Positions 1 to 59,581 of a stretch of 59,581 bases of DNA are shown here, piece after piece. The translations under genes and the position numbers were made by a program. A model generated the notes under the pieces. That model was not told the origin of the DNA, did not search any database, and was given only the letters and a program-made list of their open reading frames with translations. The DNA is taken from positions 1 to 59,581 of the forward strand of contig JAIEMS010000012.1 of NCBI GenBank assembly GCA_019751915.1. Reading direction: 5' to 3'. This DNA is from Burkholderiaceae bacterium. Its GTDB lineage: Bacteria > Pseudomonadota > Gammaproteobacteria > Burkholderiales > Burkholderiaceae_C. Numbering within the stretch: position 1 is the first letter of the stretch; each line of letters opens with the position of its first letter.

Positions 1-54
1 TTCGGCTTCGCGCAGGAAGCCAATGATTTGTTCTTCGGTAAATCTCTTCTTCAC
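1..54 (-). CDS. IS3-family transposase OrfA, 5' end only (runs off the left edge)
   Basis: The minus strand from 54 reads MKKRFTEEQIIGFLREAE, the usual N-terminus of the small OrfA (helix-turn-helix, DNA-binding) protein of IS3-family insertion sequences. The start is GTG at 54, with AGGAG seven bases upstream; an upstream ATG is out of frame. Only 18 codons are present, so it cannot be judged whether the element is intact. In this family OrfA and OrfB are joined by programmed -1 frameshifting to make the transposase; OrfB would lie left of the window. Confidence 0.85.
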   Translation of the reverse strand, partial: MKKRFTEEQIIGFLREAE

Positions 55-115
55 GTCCAATCTCCTGTCATATGGGATTGGACTCCAGAGTTAGCCGCTA
101 CTCAAATTCGGGGGG
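1..115 (-). mobile_element. End of an IS3-family insertion sequence (right boundary approximate)
   Basis: IS3-family orfA normally starts some tens of bases inside the terminal inverted repeat. The stretch 55-115 upstream of orfA, containing GAATTTGAGTAGCGG on the minus strand, therefore probably holds the IS end. The exact terminus and any target duplication cannot be fixed because the other end is outside the window. A neighbouring reading frame ends inside this stretch, which fits a disrupted gene. Confidence 0.5.
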
Positions 116-352
116 ACGTCGGAATGGCAACGGGTTTATGACCTTTGCTTCAGTCTCGGTGGTCGTCATGACACTGCCATCTTCAAGCGGATGGTCAACA
201 TCAAATTCGGTTTCCAAAAGAATCAAATTGAGGCTAGACGGCGGGGGTTTGTCTTCAGGCCACTGACCATTCAGTAAGAACTGCACTTCGTTGAATGTCC
301 ATAAATCGCAGTTTCTCCAATAGCGGGCTTTGTCATCCTCGTAGTTGTCCAT
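98..352 (-). CDS. Small hypothetical protein, probably cut at its C-terminus by the IS
   Basis: The start is ATG at 352, chosen over a TTG eight codons upstream because GGAGG lies seven bases before it. The 84-residue product has an acidic, aromatic N-terminal segment (YWRNCDLWTFNEVQFLLNGQ) that looks like a genuine folded region, then a Pro-rich stretch. No function is recognised. The last residues (PPEFE) are encoded by sequence that appears to belong to the end of the adjacent IS3 element, so the natural C-terminus has probably been lost. It lies in the island left of the tRNA-Thr remnant. Confidence 0.5.
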   Translation of the reverse strand: MDNYEDDKARYWRNCDLWTFNEVQFLLNGQWPEDKPPPSSLNLILLETEFDVDHPLEDGSVMTTTETEAKVINPLPFRRPPEFE

Positions 353-461
353 ATTGCATCCTCCCGAATGCTTCAACCCGTAATAGATGCCACCAGCAGG
401 ACAGCGGGAGGTCTGTCTTTTCAGCCCGGTTTCGAGGCAGGCCTAGCTGGGGCCAAAACGA

Positions 462-794
462 TCAGACGTGGGCGCGGTCTTGCCGCGTCAGGGCCAAGTG
501 CAAGCCAGCAGCACCCAGCACAGCCAGCAGCGTCTTGATAGTGGGGTTGCCCTTGGGGCTAAGTGCCCGGTACAGAGTTTCACGCGGCATACCTGCACGC
601 TCAGCCACGGCGGCCATGCCTTGGGCTTCGGCCACATGACGCAAGGCGGCCAACAACGCAACTTGTCCGCCGGGCTGGTCTGCCTCATCTAAAGCAGCGG
701 CCAAATACTCGGTTGCAAAATCAGGGTCAGCCTTGAGCAGCTCAACCACAGCGGCATCATGCGGGCGGCTTGCAGGTGGGCGGGTGGTATTCAT
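462..794 (-). CDS. HigA-like antitoxin (addiction-module antidote protein)
   Basis: The 110-residue protein has the layout of chromosomal addiction-module antidotes: an N-terminal segment with ELLKADPDFATEYLAAALDE, a helix-turn-helix (about residues 55-85, MAAVAERAGMPRETLYRALS) and the conserved NPTIKTLLAVLGAAGL segment. It would bind and neutralise the toxin encoded just upstream and repress the shared promoter. Its ATG at 794 overlaps the toxin stop (ATGA), so the pair is translationally coupled, with the toxin first as in higBA-type loci. Family assignment is from motif recognition; the exact subfamily is uncertain. Confidence 0.85.
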   Translation of the reverse strand: MNTTRPPASRPHDAAVVELLKADPDFATEYLAAALDEADQPGGQVALLAALRHVAEAQGMAAVAERAGMPRETLYRALSPKGNPTIKTLLAVLGAAGLHLALTRQDRAHV

Positions 795-1120
795 ATCGGT
801 TTCCTTCGGTGTTGCCAGTCGTGCCAGTTCGCCAGTGCTTGGGTGATGTCTGCTTGCTGGGTGCGCTTATCGCCACCGGCCACCAGCAATATCAACCGCT
901 TGCCCGCTTGGGCGTAATAGACGCGGTAACCCGGCCCCCAGTCGATACGCAATTCCCAGACACCATCCGCTATAGGCTTATGGTCGCCAAAGTTGCCAGC
1001 AGCCATACGTCCAATGCGCACCACAATCCGCGCCTTGGCCTGTCGATCAGGCAACCCAGCCAGCCACTGGGCATAGGGGTCTTTGCCGTTGGGATCAAGG
1101 TAGCTTTGCACTTCAAACAT
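791..1120 (-). CDS. RelE/HigB-like toxin (Gp49-like addiction-module killer protein)
   Basis: The 109-residue basic protein carries the pattern of the putative addiction-module killer family: an N-terminal YLDPNGKDPYAQWL segment, then GDHKPIADGVWELRIDWGPG, GYRVYYAQAGKRLILLVAGG and a final K-rich helix. Proteins of this fold are mRNA interferases that act on ribosome-bound mRNA; that activity is inferred, not seen. It is the first gene of a two-gene operon, with the antitoxin start overlapping its stop by four bases. Such pairs commonly stabilise islands, which fits its position near the integrase. Confidence 0.87.
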   Translation of the reverse strand: MFEVQSYLDPNGKDPYAQWLAGLPDRQAKARIVVRIGRMAAGNFGDHKPIADGVWELRIDWGPGYRVYYAQAGKRLILLVAGGDKRTQQADITQALANWHDWQHRRKPI

Positions 1121-1237
1121 GGTTGTTGTGCATTATGCGTTACAGATTGGGGCTGCGGTTCTGTCAGTACCTTTTCTGACCCTTTGTGAATTTTTGGGTG
1201 CTGGCCGTAAGGTGGGCCTAGCTGGTAACGCAAACGG

Positions 1238-1534
1238 TCAAGCGTGGGCCAGTGTTTTGCGTGTGACATGAATGGTCGGTGCCATGCCTGCTGCTGCGGC
1301 CATGTCCATCAGGGCATCCAGCGAGAACAGGTTCACCCTTCCCCGCATCAGGTCAGAAATGCGCGGCTGGGTAACGCCAAACAGGGCGGCGGCTTGGGCT
1401 TGTGTCATACCTTGCTGGCAGATCGTTTCGGTCAGGCTCATCATCAGGCTGGAGCGGGCACGCATACTGGCCGCTTGCTGAGGCGTGTCCTCGATGGCAT
1501 CCCAAATGCTGGTAAATCGCTGTTGTTCAGTCAT
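1238..1534 (-). CDS. XRE-type antitoxin-like regulator without a visible toxin partner
   Basis: The 98-residue protein has an N-terminal SIWDAIEDTPQQAASM segment followed by a clear helix-turn-helix (MTQAQAAALFGVTQPRISDLMRG, about residues 43-65) and FSLDALMDMAAAAG. This is the layout of the XRE/HigA-type antitoxins normally encoded directly after a Gp49-like toxin gene. Here the integrase stop at 1577 lies only about 40 bases upstream, leaving no room for a toxin. It may be an orphan antitoxin, an anti-addiction gene, or a repressor acting on the integrase or island genes. Confidence 0.8.
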   Translation of the reverse strand: MTEQQRFTSIWDAIEDTPQQAASMRARSSLMMSLTETICQQGMTQAQAAALFGVTQPRISDLMRGRVNLFSLDALMDMAAAAGMAPTIHVTRKTLAHA

Positions 1535-1576
1535 GGTGAAGTCCCTTCATCAGGTCTTTGAGCCGCTTCTGGTGCG

Positions 1577-2917
1577 CTATCCCACGGCGCGCAGCTTGCC
1601 AGGTTCGATGGTGCTCTCAAACTGCACCCTAGCCAAGTGCAGGATATGGGCCTCTATCTGCTCTAGGAATGGGCGCAGCGCGTCAACACTGCGCGGCCTG
1701 TAGCCTTCGGCGGTGGCGCTAGGTTTGTGCCCCATGACTTGGGCAATGGCCCCCGCTGGTGCCCCTGCCGCCTCTCCCAGTAGCGAAAAGCTGCGGCGCA
1801 ACCCATGCAAGGTAAGGTGTTCAATGCCAGCGCTTTGCAAGGCTTTGGTATGGCTGGCGCGGGTGTCAGTGATGCGTCCGGCCTTGCCCGTGCTGGCAAA
1901 GACATACGGCCCCACTCTGGGCAAACCGTGCAGCAACTGCGCCAGATAGGGCGATAGCGGTATCGTTCTGGTGTTCTCTACTTTGTCGGCAATGGTCAGT
2001 TTGCGCCACTGAAAATCCACATCCTGCCATTTGAGCGCGGCCATTTCTTCACGGCGGGCACCCGTCAATAGCAGGGCACGAAGGTAAGCACTGGCAGTAC
2101 GGTTGCCAAGCTGCTCAACACCCAGCCACCAGCCGGGCACCTGTGCCGCCTCTAGGGCATCGGTGCGGCGCTTGGTGCTGGGCAAGTTCTCTACGATGGC
2201 GGCGGCTTTGGCAGCTTCACGGTCGGTGAGGTTGCGATACTCAGGCCGGGTACAGCACCAGCGAAGGAAGCCTCGGAACATCATCAATGCGCGGGTGGCT
2301 TGGTGTCTGCCTGCCACGGCTTCACGGTCAAACCAGATTTTGAGCGTGTCCTCGTTGATGTTCGCCAGCGCCAGCGCCATGAGTGGGTGCAGCGGGCCGG
2401 GTCTTGTCACCCCTTGACCGCGCTTTTTCTCGACTCCACCGGGGCTGGCCATCGCCTCTAGGTCAGCACGGTAGCCGGGCTTCCAGTTGTCTTTGCGCTT
2501 GGGCCTGCCTTGCTCTAGGTACAGGGGCCACAGTTCGCCCACGGTCAGAACTTGGGCTTGCTTGGCCGCTTTGGCGGCTTCGCGGTCGGCCTGCTGCTGT
2601 CGCTCTATCTCTCTGGGGTCTTGCCCGTTGTCCAGCACCACAGCTAGGCGGCGGGCTTCTGTGCGTGCTTCTTCAATCGACCACACGCGAACATCTCCAA
2701 TGGTGCGGCGGATGGTCTGGCGCTCGAGCTTGCGTTCAAACACATAGGACTTCGCGCCCGTGTTGGTTACGCGCACACGCAAACCGGGGGCTTTGGTATC
2801 TCTAAGGAACGCTTGTGCCTTCACGTCCGTGCGACACGTCAATCGCTCAATGACACCTGCTGTCAGTTCGATGGCTTGGGTGGTGTCTGGCGTTTCGGCT
2901 TTTTTGGGTCGGGCCAT
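1577..2917 (-). CDS. Tyrosine site-specific integrase of the island
   Basis: The 446-residue integrase probably recombines the island with the tRNA-Thr gene. The start at 2917 (MARPKK) has AAGGA a few bases upstream; 19 codons of open frame before it lack homology to the family. Residues 20-120 form the N-terminal DUF4102-type arm-binding domain, about 125-220 the core-binding domain, and 250-420 the catalytic domain. Catalytic residues are visible: R288 (TGARREE), H371 and R374 (HGLRRS), H397 (GHK) and Y406 (EGYRP). It starts about 180 bases from the tRNA remnant and points away from it, the usual arrangement. It seems intact. Confidence 0.93.
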   Translation of the reverse strand: MARPKKAETPDTTQAIELTAGVIERLTCRTDVKAQAFLRDTKAPGLRVRVTNTGAKSYVFERKLERQTIRRTIGDVRVWSIEEARTEARRLAVVLDNGQDPREIERQQQADREAAKAAKQAQVLTVGELWPLYLEQGRPKRKDNWKPGYRADLEAMASPGGVEKKRGQGVTRPGPLHPLMALALANINEDTLKIWFDREAVAGRHQATRALMMFRGFLRWCCTRPEYRNLTDREAAKAAAIVENLPSTKRRTDALEAAQVPGWWLGVEQLGNRTASAYLRALLLTGARREEMAALKWQDVDFQWRKLTIADKVENTRTIPLSPYLAQLLHGLPRVGPYVFASTGKAGRITDTRASHTKALQSAGIEHLTLHGLRRSFSLLGEAAGAPAGAIAQVMGHKPSATAEGYRPRSVDALRPFLEQIEAHILHLARVQFESTIEPGKLRAVG

Positions 2918-3100
2918 GCGGGTTCCTTTGGTGGTGTTGGCTACACCAAAACCGTGTAGCCACTGTGTAGCCACTTTTTAGCTATTTTGGCGAATATTCA
3001 TCAACACTTGGCAGACTTTGCCAGTGGAGAAAAAAACCTAATGCATTGATTTTCATGGAAAAAACCAACAACAATCAACACTCTGGAATGAGTGTATCCC

Positions 3101-3149
3101 ATCATTCGTAATGAGAAGGTCGGGTGTTCGATTCATCTCTCCGGCACCA
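3101..3149 (+). other. 3' half of a tRNA-Thr(CGT) gene: attachment-site remnant
   Basis: From 3101 the sequence reads as an anticodon loop (TTCGTAA, anticodon CGT), variable region, T-arm (TTCGATT loop with a GGGTG/CATCT stem) and acceptor strand ending CTCCGGCACCA. Upstream there is no D-arm or matching 5' acceptor strand, and the 5' anticodon stem pairs for only about three positions. It is thus a displaced 3' fragment, as left when an integrase inserts into a tRNA gene and carries a replacement 3' end. The intact recombinant tRNA should lie at the other, unseen end of the island. Confidence 0.82.
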
Positions 3150-3165
3150 AGTAAAACAACAACTT

Positions 3166-3192
3166 AGCCACTTCTTCGGGAGTGGCTTTTTT
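3166..3192 (+). terminator. Intrinsic terminator of the tRNA-Thr gene
   Basis: A 9-bp stem (AGCCACTTC with GGAGTGGCT, one G-T pair) closed by a TTCG tetraloop and followed by six T's. Its position 17 bases past the tRNA CCA end marks it as the original terminator of the tRNA gene and places native chromosome to the right. Confidence 0.9.
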
Positions 3193-3557
3193 GTTGGTTG
3201 TGCTGGTATAGCCACCGGTACATGGTTTTGGTACCTTGGCTTGCACTTTGCAGGCACTGATTTGTAGTCAGCACACCATCAAAGTCCGGTCATATCCCAC
3301 ATCGCCGCAAAACACCCCATGCGAGTAGGGAAAACAAACTATTTATTCAGTACTACACGGTTCATTGGCGATGCCACCGTTGAGCGTGCCTGAACTGCGG
3401 CGCTTGCTCTGGAGACTGCCGTGGTCTGCATCGCATGCATTGGTCAACGTGGCACAGGCGACACCAGCGACGAACACAGCTGTGCCATTTACCGTCGCCG
3501 TGGGGGCATCCACGAACTAAATCTACGGCTGTAGTGCTAGGAACATATATCCTGAAC
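3193..3557. other. Intergenic stretch with only a weak 56-codon frame
   Basis: No recognisable gene lies here. A minus-strand frame from GTG 3513 to TAA 3343 gives a 56-residue peptide with four cysteines (AVFVAGVACATLTNACDADH...), but it lacks a ribosome binding site and any family I know. It could be the tail of a decayed surface-protein gene, or chance. Confidence 0.35.
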
Positions 3558-4445
3558 TCAAGTGATGCCCTGGGTCAAGATGTCCGCGAAGCGTTGTGCC
3601 AACGATGTTGGCTCAAGCGGCAGGACCAAGGCACTGAGCGCCTGTGCACCCTCAACGTTTAGCTGTCGGTAAATAATGCCGTCTGCAGCAATGGTCGTCA
3701 TGCGTTCAGGCACAACAGCCACGCCAAACCCGGCTGCGACCAAATTGAGCATGGATGTCTTGCGCGAGACAATCCTAGCGATTTCAGGCACGAAGCCACT
3801 GCGCAAACACAGGTCGGTCACCAATCTCGCCAGACCGCCTCGTTCCCTGTGTAGAGCCGACACAAATTGCTCTTGCTGTAGATCGGCGATACACAAGTTC
3901 TCACGACTCACTAGGTGATGACCCGCAGGCAGGACAACCCAAAACGATTCTGGTGCCAATTCGATGAATCTCACTCTCGGGTCCCGGCGCAGCACGGGCA
4001 CGCGTACGATGCCAATATCGGCTTTCCCAGCTGCCACCTCACTAACCTGAATTTCAGACCCAATGCGGTCAAGGTCAATACGCGCCTTTGGGTACTCGTC
4101 AAGAAATCGCGTAATTGAAGGCATCAGGCTACCTGCCGGAATAGAGCTCGAATGAAGCAGGCGAAGCACACCGGCCTCGCCACGGGCCAGTTGCCCACCC
4201 TCTTCCGCAGCCGCATTGAGCAGGTGCTCGACCGCAATGACCCGATCGCGGTACACAACACCAGCTGGTGTGAGTTTTACTCCACGGGGCTCCCTATGAA
4301 AGAGCGAGAAGCCTAGCTCCTCCTCCAACTGGGCAATCTGTCGGCTCAATGCTGGCTGCGCAATGCATAACGCTGAGGCCGCTGGAGTGAATCCACCCAA
4401 ATTAGCCACAGTCAGGAAATAGCGGACTTGTTTCAGAGTAGGCAT
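3558..4445 (-). CDS. LysR-family transcriptional regulator
   Basis: The 295-residue protein has an N-terminal winged helix-turn-helix (MPTLKQVRYFLTVANLGG... ASALCIAQPALSRQIAQLEE, residues 1-60) and a periplasmic-binding-like effector domain from about residue 90. The start at 4445 is set by alignment to the family N-terminus; no strong Shine-Dalgarno is visible, and the open frame continues 19 codons upstream. It is divergent from the TSUP exporter gene with 93 bases between them, so it probably controls that gene in response to an organic or sulfur-containing anion. The ligand cannot be told from sequence. It resembles the NAC/CynR-like LysR branch. Confidence 0.92.
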   Translation of the reverse strand: MPTLKQVRYFLTVANLGGFTPAASALCIAQPALSRQIAQLEEELGFSLFHREPRGVKLTPAGVVYRDRVIAVEHLLNAAAEEGGQLARGEAGVLRLLHSSSIPAGSLMPSITRFLDEYPKARIDLDRIGSEIQVSEVAAGKADIGIVRVPVLRRDPRVRFIELAPESFWVVLPAGHHLVSRENLCIADLQQEQFVSALHRERGGLARLVTDLCLRSGFVPEIARIVSRKTSMLNLVAAGFGVAVVPERMTTIAADGIIYRQLNVEGAQALSALVLPLEPTSLAQRFADILTQGIT

Positions 4446-4538
4446 GCGATTTCGGTATGGATTGTTGATAAATTTGCTATTTGTTTTATAGCTCTGCCAC
4501 ATTCAAAATGAAATCGTTCACCGTCCACAACTTATGAC

Positions 4539-5303
4539 ATGACCGATTTCACTGCTGTTCTTCTATTCACTGACAACCCGCTTTACCTTGCATTGGCAAT
4601 GGTAGTAGTCGTTGGAGCCTATGCCGTCTTCAGTTTGGTTGGGTTCGGTTCGGCTCTTATGGCAAGTGGTCCGCTGGCTCTAGTAATGCCCGTCGGCAAG
4701 GTTATTCCGATGCTCGCTCTGCTGGATTTTGCAGGTTCATCTGTACGGGGTTGGCATGCGCGCAAGAATGTTGCGTGGGGAGAGTTTTCACAACTTTTCC
4801 CTGGTATGTTGCTAGGACAATTGGCCGGCGTACTTGTACTGTCCCATATGCCCACCACTCTAATGGCCGTTGCGTTAGGGCTGTTTGTCGTTCTGCAAGG
4901 TATGAAGGGACTTATCAAACGAACGGCGCAGCCCAGCGCCATGCCGCAGCTCGCATTCGCATATGGACTGCTTGGTGGTGTACTCGGCGGACTTTTTGGG
5001 AGCGGTGGGTTCGTGTACGCATCGTACCTAGAGCGGCATCTGGAGAACCGCGTGGCGTTCAGGGCGACCCAGGCGGTGCTTATTGCGCTGTCGACCGCAT
5101 GGCGTCTTGTCTTATGTACTTGGGTCGGACTGCTTAACGTCCAAGTTGCTCTCACAGCCATGGCATTTGTTCCGGCGATGGGCGTTGGCATCGCCATCGG
5201 ACATCACATCGACCTGAAGATGAGCAGAGAACAGCTGTTCCTGCTGCTCAACTGCCTTTTGGTCGCAAGTGGATTGAGCCTCGTTGTCCGCTACTTGGGA
5301 TAG
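4539..5303 (+). CDS. TSUP (TauE/SafE)-family membrane anion transporter
   Basis: The 254-residue protein has about eight hydrophobic segments in two similar halves. Each half carries a Gly-rich motif typical of TauE/SafE proteins: VFSLVGFGSALMASGP near the N-terminus and GLLGGVLGGLFGSGGF in the middle. The family moves sulfite, sulfoacetate or other organic anions across the inner membrane, usually outward. The product starts at ATG 4539 in the LysR intergenic region. The divergent regulator suggests substrate-induced expression; the substrate is unknown. Confidence 0.9.
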   Translation: MTDFTAVLLFTDNPLYLALAMVVVVGAYAVFSLVGFGSALMASGPLALVMPVGKVIPMLALLDFAGSSVRGWHARKNVAWGEFSQLFPGMLLGQLAGVLVLSHMPTTLMAVALGLFVVLQGMKGLIKRTAQPSAMPQLAFAYGLLGGVLGGLFGSGGFVYASYLERHLENRVAFRATQAVLIALSTAWRLVLCTWVGLLNVQVALTAMAFVPAMGVGIAIGHHIDLKMSREQLFLLLNCLLVASGLSLVVRYLG

Positions 5304-5317
5304 ATAAGTCAAGATGA

Positions 5318-5446
5318 CCATACCAGACTTTTGTGCCGCACGCCCCGCACACTTATTGGCTTGACGGGGTCGTTTCAGGTCAGCGCACACTGCTGGCGAT
5401 GAACGACCAGTTTCTCGCATCGACCAAGTACGCACAGCGATTTTGA
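5318..5446 (+). pseudogene. Relic: C-terminal end of a DUF4214 protein
   Basis: Just after an in-frame TGA (5315-5317), the frame reads 42 residues without an ATG start. It contains HTYWLDGVVSGQRTLL and ends FLASTKYAQRF before a stop. This matches the last residues of the two proteases downstream (AYWLAEIAAGRNTLL... ILKSTEYAQRF): about 16 of 31 aligned residues are identical by eye. It is therefore the tail of a third, more diverged DUF4214 protein whose body has been deleted. Confidence 0.75.
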
Positions 5447-5490
5447 TGGGCATATTGTGACCCTTAGCCCAAGTGAAGTTGATGTTATCA

Positions 5491-5520
5491 ATGCTATATA
5501 TTTCATAGCTATAAATGCTT
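5491..5520. repeat. Copy of the dispersed GCTATA...ATAGCT intergenic repeat
   Basis: ATGCTATATATTTCATAGCT followed by ATAAATGCTT matches the core of a repeat seen at seven other intergenic sites in this window. The rest of 5447-5657 shows no gene. Confidence 0.55.
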
Positions 5521-5657
5521 AATGAATAAGGGCTAGGCCGCGATATCACTCGTTTTTTACTTCAAAAACGGTGTGGGGCCTATATCGGATGCACAGCATG
5601 CGGCTACATTGCTGCAAGATACATCGGGTTTTTTGATGCCTCGGGAAGGGCTACGTC

Positions 5658-8600
5658 ATGAAAAGTATAAAAACGGTTGGGGCGAGGTTGCGCCAAGGGC
5701 TGTTGGTCGCAGCACTGGTGCTGTCGGGCAACATGGCCGCCGCAACCGAACGGGTGGTGTTGGGGGATGCCAACTTGCGCACCGCGCTACAAGAGCTGCG
5801 TACAGCAGCGGCCAAGACGGGCGAAGTACGGGTCATTGTCGGGGTTCGTACCCCCTTTGCCCCGGAAGGCAAACTGGCCGCTGAAGCCGTCGGCCAACAG
5901 CGCCGGGAAATCGCCAGCGCCCAAGCTGCGGTGTTGGCCCAATTACCGCAGGTAGCACAAAAGAAAAACGCTTTGCGCCGCTTCGAGACCATTCCTTTTA
6001 TGGCGATGGTGGTCAACAGCGCCGACTTGGCAGCACTGGAGCAAATGCCCGAGGTAGCCTCCGTCCAGCGCGACAAGCCCAACCGGCCTACGCTGTCATC
6101 GAGCGTGCCCCAGATTGGCGGCAGTACGGCGTGGAGCAGCGGCTACACCGGCACAGGGCAAACGGTGGCTGTGCTCGACACGGGGGTCGATAAGACCCAC
6201 CCTTTTCTCACCGGCAAGGTGGTCTCTGAGGCCTGCTACTCCACCACCTTGGTGAGCGACAAATCGTACTCGGTGTGCCCCGGCGGAGTGGCGCAGTCCA
6301 CTGCGGCGGGTTCGGGCATGCCTTGCGCTGTAGATTGTGACCACGGCACCCACGTCGCAGGCATTGTGGCGGGCAACAACGGCCCACAGGGAGCGCTGGC
6401 AGGCGTTGCCAAATCGGCATCGTTGATTGCTATTCAGGTGTTTTCTGAGATCCGCGACCCCAACTACTGCCAAAGCAGCACAAGCTGCCCAACGGCCTAC
6501 GATGCCGACATCGTCAGTGGGTTGGAGCGCGTTTTGGCCCTGAGCAGCAGTTACAGCATTGCTGCGGCCAACATGAGCTTGGGCGGGAGCCGCTACTACA
6601 GTCAATCGACCTGCGATGCCGAGAATCTATCGACCAAAGCCGCCATTGACAACCTGCGCGCTGCGGGCATTGCCACGGTGATTTCTTCAGGCAACGATGG
6701 CTATACCAACTCGATGGGTTCACCGGGCTGCATCTCATCGGCCATCAGTGTGGGTTCTACCTATGCCAGATCGGGCTTTTCCAACAACTGCGATGGTAAT
6801 AATTTGGGCACATCGTCGGTCGATTCGATCTCTTGTTACTCCAACTCGGCATCGTTTTTGAATTTGTTAGCCCCCGGTTCTGCCATCAACTCCTCGATTC
6901 CTGGCAATGCTTACGATGAGTATTGGGGCACCTCGATGGCCGCACCCCATGTGGCTGGCGCTTGGGCGTTGCTCAAGCAAAAGCAGCCATCGGCCAGTGT
7001 CACCGAGGTGTTAAATGCTTTCGTCTCGACCGGCCAAGCCATCACCGACCCCCGCAATAGCCTGACCAAACCGCGCATCAACGTCGCACAGGCGCTCAAC
7101 GCTTTGGGCGGCAGCAGTAGTTTTCTTTTGGCGGTGAGCAAGGCCGGTACCGGCGCTGGCAGCATCACCAGCAGTCCTAGCGGTATCGACTGCGGTAGCG
7201 ATTGCAGCGAGAGCTACGCCAATGGCACCAGCGTCACCTTAACGGCCACGCCTGCCAGCACCAGTACGTTTACCGGCTGGAGTGGTGCATGCACCGGCAC
7301 CGCCAGCACCTGCACCGTCACCATGAGCGCGGCGCGCAGCGTCACGGCCAGTTTTACCAACGCCATTGTCAGCACCCGTTTGGTCGCGCTGACCAAGTCA
7401 GGCACCGGCACTGGCACGGTTAGCAGCAGCCCCAGTGGTATTAATTGTGCTGCCAGTTGCAGCAGTGCTTTGGTCAGTTTTTCAAGCACCGCCAGCGTGG
7501 TGTTGACAGCCACACCTAGCAGCGGCAGCAGCTTTGCTGGTTGGAGTGGCGCTTGCACGGGCACGGGCACTTGCACGGTGGCGGCTGGCACCAGCTCGGC
7601 CAGCGTTGGTGCGGCCTTTAACACCAGCAGCACCGGAGGTGGCAGCACCGTCACGTTGCTAGACCGCACCGGCTTGTCGGGTGCAGCAGGCAGCGCACAA
7701 CGGTTTTCAGTGCAGGTGCCCTCGGGCGCGACCAACTTGGTCATCAGCACCTCGGGAGGGACGGGCGATGTCGATTTGTACGTCAAGGCAGGCACTGCAC
7801 CCACCACCACCAGCTTTGATTGCGAGTCTTACCAAGATGGCAATACCGAAAACTGCAGCTTTGCCACTCCCACGCCGGGCACTTACCACATCCTGCTCGA
7901 TGGCTATACCGCCTACAGCGGTGTCGCGCTCAAGGCCACGTACACCGGTACAAGCGCTGCCAAAGTCACTTTGACGGTGCAAAAAACAGGTTCTGGTCAG
8001 GGTACCGTGGTTTCCACCTCGGCCACGCCGGGTTTGGCACAAAACCTGTCCGCACCGCAGATTGTCGGCGGTCAGTTGGCGGCTGCCGGAGCATGGCCGT
8101 GGCAAGTGCGCTTGCGTATCACCACCGCCAGCGGCACTTTTTTGTGCGGCGGCTCTTTGCTGTCAGACCGTTGGGTACTGACCGCTGCCCACTGCGTTGT
8201 GGGCGACGATGAAATCACGACACTGGCCCCTAGCGCCATCACGGTGCGTGCCGGTTCGCTGCAAAAAGACAGCGGTGGACAAGTGGTGAACGTCACTCGC
8301 ATCGTTCGACACGCCTCTTATTCGCCAGTCACCACCGACAACGATATGGCTTTGCTGGAGTTGTTCAGCCCTGTCACTTTGTCCTCGACCGCTAATGTGG
8401 TGCCACCCCTGCTCGCCTCCCAAGAAGCGACGCTGGCGGCTACCAACACGCTGGCTACGGTCACCGGTTGGGGGACTACCAGCTCTGGCGGCTCCACCAG
8501 TTCAGCGTTGATGCAGGTGCAAGTGCCTTTGCTGACTTCCAGTGCCTGTGCCAGCCAATCGGCTTACGGCAGCGCCAAAATCACCAACAACATGATTTGT

Positions 8601-9689
8601 GCTGGCTACCCTGCCGGTGGCAAAGACTCGTGCCAAGGCGACAGCGGTGGCCCGCTGGTGGTGCCCGATGGTCGGGGCGGTTATGTGTTGGCCGGTATCG
8701 TCAGTTGGGGCCAAGGTTGCGCTTTGCCTAATTACCCCGGTGTCTACACCCGCGTGGCCAATTACCAAGCATGGCTTGAAGCCAACACCGGCCTGACTTT
8801 TGGCACCACCCCGACCACTCCTACTTTGATTGATTGCGGTAGCACCTGCTCGGCCACAGTCGATCTCCAAACCACGATCACCCTCAAGGCCACGGCGACC
8901 AGCGGCTCCACTTTTGTCGGTTGGGGCGGTGCCTGTACCGGTACGGCAAGCACCTGCACCGTCACGATGGGGGCGAGCAAGTCGGTCACGGCCAGTTTTA
9001 ATGCTGGCAGCACCAGCGGGCCTCTGCCGAATGCTACTGATTTTGTAGCGCAGCAGTACCGCGATTTTCTGGGCCGAGAGGCCGATGCTGCAGGTCTTAA
9101 CAGCTGGGTGAGCCAACTCAATGCGGGCACCGTCAGTCGGGCGCAAATGGTGCAAAGCCTGATGGGTTCCAGCGAATCAAAAAATCGTTACGGCCCCTTG
9201 GTGCGCCTCTATACCGCTTACTTTTTGCGCCAACCCGACTACGCTGGTCTGATGTATTGGCTCGGTCAGATGTTTCCATCCAGTGGCGCTACTGGCACCA
9301 GCTTGGCACAGGTGTCTGGGGCGTTTGCCCAGTCGGCAGAATTTGTCAATCGCTATGGCAGTCTGAGCAACGATGGCTTTGTCAATTTGGTTTACCAAAA
9401 CGTACTCGGTCGTCAGCCAGATGCAGCAGGCAAAGCCTATTGGTTAGGGCAACTGAACGGGGGCTTGTCGCGCGGTAGTTTGATGATTGGTTTTTCAGAA
9501 TCGACCGAGAATCAAGGGCTAACCACCAATGCCGTACAGATTACAACCGGTTATGTAGGCATGTTGCGCCGCGCTCCTAGCACTACCGACCATGCGTACT
9601 GGCTGGCCGAAATTGCTGCGGGCCGCAGCACGGTATTGGTTTTTATTGATTGGATTTTGAAATCTACCGAATATGCACAGAGATTTTAA
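5658..9689 (+). CDS. Secreted dual protease: S8 subtilisin plus S1 trypsin-like domain, with PPC and DUF4214
   Basis: The 1343-residue protein starts with a signal peptide (about 1-28) and a propeptide to about 150. The subtilisin domain follows (about 155-485) with the triad D174 (VLDTGVD), H229 (DHGTHVAG) and S426 (GTSMAAPH). Two InlB-like repeats with paired cysteines (about 490-655) and a PPC domain (about 660-765) come next. A third repeat starts at about 770 and is interrupted by a complete trypsin-like domain: IVGG at 802, H845, D896, S996 and D990 in the specificity pocket. The repeat resumes at LIDCGSTC (about 1057). DUF4214 fills 1125-1343. The start has GAAGGG upstream. Both catalytic sets look complete, and IVGG implies activation cleavage before residue 802. 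It is probably an extracellular degradative enzyme. Confidence 0.93.
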   Translation: MKSIKTVGARLRQGLLVAALVLSGNMAAATERVVLGDANLRTALQELRTAAAKTGEVRVIVGVRTPFAPEGKLAAEAVGQQRREIASAQAAVLAQLPQVAQKKNALRRFETIPFMAMVVNSADLAALEQMPEVASVQRDKPNRPTLSSSVPQIGGSTAWSSGYTGTGQTVAVLDTGVDKTHPFLTGKVVSEACYSTTLVSDKSYSVCPGGVAQSTAAGSGMPCAVDCDHGTHVAGIVAGNNGPQGALAGVAKSASLIAIQVFSEIRDPNYCQSSTSCPTAYDADIVSGLERVLALSSSYSIAAANMSLGGSRYYSQSTCDAENLSTKAAIDNLRAAGIATVISSGNDGYTNSMGSPGCISSAISVGSTYARSGFSNNCDGNNLGTSSVDSISCYSNSASFLNLLAPGSAINSSIPGNAYDEYWGTSMAAPHVAGAWALLKQKQPSASVTEVLNAFVSTGQAITDPRNSLTKPRINVAQALNALGGSSSFLLAVSKAGTGAGSITSSPSGIDCGSDCSESYANGTSVTLTATPASTSTFTGWSGACTGTASTCTVTMSAARSVTASFTNAIVSTRLVALTKSGTGTGTVSSSPSGINCAASCSSALVSFSSTASVVLTATPSSGSSFAGWSGACTGTGTCTVAAGTSSASVGAAFNTSSTGGGSTVTLLDRTGLSGAAGSAQRFSVQVPSGATNLVISTSGGTGDVDLYVKAGTAPTTTSFDCESYQDGNTENCSFATPTPGTYHILLDGYTAYSGVALKATYTGTSAAKVTLTVQKTGSGQGTVVSTSATPGLAQNLSAPQIVGGQLAAAGAWPWQVRLRITTASGTFLCGGSLLSDRWVLTAAHCVVGDDEITTLAPSAITVRAGSLQKDSGGQVVNVTRIVRHASYSPVTTDNDMALLELFSPVTLSSTANVVPPLLASQEATLAATNTLATVTGWGTTSSGGSTSSALMQVQVPLLTSSACASQSAYGSAKITNNMICAGYPAGGKDSCQGDSGGPLVVPDGRGGYVLAGIVSWGQGCALPNYPGVYTRVANYQAWLEANTGLTFGTTPTTPTLIDCGSTCSATVDLQTTITLKATATSGSTFVGWGGACTGTASTCTVTMGASKSVTASFNAGSTSGPLPNATDFVAQQYRDFLGREADAAGLNSWVSQLNAGTVSRAQMVQSLMGSSESKNRYGPLVRLYTAYFLRQPDYAGLMYWLGQMFPSSGATGTSLAQVSGAFAQSAEFVNRYGSLSNDGFVNLVYQNVLGRQPDAAGKAYWLGQLNGGLSRGSLMIGFSESTENQGLTTNAVQITTGYVGMLRRAPSTTDHAYWLAEIAAGRSTVLVFIDWILKSTEYAQRF

Positions 9690-9731
9690 GGTGTTTTTTA
9701 TGTCATTCATGAAAATGAAAAAGGTGAATTT

Positions 9732-12656
9732 ATGTTAAAAATAAACTATTATTTAAAATATTTTTTACTTGGGTTTCTGGTGTTTTTTCAGCATTTTGCT
9801 CAGGCGCAGATGCTGATACAAATGACATCGGGCAAAGCGCCTACCACCACGGAGATGCAAAAAGCCCTTGCTGTTCCGGCGGGTGCTTCAATGCGGATTG
9901 AAAATTTTAAAATCAATGATGACCAGCCATCATTGGTTCACTTAGATGTTCATCGCATCGAAATCACCAATGAGCAAACAGAATTGGTGGTTCATTCTGC
10001 CAAAGGTCGCCGCGTAGAAAAATTAGCGAACCGCGCCCACTTTGCAGGAAAAATAGAGGGCGATAAAGACAGTTTTGTTTTTCTGGCAGTGGATGACCAA
10101 GGTGAAATGCGAAGCATCATCCACCGAGGTGATCGGGTCATTGTCAATGAATTGCGCGCTGCCACAGACAAACGCTCAGATAGCAACGTATCGCGCAAGG
10201 TCGATCAGCAGCTTGATTTTATGAATCGCGATTTCTCGTGTGACGTAAATGGCGAATTTATCAACCAAAACAAAACGCCTTCTACCGATCTTTTCCGAAA
10301 GATGGTAAACAATGCCATCGAGAAAAAAGCAGCTGCGGCTGTTGCGCCACAGGCAACGCAGCGGCGTGCTGATATTATTGTTGAGACCGATTATGAATAC
10401 TACCAAAAGTTCAACAACACCACAGCAGCATCCAATTACGTAACCGATGTTTTTGCCTACGTTAGTACAAAATACCAACAAGAGATAAATGCACGCTTTT
10501 TGCTGAAGCAAATTAATATTTACAGCACCTCTGCCGATCCGTGGGCACAAACCACCAGCAGCGGCTTGTTGAATGAGTTGCGGGCTTATTGGAACGATGC
10601 TTCCAGATCCGCAACATCGCGCCACCATGTCCATTTATTCAGTGGTAAAGATACGCGTGGCGGCATTGCTTACACCAACACTTTGGGCATGCCCTCTTAT
10701 GGTTATGGTGTCAGTGGCAGTATTGAAGCCGACTTCAGTGCCAGCAACCCCCAAATTGTCTGGGATTCGGTGGTCGTGGCCCATGAGATTGGCCATGCCT
10801 TTGGCAGTGACCATACCCATAACTACGATGCACCCGATATCGGCTCCAATGCCGGTGGAGCCATTGATTGCTGCTACGCGGACACCAGCGGTAGCCAGTG
10901 CGGTGTGCAATTGGGCGGCGCTGGTAAAAATGGATTTTTACCGGGACTGGGTTCTATCACCGGGGGCACTGCCGGACGCGGTAATGGCACCATCATGAGT
11001 TATTGCCACTTGCTCACGCCCTACATGAGCAATTTGACTTTTACTTTTGGCGAAAATCATCCCTACGGTGTCAATCCTGGGCGGGTGGCAACGGTGATGA
11101 AATCGTCAGCAGAGCAATTCTTGCCCACCGATACGGTCAGCACCTATACCTTGACGGTGGCTAAGAGCGGTACCGGATCCGGTAGCGTGACCAGCTCGCC
11201 CGCTGGCATTACTTGCGGCAGTGATTGCAGCGAAAGCTACGCCAGCGGCACCAGCGTCACCCTGACGGCTACCGCATCCAGCGGCAGCAGCTTTACCGGC
11301 TGGACAGGTGATTGCACTGGCACAGCCAGCACTTGCACAGTCAGCATGAGCGCAGCGCGCAGTACTACGGCCAGCTTTACCACGACGACGGCCAGCACGC
11401 GCCTGATTTCCCTGACCAAATCGGGCACCGGCACTGGCACCGTCAGCAGCAGCCCCAGCGGTATTAGCTGCACAACCGGTTGTGGCAGCGCATCGGCCAG
11501 CTTCGCGACCACCGCCAGCGTCACACTGACCGCCACGCCTGCCAGTGGCAGCACTTTTGCTGGATGGAGTGGCGCTTGTACGGGCACCGGTAGTTGCACC
11601 ATTGCCGCTGGCAGCAGTGCCGCCAGTGTGGGGGCCACCTTTAATACCAGCAGCTCGGGTGGCACAACGGTCACGCTGTTGAACAAAACAGGTCTGTCGG
11701 GTGCTACCGGTAGTTCGCAAAGCTTTGCGGTGCAAGTGCCGTCGGGGGCAACCAACTTGGTCATTAGCATTTCTGGCGGCACGGGTGATGTCGATTTGTA
11801 CGTCAAGTTTGGCGCGGCCCCAACACTACAAATCTTTGATTGCGCACCTTACAGCAATACCAACGATGAAACTTGTCCATTCTCTGCCCCCAAGGCAGGA
11901 ACCTACTATATTTTGCTGGACGGTGCCATTGTTTACAGCGGCGTGTCACTCAATGTGACCTACACCGGTAGCAGCAGCGGCGGTTCTGGGCCATTGCCCA
12001 ACGCAATCGACTTTGTAGCCCAACAGTACCGCGATCTTTTGGGCCGCGAGGCCGATGTAGGAGGCCTCAGCTGGGTGAACCAACTCAATGCAGGCACCGT
12101 CAGTCGGGCGCAAATAGTGCAAAGCCTGATGGGTTCTAGCGAATCAAAAAACCGTTATGGCCCATTGGTGCGCCTCTATACCGCTTACTTTCTGCGCCAA
12201 CCCGACTACGCTGGCTTGGCGTATTGGCTTGGTCAGATGTTTCCATCCAGTGGCGCTACCGGTACCAGCTTGGCACAGGTGTCTGGGTTGTTCGCCCAAT
12301 CGGCAGAATTTGTCAATCGCTATGGCAGTCTGAGCAACGATGGTTTTGTCAATTTGGTTTACCAAAACGTGCTTGGTCGCCAACCAGATGCCGCCGGCAA
12401 AGCCTATTGGTTGAGTCAACTGAACGGGGGCTTGTCGCGTGGTAGCTTGATGATCGGTTTTTCAGACTCGCCAGAAAACCAAAGCAAGACAGCCAATGCT
12501 GTGCAGATTACCATGGGGTACGTTGGCTTGCTGCGCCGCTCTCCCAGCGCCTCTGACCATGCCTACTGGTTGGCCGAGATTGCTGCGGGTCGCAACACCT
12601 TGTTAGGTTTTATTGACGGCATTTTGAAATCTACCGAGTACGCCCAGCGCTTCTGA
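9732..12656 (+). CDS. Secreted zinc metalloprotease (reprolysin-like zincin) with PPC and DUF4214
   Basis: The 974-residue protein has a signal peptide (about 1-25), a propeptide and a metzincin domain. The zinc motif is HEIGHAFGSDH (H351, E352, H355, H361), with a Met-turn at M422 (TIMSY). Two InlB-like Cys-paired repeats (about 470-630), a PPC domain (about 635-750) and DUF4214 (about 755-974) follow, closely matching those of the upstream protease. AAGGTGA precedes the ATG. The gap to the upstream gene is 42 bases, so the two are probably co-transcribed, ending at the terminator at 12671. The first 1.3 kb is visibly richer in A/T than the tail, suggesting domain shuffling. Confidence 0.92.
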   Translation: MLKINYYLKYFLLGFLVFFQHFAQAQMLIQMTSGKAPTTTEMQKALAVPAGASMRIENFKINDDQPSLVHLDVHRIEITNEQTELVVHSAKGRRVEKLANRAHFAGKIEGDKDSFVFLAVDDQGEMRSIIHRGDRVIVNELRAATDKRSDSNVSRKVDQQLDFMNRDFSCDVNGEFINQNKTPSTDLFRKMVNNAIEKKAAAAVAPQATQRRADIIVETDYEYYQKFNNTTAASNYVTDVFAYVSTKYQQEINARFLLKQINIYSTSADPWAQTTSSGLLNELRAYWNDASRSATSRHHVHLFSGKDTRGGIAYTNTLGMPSYGYGVSGSIEADFSASNPQIVWDSVVVAHEIGHAFGSDHTHNYDAPDIGSNAGGAIDCCYADTSGSQCGVQLGGAGKNGFLPGLGSITGGTAGRGNGTIMSYCHLLTPYMSNLTFTFGENHPYGVNPGRVATVMKSSAEQFLPTDTVSTYTLTVAKSGTGSGSVTSSPAGITCGSDCSESYASGTSVTLTATASSGSSFTGWTGDCTGTASTCTVSMSAARSTTASFTTTTASTRLISLTKSGTGTGTVSSSPSGISCTTGCGSASASFATTASVTLTATPASGSTFAGWSGACTGTGSCTIAAGSSAASVGATFNTSSSGGTTVTLLNKTGLSGATGSSQSFAVQVPSGATNLVISISGGTGDVDLYVKFGAAPTLQIFDCAPYSNTNDETCPFSAPKAGTYYILLDGAIVYSGVSLNVTYTGSSSGGSGPLPNAIDFVAQQYRDLLGREADVGGLSWVNQLNAGTVSRAQIVQSLMGSSESKNRYGPLVRLYTAYFLRQPDYAGLAYWLGQMFPSSGATGTSLAQVSGLFAQSAEFVNRYGSLSNDGFVNLVYQNVLGRQPDAAGKAYWLSQLNGGLSRGSLMIGFSDSPENQSKTANAVQITMGYVGLLRRSPSASDHAYWLAEIAAGRNTLLGFIDGILKSTEYAQRF

Positions 12657-12670
12657 GCACTCCCCATCCC

Positions 12671-12717
12671 ATGCCCCGGCCTGTGGTGTTTTGCACCAGA
12701 GGTTGGGGCATTTTTTT
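12671..12717 (+). terminator. Intrinsic terminator after the protease pair
   Basis: ATGCCCC at 12671 pairs with GGGGCAT ending at 12711, enclosing further partial pairing, and is followed by a run of T's. It closes the two-protease operon 15 bases after the stop codon. Confidence 0.85.
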
Positions 12718-12824
12718 GGCCTGATTTTTTGCCCGTCAGTTTCCCGCAAGCGCATCATGAATAATTATGAATTCAGAAAAGATGCGGCCCGTCCCTTTGC
12801 GGGTCGTCCAAGGAGATACCACTT

Positions 12825-14720
12825 ATGAGTAGCTACGCCGACTTTCACCACCGCTCTATCACCGAGCGCGATGCCTTCTGGGCCGAACAGGCCCGCCTGA
12901 TCGACTGGCAGACCCAGCCAGAGCAGGTGTGTGACTACAGCAACCCGCCGTTTGCGCGTTGGTTTGTCGGCGGCACCACCAATCTGTGCCACAACGCGGT
13001 TGATCGGCATTTGGTTGAGCGCGCGGATCAGGCCGCTTTGGTCGCAATTTCTACCGAAACCAATACAGAACGCAGCTACAGCTACGCCGAATTGCATGTC
13101 GAAGTGCAGCGCATGGCCGCAGTATTGCTGTCGCTGGGCGTTAAAAAAGGCGATCGCGTTCTGATTTACATGCCTATGATCGCCGAGGCTGCTTTTGCCA
13201 TGCTCGCTTGCGTGCGGATTGGCGCATTGCATTCGGTGGTGTTTGGCGGTTTTGCTTCAGGTTCGCTGGCTTCGCGGATTGAAGATGCCCAACCCGTAGC
13301 TGTGGTCAGTGCCGATGCCGGTTCGCGCGGCGGTAAGGGTGTTCCTTACAAACCATTGCTGGACGAGGCCATTGCGCTGTCGAGCCACAAACCTGCTGCG
13401 GTGCTGATGGTAGACCGGGGCTTATCGCCCATGCCGATGCAAGCAGGTCGCGACCATGACTGGGCGACACTGCGCGCACAGCACTTGGATGCCAAGGTGC
13501 CTTGTGAGTGGTTGCAAGCCACCGACCCCAGCTACACGCTCTACACCAGCGGCACCACAGGCAAACCCAAGGGTGTGCAGCGCGACACGGGCGGTTATAC
13601 CGTGGCGCTGGCAGCCAGTATGAAGCACATTTTTGCTGCTGAAGCAGGCCAAACCTTTTTTGCTACCAGCGACATCGGCTGGGTGGTCGGCCATAGCTAC
13701 ATCATTTATGGCCCACTGATTGCGGGCATGACGACCATCATGTACGAAGGTTTGCCGACCCGTCCTGATGCAGGCATCTGGTGGAGCATTATCGAGAAAT
13801 ACAAAGTCACGCACATGTTCTCGGCCCCTACCGCTGTGCGCGTGCTGAAAAAGCAAGACCCATCGTGGCTGGCCAAATACGATGTTTCCAGCCTGAAGGC
13901 GTTGTGGTTGGCTGGTGAGCCACTGGATGAGCCGACCGCACAATGGATCAGCTCGTCGCTCAACGTGCCGATCATCGACAACTATTGGCAGACCGAAACC
14001 GGCTGGCCTATTTTGGCGCTGTCCAACGGTGTCGAGCAACAATCCACCCGTTTTGGTAGCCCCGGCAAAGCTGTCTATGGTTACAACGTCAAATTGATCG
14101 ACGAAGCCACCGGCGAAGAACTGACCACCCCGAACCAAAAAGGTGTGGTCACGGTCGAAGGCCCCTTGCCACCGGGCTGTATGCAAACTGTCTGGCGTGA
14201 TGATGATCGCTTCGTCAACACGTACTGGAAGAGCATTCCGGGCCGCTTGGTCTATAGCACCTTCGACTGGGGTATTCGCGATGCCGATGGCTATTACTTC
14301 ATTTTGGGCCGCACCGACGACGTGATTAACGTTGCTGGTCACCGTTTGGGCACCCGCGAGATTGAAGAATGCATCTCTGCCCACCCCAATATTGCCGAAG
14401 TAGCGGTGGTGGGCGTGGCCGACGCACTCAAGGGGCAAGTGGCATTGGCATTTGCGGTGCCACGTGATGCATCGTGTATGTCTGATGACGCTTCCCGCCG
14501 TGCCCTCGAAGTCGAAGTCATGAAGCTGGTCGACTCCCAACTGGGTGCTGTGGCGCGACCTTCGCATGTCCATTTGGTATCTGTTTTGCCGAAGACGCGC
14601 AGCGGTAAGTTGCTGCGCCGTGCTTTGCAGGCCGTGGCCGAGCGCCGCGATCCGGGTGATCTGACCACGATGGAAGATCCCGCCATGCTGCAACAGGTGC
14701 GTGATTTGATCGGTAATTAA
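12825..14720 (+). CDS. prpE: Propionyl-CoA synthetase
   Basis: The 631-residue AMP-forming acyl-CoA synthetase would convert propionate, ATP and CoA to propionyl-CoA. Motifs seen are the P-loop-like [19 protein letters not shown], the YWQTETGWP segment, GRTDDVINVAGHR and the C-terminal PKTRSGKLLRR, whose K595 is the family's regulatory acetylation lysine. The Arg after KGVQ and the overall length fit the PrpE branch rather than acetyl-CoA synthetase (compare acs at 22894). AGGAG lies nine bases before the ATG. It stands alone between terminators. Propionyl-CoA is also the product of the mmsA pathway 3 kb downstream. Confidence 0.92.
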   Translation: MSSYADFHHRSITERDAFWAEQARLIDWQTQPEQVCDYSNPPFARWFVGGTTNLCHNAVDRHLVERADQAALVAISTETNTERSYSYAELHVEVQRMAAVLLSLGVKKGDRVLIYMPMIAEAAFAMLACVRIGALHSVVFGGFASGSLASRIEDAQPVAVVSADAGSRGGKGVPYKPLLDEAIALSSHKPAAVLMVDRGLSPMPMQAGRDHDWATLRAQHLDAKVPCEWLQATDPSYTLYTSGTTGKPKGVQRDTGGYTVALAASMKHIFAAEAGQTFFATSDIGWVVGHSYIIYGPLIAGMTTIMYEGLPTRPDAGIWWSIIEKYKVTHMFSAPTAVRVLKKQDPSWLAKYDVSSLKALWLAGEPLDEPTAQWISSSLNVPIIDNYWQTETGWPILALSNGVEQQSTRFGSPGKAVYGYNVKLIDEATGEELTTPNQKGVVTVEGPLPPGCMQTVWRDDDRFVNTYWKSIPGRLVYSTFDWGIRDADGYYFILGRTDDVINVAGHRLGTREIEECISAHPNIAEVAVVGVADALKGQVALAFAVPRDASCMSDDASRRALEVEVMKLVDSQLGAVARPSHVHLVSVLPKTRSGKLLRRALQAVAERRDPGDLTTMEDPAMLQQVRDLIGN

Positions 14721-14754
14721 CCGCTGCCAACGCCGCAGTCAAGCTGCGGTAGTT

Positions 14755-14818
14755 TGCTATAAAAATAATAGCTGTCAGTGCTTGTGTACCAAGTGCTGGC
14801 AGCTATTTTTATTTTAAA
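14755..14818 (+). terminator. Dispersed repeat copy acting as a terminator hairpin for prpE
   Basis: The repeat core TTGCTATAAAAATAATAGCT leads into an 18-bp arm (14767-14784) that pairs with 14790-14807 through a few G-T pairs around a 5-base loop, followed by TTTTATTTT. This is the fullest copy of the dispersed repeat in the window and should terminate transcription. Confidence 0.75.
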
Positions 14819-14830
14819 TACGACGGATTC

Positions 14831-15187
14831 AAAACTGAAGTGCAACACCCCAGCCATGGCCTACGACCAGGGCAGGGAGATGGCGCTGCACAAGAAGCTG
14901 ACCGAGAAAACTGGCGTGGCGGTGTACTTTTGCGATCCGCACAGCCCTTGGCAGCGCTGCTCCAACGAGAACACTAACGGCCTGGTGCACCAGTACCTGC
15001 CCAAGGGCACGGACCTCTCGGGCTACAGTCAGGAGCAGCTCGATGCTATCGCCGATGAAATCAACAACCGCCCCCGCAAGGGTCTGGGGGTACGATCACC
15101 GCTGGCGGTCTATAACCAACTGCTCCTGAACGCCTCTCAGCACTCCACTCTCATTCATTAAAAACTAGGGTGTTGCACTTCAGTTTT
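14831..15187 (+). mobile_element. Internally deleted IS30-family element with intact terminal inverted repeats
   Basis: AAAACTGAAGTGCAACACCC at 14831-14850 is repeated as its exact reverse complement at 15168-15187. Between these 20-bp ends lies only the 3' part of an IS30-family transposase gene. The 357-bp remnant could still be mobilised by a full-length relative. It sits directly after the prpE terminator hairpin. No clear target duplication is seen. Confidence 0.88.
14853..15161 (+). pseudogene. IS30-family transposase, C-terminal fragment
   Basis: The frame from 14853 reads AMAYDQGREMALHKKL and continues through HSPWQRCSNENTNGL, YLPKGTDLSGYSQEQLD and NNRPRKGLG. These are the conserved C-terminal part of IS30 transposases, including the catalytic-domain E in the NEN motif. 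The N-terminal helix-turn-helix and the first two catalytic acidic residues are missing; the coding sequence begins right at the left inverted repeat. It cannot be functional. Confidence 0.9.
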
Positions 15188-15320
15188 TAATCCACCCGGC
15201 ATACCCTTGATGCCAAATTGAAGATCAAAGCAATAATTAATTTATGCGGCTAATAACCCGGAAATTTTGGTTACTATCTATTTCCATTAGGAATTACAAC
15301 AATTTCAGATAGGAGTATTC

Positions 15321-16016
15321 ATGAGAACAATTGGCCTTATTGGTGGCATGAGTTGGGAATCAACTATTTCTTACTACCGTCAAATCAACGAGACGATCAA
15401 AGAACGATTAGGAGGTCTGCATTCGGCAAAGATCGTCCTTTACAGCGTAGACTTTCACGAGATCGAGCGACTTCAACATGCAGGAAACTGGGAGGCTGCT
15501 GGAGAAATCTTGGCCAGTGCTGCTCGCTCATTAGAAGCTGCGGGTGCTGACTTCTTGGTTTTGTGCACAAACACAATGCACAAAGTAGCCTCAATTATCG
15601 AGGCTGCTGTCACTATTCCGCTTTATCACATTGCTGATCCCACAGCGGCTGAAATTAAGAGGGCTGGTTACTCGATAGTGGGATTACTTGGTACCCGATT
15701 CACAATGGAGCAAACATTCTACAGTAATCGACTCAGTGAGCATCACAGCCTTCGAGTGATACTTCCTAATTTTAAAGATCGTGAAGTCATTCACCATATA
15801 ATTTATAATGAATTATGCCTAGGAATTATCAATTCTGATTCTCTTGAAAAATATAAAAAAATTATGGTGGGTCTTGCATCTCAAGGCGCACAAGCTATTA
15901 TTCTAGGCTGCACAGAAATTTCACTTTTAGTTGCTCAAAAAGACTCCGAATTACCATTATTCGATACCACGGCAATTCATGCCAGAATGGCCGCTGAAAA
16001 ATCCCTATGCTTGTAA
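15321..16016 (+). CDS. Aspartate/glutamate racemase family protein
   Basis: The 231-residue protein begins MRTIGLIGGMSWEST, the N-terminus of the aspartate racemase/YgeA-RacX branch. Both catalytic cysteines are present: C82 in LCTNTMHK and C197 in LGCTEISLL. It should interconvert L- and D-amino acids in the cytoplasm; the substrate is not evident. GGAG lies seven bases before the ATG. It stands alone, and the gene and its flanks are clearly richer in A/T than neighbouring genes, which with the adjacent IS30 relic suggests recent acquisition. Confidence 0.9.
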   Translation: MRTIGLIGGMSWESTISYYRQINETIKERLGGLHSAKIVLYSVDFHEIERLQHAGNWEAAGEILASAARSLEAAGADFLVLCTNTMHKVASIIEAAVTIPLYHIADPTAAEIKRAGYSIVGLLGTRFTMEQTFYSNRLSEHHSLRVILPNFKDREVIHHIIYNELCLGIINSDSLEKYKKIMVGLASQGAQAIILGCTEISLLVAQKDSELPLFDTTAIHARMAAEKSLCL

Positions 16017-16179
16017 ATTGCCAAAAATCGACTCAATAATATTTGGAAAAATATATACAGTATTTTTAATTTATTCTATGGCGGACTATAAACCATAAAA
16101 ATTCACAAAAACTTGGATTTTGCCACCACTCCAAAACCTTCTAATGAAATCAATTGGTTGCGGCAAGTGCATAACACGC

Positions 16180-17070
16180 TCACGGTGGCAACAACAGCAT
16201 CTGGTGGGCTTGCACGGTTTCGCGCAAAAATGCCCATGTCGCTTGCATGCGGGCCACATGCTTGTTATCGACCGGCATCGACATCCAAAAGGTGCGCGTA
16301 AACCGTGCCACCCCCGGCAACACTGGCTGTAGCGATGCGTCTTGGGCCGCAACAAAAGCGGGCAACACCGCCAAGCCTGCACCAGCGCGAGCGGCTTCGT
16401 ACTGGGCCAAAATGCTGGTGCTGCGCAGGGCAAAATGTGCCGGGCGGTGCAGTTCGTCCAGAATTTGCAGCTCTTTGCTAAAGAGCAAATCGTCCACATA
16501 GCTGATAAAACTGTGGCCGCGCAAATCGTCTGTTTGGGTGATGGGCGGGTGCTGTGCCAAATAGCTTTGCGCCCCATACAACTGAAGCACGTAGTCGGTC
16601 AACTTGACCACCAGCACCGCGCCGCGTGCTGGGCGCTCGAGCGAAATCACAATATCGGCCTCGCGCCGCGACAGGTGTACCAAACGCGGCAGCGCCAGCA
16701 AGTCGATCACCAAACCGGGATGCGCTATAGCAAAACGCGCCAATTGCGGGGCCAACACCAAGTTACCAAAGCCCTCGGTGGTGCCAATGCGTACCAGCCC
16801 TTGCAAACGTTGCTGATCGCTGGAGGTGCTGCTTTGCACCGCCAAAAAAGCGGCCTCCATCGCCTCGACTTGGGGCAACAGCAAGCGCCCGGCCTCGGTC
16901 AGGCGGTGCCCCCCGGCCTCGCGGGCAAACAGGGCTTGGCCGAGTTGCTTTTCTAGCGCCTGCAAACGCCGCGCCACCGTGGTGTGATCGACCGTCAGCC
17001 GCCGCGCCGCACCCACCAACGTACCAGCACGGGCCAACTCCAAAAAGTAGCGCAGGTTGTCCCAATCCAT
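16180..17070 (-). CDS. LysR-family regulator, divergent from mmsA
   Basis: The 296-residue protein starts MDWDNLRYFLELARAGTLVG and has a complete LysR helix-turn-helix (ARRLTVDHTTVARRLQALE, residues 20-40), then an effector-binding domain. The start at 17070 follows the family N-terminus; an upstream in-frame ATG at 17112 is less likely. It is divergent from mmsA with 158 bases between, so control of the valine-degradation operon is the natural inference. It belongs to the LysR group with the DHTTVARRL motif. Confidence 0.9.
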   Translation of the reverse strand: MDWDNLRYFLELARAGTLVGAARRLTVDHTTVARRLQALEKQLGQALFAREAGGHRLTEAGRLLLPQVEAMEAAFLAVQSSTSSDQQRLQGLVRIGTTEGFGNLVLAPQLARFAIAHPGLVIDLLALPRLVHLSRREADIVISLERPARGAVLVVKLTDYVLQLYGAQSYLAQHPPITQTDDLRGHSFISYVDDLLFSKELQILDELHRPAHFALRSTSILAQYEAARAGAGLAVLPAFVAAQDASLQPVLPGVARFTRTFWMSMPVDNKHVARMQATWAFLRETVQAHQMLLLPP

Positions 17071-17228
17071 CGGATTCTTTCTATGGTCGCAGTGACGGGC
17101 TGCATTGTGCATTTTTGCAAACCTTGTGCGCGTAATTGTCTATTGTGTTCACAATTCTGCACAGCTAATATGGTGGGGTTTTGGGCAACCGGCCCGGTAT
17201 TTCTAAGTATTTTCAGGAGACATCCCCC

Positions 17229-18728
17229 ATGAGCATCCCTACCGTCAAACTGCTGATCAACGGCCAGTTCATCGAATCGCAAACCACCGAATGGCGCGAT
17301 GTGGTCAATCCGGCCACGCAAGAAGTGCTGGCCCGCGTGCCTTTTGCCACGCCCGCAGAAATTGACGCTGCCGTGGCCGCCGCCAAGCAAGCCTTCAAAA
17401 CATGGAAGAGCACTCCCATTGGTACACGCGCCCGCATCTTTTTGAAACTGCAACAGCTCATCCGTGAAAACATGGGCGAACTGGCCGCGCTCTTGACCGC
17501 CGAACAAGGCAAAACCCTGCCCGATGCCGAGGGCGATGTGTTCCGTGGCTTGGAAGTGGTCGAGCACGCTGCCAGCATCGGCAACCTGCAACTGGGCGAG
17601 TTGGCCAACAATGTGGCCGGGGGTGTGGATACTTACACCATTTTGCAACCGCTGGGCGTTTGCGCTGGCATCACGCCGTTCAACTTTCCGGCCATGATTC
17701 CGTTGTGGATGTTCCCGATGGCAATTGCTACCGGCAACACCTTTGTGCTCAAGCCTTCGGAGCAAGACCCAATGGTCACCATGCGTTTGGTCGAGTTGGC
17801 CGTGCAAGCGGGCATTCCTGCCGGTGTGCTCAACGTCATTCACGGCGGCGAAAACGCTGTCAATGCCATCTGCGACCATCCTGACATCAAGGCGGTCTCG
17901 TTTGTCGGTTCGACCAAAGTCGGTACCCACGTTTACAACCGCGCAACGCTGGCGGGCAAGCGCGCCCAGTGCATGATGGGTGCCAAAAACCACGCCATCG
18001 TTTTGCCCGATGCCAACAAAGAGCAAACCCTCAACGCCATTGCCGGTGCCGCTTTTGGTGCTGCCGGTCAGCGCTGCATGGCCTTGCCGGTGGTGATGCT
18101 GGTGGGCGAAACACAGCAGTGGATTCCAGAACTGGTCGCCAAGGCGAAAACCCTCAAGGTCAGTGGCGGCACCGAAAAGGGCACCGATGTCGGCCCGGTC
18201 ATTTCGTGCGCTGCTCTGTCGCGCATTGAAGGTTTGATTGAACGCGGCATTGCCGATGGCGCAACGCTCGAACTCGATGGCCGCAAGCCCAACGTGCCAG
18301 GTTTTGAAAAGGGCAATTTTGTCGGCCCAACCATCTTCTCGAACGTCAAGCCCGGCATGGCAATTTACGACCAAGAAATTTTTGGCCCGGTGCTCAGTTT
18401 GGTGTCGGCGGCCAACATCGACGAAGCCATTGAATTCATCAACGCCAACCCCAATGGCAACGGCACGGCCATTTTTACCCAATCGGGTGCGGCGGCACGC
18501 AAGTTCCAAGAAGAAATCGATGTCGGCCAAATTGGTATCAACGTGCCAATTCCAGTGCCAGTGCCACTGTTCTCGTTCACGGGTTCGCGCGCTTCTAAGC
18601 TGGGTGACTTAGGCCCTTACGGTAAGCAAGTGGTGATGTTCTATACCCAGACCAAGACCGTCACGGCCCGCTGGTTTGACGATAGCACCACCAGCCAAGG
18701 TGTCAACACCACCATCAGCCTGAAGTAA
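17229..18728 (+). CDS. mmsA: Methylmalonate-semialdehyde dehydrogenase (CoA-acylating)
   Basis: The 499-residue aldehyde dehydrogenase would convert methylmalonate semialdehyde, NAD+ and CoA to propionyl-CoA and CO2 at the end of valine degradation. It shows the MmsA-type signature around [16 protein letters not shown], the cofactor segment FVGSTKVG and the catalytic C283 in AAGQRCMAL. The start at 17229 ([14 protein letters not shown]) has AGGAG nine bases upstream. It leads an operon with an acyl-CoA dehydrogenase and mmsB and is divergent from a LysR gene. Confidence 0.95.
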
Positions 18729-18759
18729 TCTCTTAGCCCCCTTTGGAATCAGACATCGC

Positions 18760-19926
18760 ATGGACTTTGAACTCTCTGAAGAACAGCGGGCCTTTGCGCA
18801 GGCCGCGCGCGACTTTGCCCAAGCAGAGTTAGCGCCCCACGCTGCGCACTGGGACGCTGAAGGCATCTTCCCGAAAGAAGCCATCACCAAGGCCGGTGAA
18901 CTGGGGTTTTGCGGCCTGTACGCCCCCGAAAATGCCGGTGGCTTGGCACTGCCACGTCTGGATGCCACGCTGGTGTTTGAGGAAATGGCAGCGGTTGACC
19001 CCTCGACCACCGCCTTCATCACCATCCACAACATGGCAACTTGGATGCTGGGCACGTGGGCCACCGATGCGGTGCGCGAGCACTGGGGGCCGTTGTTGAC
19101 CACGGGCGAAAAACTAGCGTCGTATTGCCTGACCGAACCCGGTGCTGGCTCGGATGCGGCCTCGCTGAAAACGCGTGCCGAAGTGGTCGGCAACGAGTAC
19201 GTGATCAATGGCTCTAAAGCCTTCATTTCGGGGGCAGGGGCCACCGATATGCTGGTGTTGATGGCCCGCACGGGCGATAGCGCATCGGGCGCGGGCGGCA
19301 TCTCGGCCTTTGCGGTGCCTGCCGATACCCCCGGCATCAGCTACGGCAAAAAAGAAGAAAAAATGGGTTGGAACAGCCAGCCCACGCGCACCATCAGCTT
19401 TGACGATGTGCGCATTCCGCTCGACCATCTGCTGGGCCGCGAGGGTGAGGGCTTCAAAATTGCCATGAAGGGCCTGGACGGCGGGCGCATCAACATTGCC
19501 ACTTGCTCGGTGGGCGCGGCGCAAGGCGCGCTCAAGCAGGCCCAGCAGTACATGCAAGAGCGCAAACAGTTTGGTAAACCCATTGCCAGCTTTCAGGCGC
19601 TGCAATTCAAGCTGGCAGACATGGCAACCGAGTTGGTGGCCGCGCGGCAGATGGTGCGAATGGCCGCCAGCAAGCTCGATGCCGGTGCCCCCGACGCTAG
19701 CACCTACTGCGCGATGGCAAAACGCTTTGCCACCGATGCGGGTTTTAGCGTCTGCAACGAGGCACTGCAACTGCACGGCGGCTACGGCTATATCCGCGAG
19801 TACCCGCTAGAGCGCCTGCTGCGCGATGCGCGGGTGCACCAAATCCTCGAAGGCACCAACGAAATCATGCGCGTCATCATTGCCCGGCGCATGCTCGACG
19901 GCGATGCCCCCGATGCGATTCGGTAA
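18760..19926 (+). CDS. Acyl-CoA dehydrogenase, probably isobutyryl-CoA dehydrogenase
   Basis: The 388-residue FAD enzyme has the standard acyl-CoA dehydrogenase layout: an N-terminal helical domain (MDFELSEEQRAFAQAARDFA), the middle-domain motif YCLTEPGAGSDA and the C-terminal FAD segment LQLHGGYGYIREYPLERLLRD. The catalytic base is likely E364 in QILEGTNEIMR. Lying 31 bases after mmsA and ahead of mmsB, it most likely oxidises isobutyryl-CoA to methacrylyl-CoA. The enoyl-CoA hydratase and hydrolase of the pathway are not in the window. Confidence 0.9.
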   Translation: MDFELSEEQRAFAQAARDFAQAELAPHAAHWDAEGIFPKEAITKAGELGFCGLYAPENAGGLALPRLDATLVFEEMAAVDPSTTAFITIHNMATWMLGTWATDAVREHWGPLLTTGEKLASYCLTEPGAGSDAASLKTRAEVVGNEYVINGSKAFISGAGATDMLVLMARTGDSASGAGGISAFAVPADTPGISYGKKEEKMGWNSQPTRTISFDDVRIPLDHLLGREGEGFKIAMKGLDGGRINIATCSVGAAQGALKQAQQYMQERKQFGKPIASFQALQFKLADMATELVAARQMVRMAASKLDAGAPDASTYCAMAKRFATDAGFSVCNEALQLHGGYGYIREYPLERLLRDARVHQILEGTNEIMRVIIARRMLDGDAPDAIR

Positions 19927-19991
19927 ATTGCTATCAATTAAATAGCTACTCATGCTCGCCAGACCAGCGCTGGCAGCATATTTCATTTAAA
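19927..19991 (+). repeat. Dispersed intergenic repeat inside the mms operon
   Basis: TTGCTATCAATTAAATAGCT followed by a partial hairpin (GCTCGCCAG...CTGGCAGC) and an A/T-rich tail matches the repeat at 14755. It separates the dehydrogenase gene from mmsB and may tune mRNA level between them. Confidence 0.65.
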
Positions 19992-20007
19992 AAACGGAGA
20001 CAAACCC

Positions 20008-20901
20008 ATGAAAATCGCATTTATCGGCTTGGGCAATATGGGCGGCCCTATGGCCCTGAACCTGCACAAAGCGGGTCATGAAATCAGCGCCTTTGACCTG
20101 TCCCAGAGCGCTTGCGACAAGCTCGCCGCCGAGGGCATCGCCATTGCTGCCCATGCCAACGCGGCTGTGCAAGGCGTTGAAGTGGTCATCAGCATGCTGC
20201 CCGCCAGCGCCCATGTCGAAACCCTGTTTTTGGGCAACGGTGCGCAGGCCGGTTTGCTGGCGCTGCTGCCCGCAGGCGCGCTCATCATCGACTGCTCGAC
20301 CATCGCTGCCGCCACATCGCGCAAAGTCGCGGATGCCGCTCAGGCCCAAGGCGTGCAGTTCATTGATGCACCCGTGTCTGGGGGCACCGGCGGCGCTATT
20401 GCTGGCACCCTGACCTTCATGGTCGGTGGCGATGCAGCGGTGCTGGAGCGCGCGCAGCCCTTGCTCGAAAAAATGGGTGCCAACATCTTCCACGCCGGTA
20501 GCGTGGGTGCGGGTCAAACGGCCAAAATCTGCAACAACATGCTGCTGGGCATTTTGATGGCAGGCACCTCGGAAGCCATTGCGCTGGGCGTTGCCAACGG
20601 TTTGGATGCCAAAGTGCTGTCCGAAATCATGCGCCGCAGCTCGGGCGGCAACTGGGCACTCGAAAAATACAACCCCATGCCCGGCGTGATGGAAACAGCC
20701 CCGGCCAGCAAAGGCTACGCTGGTGGTTTTGGCACCGATTTGATGCTCAAAGATTTGGGCCTGTCGCAAGAAAACGCCGCAGCCGTGAAAGCCTCCACAC
20801 CTCTGGGCGGCTTGGCGCGCAACCTGTACGCAGCGCACAGCTTGGCCGGTCATGGTGGGCTGGATTTTTCTAGCATCATCAAAATGGTGCAAAAGGGCTG
20901 A
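20008..20901 (+). CDS. mmsB: 3-Hydroxyisobutyrate dehydrogenase
   Basis: The 297-residue protein would oxidise 3-hydroxyisobutyrate to methylmalonate semialdehyde, the substrate of MmsA. It begins with the NAD-binding signature MKIAFIGLGNMGGPMA and carries the substrate motif IDAPVSGGTGGA (S124) and the catalytic lysine K173 in GAGQTAKICNN. The length fits the family. CGGAG lies nine bases before the ATG. It is the third gene of the valine operon. Confidence 0.95.
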   Translation: MKIAFIGLGNMGGPMALNLHKAGHEISAFDLSQSACDKLAAEGIAIAAHANAAVQGVEVVISMLPASAHVETLFLGNGAQAGLLALLPAGALIIDCSTIAAATSRKVADAAQAQGVQFIDAPVSGGTGGAIAGTLTFMVGGDAAVLERAQPLLEKMGANIFHAGSVGAGQTAKICNNMLLGILMAGTSEAIALGVANGLDAKVLSEIMRRSSGGNWALEKYNPMPGVMETAPASKGYAGGFGTDLMLKDLGLSQENAAAVKASTPLGGLARNLYAAHSLAGHGGLDFSSIIKMVQKG

Positions 20902-21069
20902 TTCAGCCTGCAACGCGGAACCGGGTCTGTGGGGATTTATAGGTTCCTTTTCAGACGGTTTACAACGCTTTGTGGAGGCCCCTCAAAAGCGCTAAAACGC
21001 TATAGGTAGCGTGTGGACTGCATTTCTGCGCTATACACTGGTGTCTTCCCCACTCGCGTGGGGGGTGTC

Positions 21070-21513
21070 TCAATCGTGCCCCACAGCAGCCACTGCGGTA
21101 CTTTGTTGGCGCTTGGCCGCGCGCAAGCGCAGGCGTACATGCAAGGCGCAGGCAACAAACAACAACAGGCACAAAGCCACTTCAACCAGCGCCAGCCACG
21201 CACTCGGAGGGCGGTCGCTCCAAGCGCGCACCGCCCCTTCGGTGAAATACAACCACACCAGCAAACTGACCCAGCGGTAGGTGTACATGCGGTTTTTCAA
21301 GAACCCCGCCAGCGGAATACACAGCGGCAGCGCCTTGAGTGCCAACCACGACCCCCCCGGACGCAAAGGAGCCAAGAACAGCTCCCAAGCCAAGCACAGG
21401 GCAATCAAGCCCAGCAAGCTGGCGACGGCAACGCGGCGCGTGGCAACCACTTCAGGGCTGGCACTGGCCTGCGGCGTGGTAGAAAAAGAAGGAGTGGGGG
21501 AGGGGTTTTGCAT
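21070..21513 (-). CDS. DUF2069 membrane protein
   Basis: The 147-residue protein has four hydrophobic segments and the DUF2069 hallmarks CLAWELFLAPLRPGGSWLAL, YTYRWVSLLVWLYFTEG and a basic C-terminal tail. Its function is unknown. It is divergent from the YihY-family gene with 21 bases between start codons, so the two share a promoter region. Confidence 0.85.
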   Translation of the reverse strand: MQNPSPTPSFSTTPQASASPEVVATRRVAVASLLGLIALCLAWELFLAPLRPGGSWLALKALPLCIPLAGFLKNRMYTYRWVSLLVWLYFTEGAVRAWSDRPPSAWLALVEVALCLLLFVACALHVRLRLRAAKRQQSTAVAAVGHD

Positions 21514-21534
21514 CGGGCTGGCATCATAACGACG

Positions 21535-22788
21535 ATGCTCTTAACCCTTAAAACACTGATCTCCCAACGGCTGCAAACTTTGCGCTCCAAGGCGGCCCAA
21601 TACCCTTGGGCCACGACCAGCCAAACCCTGCGCCAGCGGCTGCACGAAGACAACCTCGGCTTGACCGCCAGCAGCCTGACCTTCACCACCGTATTGGCCC
21701 TGGTGCCTTTGATTACGGTGGCACTGGCAGCGTTTACCGCCTTTCCGATGTTTGGTGCGGCGCAAGAGGGGTTGCAGAATTGGCTGTTACAAAGTTTGGT
21801 TCCTGACAGCATTTCCCGCCAAGTGCTGGGCTACTTAACGCAGTTTTCGGCCAAAGCCAGTCAGGTCGGGTTGGTTGGCTTTAGTGCGTTGCTTGCCACG
21901 ACGCTGATGTTGATTTTGACGATTGACCGCACGTTGAACGACATCTGGCGTGTGCCCCGGTTGCGCCCACTGGGGCAGCGCCTGTTTATCTATTGGACAG
22001 CACTGACGCTCGGGCCACTGCTGCTGGGCATGAGTTTGGCCCTGACCTCCTACGCTTTATCGGCCTCGCGCGGCTTGGTCGATGCGTTACCCGACGGCCT
22101 GCGCTTGGCTATCGGCTCGGTTGAGTTTCTCGGGCTGGCCGCTGGCATGGCCGGGCTGTACCACTATGTTCCCAACACGCTGGTCAAATGGCAGCACGCT
22201 TGGGCGGGTGGGCTGTTTGTCGCCATCTGCATGGAACTGGCAAAAAAAGGATTGGCCTTTTACCTGTTGAATGTGCCGACCTATTCGGTGGTCTATGGTG
22301 CATTTGCCACGCTACCGATTTTGCTGGTCTGGATTTACATGGCTTGGACCATCGTGCTGTGGGGTGCCGTGGTCGCAGCCTACCTGCCCAGCGTACTGGC
22401 GGGCGTAGCGCGGCGCACCGACCACCACGGCAGCACTTTTGAACTGGCCATCGAGGGACTTCAACAACTGCACCGCGTGCGCCCCACCACAGCACAAGGT
22501 CTGCGTGCGGGCGAATTGGCCCAGCGCCTGCACATTGACATACAGCAACTGCTGCCCGCGCTAGAGGCGCTGGTGGTGCTCGAATGGGTGGGCAAACTCC
22601 AAAACGCCAATGCCGATGCCAACGAGCCGGGCCACGACGACCCGCGCTATGTGCTATTGGCAGAGCCTACAACCACGCTGCTAGCGCCCTTGGTGCAGCG
22701 CTTGCTGCTGGACCGCCCAGCGAGCCTTGAACCCCTGTGGCGCAGCACCCACTTGGCCGGGGTCTGCTTGGCCGATGTGCTGCGGTGA
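21535..22788 (+). CDS. YihY/UPF0761 family inner-membrane protein
   Basis: The product from ATG 21535 is 417 residues. It contains the YihY (BrkB-like) core: the N-terminal HEDNLGLTASSLTFTTVLALVP, about six membrane segments, and the C-terminal NVPTYSVVYGAFATLPILL followed by WIYMAWTIVLWGAVVAAYLP. The last 130 residues form a soluble winged-helix-like tail. The frame is open 174 codons upstream, but that part overlaps the divergent DUF2069 gene and has no membrane character, so it is rejected. Molecular function is unknown; the old ribonuclease BN name for this family is incorrect. Confidence 0.88.
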   Translation: MLLTLKTLISQRLQTLRSKAAQYPWATTSQTLRQRLHEDNLGLTASSLTFTTVLALVPLITVALAAFTAFPMFGAAQEGLQNWLLQSLVPDSISRQVLGYLTQFSAKASQVGLVGFSALLATTLMLILTIDRTLNDIWRVPRLRPLGQRLFIYWTALTLGPLLLGMSLALTSYALSASRGLVDALPDGLRLAIGSVEFLGLAAGMAGLYHYVPNTLVKWQHAWAGGLFVAICMELAKKGLAFYLLNVPTYSVVYGAFATLPILLVWIYMAWTIVLWGAVVAAYLPSVLAGVARRTDHHGSTFELAIEGLQQLHRVRPTTAQGLRAGELAQRLHIDIQQLLPALEALVVLEWVGKLQNANADANEPGHDDPRYVLLAEPTTTLLAPLVQRLLLDRPASLEPLWRSTHLAGVCLADVLR

Positions 22789-22893
22789 GTCACCACCGTG
22801 ACAGACCATTTGTAAGCTTCGTGCCAGTCAGTGGCTTGTAAGTGCAAGCGCCCAAAGTAGCGGGGATTTTTAACGATCCAGGAGACATTAAAT

Positions 22894-24888
22894 ATGAGTG
22901 CACAGCAGTCCGCCGTCGAATCCACCCTTGTTGAAAACCGGGTTTTCCCACCCACCGACGCCACTGTGCAAGCAGCGCGCGTTTCCGGTATGGCCGGCTA
23001 CGAAGCACTGTGTGCCGAAGCCGAACAAGACTACGAAGGTTTCTGGGCACGTTTGGCGCGTGAGAACATCGTTTGGAACAAGCCATTTACCCAAACGCTT
23101 GACCAGTCTGATGCCCCTTTTTACAAGTGGTTCCAAGATGGCGAACTCAACGCCTCTGCCAACTGTCTGGATCGCCACATCGGCACACCCACAGAAAACA
23201 AAACCGCCATCATTTTTGAAGCCGATGGCGGCGAAGTCACCAAAGTCACCTACAAAGAACTGCTGGCCAAGGTTTCGCAATTTGCCAACGTGCTCAAATC
23301 CAAGGGCGTGAAAAAGGGCGACCGCGTCGTTCTGTACATGCCCATGACGATTGAAGGCGTGGTCGCCATGCAGGCCTGCGCCCGCATTGGTGCCACCCAC
23401 AGCGTGGTGTTTGGTGGCTTCTCGTCCAAAGCCCTGCACGAGCGCATCCATGATGCCGGCGCTGTGGCCGTGGTCACTGCCAACTACCAAATGCGCGGCG
23501 GCAAAGAATTGCCCCTCAAGTCCATCGTCGATGAAGCCTTGGCTAGCGGCGGTTGCGAGTCGGTCACCAGCGTTTTGGTGTTCCAACGCACACCGACTGC
23601 CGTGAACATGGTTGCTGGCCGCGACACCTTCATGCACGAAGAAATGGCCGCCCAATCGACCGAGTGCGCCCCCGAAATGGTCGGCGCAGAGCACCCCTTG
23701 TTTGTGCTCTACACCTCCGGCTCGACGGGCAAGCCCAAGGGCGTGCAGCACAGCACCGGCGGCTACTTGCTGTGGGCCAAACTGACCATGGACTGGACTT
23801 TCGACCTGAAAGACAGCGACATTTTCTGGTGCACCGCCGACATCGGCTGGATCACCGGCCACAGCTACGTCGCCTACGGCCCGCTGGCTGCAGGTGCAAC
23901 GCAAATCGTCTTTGAAGGCGTGCCAACCTACCCCAAGGCAGACCGCTTCTGGAAGATGATTGAGCAGCACAAGTGCACCATTTTCTACACGGCCCCCACA
24001 GCGATTCGCTCGCTCATCAAGGCCGCTGACAGCGACGAAACCGTCCATCCTGATCGCTCTGACCTGTCGAGCCTGCGTATTTTGGGTTCGGTCGGCGAGC
24101 CAATCAACCCCGAAGCGTGGATGTGGTACTACAAAAACATCGGCGGCGAGCGTTGCCCGATTGTCGATACCTTCTGGCAAACCGAAACCGGCGGCCACAT
24201 GATTACCCCTCTGCCAGGCGCTACGCCACTGGTGCCGGGTTCGTGCACATTGCCGCTGCCAGGCATCACCACCGCCATCGTCGATGAAACCGGCCAAGAC
24301 GTACCCAATGGCTCGGGCGGCATCTTGGTGGTCAAGAAGCCATGGCCTTCGATGATTCGCACCATCTGGGGCGACCCAGCGCGCTTCAAGCAAAGCTACT
24401 TCCCCGAAGAACTCAAGGGCTACTACTTGGCTGGCGACGGTGCTGTGCGCAGTGCAGACCGCGGCTACTTCCGCATCACAGGCCGTATCGACGACGTGCT
24501 GAACGTCTCGGGCCACCGCATGGGCACGATGGAAATCGAGTCCGCGCTGGTTGCGAAGAGTGACATCGTGGCCGAAGCCGCTGTGGTCGGTCGCCCCGAC
24601 GATCTGACCGGCGAAGCCATCGTCGCCTTCGTGGTGCTCAAAGGCCCCGTGCCCACCGGCGAAGCTGCCAAGGCTCTGGCAAACGAACTGCGCAACTGGG
24701 TCGCCAAAGAAATCGGCCCAATTGCCAAACCAAAGGAAATTCGTTTCGGCGAAAACCTGCCCAAAACCCGCTCCGGCAAGATCATGCGTCGTTTGTTGCG
24801 CGGCATTGCCAAGGGCGAAGCCATCACCCAAGACACTTCGACGCTGGAAAACCCACACATCCTTGACCAGTTGTCTAAGACCAACTAA
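22894..24888 (+). CDS. acs: Acetyl-CoA synthetase
   Basis: The 664-residue AMP-forming ligase would activate acetate to acetyl-CoA. It has [51 protein letters not shown] and the acetylation-site segment [10 protein letters not shown] with K629. The length and N-terminus match Acs rather than PrpE. AGGAG precedes the ATG by ten bases, and a terminator follows at 24940. It is a single-gene unit 105 bases after the YihY gene. Confidence 0.95.
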
Positions 24889-24939
24889 CTAAGCCTCGTT
24901 CCCGCGCCGCCGCAAGGCGGCTGGGGGCCAGACCTTCAA

Positions 24940-24966
24940 AACCCGGCTTGCGTGCCGGGTTTTTTT
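24940..24966 (+). terminator. Intrinsic terminator after acs
   Basis: AACCCGGC and GCCGGGTT pair around a six-base loop and are followed by seven T's. It lies between acs and the convergent esterase gene and overlaps that gene's stop codon. Confidence 0.92.
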
Positions 24967-25963
24967 ATGGCTTCAAGGCAAAAGCTTGGTGCAAAGCCCG
25001 GGCGGCATGGGTGTGAGCGATACGTGCCTCGGGGATGGCGCGGCCCATTTTGATAAATTCGTGCGTGACACCCCGGTAAATCTCCAACTCGACCGCCACA
25101 CCCGCTGCGCGGAGTTTGTCGGCGTAGTCCACACCCTCATCGACCAACGGATCGCACTCGGCCAGCCCGATCCACGCCGGTGCCACCTGATCGACATCGG
25201 AGGCATTGAGGGGGGCAAAACGCCAGTCTTCACGCTCTTGCCGCGTGGCGACGTAGTGGGCAAAAAACCAATCGATGGCTGCTGCTTCCAGTACCAATCC
25301 ACGGCCATAGGTGCGGTGTGAGGGGGTATCTTGGTGGGCGGTGGTTCCGGGATAAAACAACAATTGCAAGCGCAGCGGCAGGCCCGCATCGCGCGCCAAA
25401 ATTGCACACACTGCCGCCAACGTACCGCCAGCGCTGTCACCACCGACGGCCATCCGGGTGGTGTCGGCCCCCCATGGGCCGGCATGGGCAGCCAACCACT
25501 GCAAGGCATCCCAAGCATCGTGGCAGGCGGTGGGGAAAGGGTGCTCGGGTGCCAGCCGGTACTCTAGCGACACCACCATGCACCCGGCCAGCCGGGCTAG
25601 CTCACGGCACAGGGCATCGTGGGTGGCAATGCTGCCGATGGTGAAACCGCCGCCGTGCAGGTACAACAGCAGCGGCAAGCCCGCATCCAGCGATGGGGCG
25701 TACAACCGCGCGGCCAGTGCATGGCCGTCACGGGCTGGAATGTGCCGATCTTCGACCCGTGCCAACGCTGCCTTGGGCACTTCAAGCACCCCAGAACCCA
25801 TCTCGTAAGCGGCACGGGCTTGTGCAGGCGTGAGGGTGTGCAAAGGCGCGCCACCCGCACGGGCCATGCGTTCGAGCACACCGCGCATGGCCGCAGTCAA
25901 GCGTGGCGGGTGGGGTGGGTGGGGATAGTGGTGGTGCTGCGCCGGGTGGTGGTGTTTTGTCAT
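24965..25963 (-). CDS. Alpha/beta hydrolase of the hormone-sensitive-lipase type (esterase)
   Basis: The 332-residue enzyme carries the HSL-family oxyanion motif HGGG (103-106), the nucleophile S177 in GGDSAGG, and the acid D271 (CDPLVDEG) with H301 (VTHEF) completing the triad. It should hydrolyse short-chain carboxylic esters; no signal peptide is seen. The N-terminus is unusual: MTKHHHPAQHHHYPHPPHPP is rich in His and Pro and could bind metal. The gene is convergent with acs and stands alone. Confidence 0.92.
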   Translation of the reverse strand: MTKHHHPAQHHHYPHPPHPPRLTAAMRGVLERMARAGGAPLHTLTPAQARAAYEMGSGVLEVPKAALARVEDRHIPARDGHALAARLYAPSLDAGLPLLLYLHGGGFTIGSIATHDALCRELARLAGCMVVSLEYRLAPEHPFPTACHDAWDALQWLAAHAGPWGADTTRMAVGGDSAGGTLAAVCAILARDAGLPLRLQLLFYPGTTAHQDTPSHRTYGRGLVLEAAAIDWFFAHYVATRQEREDWRFAPLNASDVDQVAPAWIGLAECDPLVDEGVDYADKLRAAGVAVELEIYRGVTHEFIKMGRAIPEARIAHTHAARALHQAFALKP

Positions 25964-25979
25964 GCTGAATCCGATTGAA

Positions 25980-26034
25980 TTGCTATTAAATATATAGCTA
26001 ATGAGGCTTACCCATCAAGGGCTTTTGCTATTTT
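25980..26034 (+). repeat. Dispersed intergenic repeat copy
   Basis: TTGCTATTAAATATATAGCT followed by AATGAGGCTTACCCATCAAGGGCTTTTGCTAT has the same core and hairpin plan as the copies at 14755 and 19927. It lies between the esterase start and the ATPase gene. Confidence 0.6.
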
Positions 26035-26122
26035 TACTGCTTAATTTTAGTTTTCTGCGAAAACCTTCATCTAGGGTACCTACACTGTGTTGCAGTCTCT
26101 GTACTGCTAAGGAGGTGAGCAC

Positions 26123-28723
26123 ATGCCAAGCCCCAATTCTGATTACGACCATCCGTTGCCAGATACACCTTTGGACGGTTTGACGGCTGCCGAGGCCGCC
26201 CGCCGTCTGGCTGCCGATGGCCCCAATTTGCTGCCGGGCAGCGCACCCAAATCTACCGCCGCATTGGTGCGCGACGTGGTCACGGAACCGATGTTTCTGA
26301 TGCTGCTGACAGCCGGTGGCATTTACTTGGCGCTGGGCGACCGGGGCGAGGCGCTGTTTTTACTCAGTTTTGTTTTTGTCGTCATGGGCATCACGCTGGC
26401 ACAAGAGCGCAAAACCCAGCGGGCGTTGGAGTCACTGCGCGACTTATCGGCACCCCGGGCACTGGTGCTGCGCGATGGCCAAGCGCAGCGCATTGCCGGG
26501 CGCGAAGTCGTGCGCGGGGATTTGCTGGTGCTACACGAGGGCGACCGCATCGCAGCCGATGCGCGGCTCGTCAGTGGCTTGTTGGAGGTCGATGAGTCTT
26601 TGCTGACCGGCGAGGCTGTGCCAGTAGCCAAGATGGTGGACACCACCGCCACCGGCTCCGACCATGCCAGCACTCTTTTTGCCAGCACCGTAGTGACGCG
26701 TGGTGTGGGGGTGGCACAGGTACAGGCAACGGCAGCGCAGACCGCAGTAGGCCGCATTGGTGCGGATTTGGCTGCAACGGTCGAGCCGGTTTCGGCATTG
26801 CAAGCCAGCTCGCGCACCTTGGTGCGCCGCCTCGGTATGGGCGCGGTGGTACTGGCCGTCGCTCAGGTGCTGCTGGGTTGGTGGTGGAATGGCAAGGCAT
26901 TGCTCGATAGCCTGCTGTCGGGCATTGCGCTGGCAATGGCCATCTTGCCCGAGGAAATCCCGGTCATTTTGACGGTGTTTCTAGCCTTGGGAGCGTGGCG
27001 CATTTCGCAGCAAAAGGTGCTGACAAGGCGCGTGACGGCAGTCGAAGCGCTGGGAGCCATCACGGTGCTGGCAGTAGATAAAACCGGCACCTTGACCGTC
27101 AACCGCATGGCGGTGGCCGAACTGGCCACGGCCAGCGCCCACTTTAGCCCGCAAGGGGCCACCCACCTGCCCGAGGAATTTCACCTGCTGGCCGAATTTG
27201 CCATGCTAGCAACGCCGGGTGATCCGTTCGACCCGATGGAAAAAGCCATTCAGCAATTTGGTCACCAATGGTTGGCGGGAACTGAACATGTTCACGACGA
27301 TTTTGAACCCGAGTTTGAATACGCACTGTCGGGCGAGATTTTGGCCATGACCCGGGTCTTTGCCAGTGCCGAACCGACCCAACACCTGTTGGCAACCAAA
27401 GGTGCGCCCGAGGCGGTGGCCGACCTGTGCCACTTGGACGCGGCACGGCGCACTGCCATTCGTGCGCAGGTCGAAGCCATGGCCGAGCGCGGCTTGCGGG
27501 TGCTGGGTGTGGCCTGCGGGCGTTGGTCGGGTGCAGCAGCGGGCAGCGATGCGCCTCCGCCTTGGCCGCAAAGCCAGCACGATTTTGATTTTGAATTTCT
27601 GGGTCTGCTGGCTTTGGCCGATCCACCGCGCCCCGAGGTACCCGCTGCACTGGCCGAATGCCACCGCGCGGGTGTGCGCGTCATCATGATGACCGGCGAC
27701 CACCCCGCCACCGCCCGCGCCATTGCCCGGCAAGTGGGACTCTCAGAGCGCCCCGAAGTCATCACCGGCGCTGAAATGGAGGCGCTTGACGACATGGCAT
27801 TGCGCCAACGCCTGCGCCATGTGGACTTGTGCGCCCGCCTCCAGCCCGCGCACAAGCTGCGTCTGGTGCAGTTGCTGCGCGCCAGCGGTGAGGTGGTTGC
27901 CATGACCGGCGACGGTGTCAATGATGCGCCCGCCCTCAAGGCAGCGGATGTGGGCATTGCCATGGGTGAACGCGGCACCGATGTCGCCCGCGAAGCGGCG
28001 GCGCTGGTGTTGCTCGACGATAGTTTTGCCCGCATCGTCGATGCGATTCGCTCAGGGCGGCGCATTGACGACAACATCCGCAAAGCCACCCGCTTTACCT
28101 TTGCCGTGCACCTGCCCATCATTGCGCTGGCACTGGTGCCGACGCTGCTGCAATGGCCTGCCTTGCTGCTGCCGGTGCATATCGTGCTGCTGCAACTGCT
28201 GATTGACCCGACCTGCGCCGTGGTACTAGAGGCCGAACCCGAAGCGCCCGGTTTGATGCAGCGCCCGCCCCGGCCCGTCACCGACTCCCCCTTTACGGCA
28301 GTGGCCTTGGGCTATGCGGTGCTACAAGGCTTGGGGATTGCGGCCATTTTGCTGCTCGGAAACGCCTGGCTCATGGCACAGGCTTGGGCTACTGCACCGA
28401 GCCGGGCCGTGGTGTTTTACACACTGACGCTGAATGTCATGCTGCTGATTTTGGCCAATCGCAACGTCACTAGGCCAGCCCTGTGGTCTGCAACGGCAGC
28501 CACGCCTTGGCTTTGGCGCATCACTGCGGCCATGTGTGTACTGCTGGCGGCAGTGGTGGGCCTGCCTTGGCTGCGCGACCTGATGGGTTTGGCCGTACCA
28601 GACGCTTCGGGGTGGGCTGTGGTGGGTGCGCTGCTAGGACTCTCGGTACTCTGGCTCGAGGCAGTGCGGCGCGTGGGCCTGCATTGGGGCTGGGTCGGGT
28701 CTGGGCACAAGAAGATGGACTAA
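26123..28723 (+). CDS. P-type cation-transporting ATPase (P2-like)
   Basis: The 866-residue pump has every core P-type motif: the actuator TGE in LLTGEAVP, the phosphorylation site D319 in DKTGTLT, MMTGDHPATARAIA and GDGVNDAPALK. The ion-binding fourth helix reads ILPEEIPVILTVFLALGAW, with PEEIP replacing the PEGLP of Ca2+-ATPases. It lacks the heavy-metal CPC motif and N-terminal metal-binding domains, so Ca2+, Mg2+ or Mn2+ is more likely than Cu or Zn; the ion is not certain. AAGGAGGTGAG before the ATG is a very strong ribosome binding site. It converges on a CDF exporter gene. Confidence 0.93.
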   Translation: MPSPNSDYDHPLPDTPLDGLTAAEAARRLAADGPNLLPGSAPKSTAALVRDVVTEPMFLMLLTAGGIYLALGDRGEALFLLSFVFVVMGITLAQERKTQRALESLRDLSAPRALVLRDGQAQRIAGREVVRGDLLVLHEGDRIAADARLVSGLLEVDESLLTGEAVPVAKMVDTTATGSDHASTLFASTVVTRGVGVAQVQATAAQTAVGRIGADLAATVEPVSALQASSRTLVRRLGMGAVVLAVAQVLLGWWWNGKALLDSLLSGIALAMAILPEEIPVILTVFLALGAWRISQQKVLTRRVTAVEALGAITVLAVDKTGTLTVNRMAVAELATASAHFSPQGATHLPEEFHLLAEFAMLATPGDPFDPMEKAIQQFGHQWLAGTEHVHDDFEPEFEYALSGEILAMTRVFASAEPTQHLLATKGAPEAVADLCHLDAARRTAIRAQVEAMAERGLRVLGVACGRWSGAAAGSDAPPPWPQSQHDFDFEFLGLLALADPPRPEVPAALAECHRAGVRVIMMTGDHPATARAIARQVGLSERPEVITGAEMEALDDMALRQRLRHVDLCARLQPAHKLRLVQLLRASGEVVAMTGDGVNDAPALKAADVGIAMGERGTDVAREAAALVLLDDSFARIVDAIRSGRRIDDNIRKATRFTFAVHLPIIALALVPTLLQWPALLLPVHIVLLQLLIDPTCAVVLEAEPEAPGLMQRPPRPVTDSPFTAVALGYAVLQGLGIAAILLLGNAWLMAQAWATAPSRAVVFYTLTLNVMLLILANRNVTRPALWSATAATPWLWRITAAMCVLLAAVVGLPWLRDLMGLAVPDASGWAVVGALLGLSVLWLEAVRRVGLHWGWVGSGHKKMD

Positions 28724-28728
28724 AACCG

Positions 28729-29706
28729 CTACAAAGGCAGCGCGTCACTGCGTACCGCAGGTTGAGCGTGGTCTAGATCGGGCCTGCGCCACGGATCGAC
28801 ATGGGTCATTAAATTGAGCACCCGGTGGCGCTGCATGACCCGCTGGCGGGCTACCACAGCGATGTCGTGCCCAGCCTCGACGGTCAGACTGGCATCGACC
28901 TCGATATGGGCATCGACCACAATCATGTCACCCATCTTGCGGGTGCGCACATCGTGTACATCGCTCACGCCGGGAGTTTCGCGCAGGGTTTTGCCAATGG
29001 CCTGCACCTCTTGCGCATCCACAGCGCGGTCCATCAAGTCGTGCAAGGCATCCCACCCAAACGACCAACCCATTTTGCCAACCATAAAACCGACAATCAG
29101 CGCCGCAATCGGGTCAAGAATGGGATAACCGGCCAAATTGCCTGCAATGCCAATGCCCACGACCAACGATGAAGCTGCATCCGAACGGGCATGCCAAGCA
29201 TTGGCTACCAGCATGCTCGATTTGACCCGCTTGGCAACCGCCAGCATGTACCGAAAAAGCAGCTCTTTACTCACCAAGGCAGCGCCAGCCACCCACAACG
29301 CCACACTGTGGACTTGGGCCACGGTGGTGGGGTTTTCGAGTTTCAGCACCGCTGACCACACCATGCCCACGCCCACCGCCAGCAGCAGCAAACCCAGCAC
29401 CAGCGAAGCGGCGGTTTCAAAGCGCTGGTGGCCGTAAGGGTGATCGGTGTCGGCATCTTTTTGGCTGTGCCGATTGGCCAACAACACGACAAAATCGGCC
29501 ACTAAATCCGAAAGCGAATGGATACCATCGGCGATCAAACCTTGCGATTTCGAGAGCACGCCAATGACAATTTGCAAGGTCGATAGCACCACATTGACCA
29601 CCACGCTGACCCATGTGCTGCGCGTAGCTGCCGCAGAGCGGTCTTGTGCAGAGTGCTCTGCGTGTTCTGAGTTATCGTTCAGTGGAGGAAGAGGGGGTAA
29701 TGGCAT
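28729..29706 (-). CDS. Cation diffusion facilitator (CDF) metal exporter
   Basis: The product from ATG 29706 has about six membrane helices and a cytoplasmic C-terminal domain. The metal site is the HxxxD type in helix 2 (IADGIHSLSD) and helix 5 (WHARSDAASS), typical of Zn2+-type CDFs, whereas Mn2+-type members use DxxxD. It would export divalent metal in exchange for protons. A TTG nine codons upstream gives a longer frame, but neither start has a clear Shine-Dalgarno. Only five bases separate its stop from the convergent P-type ATPase. Confidence 0.92.
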   Translation of the reverse strand: MPLPPLPPLNDNSEHAEHSAQDRSAAATRSTWVSVVVNVVLSTLQIVIGVLSKSQGLIADGIHSLSDLVADFVVLLANRHSQKDADTDHPYGHQRFETAASLVLGLLLLAVGVGMVWSAVLKLENPTTVAQVHSVALWVAGAALVSKELLFRYMLAVAKRVKSSMLVANAWHARSDAASSLVVGIGIAGNLAGYPILDPIAALIVGFMVGKMGWSFGWDALHDLMDRAVDAQEVQAIGKTLRETPGVSDVHDVRTRKMGDMIVVDAHIEVDASLTVEAGHDIAVVARQRVMQRHRVLNLMTHVDPWRRPDLDHAQPAVRSDALPL

Positions 29707-29778
29707 GGCAGAAGAGATAGTTTTTAATGCCAAAACATCGTAACGCCGTTGGATGACGGCAAATCAATGCTCACTTTT

Positions 29779-31266
29779 TTAGAGCAAAACAATATCGTAC
29801 TGTTCTTGCCCCATCGCACTCTCGGCCTGTAGCGAAATGGGTTTACCGATGAAGTCCGACAACCCGGCCAAGTGGGCGCTCTCCTCGTCCAGCAGCAACT
29901 CGACCACCGGCGGCGCGGCCACCACGCGAAACTCGCGCGGATGGAACTGGCGCGCTTCGCGCAAAATTTCTCGCAAGATGTCGTAAGCCACGCTGCGCGC
30001 TGTCTTGAGGGCACCGCGCCCTTGGCACGCTGGACACGGCTCACACAGCACATGCGCCAGCGACTCGCGGGTGCGCTTGCGCGTCATCTCAACCAAGCCC
30101 AGTTGCGAAAACCCGCCCGCCGTGGTTTTGACCCGGTCGCGCGCCAGTTGCTTGCGAAACTCGGCCAGCACAGCCTCTTGGTGGTTGGGCCGCACCATGT
30201 CGATGAAATCAACAATCACAATGCCGCCCAAGTTACGCAAGCGCAGTTGGCGGGCAATGGCTTGGGCTGCTTCCAAATTGGTTTTGAAGATGGTGTCGTC
30301 AAAATTGCGCGCACCGACAAAGCCGCCGGTGTTCACATCCACCGTGGTCAGCGCCTCGGTTTGATCGACGATCAGGTAGCCGCCCGATTTCAAATCCACC
30401 CGCCGCCCTAGCGCCCGGGCGATGTCTTCGTCAATCGAATACAAATCAAAAATGGGCCGTTCGCCCTTGTAATGCTGTAGTTTGCCTGCTGCCGCTGGCA
30501 TGAACTCTTGACCGAAGGCGCGCAACCGATGGAACTGCTCGGTCGAATCAATGCGGATGGTTTGCGTTTGTTCGCTCACCAAATCGCGCAGCACACGCTG
30601 CAACAAATCCAAATCTTGGTGCAGCAGTGACATCGGTGGCAGTCGCAGCGAGGCCTCTTTGGTGCGCACCCAAGTTTTGCGCAGGTAAGCAATGTCTTCG
30701 GCCAGTTCGGCATCGGTGGAGTCTTCGCCATTGGTTCGCAAAATAAAGCCACCACCACCGCCAGACTCTTTGGTACCGACCAAAACTTGCAAGCGCCCGC
30801 GCAGCGCATCACGCTCGGCCACCGGAATTTTTTGCGATACGCCAATATGATCGTCTTGCGGCAAAAACACCAGCAAACGCCCAGCAATGCTGATTTGCGT
30901 CGAAAGGCGCGCACCTTTGGTACCCATCGGGTCTTTAATGACCTGCACCATCAGCGCTTGGCCCTCAAACACCTGCTTTTCAATCGGCACCAGCAGCTCG
31001 CCTTTGCGGGCAAACATCGGCGCTTCGCCATCGGGCTGGCGCTGCCAAACGTCGGCTACGTGCAAAAAAGCAGCGCGCTCCAGACCAATATCAATAAAAG
31101 CCGACTGCATACCCGGCAGCACCCGTGCCACCTTGCCCAGATAGACATTGCCAACCAAGCCGCGCTCCATCGGTCGCTCTAGGTGCAGTTCTTGGACTGC
31201 GCCGTTTTCAACCACAGCCACGCGGGTTTCTTGGGGTGACCAATTGATCAGAATGTCTTGTTGCAT
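29779..31266 (-). CDS. rng: Ribonuclease G
   Basis: The 495-residue endoribonuclease processes 16S rRNA 5' ends and degrades mRNA. The S1 RNA-binding region follows the N-terminus (GNVYLGKVARVLPGMQSAFIDIG). The catalytic metal aspartates are in VDVNTGG and VIVDFIDM, and the zinc-link is CEPCPACQGRG at about 406-416. It lacks the long C-terminal scaffold of RNase E. In related genomes rng directly follows maf; here a chemotaxis receptor gene lies between. Confidence 0.95.
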   Translation of the reverse strand: MQQDILINWSPQETRVAVVENGAVQELHLERPMERGLVGNVYLGKVARVLPGMQSAFIDIGLERAAFLHVADVWQRQPDGEAPMFARKGELLVPIEKQVFEGQALMVQVIKDPMGTKGARLSTQISIAGRLLVFLPQDDHIGVSQKIPVAERDALRGRLQVLVGTKESGGGGGFILRTNGEDSTDAELAEDIAYLRKTWVRTKEASLRLPPMSLLHQDLDLLQRVLRDLVSEQTQTIRIDSTEQFHRLRAFGQEFMPAAAGKLQHYKGERPIFDLYSIDEDIARALGRRVDLKSGGYLIVDQTEALTTVDVNTGGFVGARNFDDTIFKTNLEAAQAIARQLRLRNLGGIVIVDFIDMVRPNHQEAVLAEFRKQLARDRVKTTAGGFSQLGLVEMTRKRTRESLAHVLCEPCPACQGRGALKTARSVAYDILREILREARQFHPREFRVVAAPPVVELLLDEESAHLAGLSDFIGKPISLQAESAMGQEQYDIVLL

Positions 31267-31296
31267 GGGCGCTAGCTTACCCGGCTTCGCAGCAAC

Positions 31297-32910
31297 TCAA
31301 GTGCGGTTAATGCGCAAAGGTTCCGTGTGCTGCGCTGAGCGCACCGCACTGCGGGCTGGCATCGATGGGGCATGGGTTTTGAACACCGAAACCACCTCCA
31401 CCAAGTCTTGGGCCTGCGTTTTCAGGCTGGCTGCGGCTGCGGCCATCTGCTCAACCAAGGCAGCATTTTGCTGCGTGCCTTGGTCCATTTGGGCCACAGC
31501 ATGGCCGATTTGGGCCACCCCGGAGCTTTGGTCAGAACTGGCGGCGCTGATTTCTTCCATGATGCTGGTGACGCTGCGAATGCTGCTGACCACTTCGCCC
31601 ATGGTGGTGCCAGCCCGGTCCACCAGCGCACTGCCATGCTCTACACGCTGCACGCTGTCTTGAATCAGTTGCTTAATCTCTTTGGCAGCACCGGCACTGC
31701 GTCCAGCCAAATTGCGAACCTCCGAGGCCACCACCGCAAATCCACGGCCTTGTTCGCCAGCGCGGGCCGCTTCTACCGCCGCATTCAGGGCCAAAATATT
31801 CGTTTGAAACGCGATGCCGTCGATCACGCTGATGATGTCATTGATCTTTCTGGAGGACTCATTGATGTCTCGCATGGTGCCAACCACTTGGGCCACCACC
31901 TCGCCGCCTTGAACAGCGACGCTGGAGGCTTTTTGGGCCAGCTGGTTGGCTTGCCGGGCGTTTTCGGCATTTTGTTGGACGGTCGAACTCAACTCTTCCA
32001 TCGAAGCGGCTGTTTGTTCCAGCGCACTGGCTTGGCTTTCGGTGCGCGACGAGAGGTTTTGGTTGCCCTGTGCAATCTCGGCAGTCGCCACGGCCAAGGC
32101 ATCGGCACCTTCACGCACTTTGGCAACCACGCGGGCCAAACTTTGCTGCATTTGTTCTAGCGTAGTGGTCAGGGTCGTGGCTTCGTCTTGACCTTCGCTG
32201 TGGATGGTTTGGGTCAAATCACCATCGGCAATGGTGCGGGCATTCTGGGCTGCCTGCTGTATAGGATTGACGATAGAACGAGACAATGCCACCGCCGAGA
32301 CCACGGCAAATACCAGAGCAATCATCCCCACCGTCAGCATAATGGCCTTGCCCTGTTCGGCATTTTTTTCGGCCATGACGACCGATGCTTCATAGATATG
32401 CCTTTGTCGATCTTCTAGTTTCTGAATCAAACCACTGTACTTTTCGGCCAATGGTCGTAACTCTTGGTCGAGCGCAGCTTCTATGTTTTCGCCAGCGGCG
32501 CGGCGCTTGAGAATTTGCGCCCTGGGTGTGCGGAAACCATCACGCGCTGCATCAATTTCCTTCAGCAAGGCTTTGCCTTCCTCGGAATCAATCAGGTCCA
32601 AAATTCTTTTGCGGGAAGCCACGGAAATTTCAGAGGTTTTGTCCATTTCCTGCTGCCACATCTGGATTCTGCCGGGGTCTCCATCGAGCATGGCCGCCTT
32701 GGTACGTACCCAGTTCAAATCAATGGTTTGGCGCCACTCTACCGCCACTTGCAGCTTTTCAGCATCGACTGTGGCGAGGGTTCTGGTCGTGGTTGCCAGT
32801 TCACTCAATCGCCAAACACCAACAGCGACGCAAATAACCAAGAAAATCAACATCATCCCGACAGCCAGCGTCAAACGCTTGCCAATCGAGATGGCACGAA
32901 GTGCATTCAT
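31297..32910 (-). CDS. Methyl-accepting chemotaxis protein
   Basis: The 537-residue receptor has a membrane segment at 13-32, a periplasmic four-helix-type sensor (about 35-187), a second membrane segment at 188-210, HAMP (about 211-263) and the cytoplasmic signalling coiled coil. The hairpin tip [20 protein letters not shown] (about 365-384) is the CheA/CheW-binding signature. There is no C-terminal NWETF-type pentapeptide for CheR. AGAGG lies six bases before the ATG. The ligand is unknown. It is inserted between maf and rng, all on the minus strand, 15 bases downstream of maf, so it may share the maf transcript. Confidence 0.93.
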
Positions 32911-32925
32911 AAAAAACCTCTGGAA

Positions 32926-33552
32926 TTAGATGGGGAATCCGCCCAAACGCAGGAGCTGGGCCGTCTCAAACAGGGGCAACCCCATGATTCCCGAATAGCT
33001 ACCACTCAAACGCCGAACATGGGCAGCCACGCGGCCCTGAATGCCATAGGCACCTGCCTTGCCCAGTGGCTCCCCGGTAGCAACATAAGCCGTGATTTGG
33101 GCTGGTGTCATGGCCTCCAAAGTAACGCGGGAGACCGATAGCGCCGTCCAACGCTGCGTGCCATGTTGCATGGCAACGGCAGTCAATACACGGTGAGTTT
33201 GCCCCGACAGCTCGCCCAGCATGCGCTGTGCATCGGCTGCATCCTCGGGCTTGCCATAAATAGTACGGCCACGCGCCACAGTGGTGTCGGCACACAAAAT
33301 CGGGGCATCTGGCAAGCCCCGGCGAGCACGACGGGCCACCGCAGCATCGAGCTTCAACCCCGTCACGCGCTGCACATAGGCAGTGGGTGACTCGCCCAAC
33401 AACACCGACTCTAGGGCTTCGGCATCCTCGACCTCATGGGAATCGGCATGGTCGGGGGCGTAGGCCAGCAGCAGTTGGTGGCGGATGCCCAGTTGTTCTA
33501 GCAATTGGCTACGGCGCGGACTTTGCGAAGCCAAGTAGATAAAGTCAGGCAT
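32926..33552 (-). CDS. maf: Maf-family nucleoside triphosphate pyrophosphatase
   Basis: The 208-residue protein starts with the Maf signature YLASQSPRRSQLLEQLG and has ILCADTTVARGRTIYGKP and the conserved AGAYGIQG region. Maf proteins of this branch hydrolyse dTTP/UTP and modified nucleotides, a house-cleaning role. It is the first visible gene of a minus-strand run with the chemotaxis receptor and rng. The rlmH gene usual upstream of it in Burkholderiales is absent; instead there is a long intergenic stretch and an integrase. Confidence 0.93.
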   Translation of the reverse strand: MPDFIYLASQSPRRSQLLEQLGIRHQLLLAYAPDHADSHEVEDAEALESVLLGESPTAYVQRVTGLKLDAAVARRARRGLPDAPILCADTTVARGRTIYGKPEDAADAQRMLGELSGQTHRVLTAVAMQHGTQRWTALSVSRVTLEAMTPAQITAYVATGEPLGKAGAYGIQGRVAAHVRRLSGSYSGIMGLPLFETAQLLRLGGFPI

Positions 33553-34020
33553 AGCGAATCAAATAACGGTCAAAAGTGACTATAGCGCTTACTCTGAAAG
33601 AGTTTATAGCTATAAAAAGCATAGCAAATTAAAAGACAAGGACGAAGACCCAATTTTCTCATGGGTAAGTCACGGCCTTGTCATATTGCTACCGCAATTT
33701 CCAACTAAAAAAGGAAGGCGCAGGTTTTCAGCCCAAAACTACGACCTCACCTTGGCAACCAAACAATACAAAGCCTGAATCTGAATCTGCCCTGCCTTGA
33801 CCTGCTCCACTATGCTGCCGCTTCACTCCCAATGGGGCCGGCTTTGTTGGCTAAATTTTGGGACGATGTAAGCCTTCATGCTACAGCCGTAAAATAGCGT
33901 ATAGCAGTGGTCGCCGCCTGCGTTTGTGACGGAACCGACCAGTGACTGTCAGCAGGCGCGGGGGCCAAGGGCGAGTGCAGGCTCAATCACTACGAGGTAC
34001 GCCGCTGACAGCGGCTGGTA
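33553..34020. other. Gene-free stretch between maf and the mobile patch
   Basis: Nothing codable is recognised here. It holds one copy of the dispersed repeat near 33580 and several short inverted repeats, including GCCGCTGACAGCGGC near 34001. The base composition alternates between A/T-rich and G/C-rich pieces, consistent with decayed mobile DNA. Confidence 0.5.
33580..33626. repeat. Dispersed intergenic repeat copy
   Basis: TATAGCGCTTACTCTGAAAG followed by AGTTTATAGCTATAAAAAGCATAGC contains the TATAGCTATAAAA core found at the other copies, in a rearranged order. Confidence 0.5.
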
Positions 34021-34248
34021 CTAACACACCACACCATCGCTACTGGCACACGCAATGCTGGTAGCGCTGCTGGTGCAAGCGAAAAAACGTCGCTCGTCAG
34101 CTACGTGCAACATCAGCAAGCGGATCGCGTCTGAAATGGCCAATCCCATGGCCTCCAGTGCTTCAGCGGCACGCTCCTTGGTGTGGATGTCAATGCAAAC
34201 GCGAACAATATGGGTATGGGCCGTATGTACGGCTGCTTCCTGTCTTAA
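34021..34248 (-). pseudogene. DinJ/RelB-type antitoxin relic (no start codon)
   Basis: Between a TGA at 34251 and a TAG at 34021 the minus strand reads HIVRVCIDIHTKERAAEALE, then AMGLAISDAIRLLMLHVADE (core 34081-34212). This is the ribbon-helix-helix N-terminus of DinJ/RelB antitoxins, whose hallmark is AMGLxxSDAxRLLL. There is no ATG, GTG or TTG at the proper start, and the residues after ERRFF are low-complexity Ser/Ala with no resemblance to the family. No YafQ/RelE toxin is found beside it. Confidence 0.75.
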
Positions 34249-34481
34249 TCAACAACCTGAACATTCTCAATCTTGGCGACGTGGTAAAGCGCTTTGGCCA
34301 ATGGTTTTTGCCCAAAGAATTCGATAATGTGCGCTTCGGTTTCAGCCACCGTGCCACCGGATTTCGTGTGCTCCCCGGGCACCAGTGAGCGCCATTCCTT
34401 GTGGCCCACGAGCTTGCCACCCTGTGTCCGGTACAGGGCCAGCACTGTCCAGCGATCAATTTTCATCCCTATCGTTTCCAT
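34245..34481 (-). CDS. Hypothetical 78-residue protein
   Basis: The start at ATG 34481 gives METIGMKIDRWTVLALYRTQ and a balanced, soluble-looking sequence ending KIENVQVVD. The frame is open 58 codons upstream, but that part is Arg/Pro-rich and overlaps the recombinase end. GAAAG precedes the ATG. The family is not recognised. It lies between a tyrosine recombinase and an antitoxin relic on the same strand, so it is probably part of the mobile unit. Confidence 0.6.
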   Translation of the reverse strand: METIGMKIDRWTVLALYRTQGGKLVGHKEWRSLVPGEHTKSGGTVAETEAHIIEFFGQKPLAKALYHVAKIENVQVVD

Positions 34482-34647
34482 CGGACTTTCTTTTTTTAAA
34501 TATAAAATCTGGTTTATCAGATGGGGAGGATTCCTCCTGCTGGGGCTGTTGAGCTTCTCGAGCAGCTCGCCAGCAGCCAAGTGCAGGCGCGGTGTGGGCC
34601 TTACATGGGCTTCTAGGCAAGTGGCGCGACCGCGCCACTTGCACACA

Positions 34648-35718
34648 TCACCCAAATAATCGCGCCCCCTTGTTTTGCATTGGGGCCTCTGCCCTAAAGT
34701 AGCCCATCACAGTCGGGATGCTTTGGTGGCCGGTCAGGGCCATCGTGTCGGCCAGCGAGATATTCTGCCGCCCGGCTTCGGTCACAAAGCCTGAGCGCAA
34801 GGAGTGGGCAGAGAAGTTGCCATCAACCCCTGCCAAAGCGCAACGGGCCTGCACGATGTTACGCACGGCGGCAGGGTTCATGGGGCCGCCCAAGTGGTTG
34901 CCCTTGAGAATGCGTCGAAATATCAAGCCCTCGATGATGCCACTGGTTTGCAGCCATGTTTGCAGTGCTTGGCCTGCTGCCCCCAGCACGGGCTTTTGAT
35001 TCTCTGGCCGGTCGCGGCCTGTTTGGTTCGTTTTGGAGTGGCTCAGGGTGTAAATGAATTCGGCAGGGCCAATGCAGCGCAGTGCCTGCATATCGGCGCT
35101 CACCACCTCGGAGCGGCGACGGCCGCCACTGGCCCAGGCAAACAGCAAGATGGCCCGGTCGCGCTGACCACGCATTGAGTCGTCACAAGTGGCCAAAAGC
35201 TGCTCGAGCAGGTCTTTGGTCAGCGCAGCTTTTTTCAGGGGCAAGTCGCCGCGCTTGGCGTAGGCCCGGCGAGTGCGCGATAGCAGTTCACGCACCTGTG
35301 CATCGTGGCACGGGTTGGCCCAGCCTTGCACTTGGTGCGCCTTGGACATCACGGCTACGCGGTGAACCAGTGTTGAGTGTGCCACTGGCCCCAATTTGCC
35401 TTTAAAGCCCCCAGCAACCAAGGCGCGGTCAATGGTGGGGGGCAATTCGCAAGCCAACCCCTTGGTGGTGGTGCGTTGTGCATGGTCAACGATGAACTGC
35501 AAAACGCAAGCCACGGGCAAAGGTAACTGCATGGGTGTGCCGCCATAGCGTAACTTGTACCAAGCCCCCCAGTAGCGGGCCGCGCCTTGGTAGCTTGCTA
35601 CCGTGTTAAGCGATTCGCCCTCGCGCAGCAATTCACGGATAGCATCTTGTGCGGTGTTGTGCAATGCAACGGGGTGCAGTGCCGGAGAAATGTTAATCGA
35701 CAAAATAAAAATATCCAT
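34648..35718 (-). CDS. Tyrosine recombinase/integrase
   Basis: The 356-residue recombinase has an N-terminal SAM-like core-binding domain (about 20-155, beginning EGESLNTVASYQGAARYW) and a catalytic domain with R201 (GGRRRSEV), K229 (SKT), H305 and R308 (AHSLRSG), H331 (GHQS) and Y340 (MGYF). It lacks the DUF4102 arm domain of the integrase at 1577 and the extra patch of integron integrases, so it belongs to a different group, commonly found on plasmids and small integrating elements. It neighbours an antitoxin relic. Its A/T-rich upstream region (35719-35905) may hold its recombination site. Confidence 0.9.
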   Translation of the reverse strand: MDIFILSINISPALHPVALHNTAQDAIRELLREGESLNTVASYQGAARYWGAWYKLRYGGTPMQLPLPVACVLQFIVDHAQRTTTKGLACELPPTIDRALVAGGFKGKLGPVAHSTLVHRVAVMSKAHQVQGWANPCHDAQVRELLSRTRRAYAKRGDLPLKKAALTKDLLEQLLATCDDSMRGQRDRAILLFAWASGGRRRSEVVSADMQALRCIGPAEFIYTLSHSKTNQTGRDRPENQKPVLGAAGQALQTWLQTSGIIEGLIFRRILKGNHLGGPMNPAAVRNIVQARCALAGVDGNFSAHSLRSGFVTEAGRQNISLADTMALTGHQSIPTVMGYFRAEAPMQNKGARLFG

Positions 35719-35905
35719 TTTTATTTACCAAAATAAAATGCGGCAGCACTAATCATTAGCAAAAATAATTTACTATTTTATTACCACATTCTCATTACTG
35801 GAGTCTGCTACTCACCTACCACAACCCATTGATTTAATTGGAATTTTTTATATTGCAAGTTACGTTGGCAGTTTTTATAAAAATGCAACCTTATTAATTT
35901 ACTAA

Positions 35906-36781
35906 CTACTCAACATTTTTTATTATATCGACCGCCATTTCATAAATTGCAGGCAACTCACCCTCCTTCATATTTAGCACAACCATACAAGATTCACCTA
36001 GTTTATTCCACTCACACGTCTTACTCTCTCCTGTAACTTTTTGCAATATATGCTCTGCAGTTTGTGCAACTGCAATTAAATACCTACTTACCGAAGGAAT
36101 ACCAACTTCTAAAGGCTGAGAAAAATCCAAATCATGGTGATGGCGAATTGCAAGACATATTTCCTCGGGAAGCCACCAATTTTGCGCCAATAGACAACCA
36201 ATCATGGCATGATTGGTTGGAAGATCTTGATGCTCAATGTCAACAAATGACTTTACCATTTCATCATTGGCACGAACAATGGTTTGTCGATATTTATCGA
36301 ATCGAATTAATAAAACAGGAATTCCTGCATCACGAAAAAGGCCGTACGTATAGGCATCGTCTGGCCTTATATTTATTTTTACAATCGATTGTGCAAGCCA
36401 TCCAGACAATGCGGCAATTTGTGCTGATGCATGCCAAAATCTGTCGAGTTGAATATTAGAAGGAAAAGCTTTGCGCAAACTAATTCCAGCAATAGCCCTG
36501 TTTGCCACATCCAGTCCAAGGCGCATTAAAGCCTCATCGACTGAACGCACTGGACTACGTGCACCGAAATAAGCAGAATTGGCAGTTTTTATCAACCCGG
36601 CTGATAAACCAACATCAGCACCGATAAGATGTCCCAAATGCTTAAAATTTGGATCTCCCTTGCGCATTTCGGCCTCAATCCGGTCCATGATGACAGGACG
36701 TGGAGGGATACCAATTTCTTTGATGGTCTGCTCTAGCACCTGACCAACTGACGGTGAGGAATCGAACAATTCGTTGTTCAT
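35906..36781 (-). CDS. HDOD-domain signalling protein
   Basis: The 291-residue protein has the HDOD fold (about 15-215): LIGADVGLSAGLIKTANSAY, VDEALMRLGLDVANRAI and later HAMIGCLLAQNWWLPEEI with IRHHH. HDOD proteins lack phosphohydrolase activity and act as scaffolds in second-messenger signalling. The ATG at 36781 overlaps the stop of the upstream GGDEF/EAL gene (ATGA), so the two are translationally coupled and probably act together. The gene is richer in A/T than most of the window. Confidence 0.9.
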   Translation of the reverse strand: MNNELFDSSPSVGQVLEQTIKEIGIPPRPVIMDRIEAEMRKGDPNFKHLGHLIGADVGLSAGLIKTANSAYFGARSPVRSVDEALMRLGLDVANRAIAGISLRKAFPSNIQLDRFWHASAQIAALSGWLAQSIVKINIRPDDAYTYGLFRDAGIPVLLIRFDKYRQTIVRANDEMVKSFVDIEHQDLPTNHAMIGCLLAQNWWLPEEICLAIRHHHDLDFSQPLEVGIPSVSRYLIAVAQTAEHILQKVTGESKTCEWNKLGESCMVVLNMKEGELPAIYEMAVDIIKNVE

Positions 36782-38088
36782 TGCATTTTTCTGTCGTGCA
36801 GCCATGTTCGCAATGCATCTTCTGTCATAGGGGCGGCCTGTAGAAAGCCCTGAATGGCATCTACACCGGCCTGTTTAAGTGAATCAAGTTGATCTTGTGT
36901 TTCAACACCCTCAGCGACAACAGTCATCCCCAATTCTTGCGCTAGTTGGGTAATTGCCCTAACTACCGCAAATGCTCGTCGATCTTCTGGTAGGACACAA
37001 ACAAAAGCGCGATCAATTTTTAATTTAGTGGCCGGAATATCTTTAATAGTTGCAAGGCACGAATATCCTGTACCAAAATCATCAATAGCCAAACCAATAC
37101 CAATATTACGAACACTTCGCAAATTAGTTTGCACAATTTCCGATGTATCCATTACCAAAGACTCTGTTAATTCTAGCTCAATTAATTCTGGCGCAACGTT
37201 GGCACAAATCAAAGCCGCATGCACAGCCTGAGTGAATTTTGGTGAAATTAATTGCAATCGAGATACATTAATGGAAACCTTAGTTGGCATACCAATACTT
37301 TGCAAAAGAGCAGCATATCTTGCACCTTGCAACAAACTCCACTCACCCAGTCGAACAATCAAGCCTGTTTTCTCAGCAACTGGAATGAATTTCCCGGGGG
37401 ATATCTGACGACCATTGGCCTTGCAGCGCATGAGTGCTTCAATAGCTTCAATACTACCATCAACACCAATAATTGGTTGATAGTTAAGCATTAGCCCACC
37501 GGTTTCAAGGGCCGTGTGTAAATCATTCTCTATAGCCAACTCTTCACGCGCAAGGAGTATTCCAACACGCCCCGGAACCGGCTCAGTTCCAGACACGATA
37601 CAACGATTACCACCTTGGCGTTTTGCTTCTGCCATAGCGCGCTCAGAGCGCTCTAAAAATACCAGTACATCTTCTTGGTAAAAATGCAGTGCTATACCAA
37701 TACTTGCCGATGGTCGAAACTGAATATCACCAATAGACAGCGGGGCCTCTATGACAGTTAAAAGATTGTGTGCTAAAAGCTCCGCCTCTGTGGTGTCAAC
37801 CCCAGGCAAGAGACAAATAAACTCATCATTCCCCATACGGGAAACTTCACAACAGGCTGGCATCGTGGCCCGAATCCGCCGTGCAATAACGGCAATTACA
37901 TGATCTCCGGCAACATGCCCAAAAGACTGATTGACTTGCCGAAATCGATCGAGACCCAACCATAAGATAGCCGAGTGAGAATGCTCAGCATTGGACTCGG
38001 ATAAAACGCGGTGCGCTGCCTGCAAACCAGCGTGACGGTTGAGCACTCCGGTAACGTGATCAAGCGCGGGATCGGTCGTCAGCATCAT
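36778..38088 (-). CDS. GGDEF-EAL protein with a degenerate GGDEF site (c-di-GMP phosphodiesterase)
   Basis: The 436-residue protein has a GGDEF domain (about 5-165) whose signature reads GNDEF (86-90), and an EAL domain (about 185-430). The EAL domain keeps E217-A-L219, NVS at about 274-276, the ELELTES segment, DDFGTGYS (336-343), K357 and E393 (AEGVET). This predicts an active c-di-GMP phosphodiesterase with a GGDEF that probably binds GTP without cyclising it. There is no membrane segment or sensory domain. It is the first gene of a two-gene operon with the HDOD gene. Confidence 0.92.
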   Translation of the reverse strand: MMLTTDPALDHVTGVLNRHAGLQAAHRVLSESNAEHSHSAILWLGLDRFRQVNQSFGHVAGDHVIAVIARRIRATMPACCEVSRMGNDEFICLLPGVDTTEAELLAHNLLTVIEAPLSIGDIQFRPSASIGIALHFYQEDVLVFLERSERAMAEAKRQGGNRCIVSGTEPVPGRVGILLAREELAIENDLHTALETGGLMLNYQPIIGVDGSIEAIEALMRCKANGRQISPGKFIPVAEKTGLIVRLGEWSLLQGARYAALLQSIGMPTKVSINVSRLQLISPKFTQAVHAALICANVAPELIELELTESLVMDTSEIVQTNLRSVRNIGIGLAIDDFGTGYSCLATIKDIPATKLKIDRAFVCVLPEDRRAFAVVRAITQLAQELGMTVVAEGVETQDQLDSLKQAGVDAIQGFLQAAPMTEDALRTWLHDRKMQ

Positions 38089-38209
38089 GAAAATAGCGTT
38101 ATTTTGCCCAAAGAAACGTCAAGCTACGACTCCCAGATTCAGCCGCTGGCCCAGATGGATTGACTTTAACCTACATTTTTAGAACGGTGGCGTTTATGGG
38201 CAATAGTGT

Positions 38210-38905
38210 TCAGGTTGCCTTGGTAGAGCCTGCCTCAATGGTGATACAACGCTGACAACGCTGGGCAATGTTCTGGTCGTGTGTCACCAGCACCAGCGTG
38301 GTGCCTTGCTCACGGTTCAGCTCAAACATCAGCTGCATGATCGACTCCCCCGTGGCAAAGTCCAAACTACCTGTCGGTTCATCGGCCAAAAGCACAGCCG
38401 GCTGCACTACGAAAGCACGGGCCAACGCCACCCTCTGCTGCTCGCCACCGCTGAGTACTTTGGGGTAATGCCCCAAGCGCTGGGCCAGTCCGACATGACC
38501 CAGCATTTCCGCAGCGGTTTTGCGGGCATCACGGCGATTGGCAAGCTCTAGAGGAAGCATCACATTCTCTAGTGCCGTCAGGTTGCCCATGAGTTGAAAG
38601 CTCTGGAACACAAACCCCATTTTTTGAGCCCGCAAGCTTGCTCGCCCGTCTTCATCTAAAGCAAATAAGTCCTGCCCATCCAATCGCACGGTGCCACTAC
38701 TGGGAGTGTCTAAGCCGGCCATGATCGACAGTAGGGTGCTCTTTCCCGAGCCAGAGGCACCAACGATGGCCACGGTCTCCCTGCTTGCCAACTGAAAATC
38801 AATATCTCGCAAAATATCAAGCGTACCTGTCGAATCAGTGACAGATTTGCACACATGCTCGACCGCAATGATCGGTGTACTGAATGCAACGGTAGGTGCG
38901 GACAT
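38210..38905 (-). CDS. ABC transporter ATP-binding protein (LolD/YbbA type)
   Basis: The 231-residue ATPase has Walker A GASGSGKST, the Q-loop FVFQSFQLM, the signature LSGGEQQRVALARA, Walker B VLLADEPTGSLD and the switch VTHD. It belongs to the MacB/LolD/YbbA group that works with FtsX-like permeases in outer-membrane or envelope processes. It is divergent from tesA with 14 bases between starts, the classic ybbA-tesA arrangement. However, the ybbP-type permease is missing: the next gene is the unrelated GGDEF/EAL gene. Confidence 0.93.
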   Translation of the reverse strand: MSAPTVAFSTPIIAVEHVCKSVTDSTGTLDILRDIDFQLASRETVAIVGASGSGKSTLLSIMAGLDTPSSGTVRLDGQDLFALDEDGRASLRAQKMGFVFQSFQLMGNLTALENVMLPLELANRRDARKTAAEMLGHVGLAQRLGHYPKVLSGGEQQRVALARAFVVQPAVLLADEPTGSLDFATGESIMQLMFELNREQGTTLVLVTHDQNIAQRCQRCITIEAGSTKAT

Positions 38906-38919
38906 GAAAGGTCTTTGTT

Positions 38920-39591
38920 GTGAATCAAAACACGTATCGGCGCAACTTTACCCTGCGGCTGCTGCAGATTGCAGGCCTGTGTACTGCCAGCCAAATAGCC
39001 CAAGGTGCAGGGCTAGAGCGCAAGGCGACGCACTCACAAACCATCGTCGTTCTGGGCGATTCCTTGAGTGCCGAATACGGTCTTGTACGGGGCACAGGCT
39101 GGGTAGCTCTGCTCGAAAAACGCATCACCACAGAAAAAATCAACGCATCGGTCATCAATGCCAGCGTCAGTGGTGAAACCACCTCTGGCGGACGGGCACG
39201 TTTGACTGCTTTGCTAACCCAGCACGAACCAGCAGTGCTAGTGATTGAACTCGGAGCCAACGATGCGCTACGAGGCCTTGCGCTGGGGAATACTGAAGAC
39301 AATTTAATCTGGATGACGCAGATGGCACAAAAATCGGGAGCCAAGGTACTGTTGATTGGAATGCAGGTGCCGCCCAACTATGGCAGCGCTTATGCAGAAC
39401 AGTTTGCAGGAATTTTTGCATCCGTAGCCCGAAAAAACAAAGCTGGACTGGTGCCGTTTTTGCTCAAAGGAGTTGCCGATGGAGTTGACGCAATGGCTCT
39501 GTTTCAGGCAGATCGAATCCACCCACGCGCCCAAGCCCACCCACAGATGCTTGAGAACGTATGGTCAGCGCTGCACCCTATGCTGCACTGA
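38920..39591 (+). CDS. tesA: Arylesterase/lysophospholipase (GDSL family, TesA-like)
   Basis: The 223-residue SGNH hydrolase has block I VVLGDSLSAEYG (nucleophile Ser), the oxyanion Gly in SVSGETTSGG, block III ELGANDALRG and block V DRIHPRAQAHP. It begins at GTG with AAAGG nine bases upstream. The N-terminus carries RRNF followed by a hydrophobic stretch and AQG, so it is probably exported to the periplasm, possibly by the Tat route. It would hydrolyse thioesters and lysophospholipids. Confidence 0.92.
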   Translation: MNQNTYRRNFTLRLLQIAGLCTASQIAQGAGLERKATHSQTIVVLGDSLSAEYGLVRGTGWVALLEKRITTEKINASVINASVSGETTSGGRARLTALLTQHEPAVLVIELGANDALRGLALGNTEDNLIWMTQMAQKSGAKVLLIGMQVPPNYGSAYAEQFAGIFASVARKNKAGLVPFLLKGVADGVDAMALFQADRIHPRAQAHPQMLENVWSALHPMLH

Positions 39592-39599
39592 CCTGAGGG

Positions 39600-39770
39600 T
39601 TAGTTTGGGTTGCCCAAATGTGGCGGGATGCTGTCTGCACCTGAATCGGGTGCTACATAGGTATCACTGTGGCGTACCGGAGCAGTTTTAGCACGCAGTT
39701 TTTCTTCTTTCTTCTTCTTTTTGGCAAGCTCGCGCTGGCGCTTTTCGTATCCGTAGTTGGGTGTTGCCAA
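39600..39770 (-). CDS. Small basic Lys-rich protein with a TTG start
   Basis: The frame starting at TTG 39770 gives a 56-residue product whose N-terminus (ATPNYGYEKRQRELAKKKKK) I recognise as a small conserved protein of Burkholderiales, usually starting M-A-T-P-N-Y. AGGAG lies ten bases upstream of the TTG and supports this start; frames beginning further upstream run past the ribosome binding site. The product is very basic with a predicted helical N-terminal half. Function is unknown. It is convergent with tesA. Confidence 0.72.
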   Translation of the reverse strand: MATPNYGYEKRQRELAKKKKKEEKLRAKTAPVRHSDTYVAPDSGADSIPPHLGNPN

Positions 39771-39852
39771 GGTATGTGTTCTCCTAAATGAAGACCCACT
39801 GTAACAGCTTGCCCTTGGGCAACACATTCAATCGCAGTGAATACACCCGCCT

Positions 39853-40377
39853 TCAGTGCAGCAAATGACTTTCTGGCATGGAGGCCTGTACCCGAAAGAA
39901 ACCAGTGCCGGTACTGCCACGCCCAATTTCTTCTTCTGTCGCCTCACGCACACCACACACCTTCAGGTGCAAGCGGATGGCAATGCCCGCTAACGGATGG
40001 TTGCCATCCAGCACCACATGTTCAGGATAAATTTCTGATACGGTGTAGAGCACATCGCGCGGGGCATCGCGATTGCAGCCATCCGGCAAAGCGCAGCCCT
40101 CTATCGTCATGCCTTCTTCCAGTTCTGCGGGAAAGAGTTCCCGGGACTCCAAGAAAATCAATTGGTCGTCGTAATCGCCAAAAGCCTCTTCAGGTTCGAT
40201 GTGCAGCGAGAGCGTTGCACCCACAGCATGGCCTTGCAGAGATTTTTCGATGGGTGCGAGCAAATCGCCACCGCCGATCAAAAACTCTACTGGCTCATCC
40301 AATACGTCCAATTCCTCGCCCAAGGTATCTTTGAGGGTCCACGTCAGTGCAACCACACATTGTTCGGTAATTTCCAT
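39853..40377 (-). CDS. FKBP-type peptidyl-prolyl isomerase, SlyD-like
   Basis: The 174-residue protein has the split FKBP domain (about 1-70 and 120-145) with an inserted IF chaperone domain (about 70-120): EFLIGGGDLLAPIEKSLQGH, the EPEEAFGDYD motif and DGNHPLAGIAIRLHLKV. It should catalyse proline isomerisation and aid folding in the cytoplasm. The His/Cys-rich metal-binding tail of enterobacterial SlyD is absent. Divergent from the ribosomal-oxygenase gene at 40462. Confidence 0.88.
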   Translation of the reverse strand: MEITEQCVVALTWTLKDTLGEELDVLDEPVEFLIGGGDLLAPIEKSLQGHAVGATLSLHIEPEEAFGDYDDQLIFLESRELFPAELEEGMTIEGCALPDGCNRDAPRDVLYTVSEIYPEHVVLDGNHPLAGIAIRLHLKVCGVREATEEEIGRGSTGTGFFRVQASMPESHLLH

Positions 40378-40461
40378 AGCAAAATTTTCGCAGTATAAAA
40401 TTCTCTGAGAAAAGGCGCTGCCTCTCCCTCAAGTCGCCTGTTAAGAAGTGTGGATTGAAAC

Positions 40462-41589
40462 ATGGATATTGACCAACCCCTTGCCTTGCTCGGTGGCCTG
40501 ACACCTGCCCAGTTTATGCGCCGCCACTGGCAAAAAAAGCCACTATTGGTGCGTCAGGCCATTCCCGGCTTTGTCCCCACCTTGACCCGCACAGAATTGT
40601 TTGCGCTGGCAAGCCAAGAGGGGGTCGAGTCCCGCTTGGTACAACAGGTAGATGATGTTTGGAAATTACAGCACGGCCCGCTGTCGCGGCGCTCGTTGCC
40701 ACCACTGCAGCGCCCTCATTGGACGCTGCTGGTGCAAGGTGTAGATTTACACCATGATCGTGTGCATGCACTGATGCAGCAGTTTCGCTTCGTGCCCGAT
40801 GCGCGGTTGGATGATTTGATGATCAGCTACGCTACCGACGGCGGCGGTGTTGGCCCACATTTTGACAGCTACGATGTCTTTCTACTGCAAGCCCATGGTC
40901 GCAGACGCTGGCGTATTGGTCGGCAAAAAGACCTGTCGCTGCGCGACGATGTGCCAATGAAAATTCTCTCGCACTTCGAACCGGAAGAAGAATACACCTT
41001 GGAACCCGGCGATATGCTGTACCTGCCCCCCGGCTGGGCACACGACGGTATCGCCGAGGGCGAGTGCATGACTTACTCCGTCGGTTTTCGTGTGCCTGAG
41101 CGTACCGATTTGGCCCAAGAAATGCTGGTGCGCTTGGCCGACGAGGACGACTGTGAAACCGCTACGCTGCTGTACCGTGATAACAAACAACCTGCAGTAG
41201 CCCATCCTGCAGAAATCCCCGGCACATTACAAACGTTTGCCCGCGATGCGCTGCAACGTGCGTTGGAGCAGCCACGGGCACTTGAACGGGCGCTGGGCGA
41301 ATACCTCACCGAGCCTAAATCCAACGTTTGGTTCGAGCCGGGGCCAGAAGGCAGCATGCTAGAAGAAATAGCCCTGGACAGGCGTACCCGCATGATGTAC
41401 GACGCAGACCATATTTTCATCAACGGAGAAAGCTACCGTGCAGCCGGGCGCGATGCAGCACTGATGCGCCAATTGGCCAACCAACGAACTCTCGGTGGCC
41501 GTGAACTGGCACGTGCCAGCGACGATGCACTCGAGTTGCTTTCCGCATGGTGTGCTGCGGGTTGGCTGCACACCAAGGTGCCGAGCTAA
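40462..41589 (+). CDS. roxA: JmjC/cupin ribosomal protein L16 arginine hydroxylase (RoxA/YcfD type)
   Basis: The 375-residue 2-oxoglutarate/Fe(II) oxygenase has the metal triad H133 and D135 (GPHFDSYDVF) and H194 (PPGWAHDGIA), with LTPAQFMRRHWQKKPLLVRQ at the N-terminus as in YcfD. The C-terminal winged-helix-like region (about 270-375) fits the dimer-forming family. It hydroxylates an arginine of 50S protein L16. It is followed 12 bases later by a small conserved gene, probably co-transcribed. Confidence 0.9.
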   Translation: MDIDQPLALLGGLTPAQFMRRHWQKKPLLVRQAIPGFVPTLTRTELFALASQEGVESRLVQQVDDVWKLQHGPLSRRSLPPLQRPHWTLLVQGVDLHHDRVHALMQQFRFVPDARLDDLMISYATDGGGVGPHFDSYDVFLLQAHGRRRWRIGRQKDLSLRDDVPMKILSHFEPEEEYTLEPGDMLYLPPGWAHDGIAEGECMTYSVGFRVPERTDLAQEMLVRLADEDDCETATLLYRDNKQPAVAHPAEIPGTLQTFARDALQRALEQPRALERALGEYLTEPKSNVWFEPGPEGSMLEEIALDRRTRMMYDADHIFINGESYRAAGRDAALMRQLANQRTLGGRELARASDDALELLSAWCAAGWLHTKVPS

Positions 41590-41601
41590 GGGGGCCTGAG
41601 C

Positions 41602-42093
41602 ATGAGCGCGGCACTGTACCAAGGTCGGTTCAGTGGCCGCGAAGCCTTCCAACAACTGGTGCGTGATGCTTTTGCGGCGGCAGCGAGCGAAGGCTGGCGC
41701 GAGATCATCATCAGCGATGCGCATTTCCACGATTGGCCATTGGGTGAACGCGCAGTCAACGACCATTTGCAAGCGTGGGCTCGTAGGGGACACCGTTTTA
41801 CGGTGCTGGCATGCAGCTACGACGATGTGGTTCGTCGCCACGCACGTTTTGTGCGCTGGCGCAGCACTTGGGGACACCTCCTGCATTGCTATCGCGCACC
41901 CAACGTCGAACCCCAAGACATCCCGAGTGCTATTTGGTCCCCTGACTGGGTATTGCAGCGCTTTGACGCTGAGCGCTGTGTGGGTATGACAAGCACTGAA
42001 CCCAAGCGGCGTGTGCTAGTGCGTGAAACACTCCATGAGTGGCTGCGCACCAAAAGTTCACCCGGCTTTGCCGCCACCACCTTGGGCCTATAG
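41602..42093 (+). CDS. Conserved hypothetical protein downstream of roxA
   Basis: The 163-residue soluble protein contains EGWREIIISDAHFHDWPLGE, then FTVLACSYDDVVRRHARFVRW and a Trp/Arg-rich C-terminal half. The pattern of hydrophobic strands and HDWPLGE resembles a phospholipase-D-like or DUF7931-type fold, but I cannot assign a function. AAGGGGG precedes the ATG. It is 12 bases from roxA and probably shares its mRNA. Confidence 0.7.
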   Translation: MSAALYQGRFSGREAFQQLVRDAFAAAASEGWREIIISDAHFHDWPLGERAVNDHLQAWARRGHRFTVLACSYDDVVRRHARFVRWRSTWGHLLHCYRAPNVEPQDIPSAIWSPDWVLQRFDAERCVGMTSTEPKRRVLVRETLHEWLRTKSSPGFAATTLGL

Positions 42094-42334
42094 CGCAGGC
42101 CTTACACCGGCGTCGTCGTGCTTTCCATGGTCGTTATGTGTCTGATTGTTGCAACGTTTTGCGCTGTGTGGCGTGCGTGAGTGTTAGTCAGGATTGACGA
42201 ATTCCCAATATAATCGTCGGTTGAGTAAGTAACGTGCAAGAAATTGCACACTCTGCCAAAGCGTAGCCGGGCCAACAGAGGCTTGACGTTGTGGCATCCC
42301 AATTTTTGATCGTCGTCCAACTAGGAACCCTGAA

Positions 42335-42667
42335 ATGAACAAGTCCCTCGTCATCGCCTCCCTGATCGCCGCTGCTGCTCTGACGGCCTGTGGCAAGACG
42401 GAAGCTCCAGCTCCAGCTCCAGCTCCTGTAGCAGCTCCAGCTCCAGCCCCAGCAGCCTCCGCACCTGCTGAAGCTGCTTCTGCACCTGCCAGCGCTGCTG
42501 CTCCTGCAGCTAGCGATGCCGCTCAAGCTGCCGCCGGCGCTGCTTCGGCTGCTGTGGATGCAGTCAAGGCCACTGGCGCTGCGGTCACTGCTGCTGGCGA
42601 TGCTGCCAAGGCTGCTGCCGACGCTGCTGCTACTACTGCAGCCAGCGCTGCTTCCGCTGCCAAGTAA
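42335..42667 (+). CDS. Ala/Pro-rich small lipoprotein
   Basis: The 110-residue product begins MNKSLVIASLIAAAALTACG, a signal peptide with lipobox LTAC, so the mature protein is a lipid-anchored chain starting at C19. It continues with an APAPAP proline-alanine linker (about 25-60) and an alanine-rich helical stretch with regularly spaced K and D (DAAKAAADAA). It looks like a periplasm-spanning or envelope-stress lipoprotein; no function is assigned. AGGAA precedes the ATG, and a strong terminator follows. Confidence 0.8.
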   Translation: MNKSLVIASLIAAAALTACGKTEAPAPAPAPVAAPAPAPAASAPAEAASAPASAAAPAASDAAQAAAGAASAAVDAVKATGAAVTAAGDAAKAAADAAATTAASAASAAK

Positions 42668-42717
42668 ATTGCAGTCGATGTGGCGGTGGCCGGTTTAGAC
42701 CCGCCACCGCCATAAAG

Positions 42718-42752
42718 AAAGCCCCGAATCTTTCAAAGATCGGGGCTTTTTT
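42718..42752 (+). terminator. Intrinsic terminator after the lipoprotein gene
   Basis: AAGCCCCGATCTTTG-type arms (AAGCCCCGA...TCGGGGCTT) with inner pairing AATCTTT/AAAGAT and six T's. A second hairpin (TGGCGGTGG...CCGCCACCGCCA, 42681-42712) lies just before it. It can also serve the convergent bamC gene. Confidence 0.9.
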
Positions 42753-42771
42753 GTCGGCAGCTTGCAAAAAT

Positions 42772-43860
42772 TTACTTTAGGTCATCGGCCAGCAAACGCA
42801 AGATATTTTGAGCATTGGTAGAAGACTCTGGCGCGCCAGCCTCGTTCAATACTGAGACAGTGCAGGCTTCGCCTTCATTGCGCACCACGATGCGGTACTT
42901 CAGCGGCGGTGTGGCAGCCTTCGGGCCGGTAAATAGCTTGCTAAAGAAACCTGGGTCTTGTTTGTCGGTTCCCGGTGCCACATAGCGAACAAAATAAATG
43001 CCTTGGCTGCGGTCGCGGTCTTCGACGGTGAATCCGGTACGGTCTAACGCTAGCCCAACACGCCGCCATGCGCGGTCAAATCCCTCCTGCAACTGCACTA
43101 CAGGGACATTGTTGAGGGTGGTCGTACGCGCTACCTGTGGCCGCTGCACCGAAGAGGCGACCACCGCTTGGGCCTGTTCTTGGCTGACACCCAATTTCAC
43201 CATCAAACGGCGTAGAAATTCGGTTTCCAACTCTACATCTGCCGGACGGGGTTGCCAAATGGTGGAATCCTTGGAGCTGTTGGTATAAACCTCGGTCATG
43301 CCCCGGTGGCTGACGTAAATTTCGGTTCCGCCGTTGGCATTGCGCTCCAAACGGGTGCGAAACTTATCACGCTCACCTGTGGAATACAGCGACTCAAGTA
43401 CCTTGCCCAAAGTGGCGCGGATCATGTCTTGCGGCAATTTGGCACGGTTTTCGGCCCAATCGGTTTCCATGATGCCAACACCAGCCTGATCTACGCCGAG
43501 CGTGAAGCCATTTTCAAGCCAGAAATCGCGTACTGGATCCCATAATTTATCGGCCGGACGGTTGACGACCAGCCAACGCTGGTTGCCCGCGCGCTCAATA
43601 CGAACATCGCCCATACTGGCAACGGCAGCGTGGGGGCCAGAGGGTTGCAAGGCCTGACCTGCCTGCATCGCGTTGGCCGAGACAATGCCATCGGGTGTGG
43701 CATAACGGGTATCGCGCGAGAGCTGCTTGAGGTCGGGGGGAACCTCTAGCGTAGCCCCTTTGGAGGCACTCTTGTAGTCAATCTTGTCGGTCTCCAACGC
43801 AGAGCAGGCCGACAGGGCAATGGTCAGGCCGATGACGGCCCATCGTGCAGTAGGTTTCAC
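42772..43860 (-). CDS. bamC: Outer-membrane assembly lipoprotein BamC
   Basis: The product from GTG 43860 is 362 residues. The start is fixed by AAGGA seven bases upstream and by the signal peptide VKPTARWAVIGLTIALSAC with lipobox LSAC. The mature N-terminus CSALETDKIDYKSASKG and PPDLKQLSRDTRY match the BamD-binding unstructured segment, followed by two helix-grip domains. It is part of the BAM complex inserting beta-barrel proteins. It follows dapA by 38 bases, as in E. coli and most proteobacteria. Longer in-frame starts fall inside dapA. Confidence 0.93.
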   Translation of the reverse strand: MKPTARWAVIGLTIALSACSALETDKIDYKSASKGATLEVPPDLKQLSRDTRYATPDGIVSANAMQAGQALQPSGPHAAVASMGDVRIERAGNQRWLVVNRPADKLWDPVRDFWLENGFTLGVDQAGVGIMETDWAENRAKLPQDMIRATLGKVLESLYSTGERDKFRTRLERNANGGTEIYVSHRGMTEVYTNSSKDSTIWQPRPADVELETEFLRRLMVKLGVSQEQAQAVVASSVQRPQVARTTTLNNVPVVQLQEGFDRAWRRVGLALDRTGFTVEDRDRSQGIYFVRYVAPGTDKQDPGFFSKLFTGPKAATPPLKYRIVVRNEGEACTVSVLNEAGAPESSTNAQNILRLLADDLK

Positions 43861-43898
43861 GTAGAAATCCTTGGAAATTGTCACAGGCACCATCAAAT

Positions 43899-44795
43899 TC
43901 ACAGCAGGCCACTGGCGCGCAATGCGCCCTCGACGACCGCTTCGTTGTTGGTAGTCAGAGGAGTCATGGGCAAGCGCATGGTGGGGCCGCACAATCCCAA
44001 GCGGGACATCGCCCACTTGACGGGAATGGGGTTCGCCTCGACAAACAGGTTTTTGTGTGTGGGCATCAGTTGGAACTGAATTTCCATGGCCCGGCGTACA
44101 TCGCCTGCCAAAGCCGCTACACACAGCTCGTGCATCAGGCGCGGTGCCACGTTGGCCGTGACGCTGATGTTGCCGTGGCCACCGCAGAGCATCAAAGCGA
44201 CTGCAGTAGGGTCATCGCCAGAATACACGGCAAAGTCCTTGGGCAGGTCACGGATGAGCCACTGGGCGCGTTCGATGTTGCCGGTGGCCTCTTTGATGCC
44301 GATAATGCCGGGCACTTGGGCCAATCGCAATACGGTGTCGTGCTGCATGTCGGCCACAGAGCGACCGGGCACGTTGTACAAGATCACGGGCAAATCGCCC
44401 GTGGCCTCGGCAATGGCCTTGAAGTGCAGGTACTGGCCTTCTTGCGTTGGTTTGTTGTAGTAGGGCACCACTTGCAATTGGCTATCGGCCCCCACCGTCT
44501 TGGCAAATTTTGCCAGCTCAATAGCTTCGGCGGTAGAGTTGGCTCCGCAACCCGCCATGATCGGCACGCGACGCGCAGCCTGCTCGACGGCCACACGAAT
44601 GATCTCGCAGTGCTCCTCGACATTGACCGTGGGCGATTCGCCCGTGGTACCCACCACACCGATACAGTCGGTGCCTTCGGCGATGTGCCAGTCGATCAGT
44701 TTTCGCAGGGTGGGGTAGTCCACGCTGCCGTCCTCGTGCATAGGGGTGACGAGGGCGACGATGCTGCCGGTGAGAAAGGCGCTAGAAGAGGTCAT
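43899..44795 (-). CDS. dapA: 4-Hydroxy-tetrahydrodipicolinate synthase
   Basis: The 298-residue aldolase-type enzyme condenses pyruvate with aspartate semialdehyde, the first step specific to lysine and diaminopimelate synthesis. Residues seen: T50-T51 in GTTGES, Y140 in LYNVPGR and the Schiff-base K168 in IGIKEATGN. The length is typical. It forms an operon with bamC downstream. Confidence 0.96.
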
Positions 44796-44920
44796 ATCCG
44801 CAGTTGAAAACGGTAAAAGGGCATTCTAACTAGAGCCGCGCCCTCCACCACCACGACCGACCCGATGCAGCATGCTAAAAGCCCCGCATTGCACCGTTCT
44901 ACCCCCTTAAGGAGACCCCC

Positions 44921-46150
44921 ATGCTCAATGCCTTGTGGCTGGGATTTTTTATTACCGCAGCCGTCGCTGCCTGCACCCAATGGCTGGTGGGCGGCAACGC
45001 GCATATTTTTGCCAGCATGGTCGAAGCGCTGTTTTCGATGGCCAAACTTTCGGTCGAGGTCATGGTGCTGCTGTTTGGCACACTTACTCTGTGGCTGGGT
45101 TTTTTGCGCATTGCAGAAAAAGCTGGCATCGTCCAAGCACTGGCACGCTGGCTGGCACCGCTGTTTCGGCGGCTCATGCCCGAAGTGCCCAGTGGTCATC
45201 CTGCGCTGGGCTTGATGACACTGAACTTTGCTGCCAACGCTCTAGGGCTAGACAACGCGGCCACGCCCATCGGCCTCAAGGCCATGCACGAGCTGCAAAC
45301 GCTTAACCCCCAGCCCGACACTGCCACCAATGCACAAATTTTGTTTTTGGTACTCAATGCATCGTCGCTGACGCTGTTGCCCGTCACCATCTTTATGTAC
45401 CGGATGCAGCAAGGTGCACCCGACCCGACACTGGTGTTTTTGCCCATTTTGCTGGCAACATCGGCATCGACGCTGGTCGGATTGTTCAGCGTGGCGCTGG
45501 TGCAGCGGCTGCCGCTGTTCAGCCCGGTGGTGCTGGCCTATTTGCTGCCGGTGGCTTTGGGGCTGGGTGGTTTTATGGCGCTGCTGACCACCCTTTCGGG
45601 GGCGGCGCTGGCACAGTTGTCTTCGTTGCTCGGTAATTTGACGCTGTTTGCATTGATTGTGTTGTTCGTATTGGTGGGGGCATGGCGGCGGGTGGCGGTT
45701 TACGAGGCCTTCGTTGAAGGTGCTCGCGAGGGCTTTGATGTCGCCAAAAATTTACTGCCGTATTTGGTTGCCATGCTGTGCGCAGTGGGGGTTTTTCGGG
45801 CCTCGGGAGCGCTGGGCTATGTGCTAGAGGCCATTGGCTGGTGTGTGCAGGCGCTGGGCTTGGATACGCGCTTTGTCGATGCGCTGCCAACGGCGCTGGT
45901 CAAACCCTTCTCGGGCAGTGCCGCGCGCGCCATGCTGATCGAGACCATGCAAAACCAAGGTGTCGATAGCTTTGCCGCGCTGACCGCTGCCACGGTGCAA
46001 GGCAGCACCGAGACCACGTTTTATGTGCTGGCGGTGTATTTTGGTGCGGTCGGCATTCAGCGCGCACGCCACGCCGTGGCTTGTGCGCTGCTGGCCGAGC
46101 TGGCCGGTGTGGTAGCCGCCATTGTGGTGTGCTACCGATTTTTTGGCTGA
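44921..46150 (+). CDS. Fused spore-maturation-type (SpmA-SpmB) nucleoside-recognition membrane protein
   Basis: The 409-residue protein has about ten membrane helices in two Gate-domain halves. The first half (about 1-190) is SpmA-like with LNFAANALGLDNAATPIGLK; the second (about 215-409) is SpmB-like with PFSGSAARAMLIE and TVQGSTETTFYVLAVYFGAV. In Bacillus these are separate genes; a single fused chain is common in Gram-negative bacteria. Transport or regulatory function is unknown. AAGGAG is eight bases before the ATG. Confidence 0.9.
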   Translation: MLNALWLGFFITAAVAACTQWLVGGNAHIFASMVEALFSMAKLSVEVMVLLFGTLTLWLGFLRIAEKAGIVQALARWLAPLFRRLMPEVPSGHPALGLMTLNFAANALGLDNAATPIGLKAMHELQTLNPQPDTATNAQILFLVLNASSLTLLPVTIFMYRMQQGAPDPTLVFLPILLATSASTLVGLFSVALVQRLPLFSPVVLAYLLPVALGLGGFMALLTTLSGAALAQLSSLLGNLTLFALIVLFVLVGAWRRVAVYEAFVEGAREGFDVAKNLLPYLVAMLCAVGVFRASGALGYVLEAIGWCVQALGLDTRFVDALPTALVKPFSGSAARAMLIETMQNQGVDSFAALTAATVQGSTETTFYVLAVYFGAVGIQRARHAVACALLAELAGVVAAIVVCYRFFG

Positions 46151-46161
46151 TGGTGGTCGAT

Positions 46162-46875
46162 TTATCCGGCCAAGCTCACGAAGACGTTTTGCACGTCGTC
46201 GTTGCCATCGATAGCGGCCAAGAAGTTTTCGACTTCTTCCAGCTGTTCAGCGCTCAAACTGGCCGGGTCGATGGGGTTTTTGGCTTTGTAGCCCAGTTTG
46301 GCCGACAGCACCGTAAAGCCTTGTGCAGGCAGCGCACGACTGACCAAATCGAGGTCGGTAGGGTCGGTCAGGAACAGGGTTGTGCCTTCTTCTTCGCCCG
46401 CTTCAAAGTCTTGCGCACCCGCTTCAATGGCAGCCAGTTCTACATCGGCACCAGCGTTTGCAGGTTCGGCCTCGATCATGCCAACGTGGTCAAAGTCCCA
46501 TGCCACCGAACCAGAGGTGCCCAGTTGTCCTTTGCGAAACAGCACGCGCATTTCGGGGGCTGTGCGGTTGACGTTGTCGGTCAAGCATTCCACCATCACG
46601 GCCACGCGGTGCGGGGCAAAACCTTCGTAGATGACGTGCTCAAAATTGACGGCTTCGTCGCCAATGCCCGCGCCTTTCTTGATGGCGCGCTCTAGCGTGT
46701 CTTTGGGCATCGAGACCTTGCGTGCTTGCTCGACCACCAAGCGCAAACGGGCATTGCCTGCCGGGTCTGCGCCACTGCGCGCCGCCACCATGATTTCCTT
46801 GGCCAGCTTGCCAAACAATTTTCCTCTGGCATCTGCGGCCTGTGCCTTGCCTTTTGCTTTCCACTGCGCGCCCAT
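46162..46875 (-). CDS. YebC/PmpR (TACO1)-family protein
   Basis: The 237-residue protein starts [20 protein letters not shown], the variant N-terminus of the YeeN-like branch rather than MAGHSKWANIKHRK of YebC itself. The rest matches the family: [39 protein letters not shown] and the acidic C-terminal domain. The family acts as DNA-binding regulators or in relieving ribosome stalling. It converges on the SpmAB-type gene with 11 bases between stops. Confidence 0.92.
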
Positions 46876-47010
46876 GTGGGGTTTCCTTGTGTTGTGGCGC
46901 GCGAAGGCGCCGGGTTGTGTTGCTATCGGTAGGGGGATGGTTATACACCGGCCCCAAACCGGGCCAAGGCTTTGATTTCAGAAAAAATCGTGCTCCAGCG
47001 CTTGTCTATC

Positions 47011-47041
47011 TTGCTCTAATAGCTATCAATTAAGTAGCAAG
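47011..47041. repeat. Dispersed intergenic repeat core
   Basis: TTGCTCTAATAGCTATCAAT followed by TAAGTAGCAA is an inverted-repeat form of the common core, at the 3' side of the exonuclease I gene. Confidence 0.5.
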
Positions 47042-47070
47042 AACAATACCCCGCCCAAGGCGACTTTGGC

Positions 47071-48516
47071 TCACCGTTCGGGCGCAATCTCCTCGGCCCA
47101 ATCGTAGAGCGCCGCCAAGATGTCCTCGGCGCGTTCGTCGGCGGTCTCTGAGAGTTGATCGATCTCGGTGGACAACTGATCGACGGTGCGCGCACCGCCA
47201 ACACCATCAAACAACCGGGCTGCGCGGTACGCTTCCCAGCGCTGGGCTTCTTCGGGTGAGAGGGTGTCGGCAAAATTGCGTGCACGGTAGCGCCACAGCA
47301 GTTCGGTCAGGCGCGGGTCGTCAAAACTGCCTTTGGCCCGTGCCAGCGCCTCGCCCGAAAGCGTGCGCAGCTCGTTGAGCCGGTAGCGGTCACGGTTGCC
47401 AACGAAGCCCGCATACAAATCTTGCTCGGCATCGGGGTCGAGCGCTTCGAGCGGGCGGGCAAACACAGCAGGCCAAATGGCGCTCATGTCGGGCAAATCA
47501 CGGGCGATGGCAGCATGCTGCATGCTGCTTTCCATGTCGATGCCCCAGCGCTGGGCCAAAGCCGGCGTGAGCGTTTTGAGGTTGCCAACCACCATCGGCG
47601 ACTTGTTCAAATGGATGGTTTTGATCGGCAAGCGGCTGCTGCCTTCGGGCAAATCAGCGGTGCGGGTAAACAGGCGCAGGCGCAGCTGCTCGACGCTCAG
47701 CGTTGCCAGCTCACGCGGGTCGTGGGCCAAATCCCAGGCAATGACTTCGTTTTTGTTGGTGGGGTGGCTGGCCAGCGGCCACATCACGGCCAGACAACCC
47801 CGTTCAGCGGAAAACATGCCTGAAACGTGCAAAAAAGGCCGGGCGGTCTGGGCGGTGCTGGGCAGATGCAATTCAGCCATCACGCGGTCTTTTTTGTGCA
47901 GTGCAAAGCAAAAATCAAACAGGCGTGGATTGTGCTCACGCACCAGCCGGGCCAGTGCAATGGTGGCGCGCACGTCCGACAGCGCATCGTGTGCGGCCTC
48001 GTGTGCCAATCCATTGGCACGGCTCAGATGCTCTAGCTTGAAGCTGGGTGAGCCATCTTCTTTGGTCGGCCAGACGATCCCATCGGGACGCAGCGTATAG
48101 GCCATCCGCACCACATCGAGCAAATCCCAGCGGCCACACTGGTTTTGCCACTCGCGGGCATAGGGGTCGATGAGGTTGCGCCAGAGCATAAAGCGCGTGA
48201 ATTCATCGTCAAAACGGATGGTGTTATAACCCACGCCCACCGTGCCGGGCTGGGCTAATTCGGCTTCGATGCGGGCGGCAAATTCGCGTTCGGGCACGCC
48301 ACGTTCGCGGGCTATTTGCGGGGTGATGCCAGTAATCAGGCACGACTGCGGGTCGGGCAGATAGTCGTTGGGCGGCTGGCAATAAAGCATCAGCGGTGCA
48401 CCCATTTCGTTCAACTGCGCATCGGTGCGGATAGCGGCAAACTGCGCCGGACGGTCGCGCCGAGGGTTGGCACCAAAGGTTTCGTAGTCGTGCCAAAGAA
48501 AGGTGTGGGTAGGCAT
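47071..48516 (-). CDS. sbcB: Exodeoxyribonuclease I
   Basis: The 481-residue 3'-5' single-strand DNA exonuclease has the DEDDh residues: D and E in FLWHDYETFG, D in YNTIRFDDEF, and H with D in HDALSDVRAT. An SH3-like region and a C-terminal helical domain follow, as in E. coli ExoI. It acts in recombination and mismatch repair with RecJ. It stands alone on the minus strand. Confidence 0.95.
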   Translation of the reverse strand: MPTHTFLWHDYETFGANPRRDRPAQFAAIRTDAQLNEMGAPLMLYCQPPNDYLPDPQSCLITGITPQIARERGVPEREFAARIEAELAQPGTVGVGYNTIRFDDEFTRFMLWRNLIDPYAREWQNQCGRWDLLDVVRMAYTLRPDGIVWPTKEDGSPSFKLEHLSRANGLAHEAAHDALSDVRATIALARLVREHNPRLFDFCFALHKKDRVMAELHLPSTAQTARPFLHVSGMFSAERGCLAVMWPLASHPTNKNEVIAWDLAHDPRELATLSVEQLRLRLFTRTADLPEGSSRLPIKTIHLNKSPMVVGNLKTLTPALAQRWGIDMESSMQHAAIARDLPDMSAIWPAVFARPLEALDPDAEQDLYAGFVGNRDRYRLNELRTLSGEALARAKGSFDDPRLTELLWRYRARNFADTLSPEEAQRWEAYRAARLFDGVGGARTVDQLSTEIDQLSETADERAEDILAALYDWAEEIAPER

Positions 48517-48630
48517 AGGGCGCGGCGCAAAAGCGCTTCAAACAACAATCAATGCAATGTAACGCCAACACGTCACTAGAGGGTGATTTGGATACCATTT
48601 TGGCCGCTAGCGCTTTTTCAGCATGCCTGA

Positions 48631-48658
48631 GCAGCTATTGTATTGATAGCAATTAAAA
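48631..48658. repeat. Dispersed intergenic repeat core
   Basis: GCAGCTATTGTATTGATAGC followed by AATTAAAA carries the AGCTATT...ATAGCAATT core. It lies directly beyond the clpA terminator. Confidence 0.5.
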
Positions 48659-48686
48659 AGCCAGCAACGCAGGCGTTGCTGGCTTT
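48655..48686 (-). terminator. Intrinsic terminator after clpA
   Basis: On the minus strand AAAGCCAGCAACGC pairs with GCGTTGCTGGCTTT around a two-base gap and runs into a T-rich tail. It closes the clpS-clpA transcript 21 bases past the clpA stop. Confidence 0.9.
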
Positions 48687-48706
48687 GGCAGGCAAGGTGC
48701 AGGCGC

Positions 48707-51061
48707 TTAACCGGCGGCAGCGGCCTCTTCTGGCTCGGCAGGCTCGGACTTGGCCGGACGCTCCTTTTTGGGCAGCGGCTGGATGTCGAGTTTCACCTCG
48801 GTCGTCTCGACCCCCTTGTCGTCGGGCTTGGACTCGATGTCCACCGTCAGGCGGCCCCCGTCGGTCAGACGGCCAAACAGCAACTCGTCGGCCAGTGCGC
48901 GGCGAATCGTGTCTTGAATCAAACGCTGCATCGGGCGTGCGCCCATCAGCGGATCAAAACCCTTCTTGGCCAAATGCTTGCGCAGCGCATCGGTGAAGGT
49001 AACCTCCACCTTCTTCTCGGCCAGTTGTTGCTCCAGTTGCAGCAAGAACTTATCGACCACGCGCAAGATGATGTTCTCATCGAGTGCCTTGAAGCTGACC
49101 ATCGCATCGAGCCGGTTGCGAAACTCGGGTGTAAACAGGCGCTTGATATCGCCCATTTCGTCCCCGGCTTGGCGCGGATTGGTAAAACCAATGGTGGCCT
49201 TGTTCATGGTCTCGGCACCAGCATTGGTCGTCATGATGATGATGACGTTGCGGAAATCAGCCTTGCGCCCGTTGTTGTCGGTCAAGGTGCCGTGGTCCAT
49301 CACTTGGAGCAGCACATTGAAGATATCGGGATGGGCCTTTTCGATTTCATCGAGCAGCAGCACCGCATGGGGCTTCTTGGTGATGGCCTCGGTCAGCAAA
49401 CCGCCTTGGTCAAACCCCACGTAACCGGGCGGCGCACCAATCAGGCGGCTGACGGCGTGGCGCTCCATGTATTCGGACATATCAAAGCGAATCAGCTCAA
49501 TGCCCATGATGTAGGCCAGCTGCTTGGCAGCTTCGGTCTTGCCCACCCCAGTGGGACCGCTGAACAAAAACGAGCCAATCGGTTTATCGGGCTTGCCGAG
49601 TCCCGAACGGGCCATTTTGACCGCAGATGCCAGCACTTCGAGCGCTTTGTCTTGACCGAACACCACGCTCTTTAAATCGCGCTCCAACACTTGCAGCTTG
49701 CCCCGGTCATCGTTCGAGACACTGGCAGGGGGAATACGGGCAATTTTGGCGACGATTTCTTCGATTTCGGTTTTGCCGATATTTTTCTTGCGTTTGCTGG
49801 GCACCAAAATGCGTTGCGCGGCACCGGCCTCGTCAATCACGTCGATGGCTTTGTCCGGCAAGTGGCGATCGTTGATGTATTTGGCACTCAGTTCGGCAGC
49901 CGCCTGCAATGCAGCGATGGTGTATTTAACGCTGTGGTGCTCCTCAAAGCGCGATTTCAGCCCCTTGAGGATGTCGATGGTCTCGGCCACGCTCGGCTCG
50001 ACCACATCGATCTTTTGAAAACGCCGCGACAGGGCCGCATCTTTTTCAAAAATACCCCGGTACTCGGTGAACGTGGTGGCACCAATGCACTTGAGCACCC
50101 CGGAACTGAGTGCCGGTTTGAGCAAGTTGGAGGCATCCATCGTGCCGCCTGAGGCAGCGCCAGCACCGATCAGGGTGTGGATTTCGTCAATAAACAAAAC
50201 GGCATTGGGCTTGTCTTTGAGCGATTTGAGTACCCCTTTAAGGCGCTGTTCAAAATCGCCCCGGTACTTGGTGCCCGCCAACAACGCGCCCATATCGAGC
50301 GAATACACCACCGCCTCGGCCAAAATCTCGGGCACATCTTTTTGCGTGATGCGCCAAGCCAGACCCTCGGCAATCGCCGTCTTGCCCACGCCAGCCTCAC
50401 CGACCAGCAGCGGATTGTTCTTGCGCCGACGGCACAAAATTTGGATGGTGCGCTCGACCTCAAAGTGGCGACCGATCAGCGGATCAATCTTGCCGTCTTT
50501 GGCAAGCTGGTTCAAATTTTGGGTGAACTGCTCTAGCGGTGAGGCTTTTTCGGATTTTTCGCCGGAGGTGGCTTCTTCCGATTCAGCCGCGCCTTCAGCG
50601 CCCTTGGCTGGCTCGGGCGGTTCGGTCTTTTTAATACCGTGGGCAATAAAGTTGACCACATCCAGCCGCGTCACGCCTTGCTGGTGCAGGTAATACACCG
50701 CATGCGAGTCTTTCTCGCCAAAAATCGCCACCAACACATTGGCCCCGGTGACTTCTTTTTTGCCATTGCCCGTCGATTGGACATGCATGATGGCGCGCTG
50801 AATCACACGCTGAAAACCCAATGTGGGCTGGGTATCGACTTCGTCGGCACCGGCCACTTGGGGGGTGTTGTCCTTGATGAAGTGAGCGAGTGATCCGCGC
50901 AAATCTTCAATATGGGCCGAACAAGCGCGCAGTACCTCGGCTGCGCTGGGGTTATCGAGCAGTGCGAGCAACAGATGCTCCACGGTAATGAACTCGTGGC
51001 GCTGCTGGCGGGCCTCTACAAAGGCCATGTGCAAGCTGACTTCCAGTTCCTGGGCAATCAT
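48707..51061 (-). CDS. clpA: ATP-dependent Clp protease ATP-binding subunit ClpA
   Basis: The 784-residue AAA+ unfoldase has an N-domain (1-about 150), D1 with Walker A GEAGVGKT and Walker B VLFIDEIHTL, and D2 with GPTGVGKTEAAKQL and LLLDEIEKAH. The IGF tripeptide in KATIGFTNPRQ is the loop that docks on ClpP. The C-terminal tail is rich in E, A and K. AAAGGAG is seven bases before the ATG. It follows the adaptor gene clpS by 57 bases. Confidence 0.96.
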   Translation of the reverse strand: MIAQELEVSLHMAFVEARQQRHEFITVEHLLLALLDNPSAAEVLRACSAHIEDLRGSLAHFIKDNTPQVAGADEVDTQPTLGFQRVIQRAIMHVQSTGNGKKEVTGANVLVAIFGEKDSHAVYYLHQQGVTRLDVVNFIAHGIKKTEPPEPAKGAEGAAESEEATSGEKSEKASPLEQFTQNLNQLAKDGKIDPLIGRHFEVERTIQILCRRRKNNPLLVGEAGVGKTAIAEGLAWRITQKDVPEILAEAVVYSLDMGALLAGTKYRGDFEQRLKGVLKSLKDKPNAVLFIDEIHTLIGAGAASGGTMDASNLLKPALSSGVLKCIGATTFTEYRGIFEKDAALSRRFQKIDVVEPSVAETIDILKGLKSRFEEHHSVKYTIAALQAAAELSAKYINDRHLPDKAIDVIDEAGAAQRILVPSKRKKNIGKTEIEEIVAKIARIPPASVSNDDRGKLQVLERDLKSVVFGQDKALEVLASAVKMARSGLGKPDKPIGSFLFSGPTGVGKTEAAKQLAYIMGIELIRFDMSEYMERHAVSRLIGAPPGYVGFDQGGLLTEAITKKPHAVLLLDEIEKAHPDIFNVLLQVMDHGTLTDNNGRKADFRNVIIIMTTNAGAETMNKATIGFTNPRQAGDEMGDIKRLFTPEFRNRLDAMVSFKALDENIILRVVDKFLLQLEQQLAEKKVEVTFTDALRKHLAKKGFDPLMGARPMQRLIQDTIRRALADELLFGRLTDGGRLTVDIESKPDDKGVETTEVKLDIQPLPKKERPAKSEPAEPEEAAAAG

Positions 51062-51118
51062 GTGAACTCCTTTGTGCTTGCAGAAAAAGTAGGGGCGTAT
51101 GTCGGGACGGTGCGGCGC

Positions 51119-51478
51119 TTATTCAATGGGTTCGCACACGCATTGCAGCGGATGGCCTGCTTTGTGGGCCGCATCGAGCACCTGATCGACCTTGGTGGCA
51201 GCAACATCGCGCGAATAAATACCGCACACCGCTTTGCCATCCAGGTGAATTTTGAGCATGATTTGCGTCGCGTTTTCGCGGTTTTTACCAAAAAATTCCT
51301 GCAAAACGACAATCACAAACTCCATGGGCGTGTAATCGTCGTTCAGCATGAGCACGCGGTACATCTGCGGCGGTTTGGTTTTTTGCGGTCGTCTTTCCAG
51401 CACGACCGAACCGCCGTCGTCCGGCGCGGGCCGCTGCACGGCAGGCGCGGGGGGAGAAGATGAAGGTTGTGTTGCCAT
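51119..51478 (-). CDS. clpS: ClpS adaptor protein
   Basis: The product from ATG 51478 is 119 residues. It has a Pro/Ser-rich N-terminal extension (about 1-35), then the ClpS core: [37 protein letters not shown] and HPLQCVCE. It delivers N-degron substrates to ClpA. ATG 51487 would add three residues; neither start has a clear Shine-Dalgarno. The open frame upstream overlaps lgt and is rejected. Confidence 0.95.
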
Positions 51479-51534
51479 GAAATTCATTCTAGCCACGCGC
51501 GCGCACCGGCGCTGAAAAAATCGATACACCCACT

Positions 51535-52359
51535 TCACCGAGTCCCCAAACTGGGCCGCACTTGCCGTGCCCACAGCCACAGGCCCAGCCCGCCCCCGAT
51601 CATCGGCAGGCAAAGCCACTGCCCCATGCTCATACCGAGCGGCAACAGGCCCAAAAAGTTATCAGGCTCTCGAAAAAACTCAGCCACAAAGCGAAGCACA
51701 CCGTAGCCCAGCAAGAAAGCAGCCGCAACTTGCCCCTGACGCCGTTCGCGCCGGGCATACAGCCACAGCAGCACAAACAGCAGCAAACCTTCGAGCAGAA
51801 ACTGGTACACCTGCGACGGATGGCGCGGCTGCATAGAGCCACTGTGGGCAAACACCATGCCCCAAGGCAAATCGGGGCTGGCAAAACGACCCCACAGTTC
51901 GCCGTTGATAAAGTTGCCAACCCGACCGGCGGCCAGCCCGGTCGGTACGCAGGGGGCGACAAAATCGGCCACTTCGAGCCAAGGGCGCTGGCGCGAACGC
52001 GCAAACCACACCATGGAGGCAATCACGCCCAACAAGCCACCATGAAAACTCATGCCGCCTTGCCAAACCGCAAAAACCTCCAGCGGGTGCGCTGCATAGT
52101 AGCCGGGCTTGTAGAACAAGCAGTAACCCAATCGCCCCCCCAAAATAACCCCCATCACCCCCAAAAACAAAATGTCTTCGACATCCCGGCGCGTCCAAGC
52201 GCCCGGCCCGGTGATGGCAGCAAACGGTGCATGGTGCAAGCGCAAGCTGCCCAAAAACATGAACAAACCAAAAGCGGCCAAATAGGTCAGTCCATACCAG
52301 TGGACAGCCACCGGGCCAAGTTGCAGTGCAACCGGATCAATCGAGGGGTAAATCAGCAT
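51535..52359 (-). CDS. lgt: Prolipoprotein diacylglyceryl transferase
   Basis: The 274-residue seven-helix membrane enzyme transfers diacylglyceryl to the lipobox cysteine of prolipoproteins. Conserved elements include the [12 protein letters not shown] start, [18 protein letters not shown] (catalytic His) and [13 protein letters not shown] (catalytic Arg). It lies 16 bases downstream of ilvD on the same strand, so the two may be co-transcribed. Confidence 0.95.
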
Positions 52360-52375
52360 GGGGGGAATGGGTCTC

Positions 52376-54211
52376 TTAGTCTTCTAGCAGCGACACGTCG
52401 CGCACTGCGCCCTTGTCCGCCGACATCACCAGCTTGGCATAGGCCTTGAGTGCCGCCGACACCTTGCGCTTGCGCGGTTGGGCGGGTTTCCAGCCCTTAG
52501 CGTCTTGGTCGGCGCGGCGCAATGCCAGCTCTTCCTCCGACACCAGCACGTTGATGGTGCGGTTGGGAATGTCGATGCGGATGCGGTCGCCGTTGCGCAC
52601 CAAGCCAATCGCGCCGCCTGCAGCCGCTTCGGGCGAGGCATGGCCAATCGACAAGCCCGAGGTGCCCCCTGAGAAGCGGCCATCGGTCAGCAGCGCACAG
52701 GCTTTACCCAACCCCTTGGACTTGATGTACGAGGTCGGGTACAGCATCTCTTGCATACCGGGGCCACCCTTGGGGCCTTCGTAGCGCACGATGACCACAT
52801 CACCGGCCTTAACTTGATCAGCCAGAATGTTGGCAACGGCTTCGTCTTGCGATTCGGTCACGTGGGCCGGGCCTTCAAACACCAACAAAGCATCATCGAC
52901 ACCGGCCGTTTTCACCACGCAGCCATTGAGCGCGATGTTGCCGTAGAGCACCGCCAGCCCCCCCTCTTGGGAGAACGCGTGTTCATTCGAGCGGATGCAG
53001 CCTTCGGCGCGGTCCACATCCAAGCTGGGCCAACGCGTGGCTTGGCTAAAAGCAACTTGGCTGGGTTTACCGGCAGGACCTGCCATGTAGAACTTTTGCA
53101 CCTCGGGCGATTGGGTGCGCATGATGTCCCACTGGTCGAGCGCATCTTTGAGGGTGGCGGCATGCACCGTGGGCACATCGGTGTGCAGTTTGCCCGCACG
53201 GTCGAGTTCGCCCAAAATCGCCATGATGCCGCCCGCGCGGTGGACATCTTCAATATGGTACTTCTGGGTGTTCGGAGCCACCTTGCACAGCTGGGGCACC
53301 ACGCGCGACAGGCGGTCGATGTCCTTCATAGTGAAGTCGATCTCGGCTTCTTGGGCAATCGCCAACAGGTGCAAGATGGTGTTGGTCGAGCCGCCCATGG
53401 CAATGTCGAGGGTGATGGCGTTTTCAAACGCCTTCATGCCAATCGAGCGCGGCAACACCGACGCATCGTCTTGCTCGTAGTAGCGTTGGCACAGTTCTAC
53501 CGCCAAGCGACCAGCGCGTTTGAACAATTGTTCGCGGTCGGCGTGGGTTGCTACCACCGTGCCGTTGCCGGGCAACGACAAGCCCAGTGCCTCGGTCAAG
53601 CAGTTCATGGAGTTGGCGGTGAACATCCCGGAGCACGAGCCACAGGTCGGACAGGCCGAGCGCTCGACCTCGGCCACTTCTTCGTCGGACACATTGGCAT
53701 CGGCAGCCATGACCATGGCATCGATCAAATCGAGCTTGATAACACCCAGCTTGGTTTTACCGGCTTCCATCGGGCCGCCCGAGACAAATACCACCGGAAT
53801 GTTCAGGCGCATGGCGGCCATCAACATACCGGGGGTGATTTTGTCGCAATTGGAGATGCACACCATCGCGTCGGCGCAGTGGGCATTGACCATGTATTCG
53901 ACCGAGTCGGCAATGATGTCGCGGCTGGGCAGCGAATACAGCATGCCGTCGTGGCCCATGGCAATGCCATCATCGACGGCAATGGTGTTGAACTCTTTGG
54001 CAACACCGCCAGCGGCTTCGATCTCGCGGGCCACCAGTTGGCCCAAATCCTTCAGGTGGACATGCCCCGGCACAAACTGGGTGAACGAATTAACGACAGC
54101 GATGATGGGTTTTTGAAAATCCTCATCCTTCATGCCGGTGGCGCGCCAGAGGGAGCGCGCACCTGCCATGTTGCGACCGGCGGTAGATGTTTTAGAGCGA
54201 TAAACTGGCAT
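52376..54211 (-). CDS. ilvD: Dihydroxy-acid dehydratase
   Basis: The 611-residue Fe-S enzyme dehydrates 2,3-dihydroxy acids in valine, leucine and isoleucine synthesis. The cluster cysteines are in [12 protein letters not shown] and [20 protein letters not shown]. The 611-residue length and the C-terminal [20 protein letters not shown] are typical of the [4Fe-4S] form. It shares the minus strand with lgt downstream. Confidence 0.96.
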
Positions 54212-54257
54212 AGAGGTTCTGCGTCAGGGGTTACGGGGAATTTGTCCAAGGATAGTA

Positions 54258-54330
54258 TTGCTACTATTTTAATAGCTAACAATCAAGTATGCACAATGGC
54301 TATTGGCACTTTTGATGATTATTTTTGCTG
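54258..54330. repeat. Dispersed intergenic repeat copy
   Basis: TTGCTACTATTTTAATAGCT followed by AACAATCAAGTATGCACAATGGCTATTGGCAC has the repeat core and a weak hairpin. It lies between ilvD and the small Trp-rich gene. Confidence 0.55.
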
Positions 54331-54350
54331 TCAAGGGCTGCCAGTGGCCC

Positions 54351-54593
54351 TCAGCGGGGCTTGCGCGGCAGCATGCCCAAAGCGGCTTTTTGTTTGTTGA
54401 GTCGGTCTTGCTTGCGCTGCTCCATTTTGTCCATGGCACGGCGTTTGGTATAGCCCGTGGCATCGGCCCAAGCCCACCAGAGCGAGGCCAAAGCATAGGG
54501 CGCTAGCACCCACCACCACGACCACTGGGCAACGGGGCCAATTTCGAGGTATTTCAGCAAAGACAGCGCAATACCCAAAAGAAGCAGGTACAT
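54351..54593 (-). CDS. Small Trp-rich protein (TIGR04438 type)
   Basis: The 80-residue product from ATG 54593 has an N-terminal hydrophobic segment, then [20 protein letters not shown] and [20 protein letters not shown]. The Trp-rich centre and basic coiled C-terminus ([15 protein letters not shown]) are the signature of the betaproteobacterial small Trp-rich family. It is an inner-membrane protein with one or two helices; function is unknown. GGGAG is nine bases before the ATG. An overlapping minus-strand frame in another phase lacks these features. Confidence 0.88.
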
Positions 54594-54696
54594 GGTTTTT
54601 TTCTCCCATTTAAACCGGCTGACACAGCTGAATTGGTCAACCCGGATCACTACAATCGCATTCAAAGCAATGTACCTCAACCACAGGAAAACCACG

Positions 54697-55002
54697 ATGA
54701 AACGCACCCTGACCATTCTCGCCCTGACACTGTCGGCCGCTGTCCCCGCTATGGCCGACCAAGCCTTGGCAACTGCCAAGAACTGCATGGCCTGCCACGC
54801 CATTGACAAAAAGCTGGTCGGCCCAGCTTACAAAGATGTTGCCGCCAAGTACGCAGGCCAAAAAGACGCTGCTGCTAAGTTGGCAGCCAAGATCATCGCT
54901 GGCGGCGGCGGCGTATGGGGTGCCATCCCCATGCCAGCTAACCCACAAGTCAATGATGCCGAATCGAAAAAATTGGCAGCTTGGGTCTTGGGCCTGAAAT
55001 AA
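54697..55002 (+). CDS. Class I c-type cytochrome (c-551/c-552 like)
   Basis: The 101-residue precursor has a signal peptide [20 protein letters not shown] and a mature cytochrome of about 80 residues. The haem site is CMACH, and the axial Met is in the GAIPMPANP segment, as in the c-551/c-552 family of periplasmic electron carriers. AGGA lies about nine bases before the ATG. It is divergent from the Trp-rich gene and is followed by a long hairpin terminator. Confidence 0.93.
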
Positions 55003-55021
55003 ACAAAGCGGCTTCACTAGA

Positions 55022-55060
55022 CGGCCACACTGCGCTTTTGCGCGGTGTGGCCGTTGTCTT
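55022..55060 (+). terminator. Long hairpin terminator between the cytochrome and RND genes
   Basis: CGGCCACACTGCGC pairs with GCGCGGTGTGGCCG (one G-T pair, TTTT loop), then TTGTCTTT. It separates the cytochrome gene from the convergent efflux gene and could act in both directions. Confidence 0.8.
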
Positions 55061-55089
55061 TGGGGCTTACCGTTGAACCCACACCGCCG

Positions 55090-58000
55090 TCACAGCGCGT
55101 TGTGCGGCACCTCATGGGCCACGTGGGTGCGGGCACCGGGCACCTTTTGGCGCGCCAGCAGCGAATACATGGTTGGCACGACAAAAATAGTCAGCAAAGT
55201 GCCTAACCCCATGCCACCGACAATCACCCAACCAATTTGCGTGCGACTCTCGGCACCGGCACCCTTGGCCAACGCCAGCGGCACCGCCCCCAGCACCATC
55301 GCGCCAGTGGTCATCAAAATGGGCCGCAGGCGCTGGGCTGAGGCTTTGACCAGTGCATCGACCATGTCCATGCCCTGCTCGCGCAGTTGGTTGGTAAATT
55401 CGACAATCAAAATGCCGTGCTTGGTAATCAAGCCCACCAGCGTGATAAGGCCAATTTGGGAATAAACATTTACCGAGCCGCCACTCCATTTCAGTGCCAG
55501 CAACGCCCCAACCATCGACAATGGCACCGACACCATAATCACCAGCGGGTCGATAAAACTCTCAAACTGTGCGGCCAACACCAGAAAAATAAACACCAGC
55601 GCCAGCACAAACACAATGCCCAAAGCACCCTGCGACTTGCGAAACTCGCGCGAAGTTTCGTTCAGGTCGGTGGTGTAACCGGGCTTGAGCACCTTGGCCG
55701 CCGTAGCATCCATAAAGGTCAGTGCCTGACCGAGCGAATAATCGGGTGACAAATTGGCCGTAATGGTCACTGAACGGCGTTGCCCAAAATGGTTCAGTTC
55801 GCGCGGACTGACACTCTCGCGCACCGTCACCAAACTCGACAGCGGAATCATGGCCTCGTTGCGACCGCGCACATAAATGCCATCAATGTCCTCGGGGGTC
55901 GCCCGGCCACTGGCCTGCGTCTGCACAATCACGTCGTACTGTTCGGCATCGCGCTTGTAACGGGTGACTGTGCGCCCACCGAGCATGGTTTCGATCGCTT
56001 TGGCCACCACATCGACCCCCACGCCCACATCGGCAGCGCGCTCGCGGTTGACCTCGATGCGCAGCTCGGGCTTGTTTAAACGCAAATCGACATCGGGCGA
56101 CGTAATACCGGGGTTTTTGGCGATTTCGGCCAAAAGCTGTTGGGTCACAGTATTGAGGTTCTCGTAACTGTCGGAGGTCTGAATGACGTAGTTCAAGGGC
56201 CGAGAACGAAATCCCTGCCCCAACGATGGCGGCGTGATCGGAAAAGCATTGACACCGGGCAGACCGGAGAGCAAGGGTTGCAGCTCACGGGCGATGTCCA
56301 GCGTACTGCGCTGGCGATTTTCCCAATCCACAGTGCGGTAAACCACACTGCCCTGCGACACCGTAGGGCTACCGATGTTGGCAAAAATACGGTCAAATTC
56401 GGGGTATTTGCTGCCGATTTTCTCTAGCTCTAACGCATAACGGTTCGTGTAATCGAGCGTAGCCCCATCGGGGGCCGTGATGTTGGCCAAAACAGTGCCC
56501 CGGTCTTCCAGTGGCGACAACTCTTGCTTCATCGTCGGGTACACCAGCACCAACACGACACCACTGAGCACCATCATGCCAACGACCATCCAACGTGCCT
56601 GAAGCGCCCCCCCAAGCCAACCGCCGCCCAGTTGCCCCACAGCGCTGCGGCCCCAGCGCGCCGTGATAATCCAGCGCAACAGACGACCATACGCATCCGA
56701 GAGTGCCGTTAGCCAGCGCTCCATGCTGCGGTCAAACCAATGGGGATGGGGGTTGTGCTTGAGCAGCAGCGAACACATCATCGGCGACAGCGTCAGCGCC
56801 ACAAACCCCGACACCACCACTGCTCCGGCCAGCGCCAGCGCAAACTCGACAAACAACCGCCCGGTGCGACCCGGCGTAAAAGCCAGCGGCGCATACACCG
56901 CCACCAGCGTCAGCGTCATAGCGACAATGGCAAAACCGATTTCACGCGCGCCCTTGATGGCCGCCGAGAACGGGTCAAGCCCCTCCTCAATGTGGCGGTA
57001 GATGTTCTCTAGCATGACGATAGCGTCGTCCACCACCAAACCAATCGCCAGCACCAGTGCCAGCAGAGTCAGGGTGTTGATAGAAAACCCGGCCAACTGC
57101 ATCAAGGCAAACGTGCCCACCAAACTCACTGGAATGGTGATGATCGGAATGATGGAAGCGCGCAGCGTGCGCAAAAAAACAAAAATGACCAACGCCACCA
57201 ACAACACCGCTTCAACGATGGTTTGGTAAACACTTTTGACCGAACGGTCAATAAACAACGAGTTGTCGTTGGCTACGTCCACCGCAATATCGTCGGGCAA
57301 ATCGGCCTTGAGTATCGGCAACATGGCACGCACCCCAGCCGACAACTCCAGCGGATTGGCCGTGGCTTGGCGAATCACACCGACCGAAATGGCCTCGCGC
57401 CCATTCAGGCGCACTTTGCTGCGGTCACTGGCCGGGCCTTCTTCAACCCGGGCCACATCGCGCAGCCGCACCGGAAAGCCATTGACCGTGCGCACCACGA
57501 TGTCGGAGAACTGCTCGGGCTGTACCAAGTTGGTCTGCGATGTGACGCTAAATTCGCGCTGCTGCGACTCAATACGCCCTGCGGGGAGTTCTAAATTATT
57601 GCGGCGAATAGCGTCTTCGATGTCCTGCGTCGTCAGCCGATAGCCCGCCATGCGCTGCGGGTCCAGCCAAACCCGCATGGCATAGCGGCGCTCGCCATAA
57701 ATCGGCACATCAGCCACGCCAGTGACGGTTTGCAAGCGCGGCTTGACAATGCGGTTGAGCAGATCGTTGATTTCCAGCGGGCTTTTACTGTCGCTGCTAA
57801 AGGCCAACCACATCACCGGAAAGGCATCGGCCTCGACCTTGGCGATCACTGGCTCATCGACGGCATCGGGCAGGCGGTTGCGAACCCGCGCTGTGCGGTC
57901 ACGCACTTCGGCAGCGGCATTGTCGGCATCTTTTTCGAGTCGAAAACGCACCGAAATTTGGCTGCGCTCGGCCCGGCTGATGGAGGTAATCACGTCCACG

Positions 58001-58227
58001 CCATCAATTCCGGCAATGGAATCTTCAAGCGGTTTGGTGACTTGCGACTCAATCACCTCCGCCGATGCCCCGGCATAGACCACGCTGACGGTGACAACGG
58101 GTTCGTCAATTTTCGGGTACTCGCGCACCGACAATCGGGTAAAACTGACAGCGCCTATCAGCAGCACCAGCAGCGACAGCACGGTGGCAAATACCGGGCG
58201 GCGAATGGAAGTTTCAGCAAGCTGCAT
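55090..58227 (-). CDS. RND multidrug-type efflux permease
   Basis: The 1045-residue inner-membrane permease has 12 helices and two large periplasmic loops: MQLAETSIRRPVFATVLSLL start, the GIDGVDVITSISRAERSQIS porter region and the helix-4 proton relay LAIGLVVDDAIVMLENI. It belongs to the HAE1 group closer to MexF/VexF-type pumps than to heavy-metal CusA pumps. It works with the adaptor gene ten bases upstream on the strand; no outer-membrane factor gene lies here, so a TolC-like protein must come from elsewhere. Substrate unknown. Confidence 0.94.
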   Translation of the reverse strand: MQLAETSIRRPVFATVLSLLVLLIGAVSFTRLSVREYPKIDEPVVTVSVVYAGASAEVIESQVTKPLEDSIAGIDGVDVITSISRAERSQISVRFRLEKDADNAAAEVRDRTARVRNRLPDAVDEPVIAKVEADAFPVMWLAFSSDSKSPLEINDLLNRIVKPRLQTVTGVADVPIYGERRYAMRVWLDPQRMAGYRLTTQDIEDAIRRNNLELPAGRIESQQREFSVTSQTNLVQPEQFSDIVVRTVNGFPVRLRDVARVEEGPASDRSKVRLNGREAISVGVIRQATANPLELSAGVRAMLPILKADLPDDIAVDVANDNSLFIDRSVKSVYQTIVEAVLLVALVIFVFLRTLRASIIPIITIPVSLVGTFALMQLAGFSINTLTLLALVLAIGLVVDDAIVMLENIYRHIEEGLDPFSAAIKGAREIGFAIVAMTLTLVAVYAPLAFTPGRTGRLFVEFALALAGAVVVSGFVALTLSPMMCSLLLKHNPHPHWFDRSMERWLTALSDAYGRLLRWIITARWGRSAVGQLGGGWLGGALQARWMVVGMMVLSGVVLVLVYPTMKQELSPLEDRGTVLANITAPDGATLDYTNRYALELEKIGSKYPEFDRIFANIGSPTVSQGSVVYRTVDWENRQRSTLDIARELQPLLSGLPGVNAFPITPPSLGQGFRSRPLNYVIQTSDSYENLNTVTQQLLAEIAKNPGITSPDVDLRLNKPELRIEVNRERAADVGVGVDVVAKAIETMLGGRTVTRYKRDAEQYDVIVQTQASGRATPEDIDGIYVRGRNEAMIPLSSLVTVRESVSPRELNHFGQRRSVTITANLSPDYSLGQALTFMDATAAKVLKPGYTTDLNETSREFRKSQGALGIVFVLALVFIFLVLAAQFESFIDPLVIMVSVPLSMVGALLALKWSGGSVNVYSQIGLITLVGLITKHGILIVEFTNQLREQGMDMVDALVKASAQRLRPILMTTGAMVLGAVPLALAKGAGAESRTQIGWVIVGGMGLGTLLTIFVVPTMYSLLARQKVPGARTHVAHEVPHNAL

Positions 58228-58236
58228 GGTGCGGCA

Positions 58237-59379
58237 TCAATGGGATGGGGTGGGTGCATTCGGCGTTGCGACGACCCGCACCGGCACACCATCTTTTTGC
58301 AACCGCTGCTGACCGGCAGTAACGACCGTATCGCCCAGCGCCAAACCATCGAGCACTTCGACCTGACCGTCACGGCGCAGCCCCAATTTAACCATCACAC
58401 GCCGGGCAACAGGGTTGCCAGCGCCACTGCCCGGCACGACCTTGAGCACGTACTGGTTGCCACCTTGGGCCACGATAGCCTCTTCGGGCACCACACGGGC
58501 ATCGGCACGGGCACCAAAAACCGTGGTGACGCGGGCAAACATACCGGGGCGCAATTGCAAACTGCGGTTGTCAATGCTGGCGCGAACCGACACTGAGCGG
58601 CCATTGGCATCAATTTGCGGATCAATGGCCTGCACAGTGGCGCTGAAACGGGTGCCGGGCATGGCATCCAAATCCACACGTGCTACCTGCCCGACACGCA
58701 CTTGCCCTTGGTAGCGTTCGGGCAACCGAAAATCAACAAAAATGCTGTCAATGTCTTCAATATTGACAATGTCAGTACCATCTTTGAGGTAGTCACCCAC
58801 ATAGACGTTGCCAATGCCAGCAACCCCATCGAACGGGGCCACGATTTGCAGCCGCGCAGCGGTGGCTTGGGCCAGCGCCAGTTTGGCCTGCGCCACTTGC
58901 AAATTGGCGGCACTTTCGTCCAGCGAGCGCTGACTGACAAAGCCCTGTGCCACTAAATCTTGGTTGCGTTGGTGGTTGGCTTGGGCAATGGCACATTCGG
59001 CCTGCGCTTGCTGCACTTGGGCCCGTGGCAACTGATCATCAAACTGCACCAGCAACTGCCCTTGGCGCACACGCATACCATTGCGAAAGTGCAGTTGCGT
59101 GACGCGCCCGCTCACCTCAGGACGCAGCACCACACTGCGGCGCGAACGCAAACTACCTACAGCCTGAGCCTCATCGCTGATAGCCATAGCACGTACCTGA
59201 ACCGCCTCGACGCTCACGGGCTTGGCAGCAGCAGCTGTGCCCGAGGCAACAGGGCCACTACCTGAAGAGGCCATGCTCTGCACTACGGGGGGCGTGGGTT
59301 TTTGCAACCACCAAGCGACCGTGCCGGTGCCAGCAATACCGACAGCGGCAACCACAAAATAAAACGCTCTGAAAGCCAT
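58237..59379 (-). CDS. RND efflux periplasmic adaptor (membrane fusion protein)
   Basis: The product from ATG 59379 is 380 residues, with an N-terminal membrane anchor (about 5-25), a Pro/Ser/Ala linker, the lipoyl halves (SVVLRPEVSGRVTQLHFRNG and VAPFDGVAGIGNVYVGDYL), a short alpha-hairpin with coiled-coil character, and beta-barrel and membrane-proximal domains. It links the RND permease to an outer-membrane channel. A start 12 codons upstream is possible. It leads the two-gene operon. Confidence 0.93.
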   Translation of the reverse strand: MAFRAFYFVVAAVGIAGTGTVAWWLQKPTPPVVQSMASSGSGPVASGTAAAAKPVSVEAVQVRAMAISDEAQAVGSLRSRRSVVLRPEVSGRVTQLHFRNGMRVRQGQLLVQFDDQLPRAQVQQAQAECAIAQANHQRNQDLVAQGFVSQRSLDESAANLQVAQAKLALAQATAARLQIVAPFDGVAGIGNVYVGDYLKDGTDIVNIEDIDSIFVDFRLPERYQGQVRVGQVARVDLDAMPGTRFSATVQAIDPQIDANGRSVSVRASIDNRSLQLRPGMFARVTTVFGARADARVVPEEAIVAQGGNQYVLKVVPGSGAGNPVARRVMVKLGLRRDGQVEVLDGLALGDTVVTAGQQRLQKDGVPVRVVATPNAPTPSH

Positions 59380-59441
59380 GCAATTGAAACCGGGTGGGCT
59401 GTGGAAACCCGCCAATGTAGCAGGGCAACGTAAAGTTACCG

Positions 59442-59581
59442 CTACAGTAACGGCGCTGGAATGACCCCACCGGCTACCGACAAGAGCTGCGTCATTTCGC
59501 CCTCAGGCACGGCACGCGAGAGCAAATAGCCTTGAAACTCATCGCAGCCTTGAGAGCGCAAAAAGTCAAACTGTTCTTGAT
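59442..59581 (-). CDS. EAL-domain c-di-GMP phosphodiesterase, 3' end only
   Basis: The minus-strand frame entering at the right edge reads QEQFDFLRSQGCDEFQGYLL and ends SRAVPEGEMTQLLSV...LL before TAG at 59444-59442. CDEFQGYLLSRAVP is the C-terminal hallmark of EAL domains (CDExQGYLFSRP). Only the last 46 codons are present; the rest, including any sensory domain, is outside the window. It lies 62 bases upstream of the RND adaptor start on the same strand. Confidence 0.88.
   Translation of the reverse strand, partial: QEQFDFLRSQGCDEFQGYLLSRAVPEGEMTQLLSVAGGVIPAPLL

Follow-up and report, generated by a model that had tools for sequence, protein, structure and literature searches.

The window, the whole 59,581-nucleotide stretch of contig JAIEMS010000012.1 of a Burkholderiaceae bacterium that was analyzed here, carries on its forward strand an open reading frame (ORF) of 1343 amino acids (5658..9689) without an internal stop in the reading-frame check. 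The encoded chain is composed, in order, of an S8 subtilisin domain, two InlB-type repeats, a PPC domain, a third InlB-type repeat in two halves with an S1 trypsin domain between them, and three DUF4214 domains. A putative Sec-type signal peptide at approximately residues 1-28 (5658..5741, forward strand) was read by eye from a basic start, a hydrophobic run, and an AxA-like end. Repeat 1 (Flg_new_2, residues 488-568, 7119..7361) was located by Pfam and by our repeat model, repeat 2 (residues 575-655, 7380..7622) by the repeat model, and the PPC domain (residues 682-748, 7701..7901) and the three DUF4214 domains (9015..9686) by Pfam, all on the forward strand. The neighboring gene on the same strand (9732..12656) encodes, according to Pfam, an M12B reprolysin-like metalloprotease followed by two InlB-type repeats, a PPC domain, and DUF4214, without a trypsin domain; the protease it encodes is a candidate for activating S1. 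At the DNA level, the two genes share 85.3% identity in their DUF4214 tails vs 69-76% in their repeats and PPC domains, which suggests recent gene conversion.

The Peptidase_S8 domain (residues 165-459, 6150..7034, forward strand; Pfam and alignment) scored 118.9 bits against a cut-off of 21.8 (E 3.5e-34). Its triad, D174, H229, and S426, is found in DTG, HGTHVAG, and GTSMAAPH motifs, and together with the oxyanion asparagine (N346) and the Pfam match is common to this domain and the subtilisins of MEROPS family S8. The top PDB sequence match is the S8 family peptidase 8jmw, followed by subtilisin BPN', but unlike plain subtilisins the chain adds repeats, a PPC domain, a nested trypsin, and DUF4214 domains. 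It is the sole S8 match in its own genome (G000). An I9-type propeptide is common, though not universal, among subtilases; residues 29-145 (5742..6092, forward strand) are a putative N-terminal prodomain by position only, a stretch of suitable length in which Pfam gave no Inhibitor_I9 match at E<=0.1.

The S1A trypsin domain occupies residues 802-1040 (8061..8777, forward strand; Pfam and alignment) and matches the Pfam Trypsin model over its whole length (positions 1-220 of 220, 225 bits, E 1.3e-66, above cut-off). The S1A hallmarks are present: H845, D896, and S996 correspond to His57, Asp102, and Ser195, D990 in the pocket to Asp189, D995 to Asp194, and the domain starts with I802-VGG. There are six cysteines, which presumably occupy the places of three trypsin disulfides. 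When the structure model was searched with Foldseek, kallikrein and trypsin chains ranked first. The S1A crayfish trypsin 2f91, the top PDB sequence match and 43% identical in the fold search, shares with the nested domain the triad, the pocket Asp, and the IVGG start. Unlike ordinary trypsins, the S1 domain is embedded in a repeat of a bigger protease and has a non-basic P1 residue. Of the five trypsin-family matches in G000, just one besides the nested domain is strong, a lone 497-aa ORF on a separate contig. The first-pass annotation had described a secreted chain with two proteases of different clans, and this is borne out by the Pfam matches, both triads, and the signal-peptide-like N terminus; the position of the ORF and the catalytic residues agree with it in the ORF check, Pfam, and the alignments. 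The nesting of the trypsin, the exchange of the N-terminal protease, and the pattern of P1 residues presented below are additions to that first reading.

According to the repeat model, the trypsin sits inside the third repeat, directly after its first β hairpin, and splits it. A complete Flg_new_2/InlB B-repeat was recovered as two parts flanking the S1 domain: residues 769-789 (model positions 2-22; 7962..8024), which form a β hairpin in the structure model, and residues 1058-1115 (model positions 24-81; 8829..9002), both on the forward strand. The repeat model was trained on 512 matches, from genome_contigs loci only, and then run on proteins of the genus, where all five nested chains (from G000 and the genomes designated G004, G005, G014, and G017) are split at the same point, with a first part from position 2 or 3 to 19-23 and a second from 24 to 81; the G000 second-part match nominally starts at 11, where it overlaps the C-terminal tail of the trypsin. 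Within the full proteins the first parts score just 8-11 bits, and residues 765-801 of the G000 chain, to which the shuffling control was confined, score 19.0 bits on their own vs a maximum of 9.7 over 5000 shuffles. The structure model (mean pLDDT 78.5, pTM 0.71) places the trypsin fold between two β regions: strands at 769-777 and 782-789 precede it, and further strands follow from residue 1064. Its input alignment had 25 rows, none of which supported the first repeat part, and the pLDDT of that block is 62-67, dropping to 44. Alignments made with MAFFT in which the nested segment was combined with whole or split repeats misplaced the first part and were set aside. All four cysteines of repeat 3 are in the second part, so the first part would be held by strand pairing only. 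A whole enzyme is thus accommodated within a small repeat domain.

Of the 25 genomes searched besides G000 in a genus sample of 26, two have near full-length homologs, G004 (63% identity, residues 20-1343) and G005 (60%, residues 34-1343). The first-pass annotation had named a frameshift in the genome as an observation that would separate the two domains; conservation of the entire architecture in two other genomes at 60-63% identity rules out a frameshift or an assembly artifact, and the fusion is real. In G014 the S8 part extends to the end of one contig and the S1 part starts at a different contig end, and we infer an S8-S1 fusion there too. The nested type of trypsin is therefore found in 5 of the 26 genomes, with catalytic and pocket residues conserved in all five domains and mutual identities of 68-85%. 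The fifth chain, from G017, has the Pfam domain order M12B, InlB, InlB, PPC, and nested S1, with one weaker DUF4214 match. The N-terminal protease is thus exchangeable, being S8 in most of the nested chains and M12B in G017. The sole S8 match of G017 is in a 900-aa ORF unlike the S8-S1 chain, and the S8 homolog of another genome (G018) is in a 691-aa ORF without S1.

The assumption of the earlier annotation that a bacterial protein normally carries one or the other protease holds within the genus, family, and class samples searched, among the matches listed. With up to six candidates scored per genome, the segment comprising residues 766-1120 (from residue 770) was matched at E<=1e-25 in four of the 299 genomes of the family, and the other three matches are in ORFs of 291-466 aa, which leave no room for S8 as well. 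A trypsin-family match was found in 348 of 369 genomes of the class and an S8 match in 208 (E<=1e-15), and among the matches listed an S8-S1 fusion was found in the own genome only. Pfam scans of ten long trypsin ORFs from the class genomes (in G376, G512, G613, G447, G431, G672, G332, and G380, and in G562 on contigs C133, where the ORF is cut by the contig end, and C220) gave no S8 match at E<=0.001. A tblastn search of plasmids with the whole protein returned 558 records, none with a single place covering 80% of it. We found no described bacterial S8-S1 protein in a literature search from which subscription journals were mostly absent, nor is such a chain present in the accessible part of a survey of prokaryotic serine proteases in 91 genomes (PMC2605481). 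That part of the survey does describe a thermopsin-subtilisin chain, NP_394205.1 of Thermoplasma acidophilum, which likewise unites proteases from two families in a single polypeptide, although it is archaeal, pairs thermopsin with subtilisin, and is described there without nesting. The architecture is thus real, conserved, and rare in the sampled sets.

A possible pre-insertion state is suggested by the sequences of Thiocapsa sp. KS1 (L007) and Thiocapsa UBA6158 (L011), which have the order S8, InlB, PPC, InlB, with the final repeat unbroken and S1 absent (Pfam was run on L007 only). This order is common to the chain described here, but the Thiocapsa proteins have a single repeat before PPC rather than two, no trypsin, and an F5/8 type C tail (Pfam, L007), and their S8 domains are just 32-35% identical to that of ORF 5658-9689. 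In a tree of S1 domains, the lone G000 trypsin groups with the nested ones (support 98/95), and the five nested domains form an inner group (98/84; the bootstrap had not settled). The lone trypsin also resembles the nested G000 domain outside the domain itself, with PQ|IVGG before it and NTGL-FG after it. This likeness suggests that trypsin and propeptide were inserted as one unit, and insertion of an entire trypsin with a short propeptide is the most likely origin of the nested domain. For G017, the M12B part and repeat 1 score best with the M12B chains, the S1 domain and both parts of repeat 3 score best with the S8-S1 chains, and repeat 2 (best with M12B) and PPC (best with S8-S1) are near ties. 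The S8-S1 and M12B genes are in tandem in G000 and G004, an arrangement in which a deletion between neighbors could yield a G017-like chimera.

Activity of S1A proteases requires a free N terminus of the Ile16 type, and from alignment and comparison with the class the expected activation junction is Gln801|Ile802 (8058..8063, forward strand). A basic P1 residue is usual in cellular trypsins, though not defining. The residue preceding the mature S1 domain is Gln in G000, Thr in G004, Thr in G005, Ser in G014, and Arg in G017, so that the basic P1 allowing tryptic self-activation is absent from all four S8-linked chains and present in the M12B-linked one. In the S1 tree the G017 domain falls within the S8-linked group, and its Arg is most simply a later gain. 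The P1 of the lone G000 trypsin, which has no S8 linkage, is Gln. We also compared 36 stretches from the class, hand-picked from the stronger trypsin matches, which contained 39 S1 matches; 31 were countable (27 basic), and eight were left uncounted, seven with the N terminus outside the alignment and one without an IVGG-like start. After omission of a piece of a broken gene with Arg (L209), Arg or Lys is at P1 in 26 of 30 trypsins, two of which (L178 and L179) are near-identical, and 20 of the source genomes also contain an S8 match. At P1', Ile, Val, or Leu is the rule in these trypsins. The omitted L209 (G493, contig C383) is a trypsin gene carrying an internal TAG stop.

The only junction residue common to the four S8-linked chains is a Pro at P2. 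It was considered as a mark of S8 cleavage and rejected, since many of the sampled trypsins carry Pro there too. The SVPQ-IGG motif at the start of the S8 domain was likewise considered, as a maturation site that SAPQ|IVGG at the trypsin junction would imitate; by comparison with subtilisin BPN' we take this motif to lie several residues inside the mature enzyme, and the likeness is therefore probably due to chance.

Trypsin relatives were also found at 57 loci on viral contigs (L217-L273) by using a broad trypsin alignment, after scans with single proteins or narrow alignments were unsuccessful, and many of them seem to lack the tryptic switch. The count covers 43 of these loci, many of them closely related, at which the start could be read and both motifs of the active site are present; the other 14 were left out. 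P1 is Arg or Lys in 12 of the 43 and non-basic in 31, of which 28 have Met or Phe, placed directly before IVGG within a longer leader, e.g., GELPQPM or GELPEPF. By these counts, S8 fusions are not alone in having lost the basic P1.

Judging by the junctions, activation of the S8-linked trypsins probably requires a second protease. The accessible part of PMC3779199 provides a parallel in the dust-mite trypsin zymogen pro-Der p 3, which carries Thr at P1, fails to activate itself, and relies on another protease, Der p 1; that activator is a separate molecule and a cysteine protease, whereas here the S8 domain is in the same chain. The attached S8 domain is the best candidate activator, and the neighboring M12B protease is a rival.

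Our preferred explanation, which we advance tentatively and hold to be possible rather than probable, is a secreted two-protease chain for extracellular digestion in which S8 activates the nested trypsin and the split repeat holds the pieces together. The chain would be exported by Sec and then probably by type II secretion, which is available given two GspD matches above cut-off. S8 would mature first and then cut Gln801|Ile802 in cis or on a neighboring molecule, whereupon the freed Ile N terminus would switch the trypsin on. Through strand pairing, the split repeat would keep the cut chain, both proteases, and the DUF4214 tail in one complex, and the likely role would be extracellular protein digestion with complementary specificities. 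Built-in activation is indirectly favored because the S8-linked trypsins do not have the basic P1 after which trypsin cuts. The clue is weak, because the four chains are related and a non-basic P1 is commoner on viral contigs; this kinship, along with the inferred linkage in G014, counts against the explanation, and the Gln of the lone G000 trypsin suggests that a non-basic P1 could predate the fusion as an old lineage trait instead of having resulted from it. A more elaborate version, a protease relay in which the switch residue was ceded to the same-chain subtilisin, the repeat serves as a clamp, and the swap to a metalloprotease was accompanied by regain of the Arg switch, appears fairly unlikely. 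The proposed mechanism as a whole is plausible.

Unspecific activation, in which any extracellular protease cuts an exposed linker and the fusion serves for bifunctional digestion with no dedicated cascade, is somewhat unlikely by our estimate. The junction residues differ among the S8-linked chains (Q, T, T, S), with the P2 Pro alone constant, the low model confidence of the linker would be consistent with a flexible loop, and many trypsin relatives on viral contigs are also without a basic P1; retention of a basic P1 by 26 of the 30 class-sample trypsins argues against it. A separate activator is specified if the neighboring M12B metalloprotease (9732-12656) acts in trans by cutting before hydrophobic residues, with S8 uninvolved. 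M12B enzymes commonly favor a hydrophobic P1' such as Ile, which the junction offers, the two genes adjoin in G000 and G004, and G017 carries M12B in the same chain as the nested trypsin. That the junction would also suit this neighbor counts against S8 as the activator. However, Ile, Val, or Leu at P1' is general in trypsins and makes the fit unspecific, and the G017 chain, with M12B in cis, has Arg at P1 and so looks self-activatable; on balance we regard activation by M12B as unlikely. The S1 domain might instead be a by-product of shuffling among similar tandem protease genes, with little selected function in the fusion. The divided affinities of the chimera-like G017 chain (M12B head and repeat 1 vs S1 and repeat 3) and the higher identity of the DUF4214 tails relative to the repeats and PPC of the two window genes are in line with this, but the intact catalytic and pocket residues of the five nested domains and their mutual identity make it improbable.

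Protease cascades are usually distributed across several genes; here, activator and zymogen may share one chain. The natural variants, S8-linked chains with a non-basic P1, an M12B-linked chain with Arg, and a repeat without an insert, make the idea directly testable. A different association of a trypsin relative was observed on plasmid pRL11 of Rhizobium johnstonii (L275, 1-6774), where an annotated trypsin-like serine protease gene is located between genes for a caspase-family protein and a serpin, and genes for a DUF4384 protein and a kinase lie outside this pair; the set may be a protease-inhibitor module.
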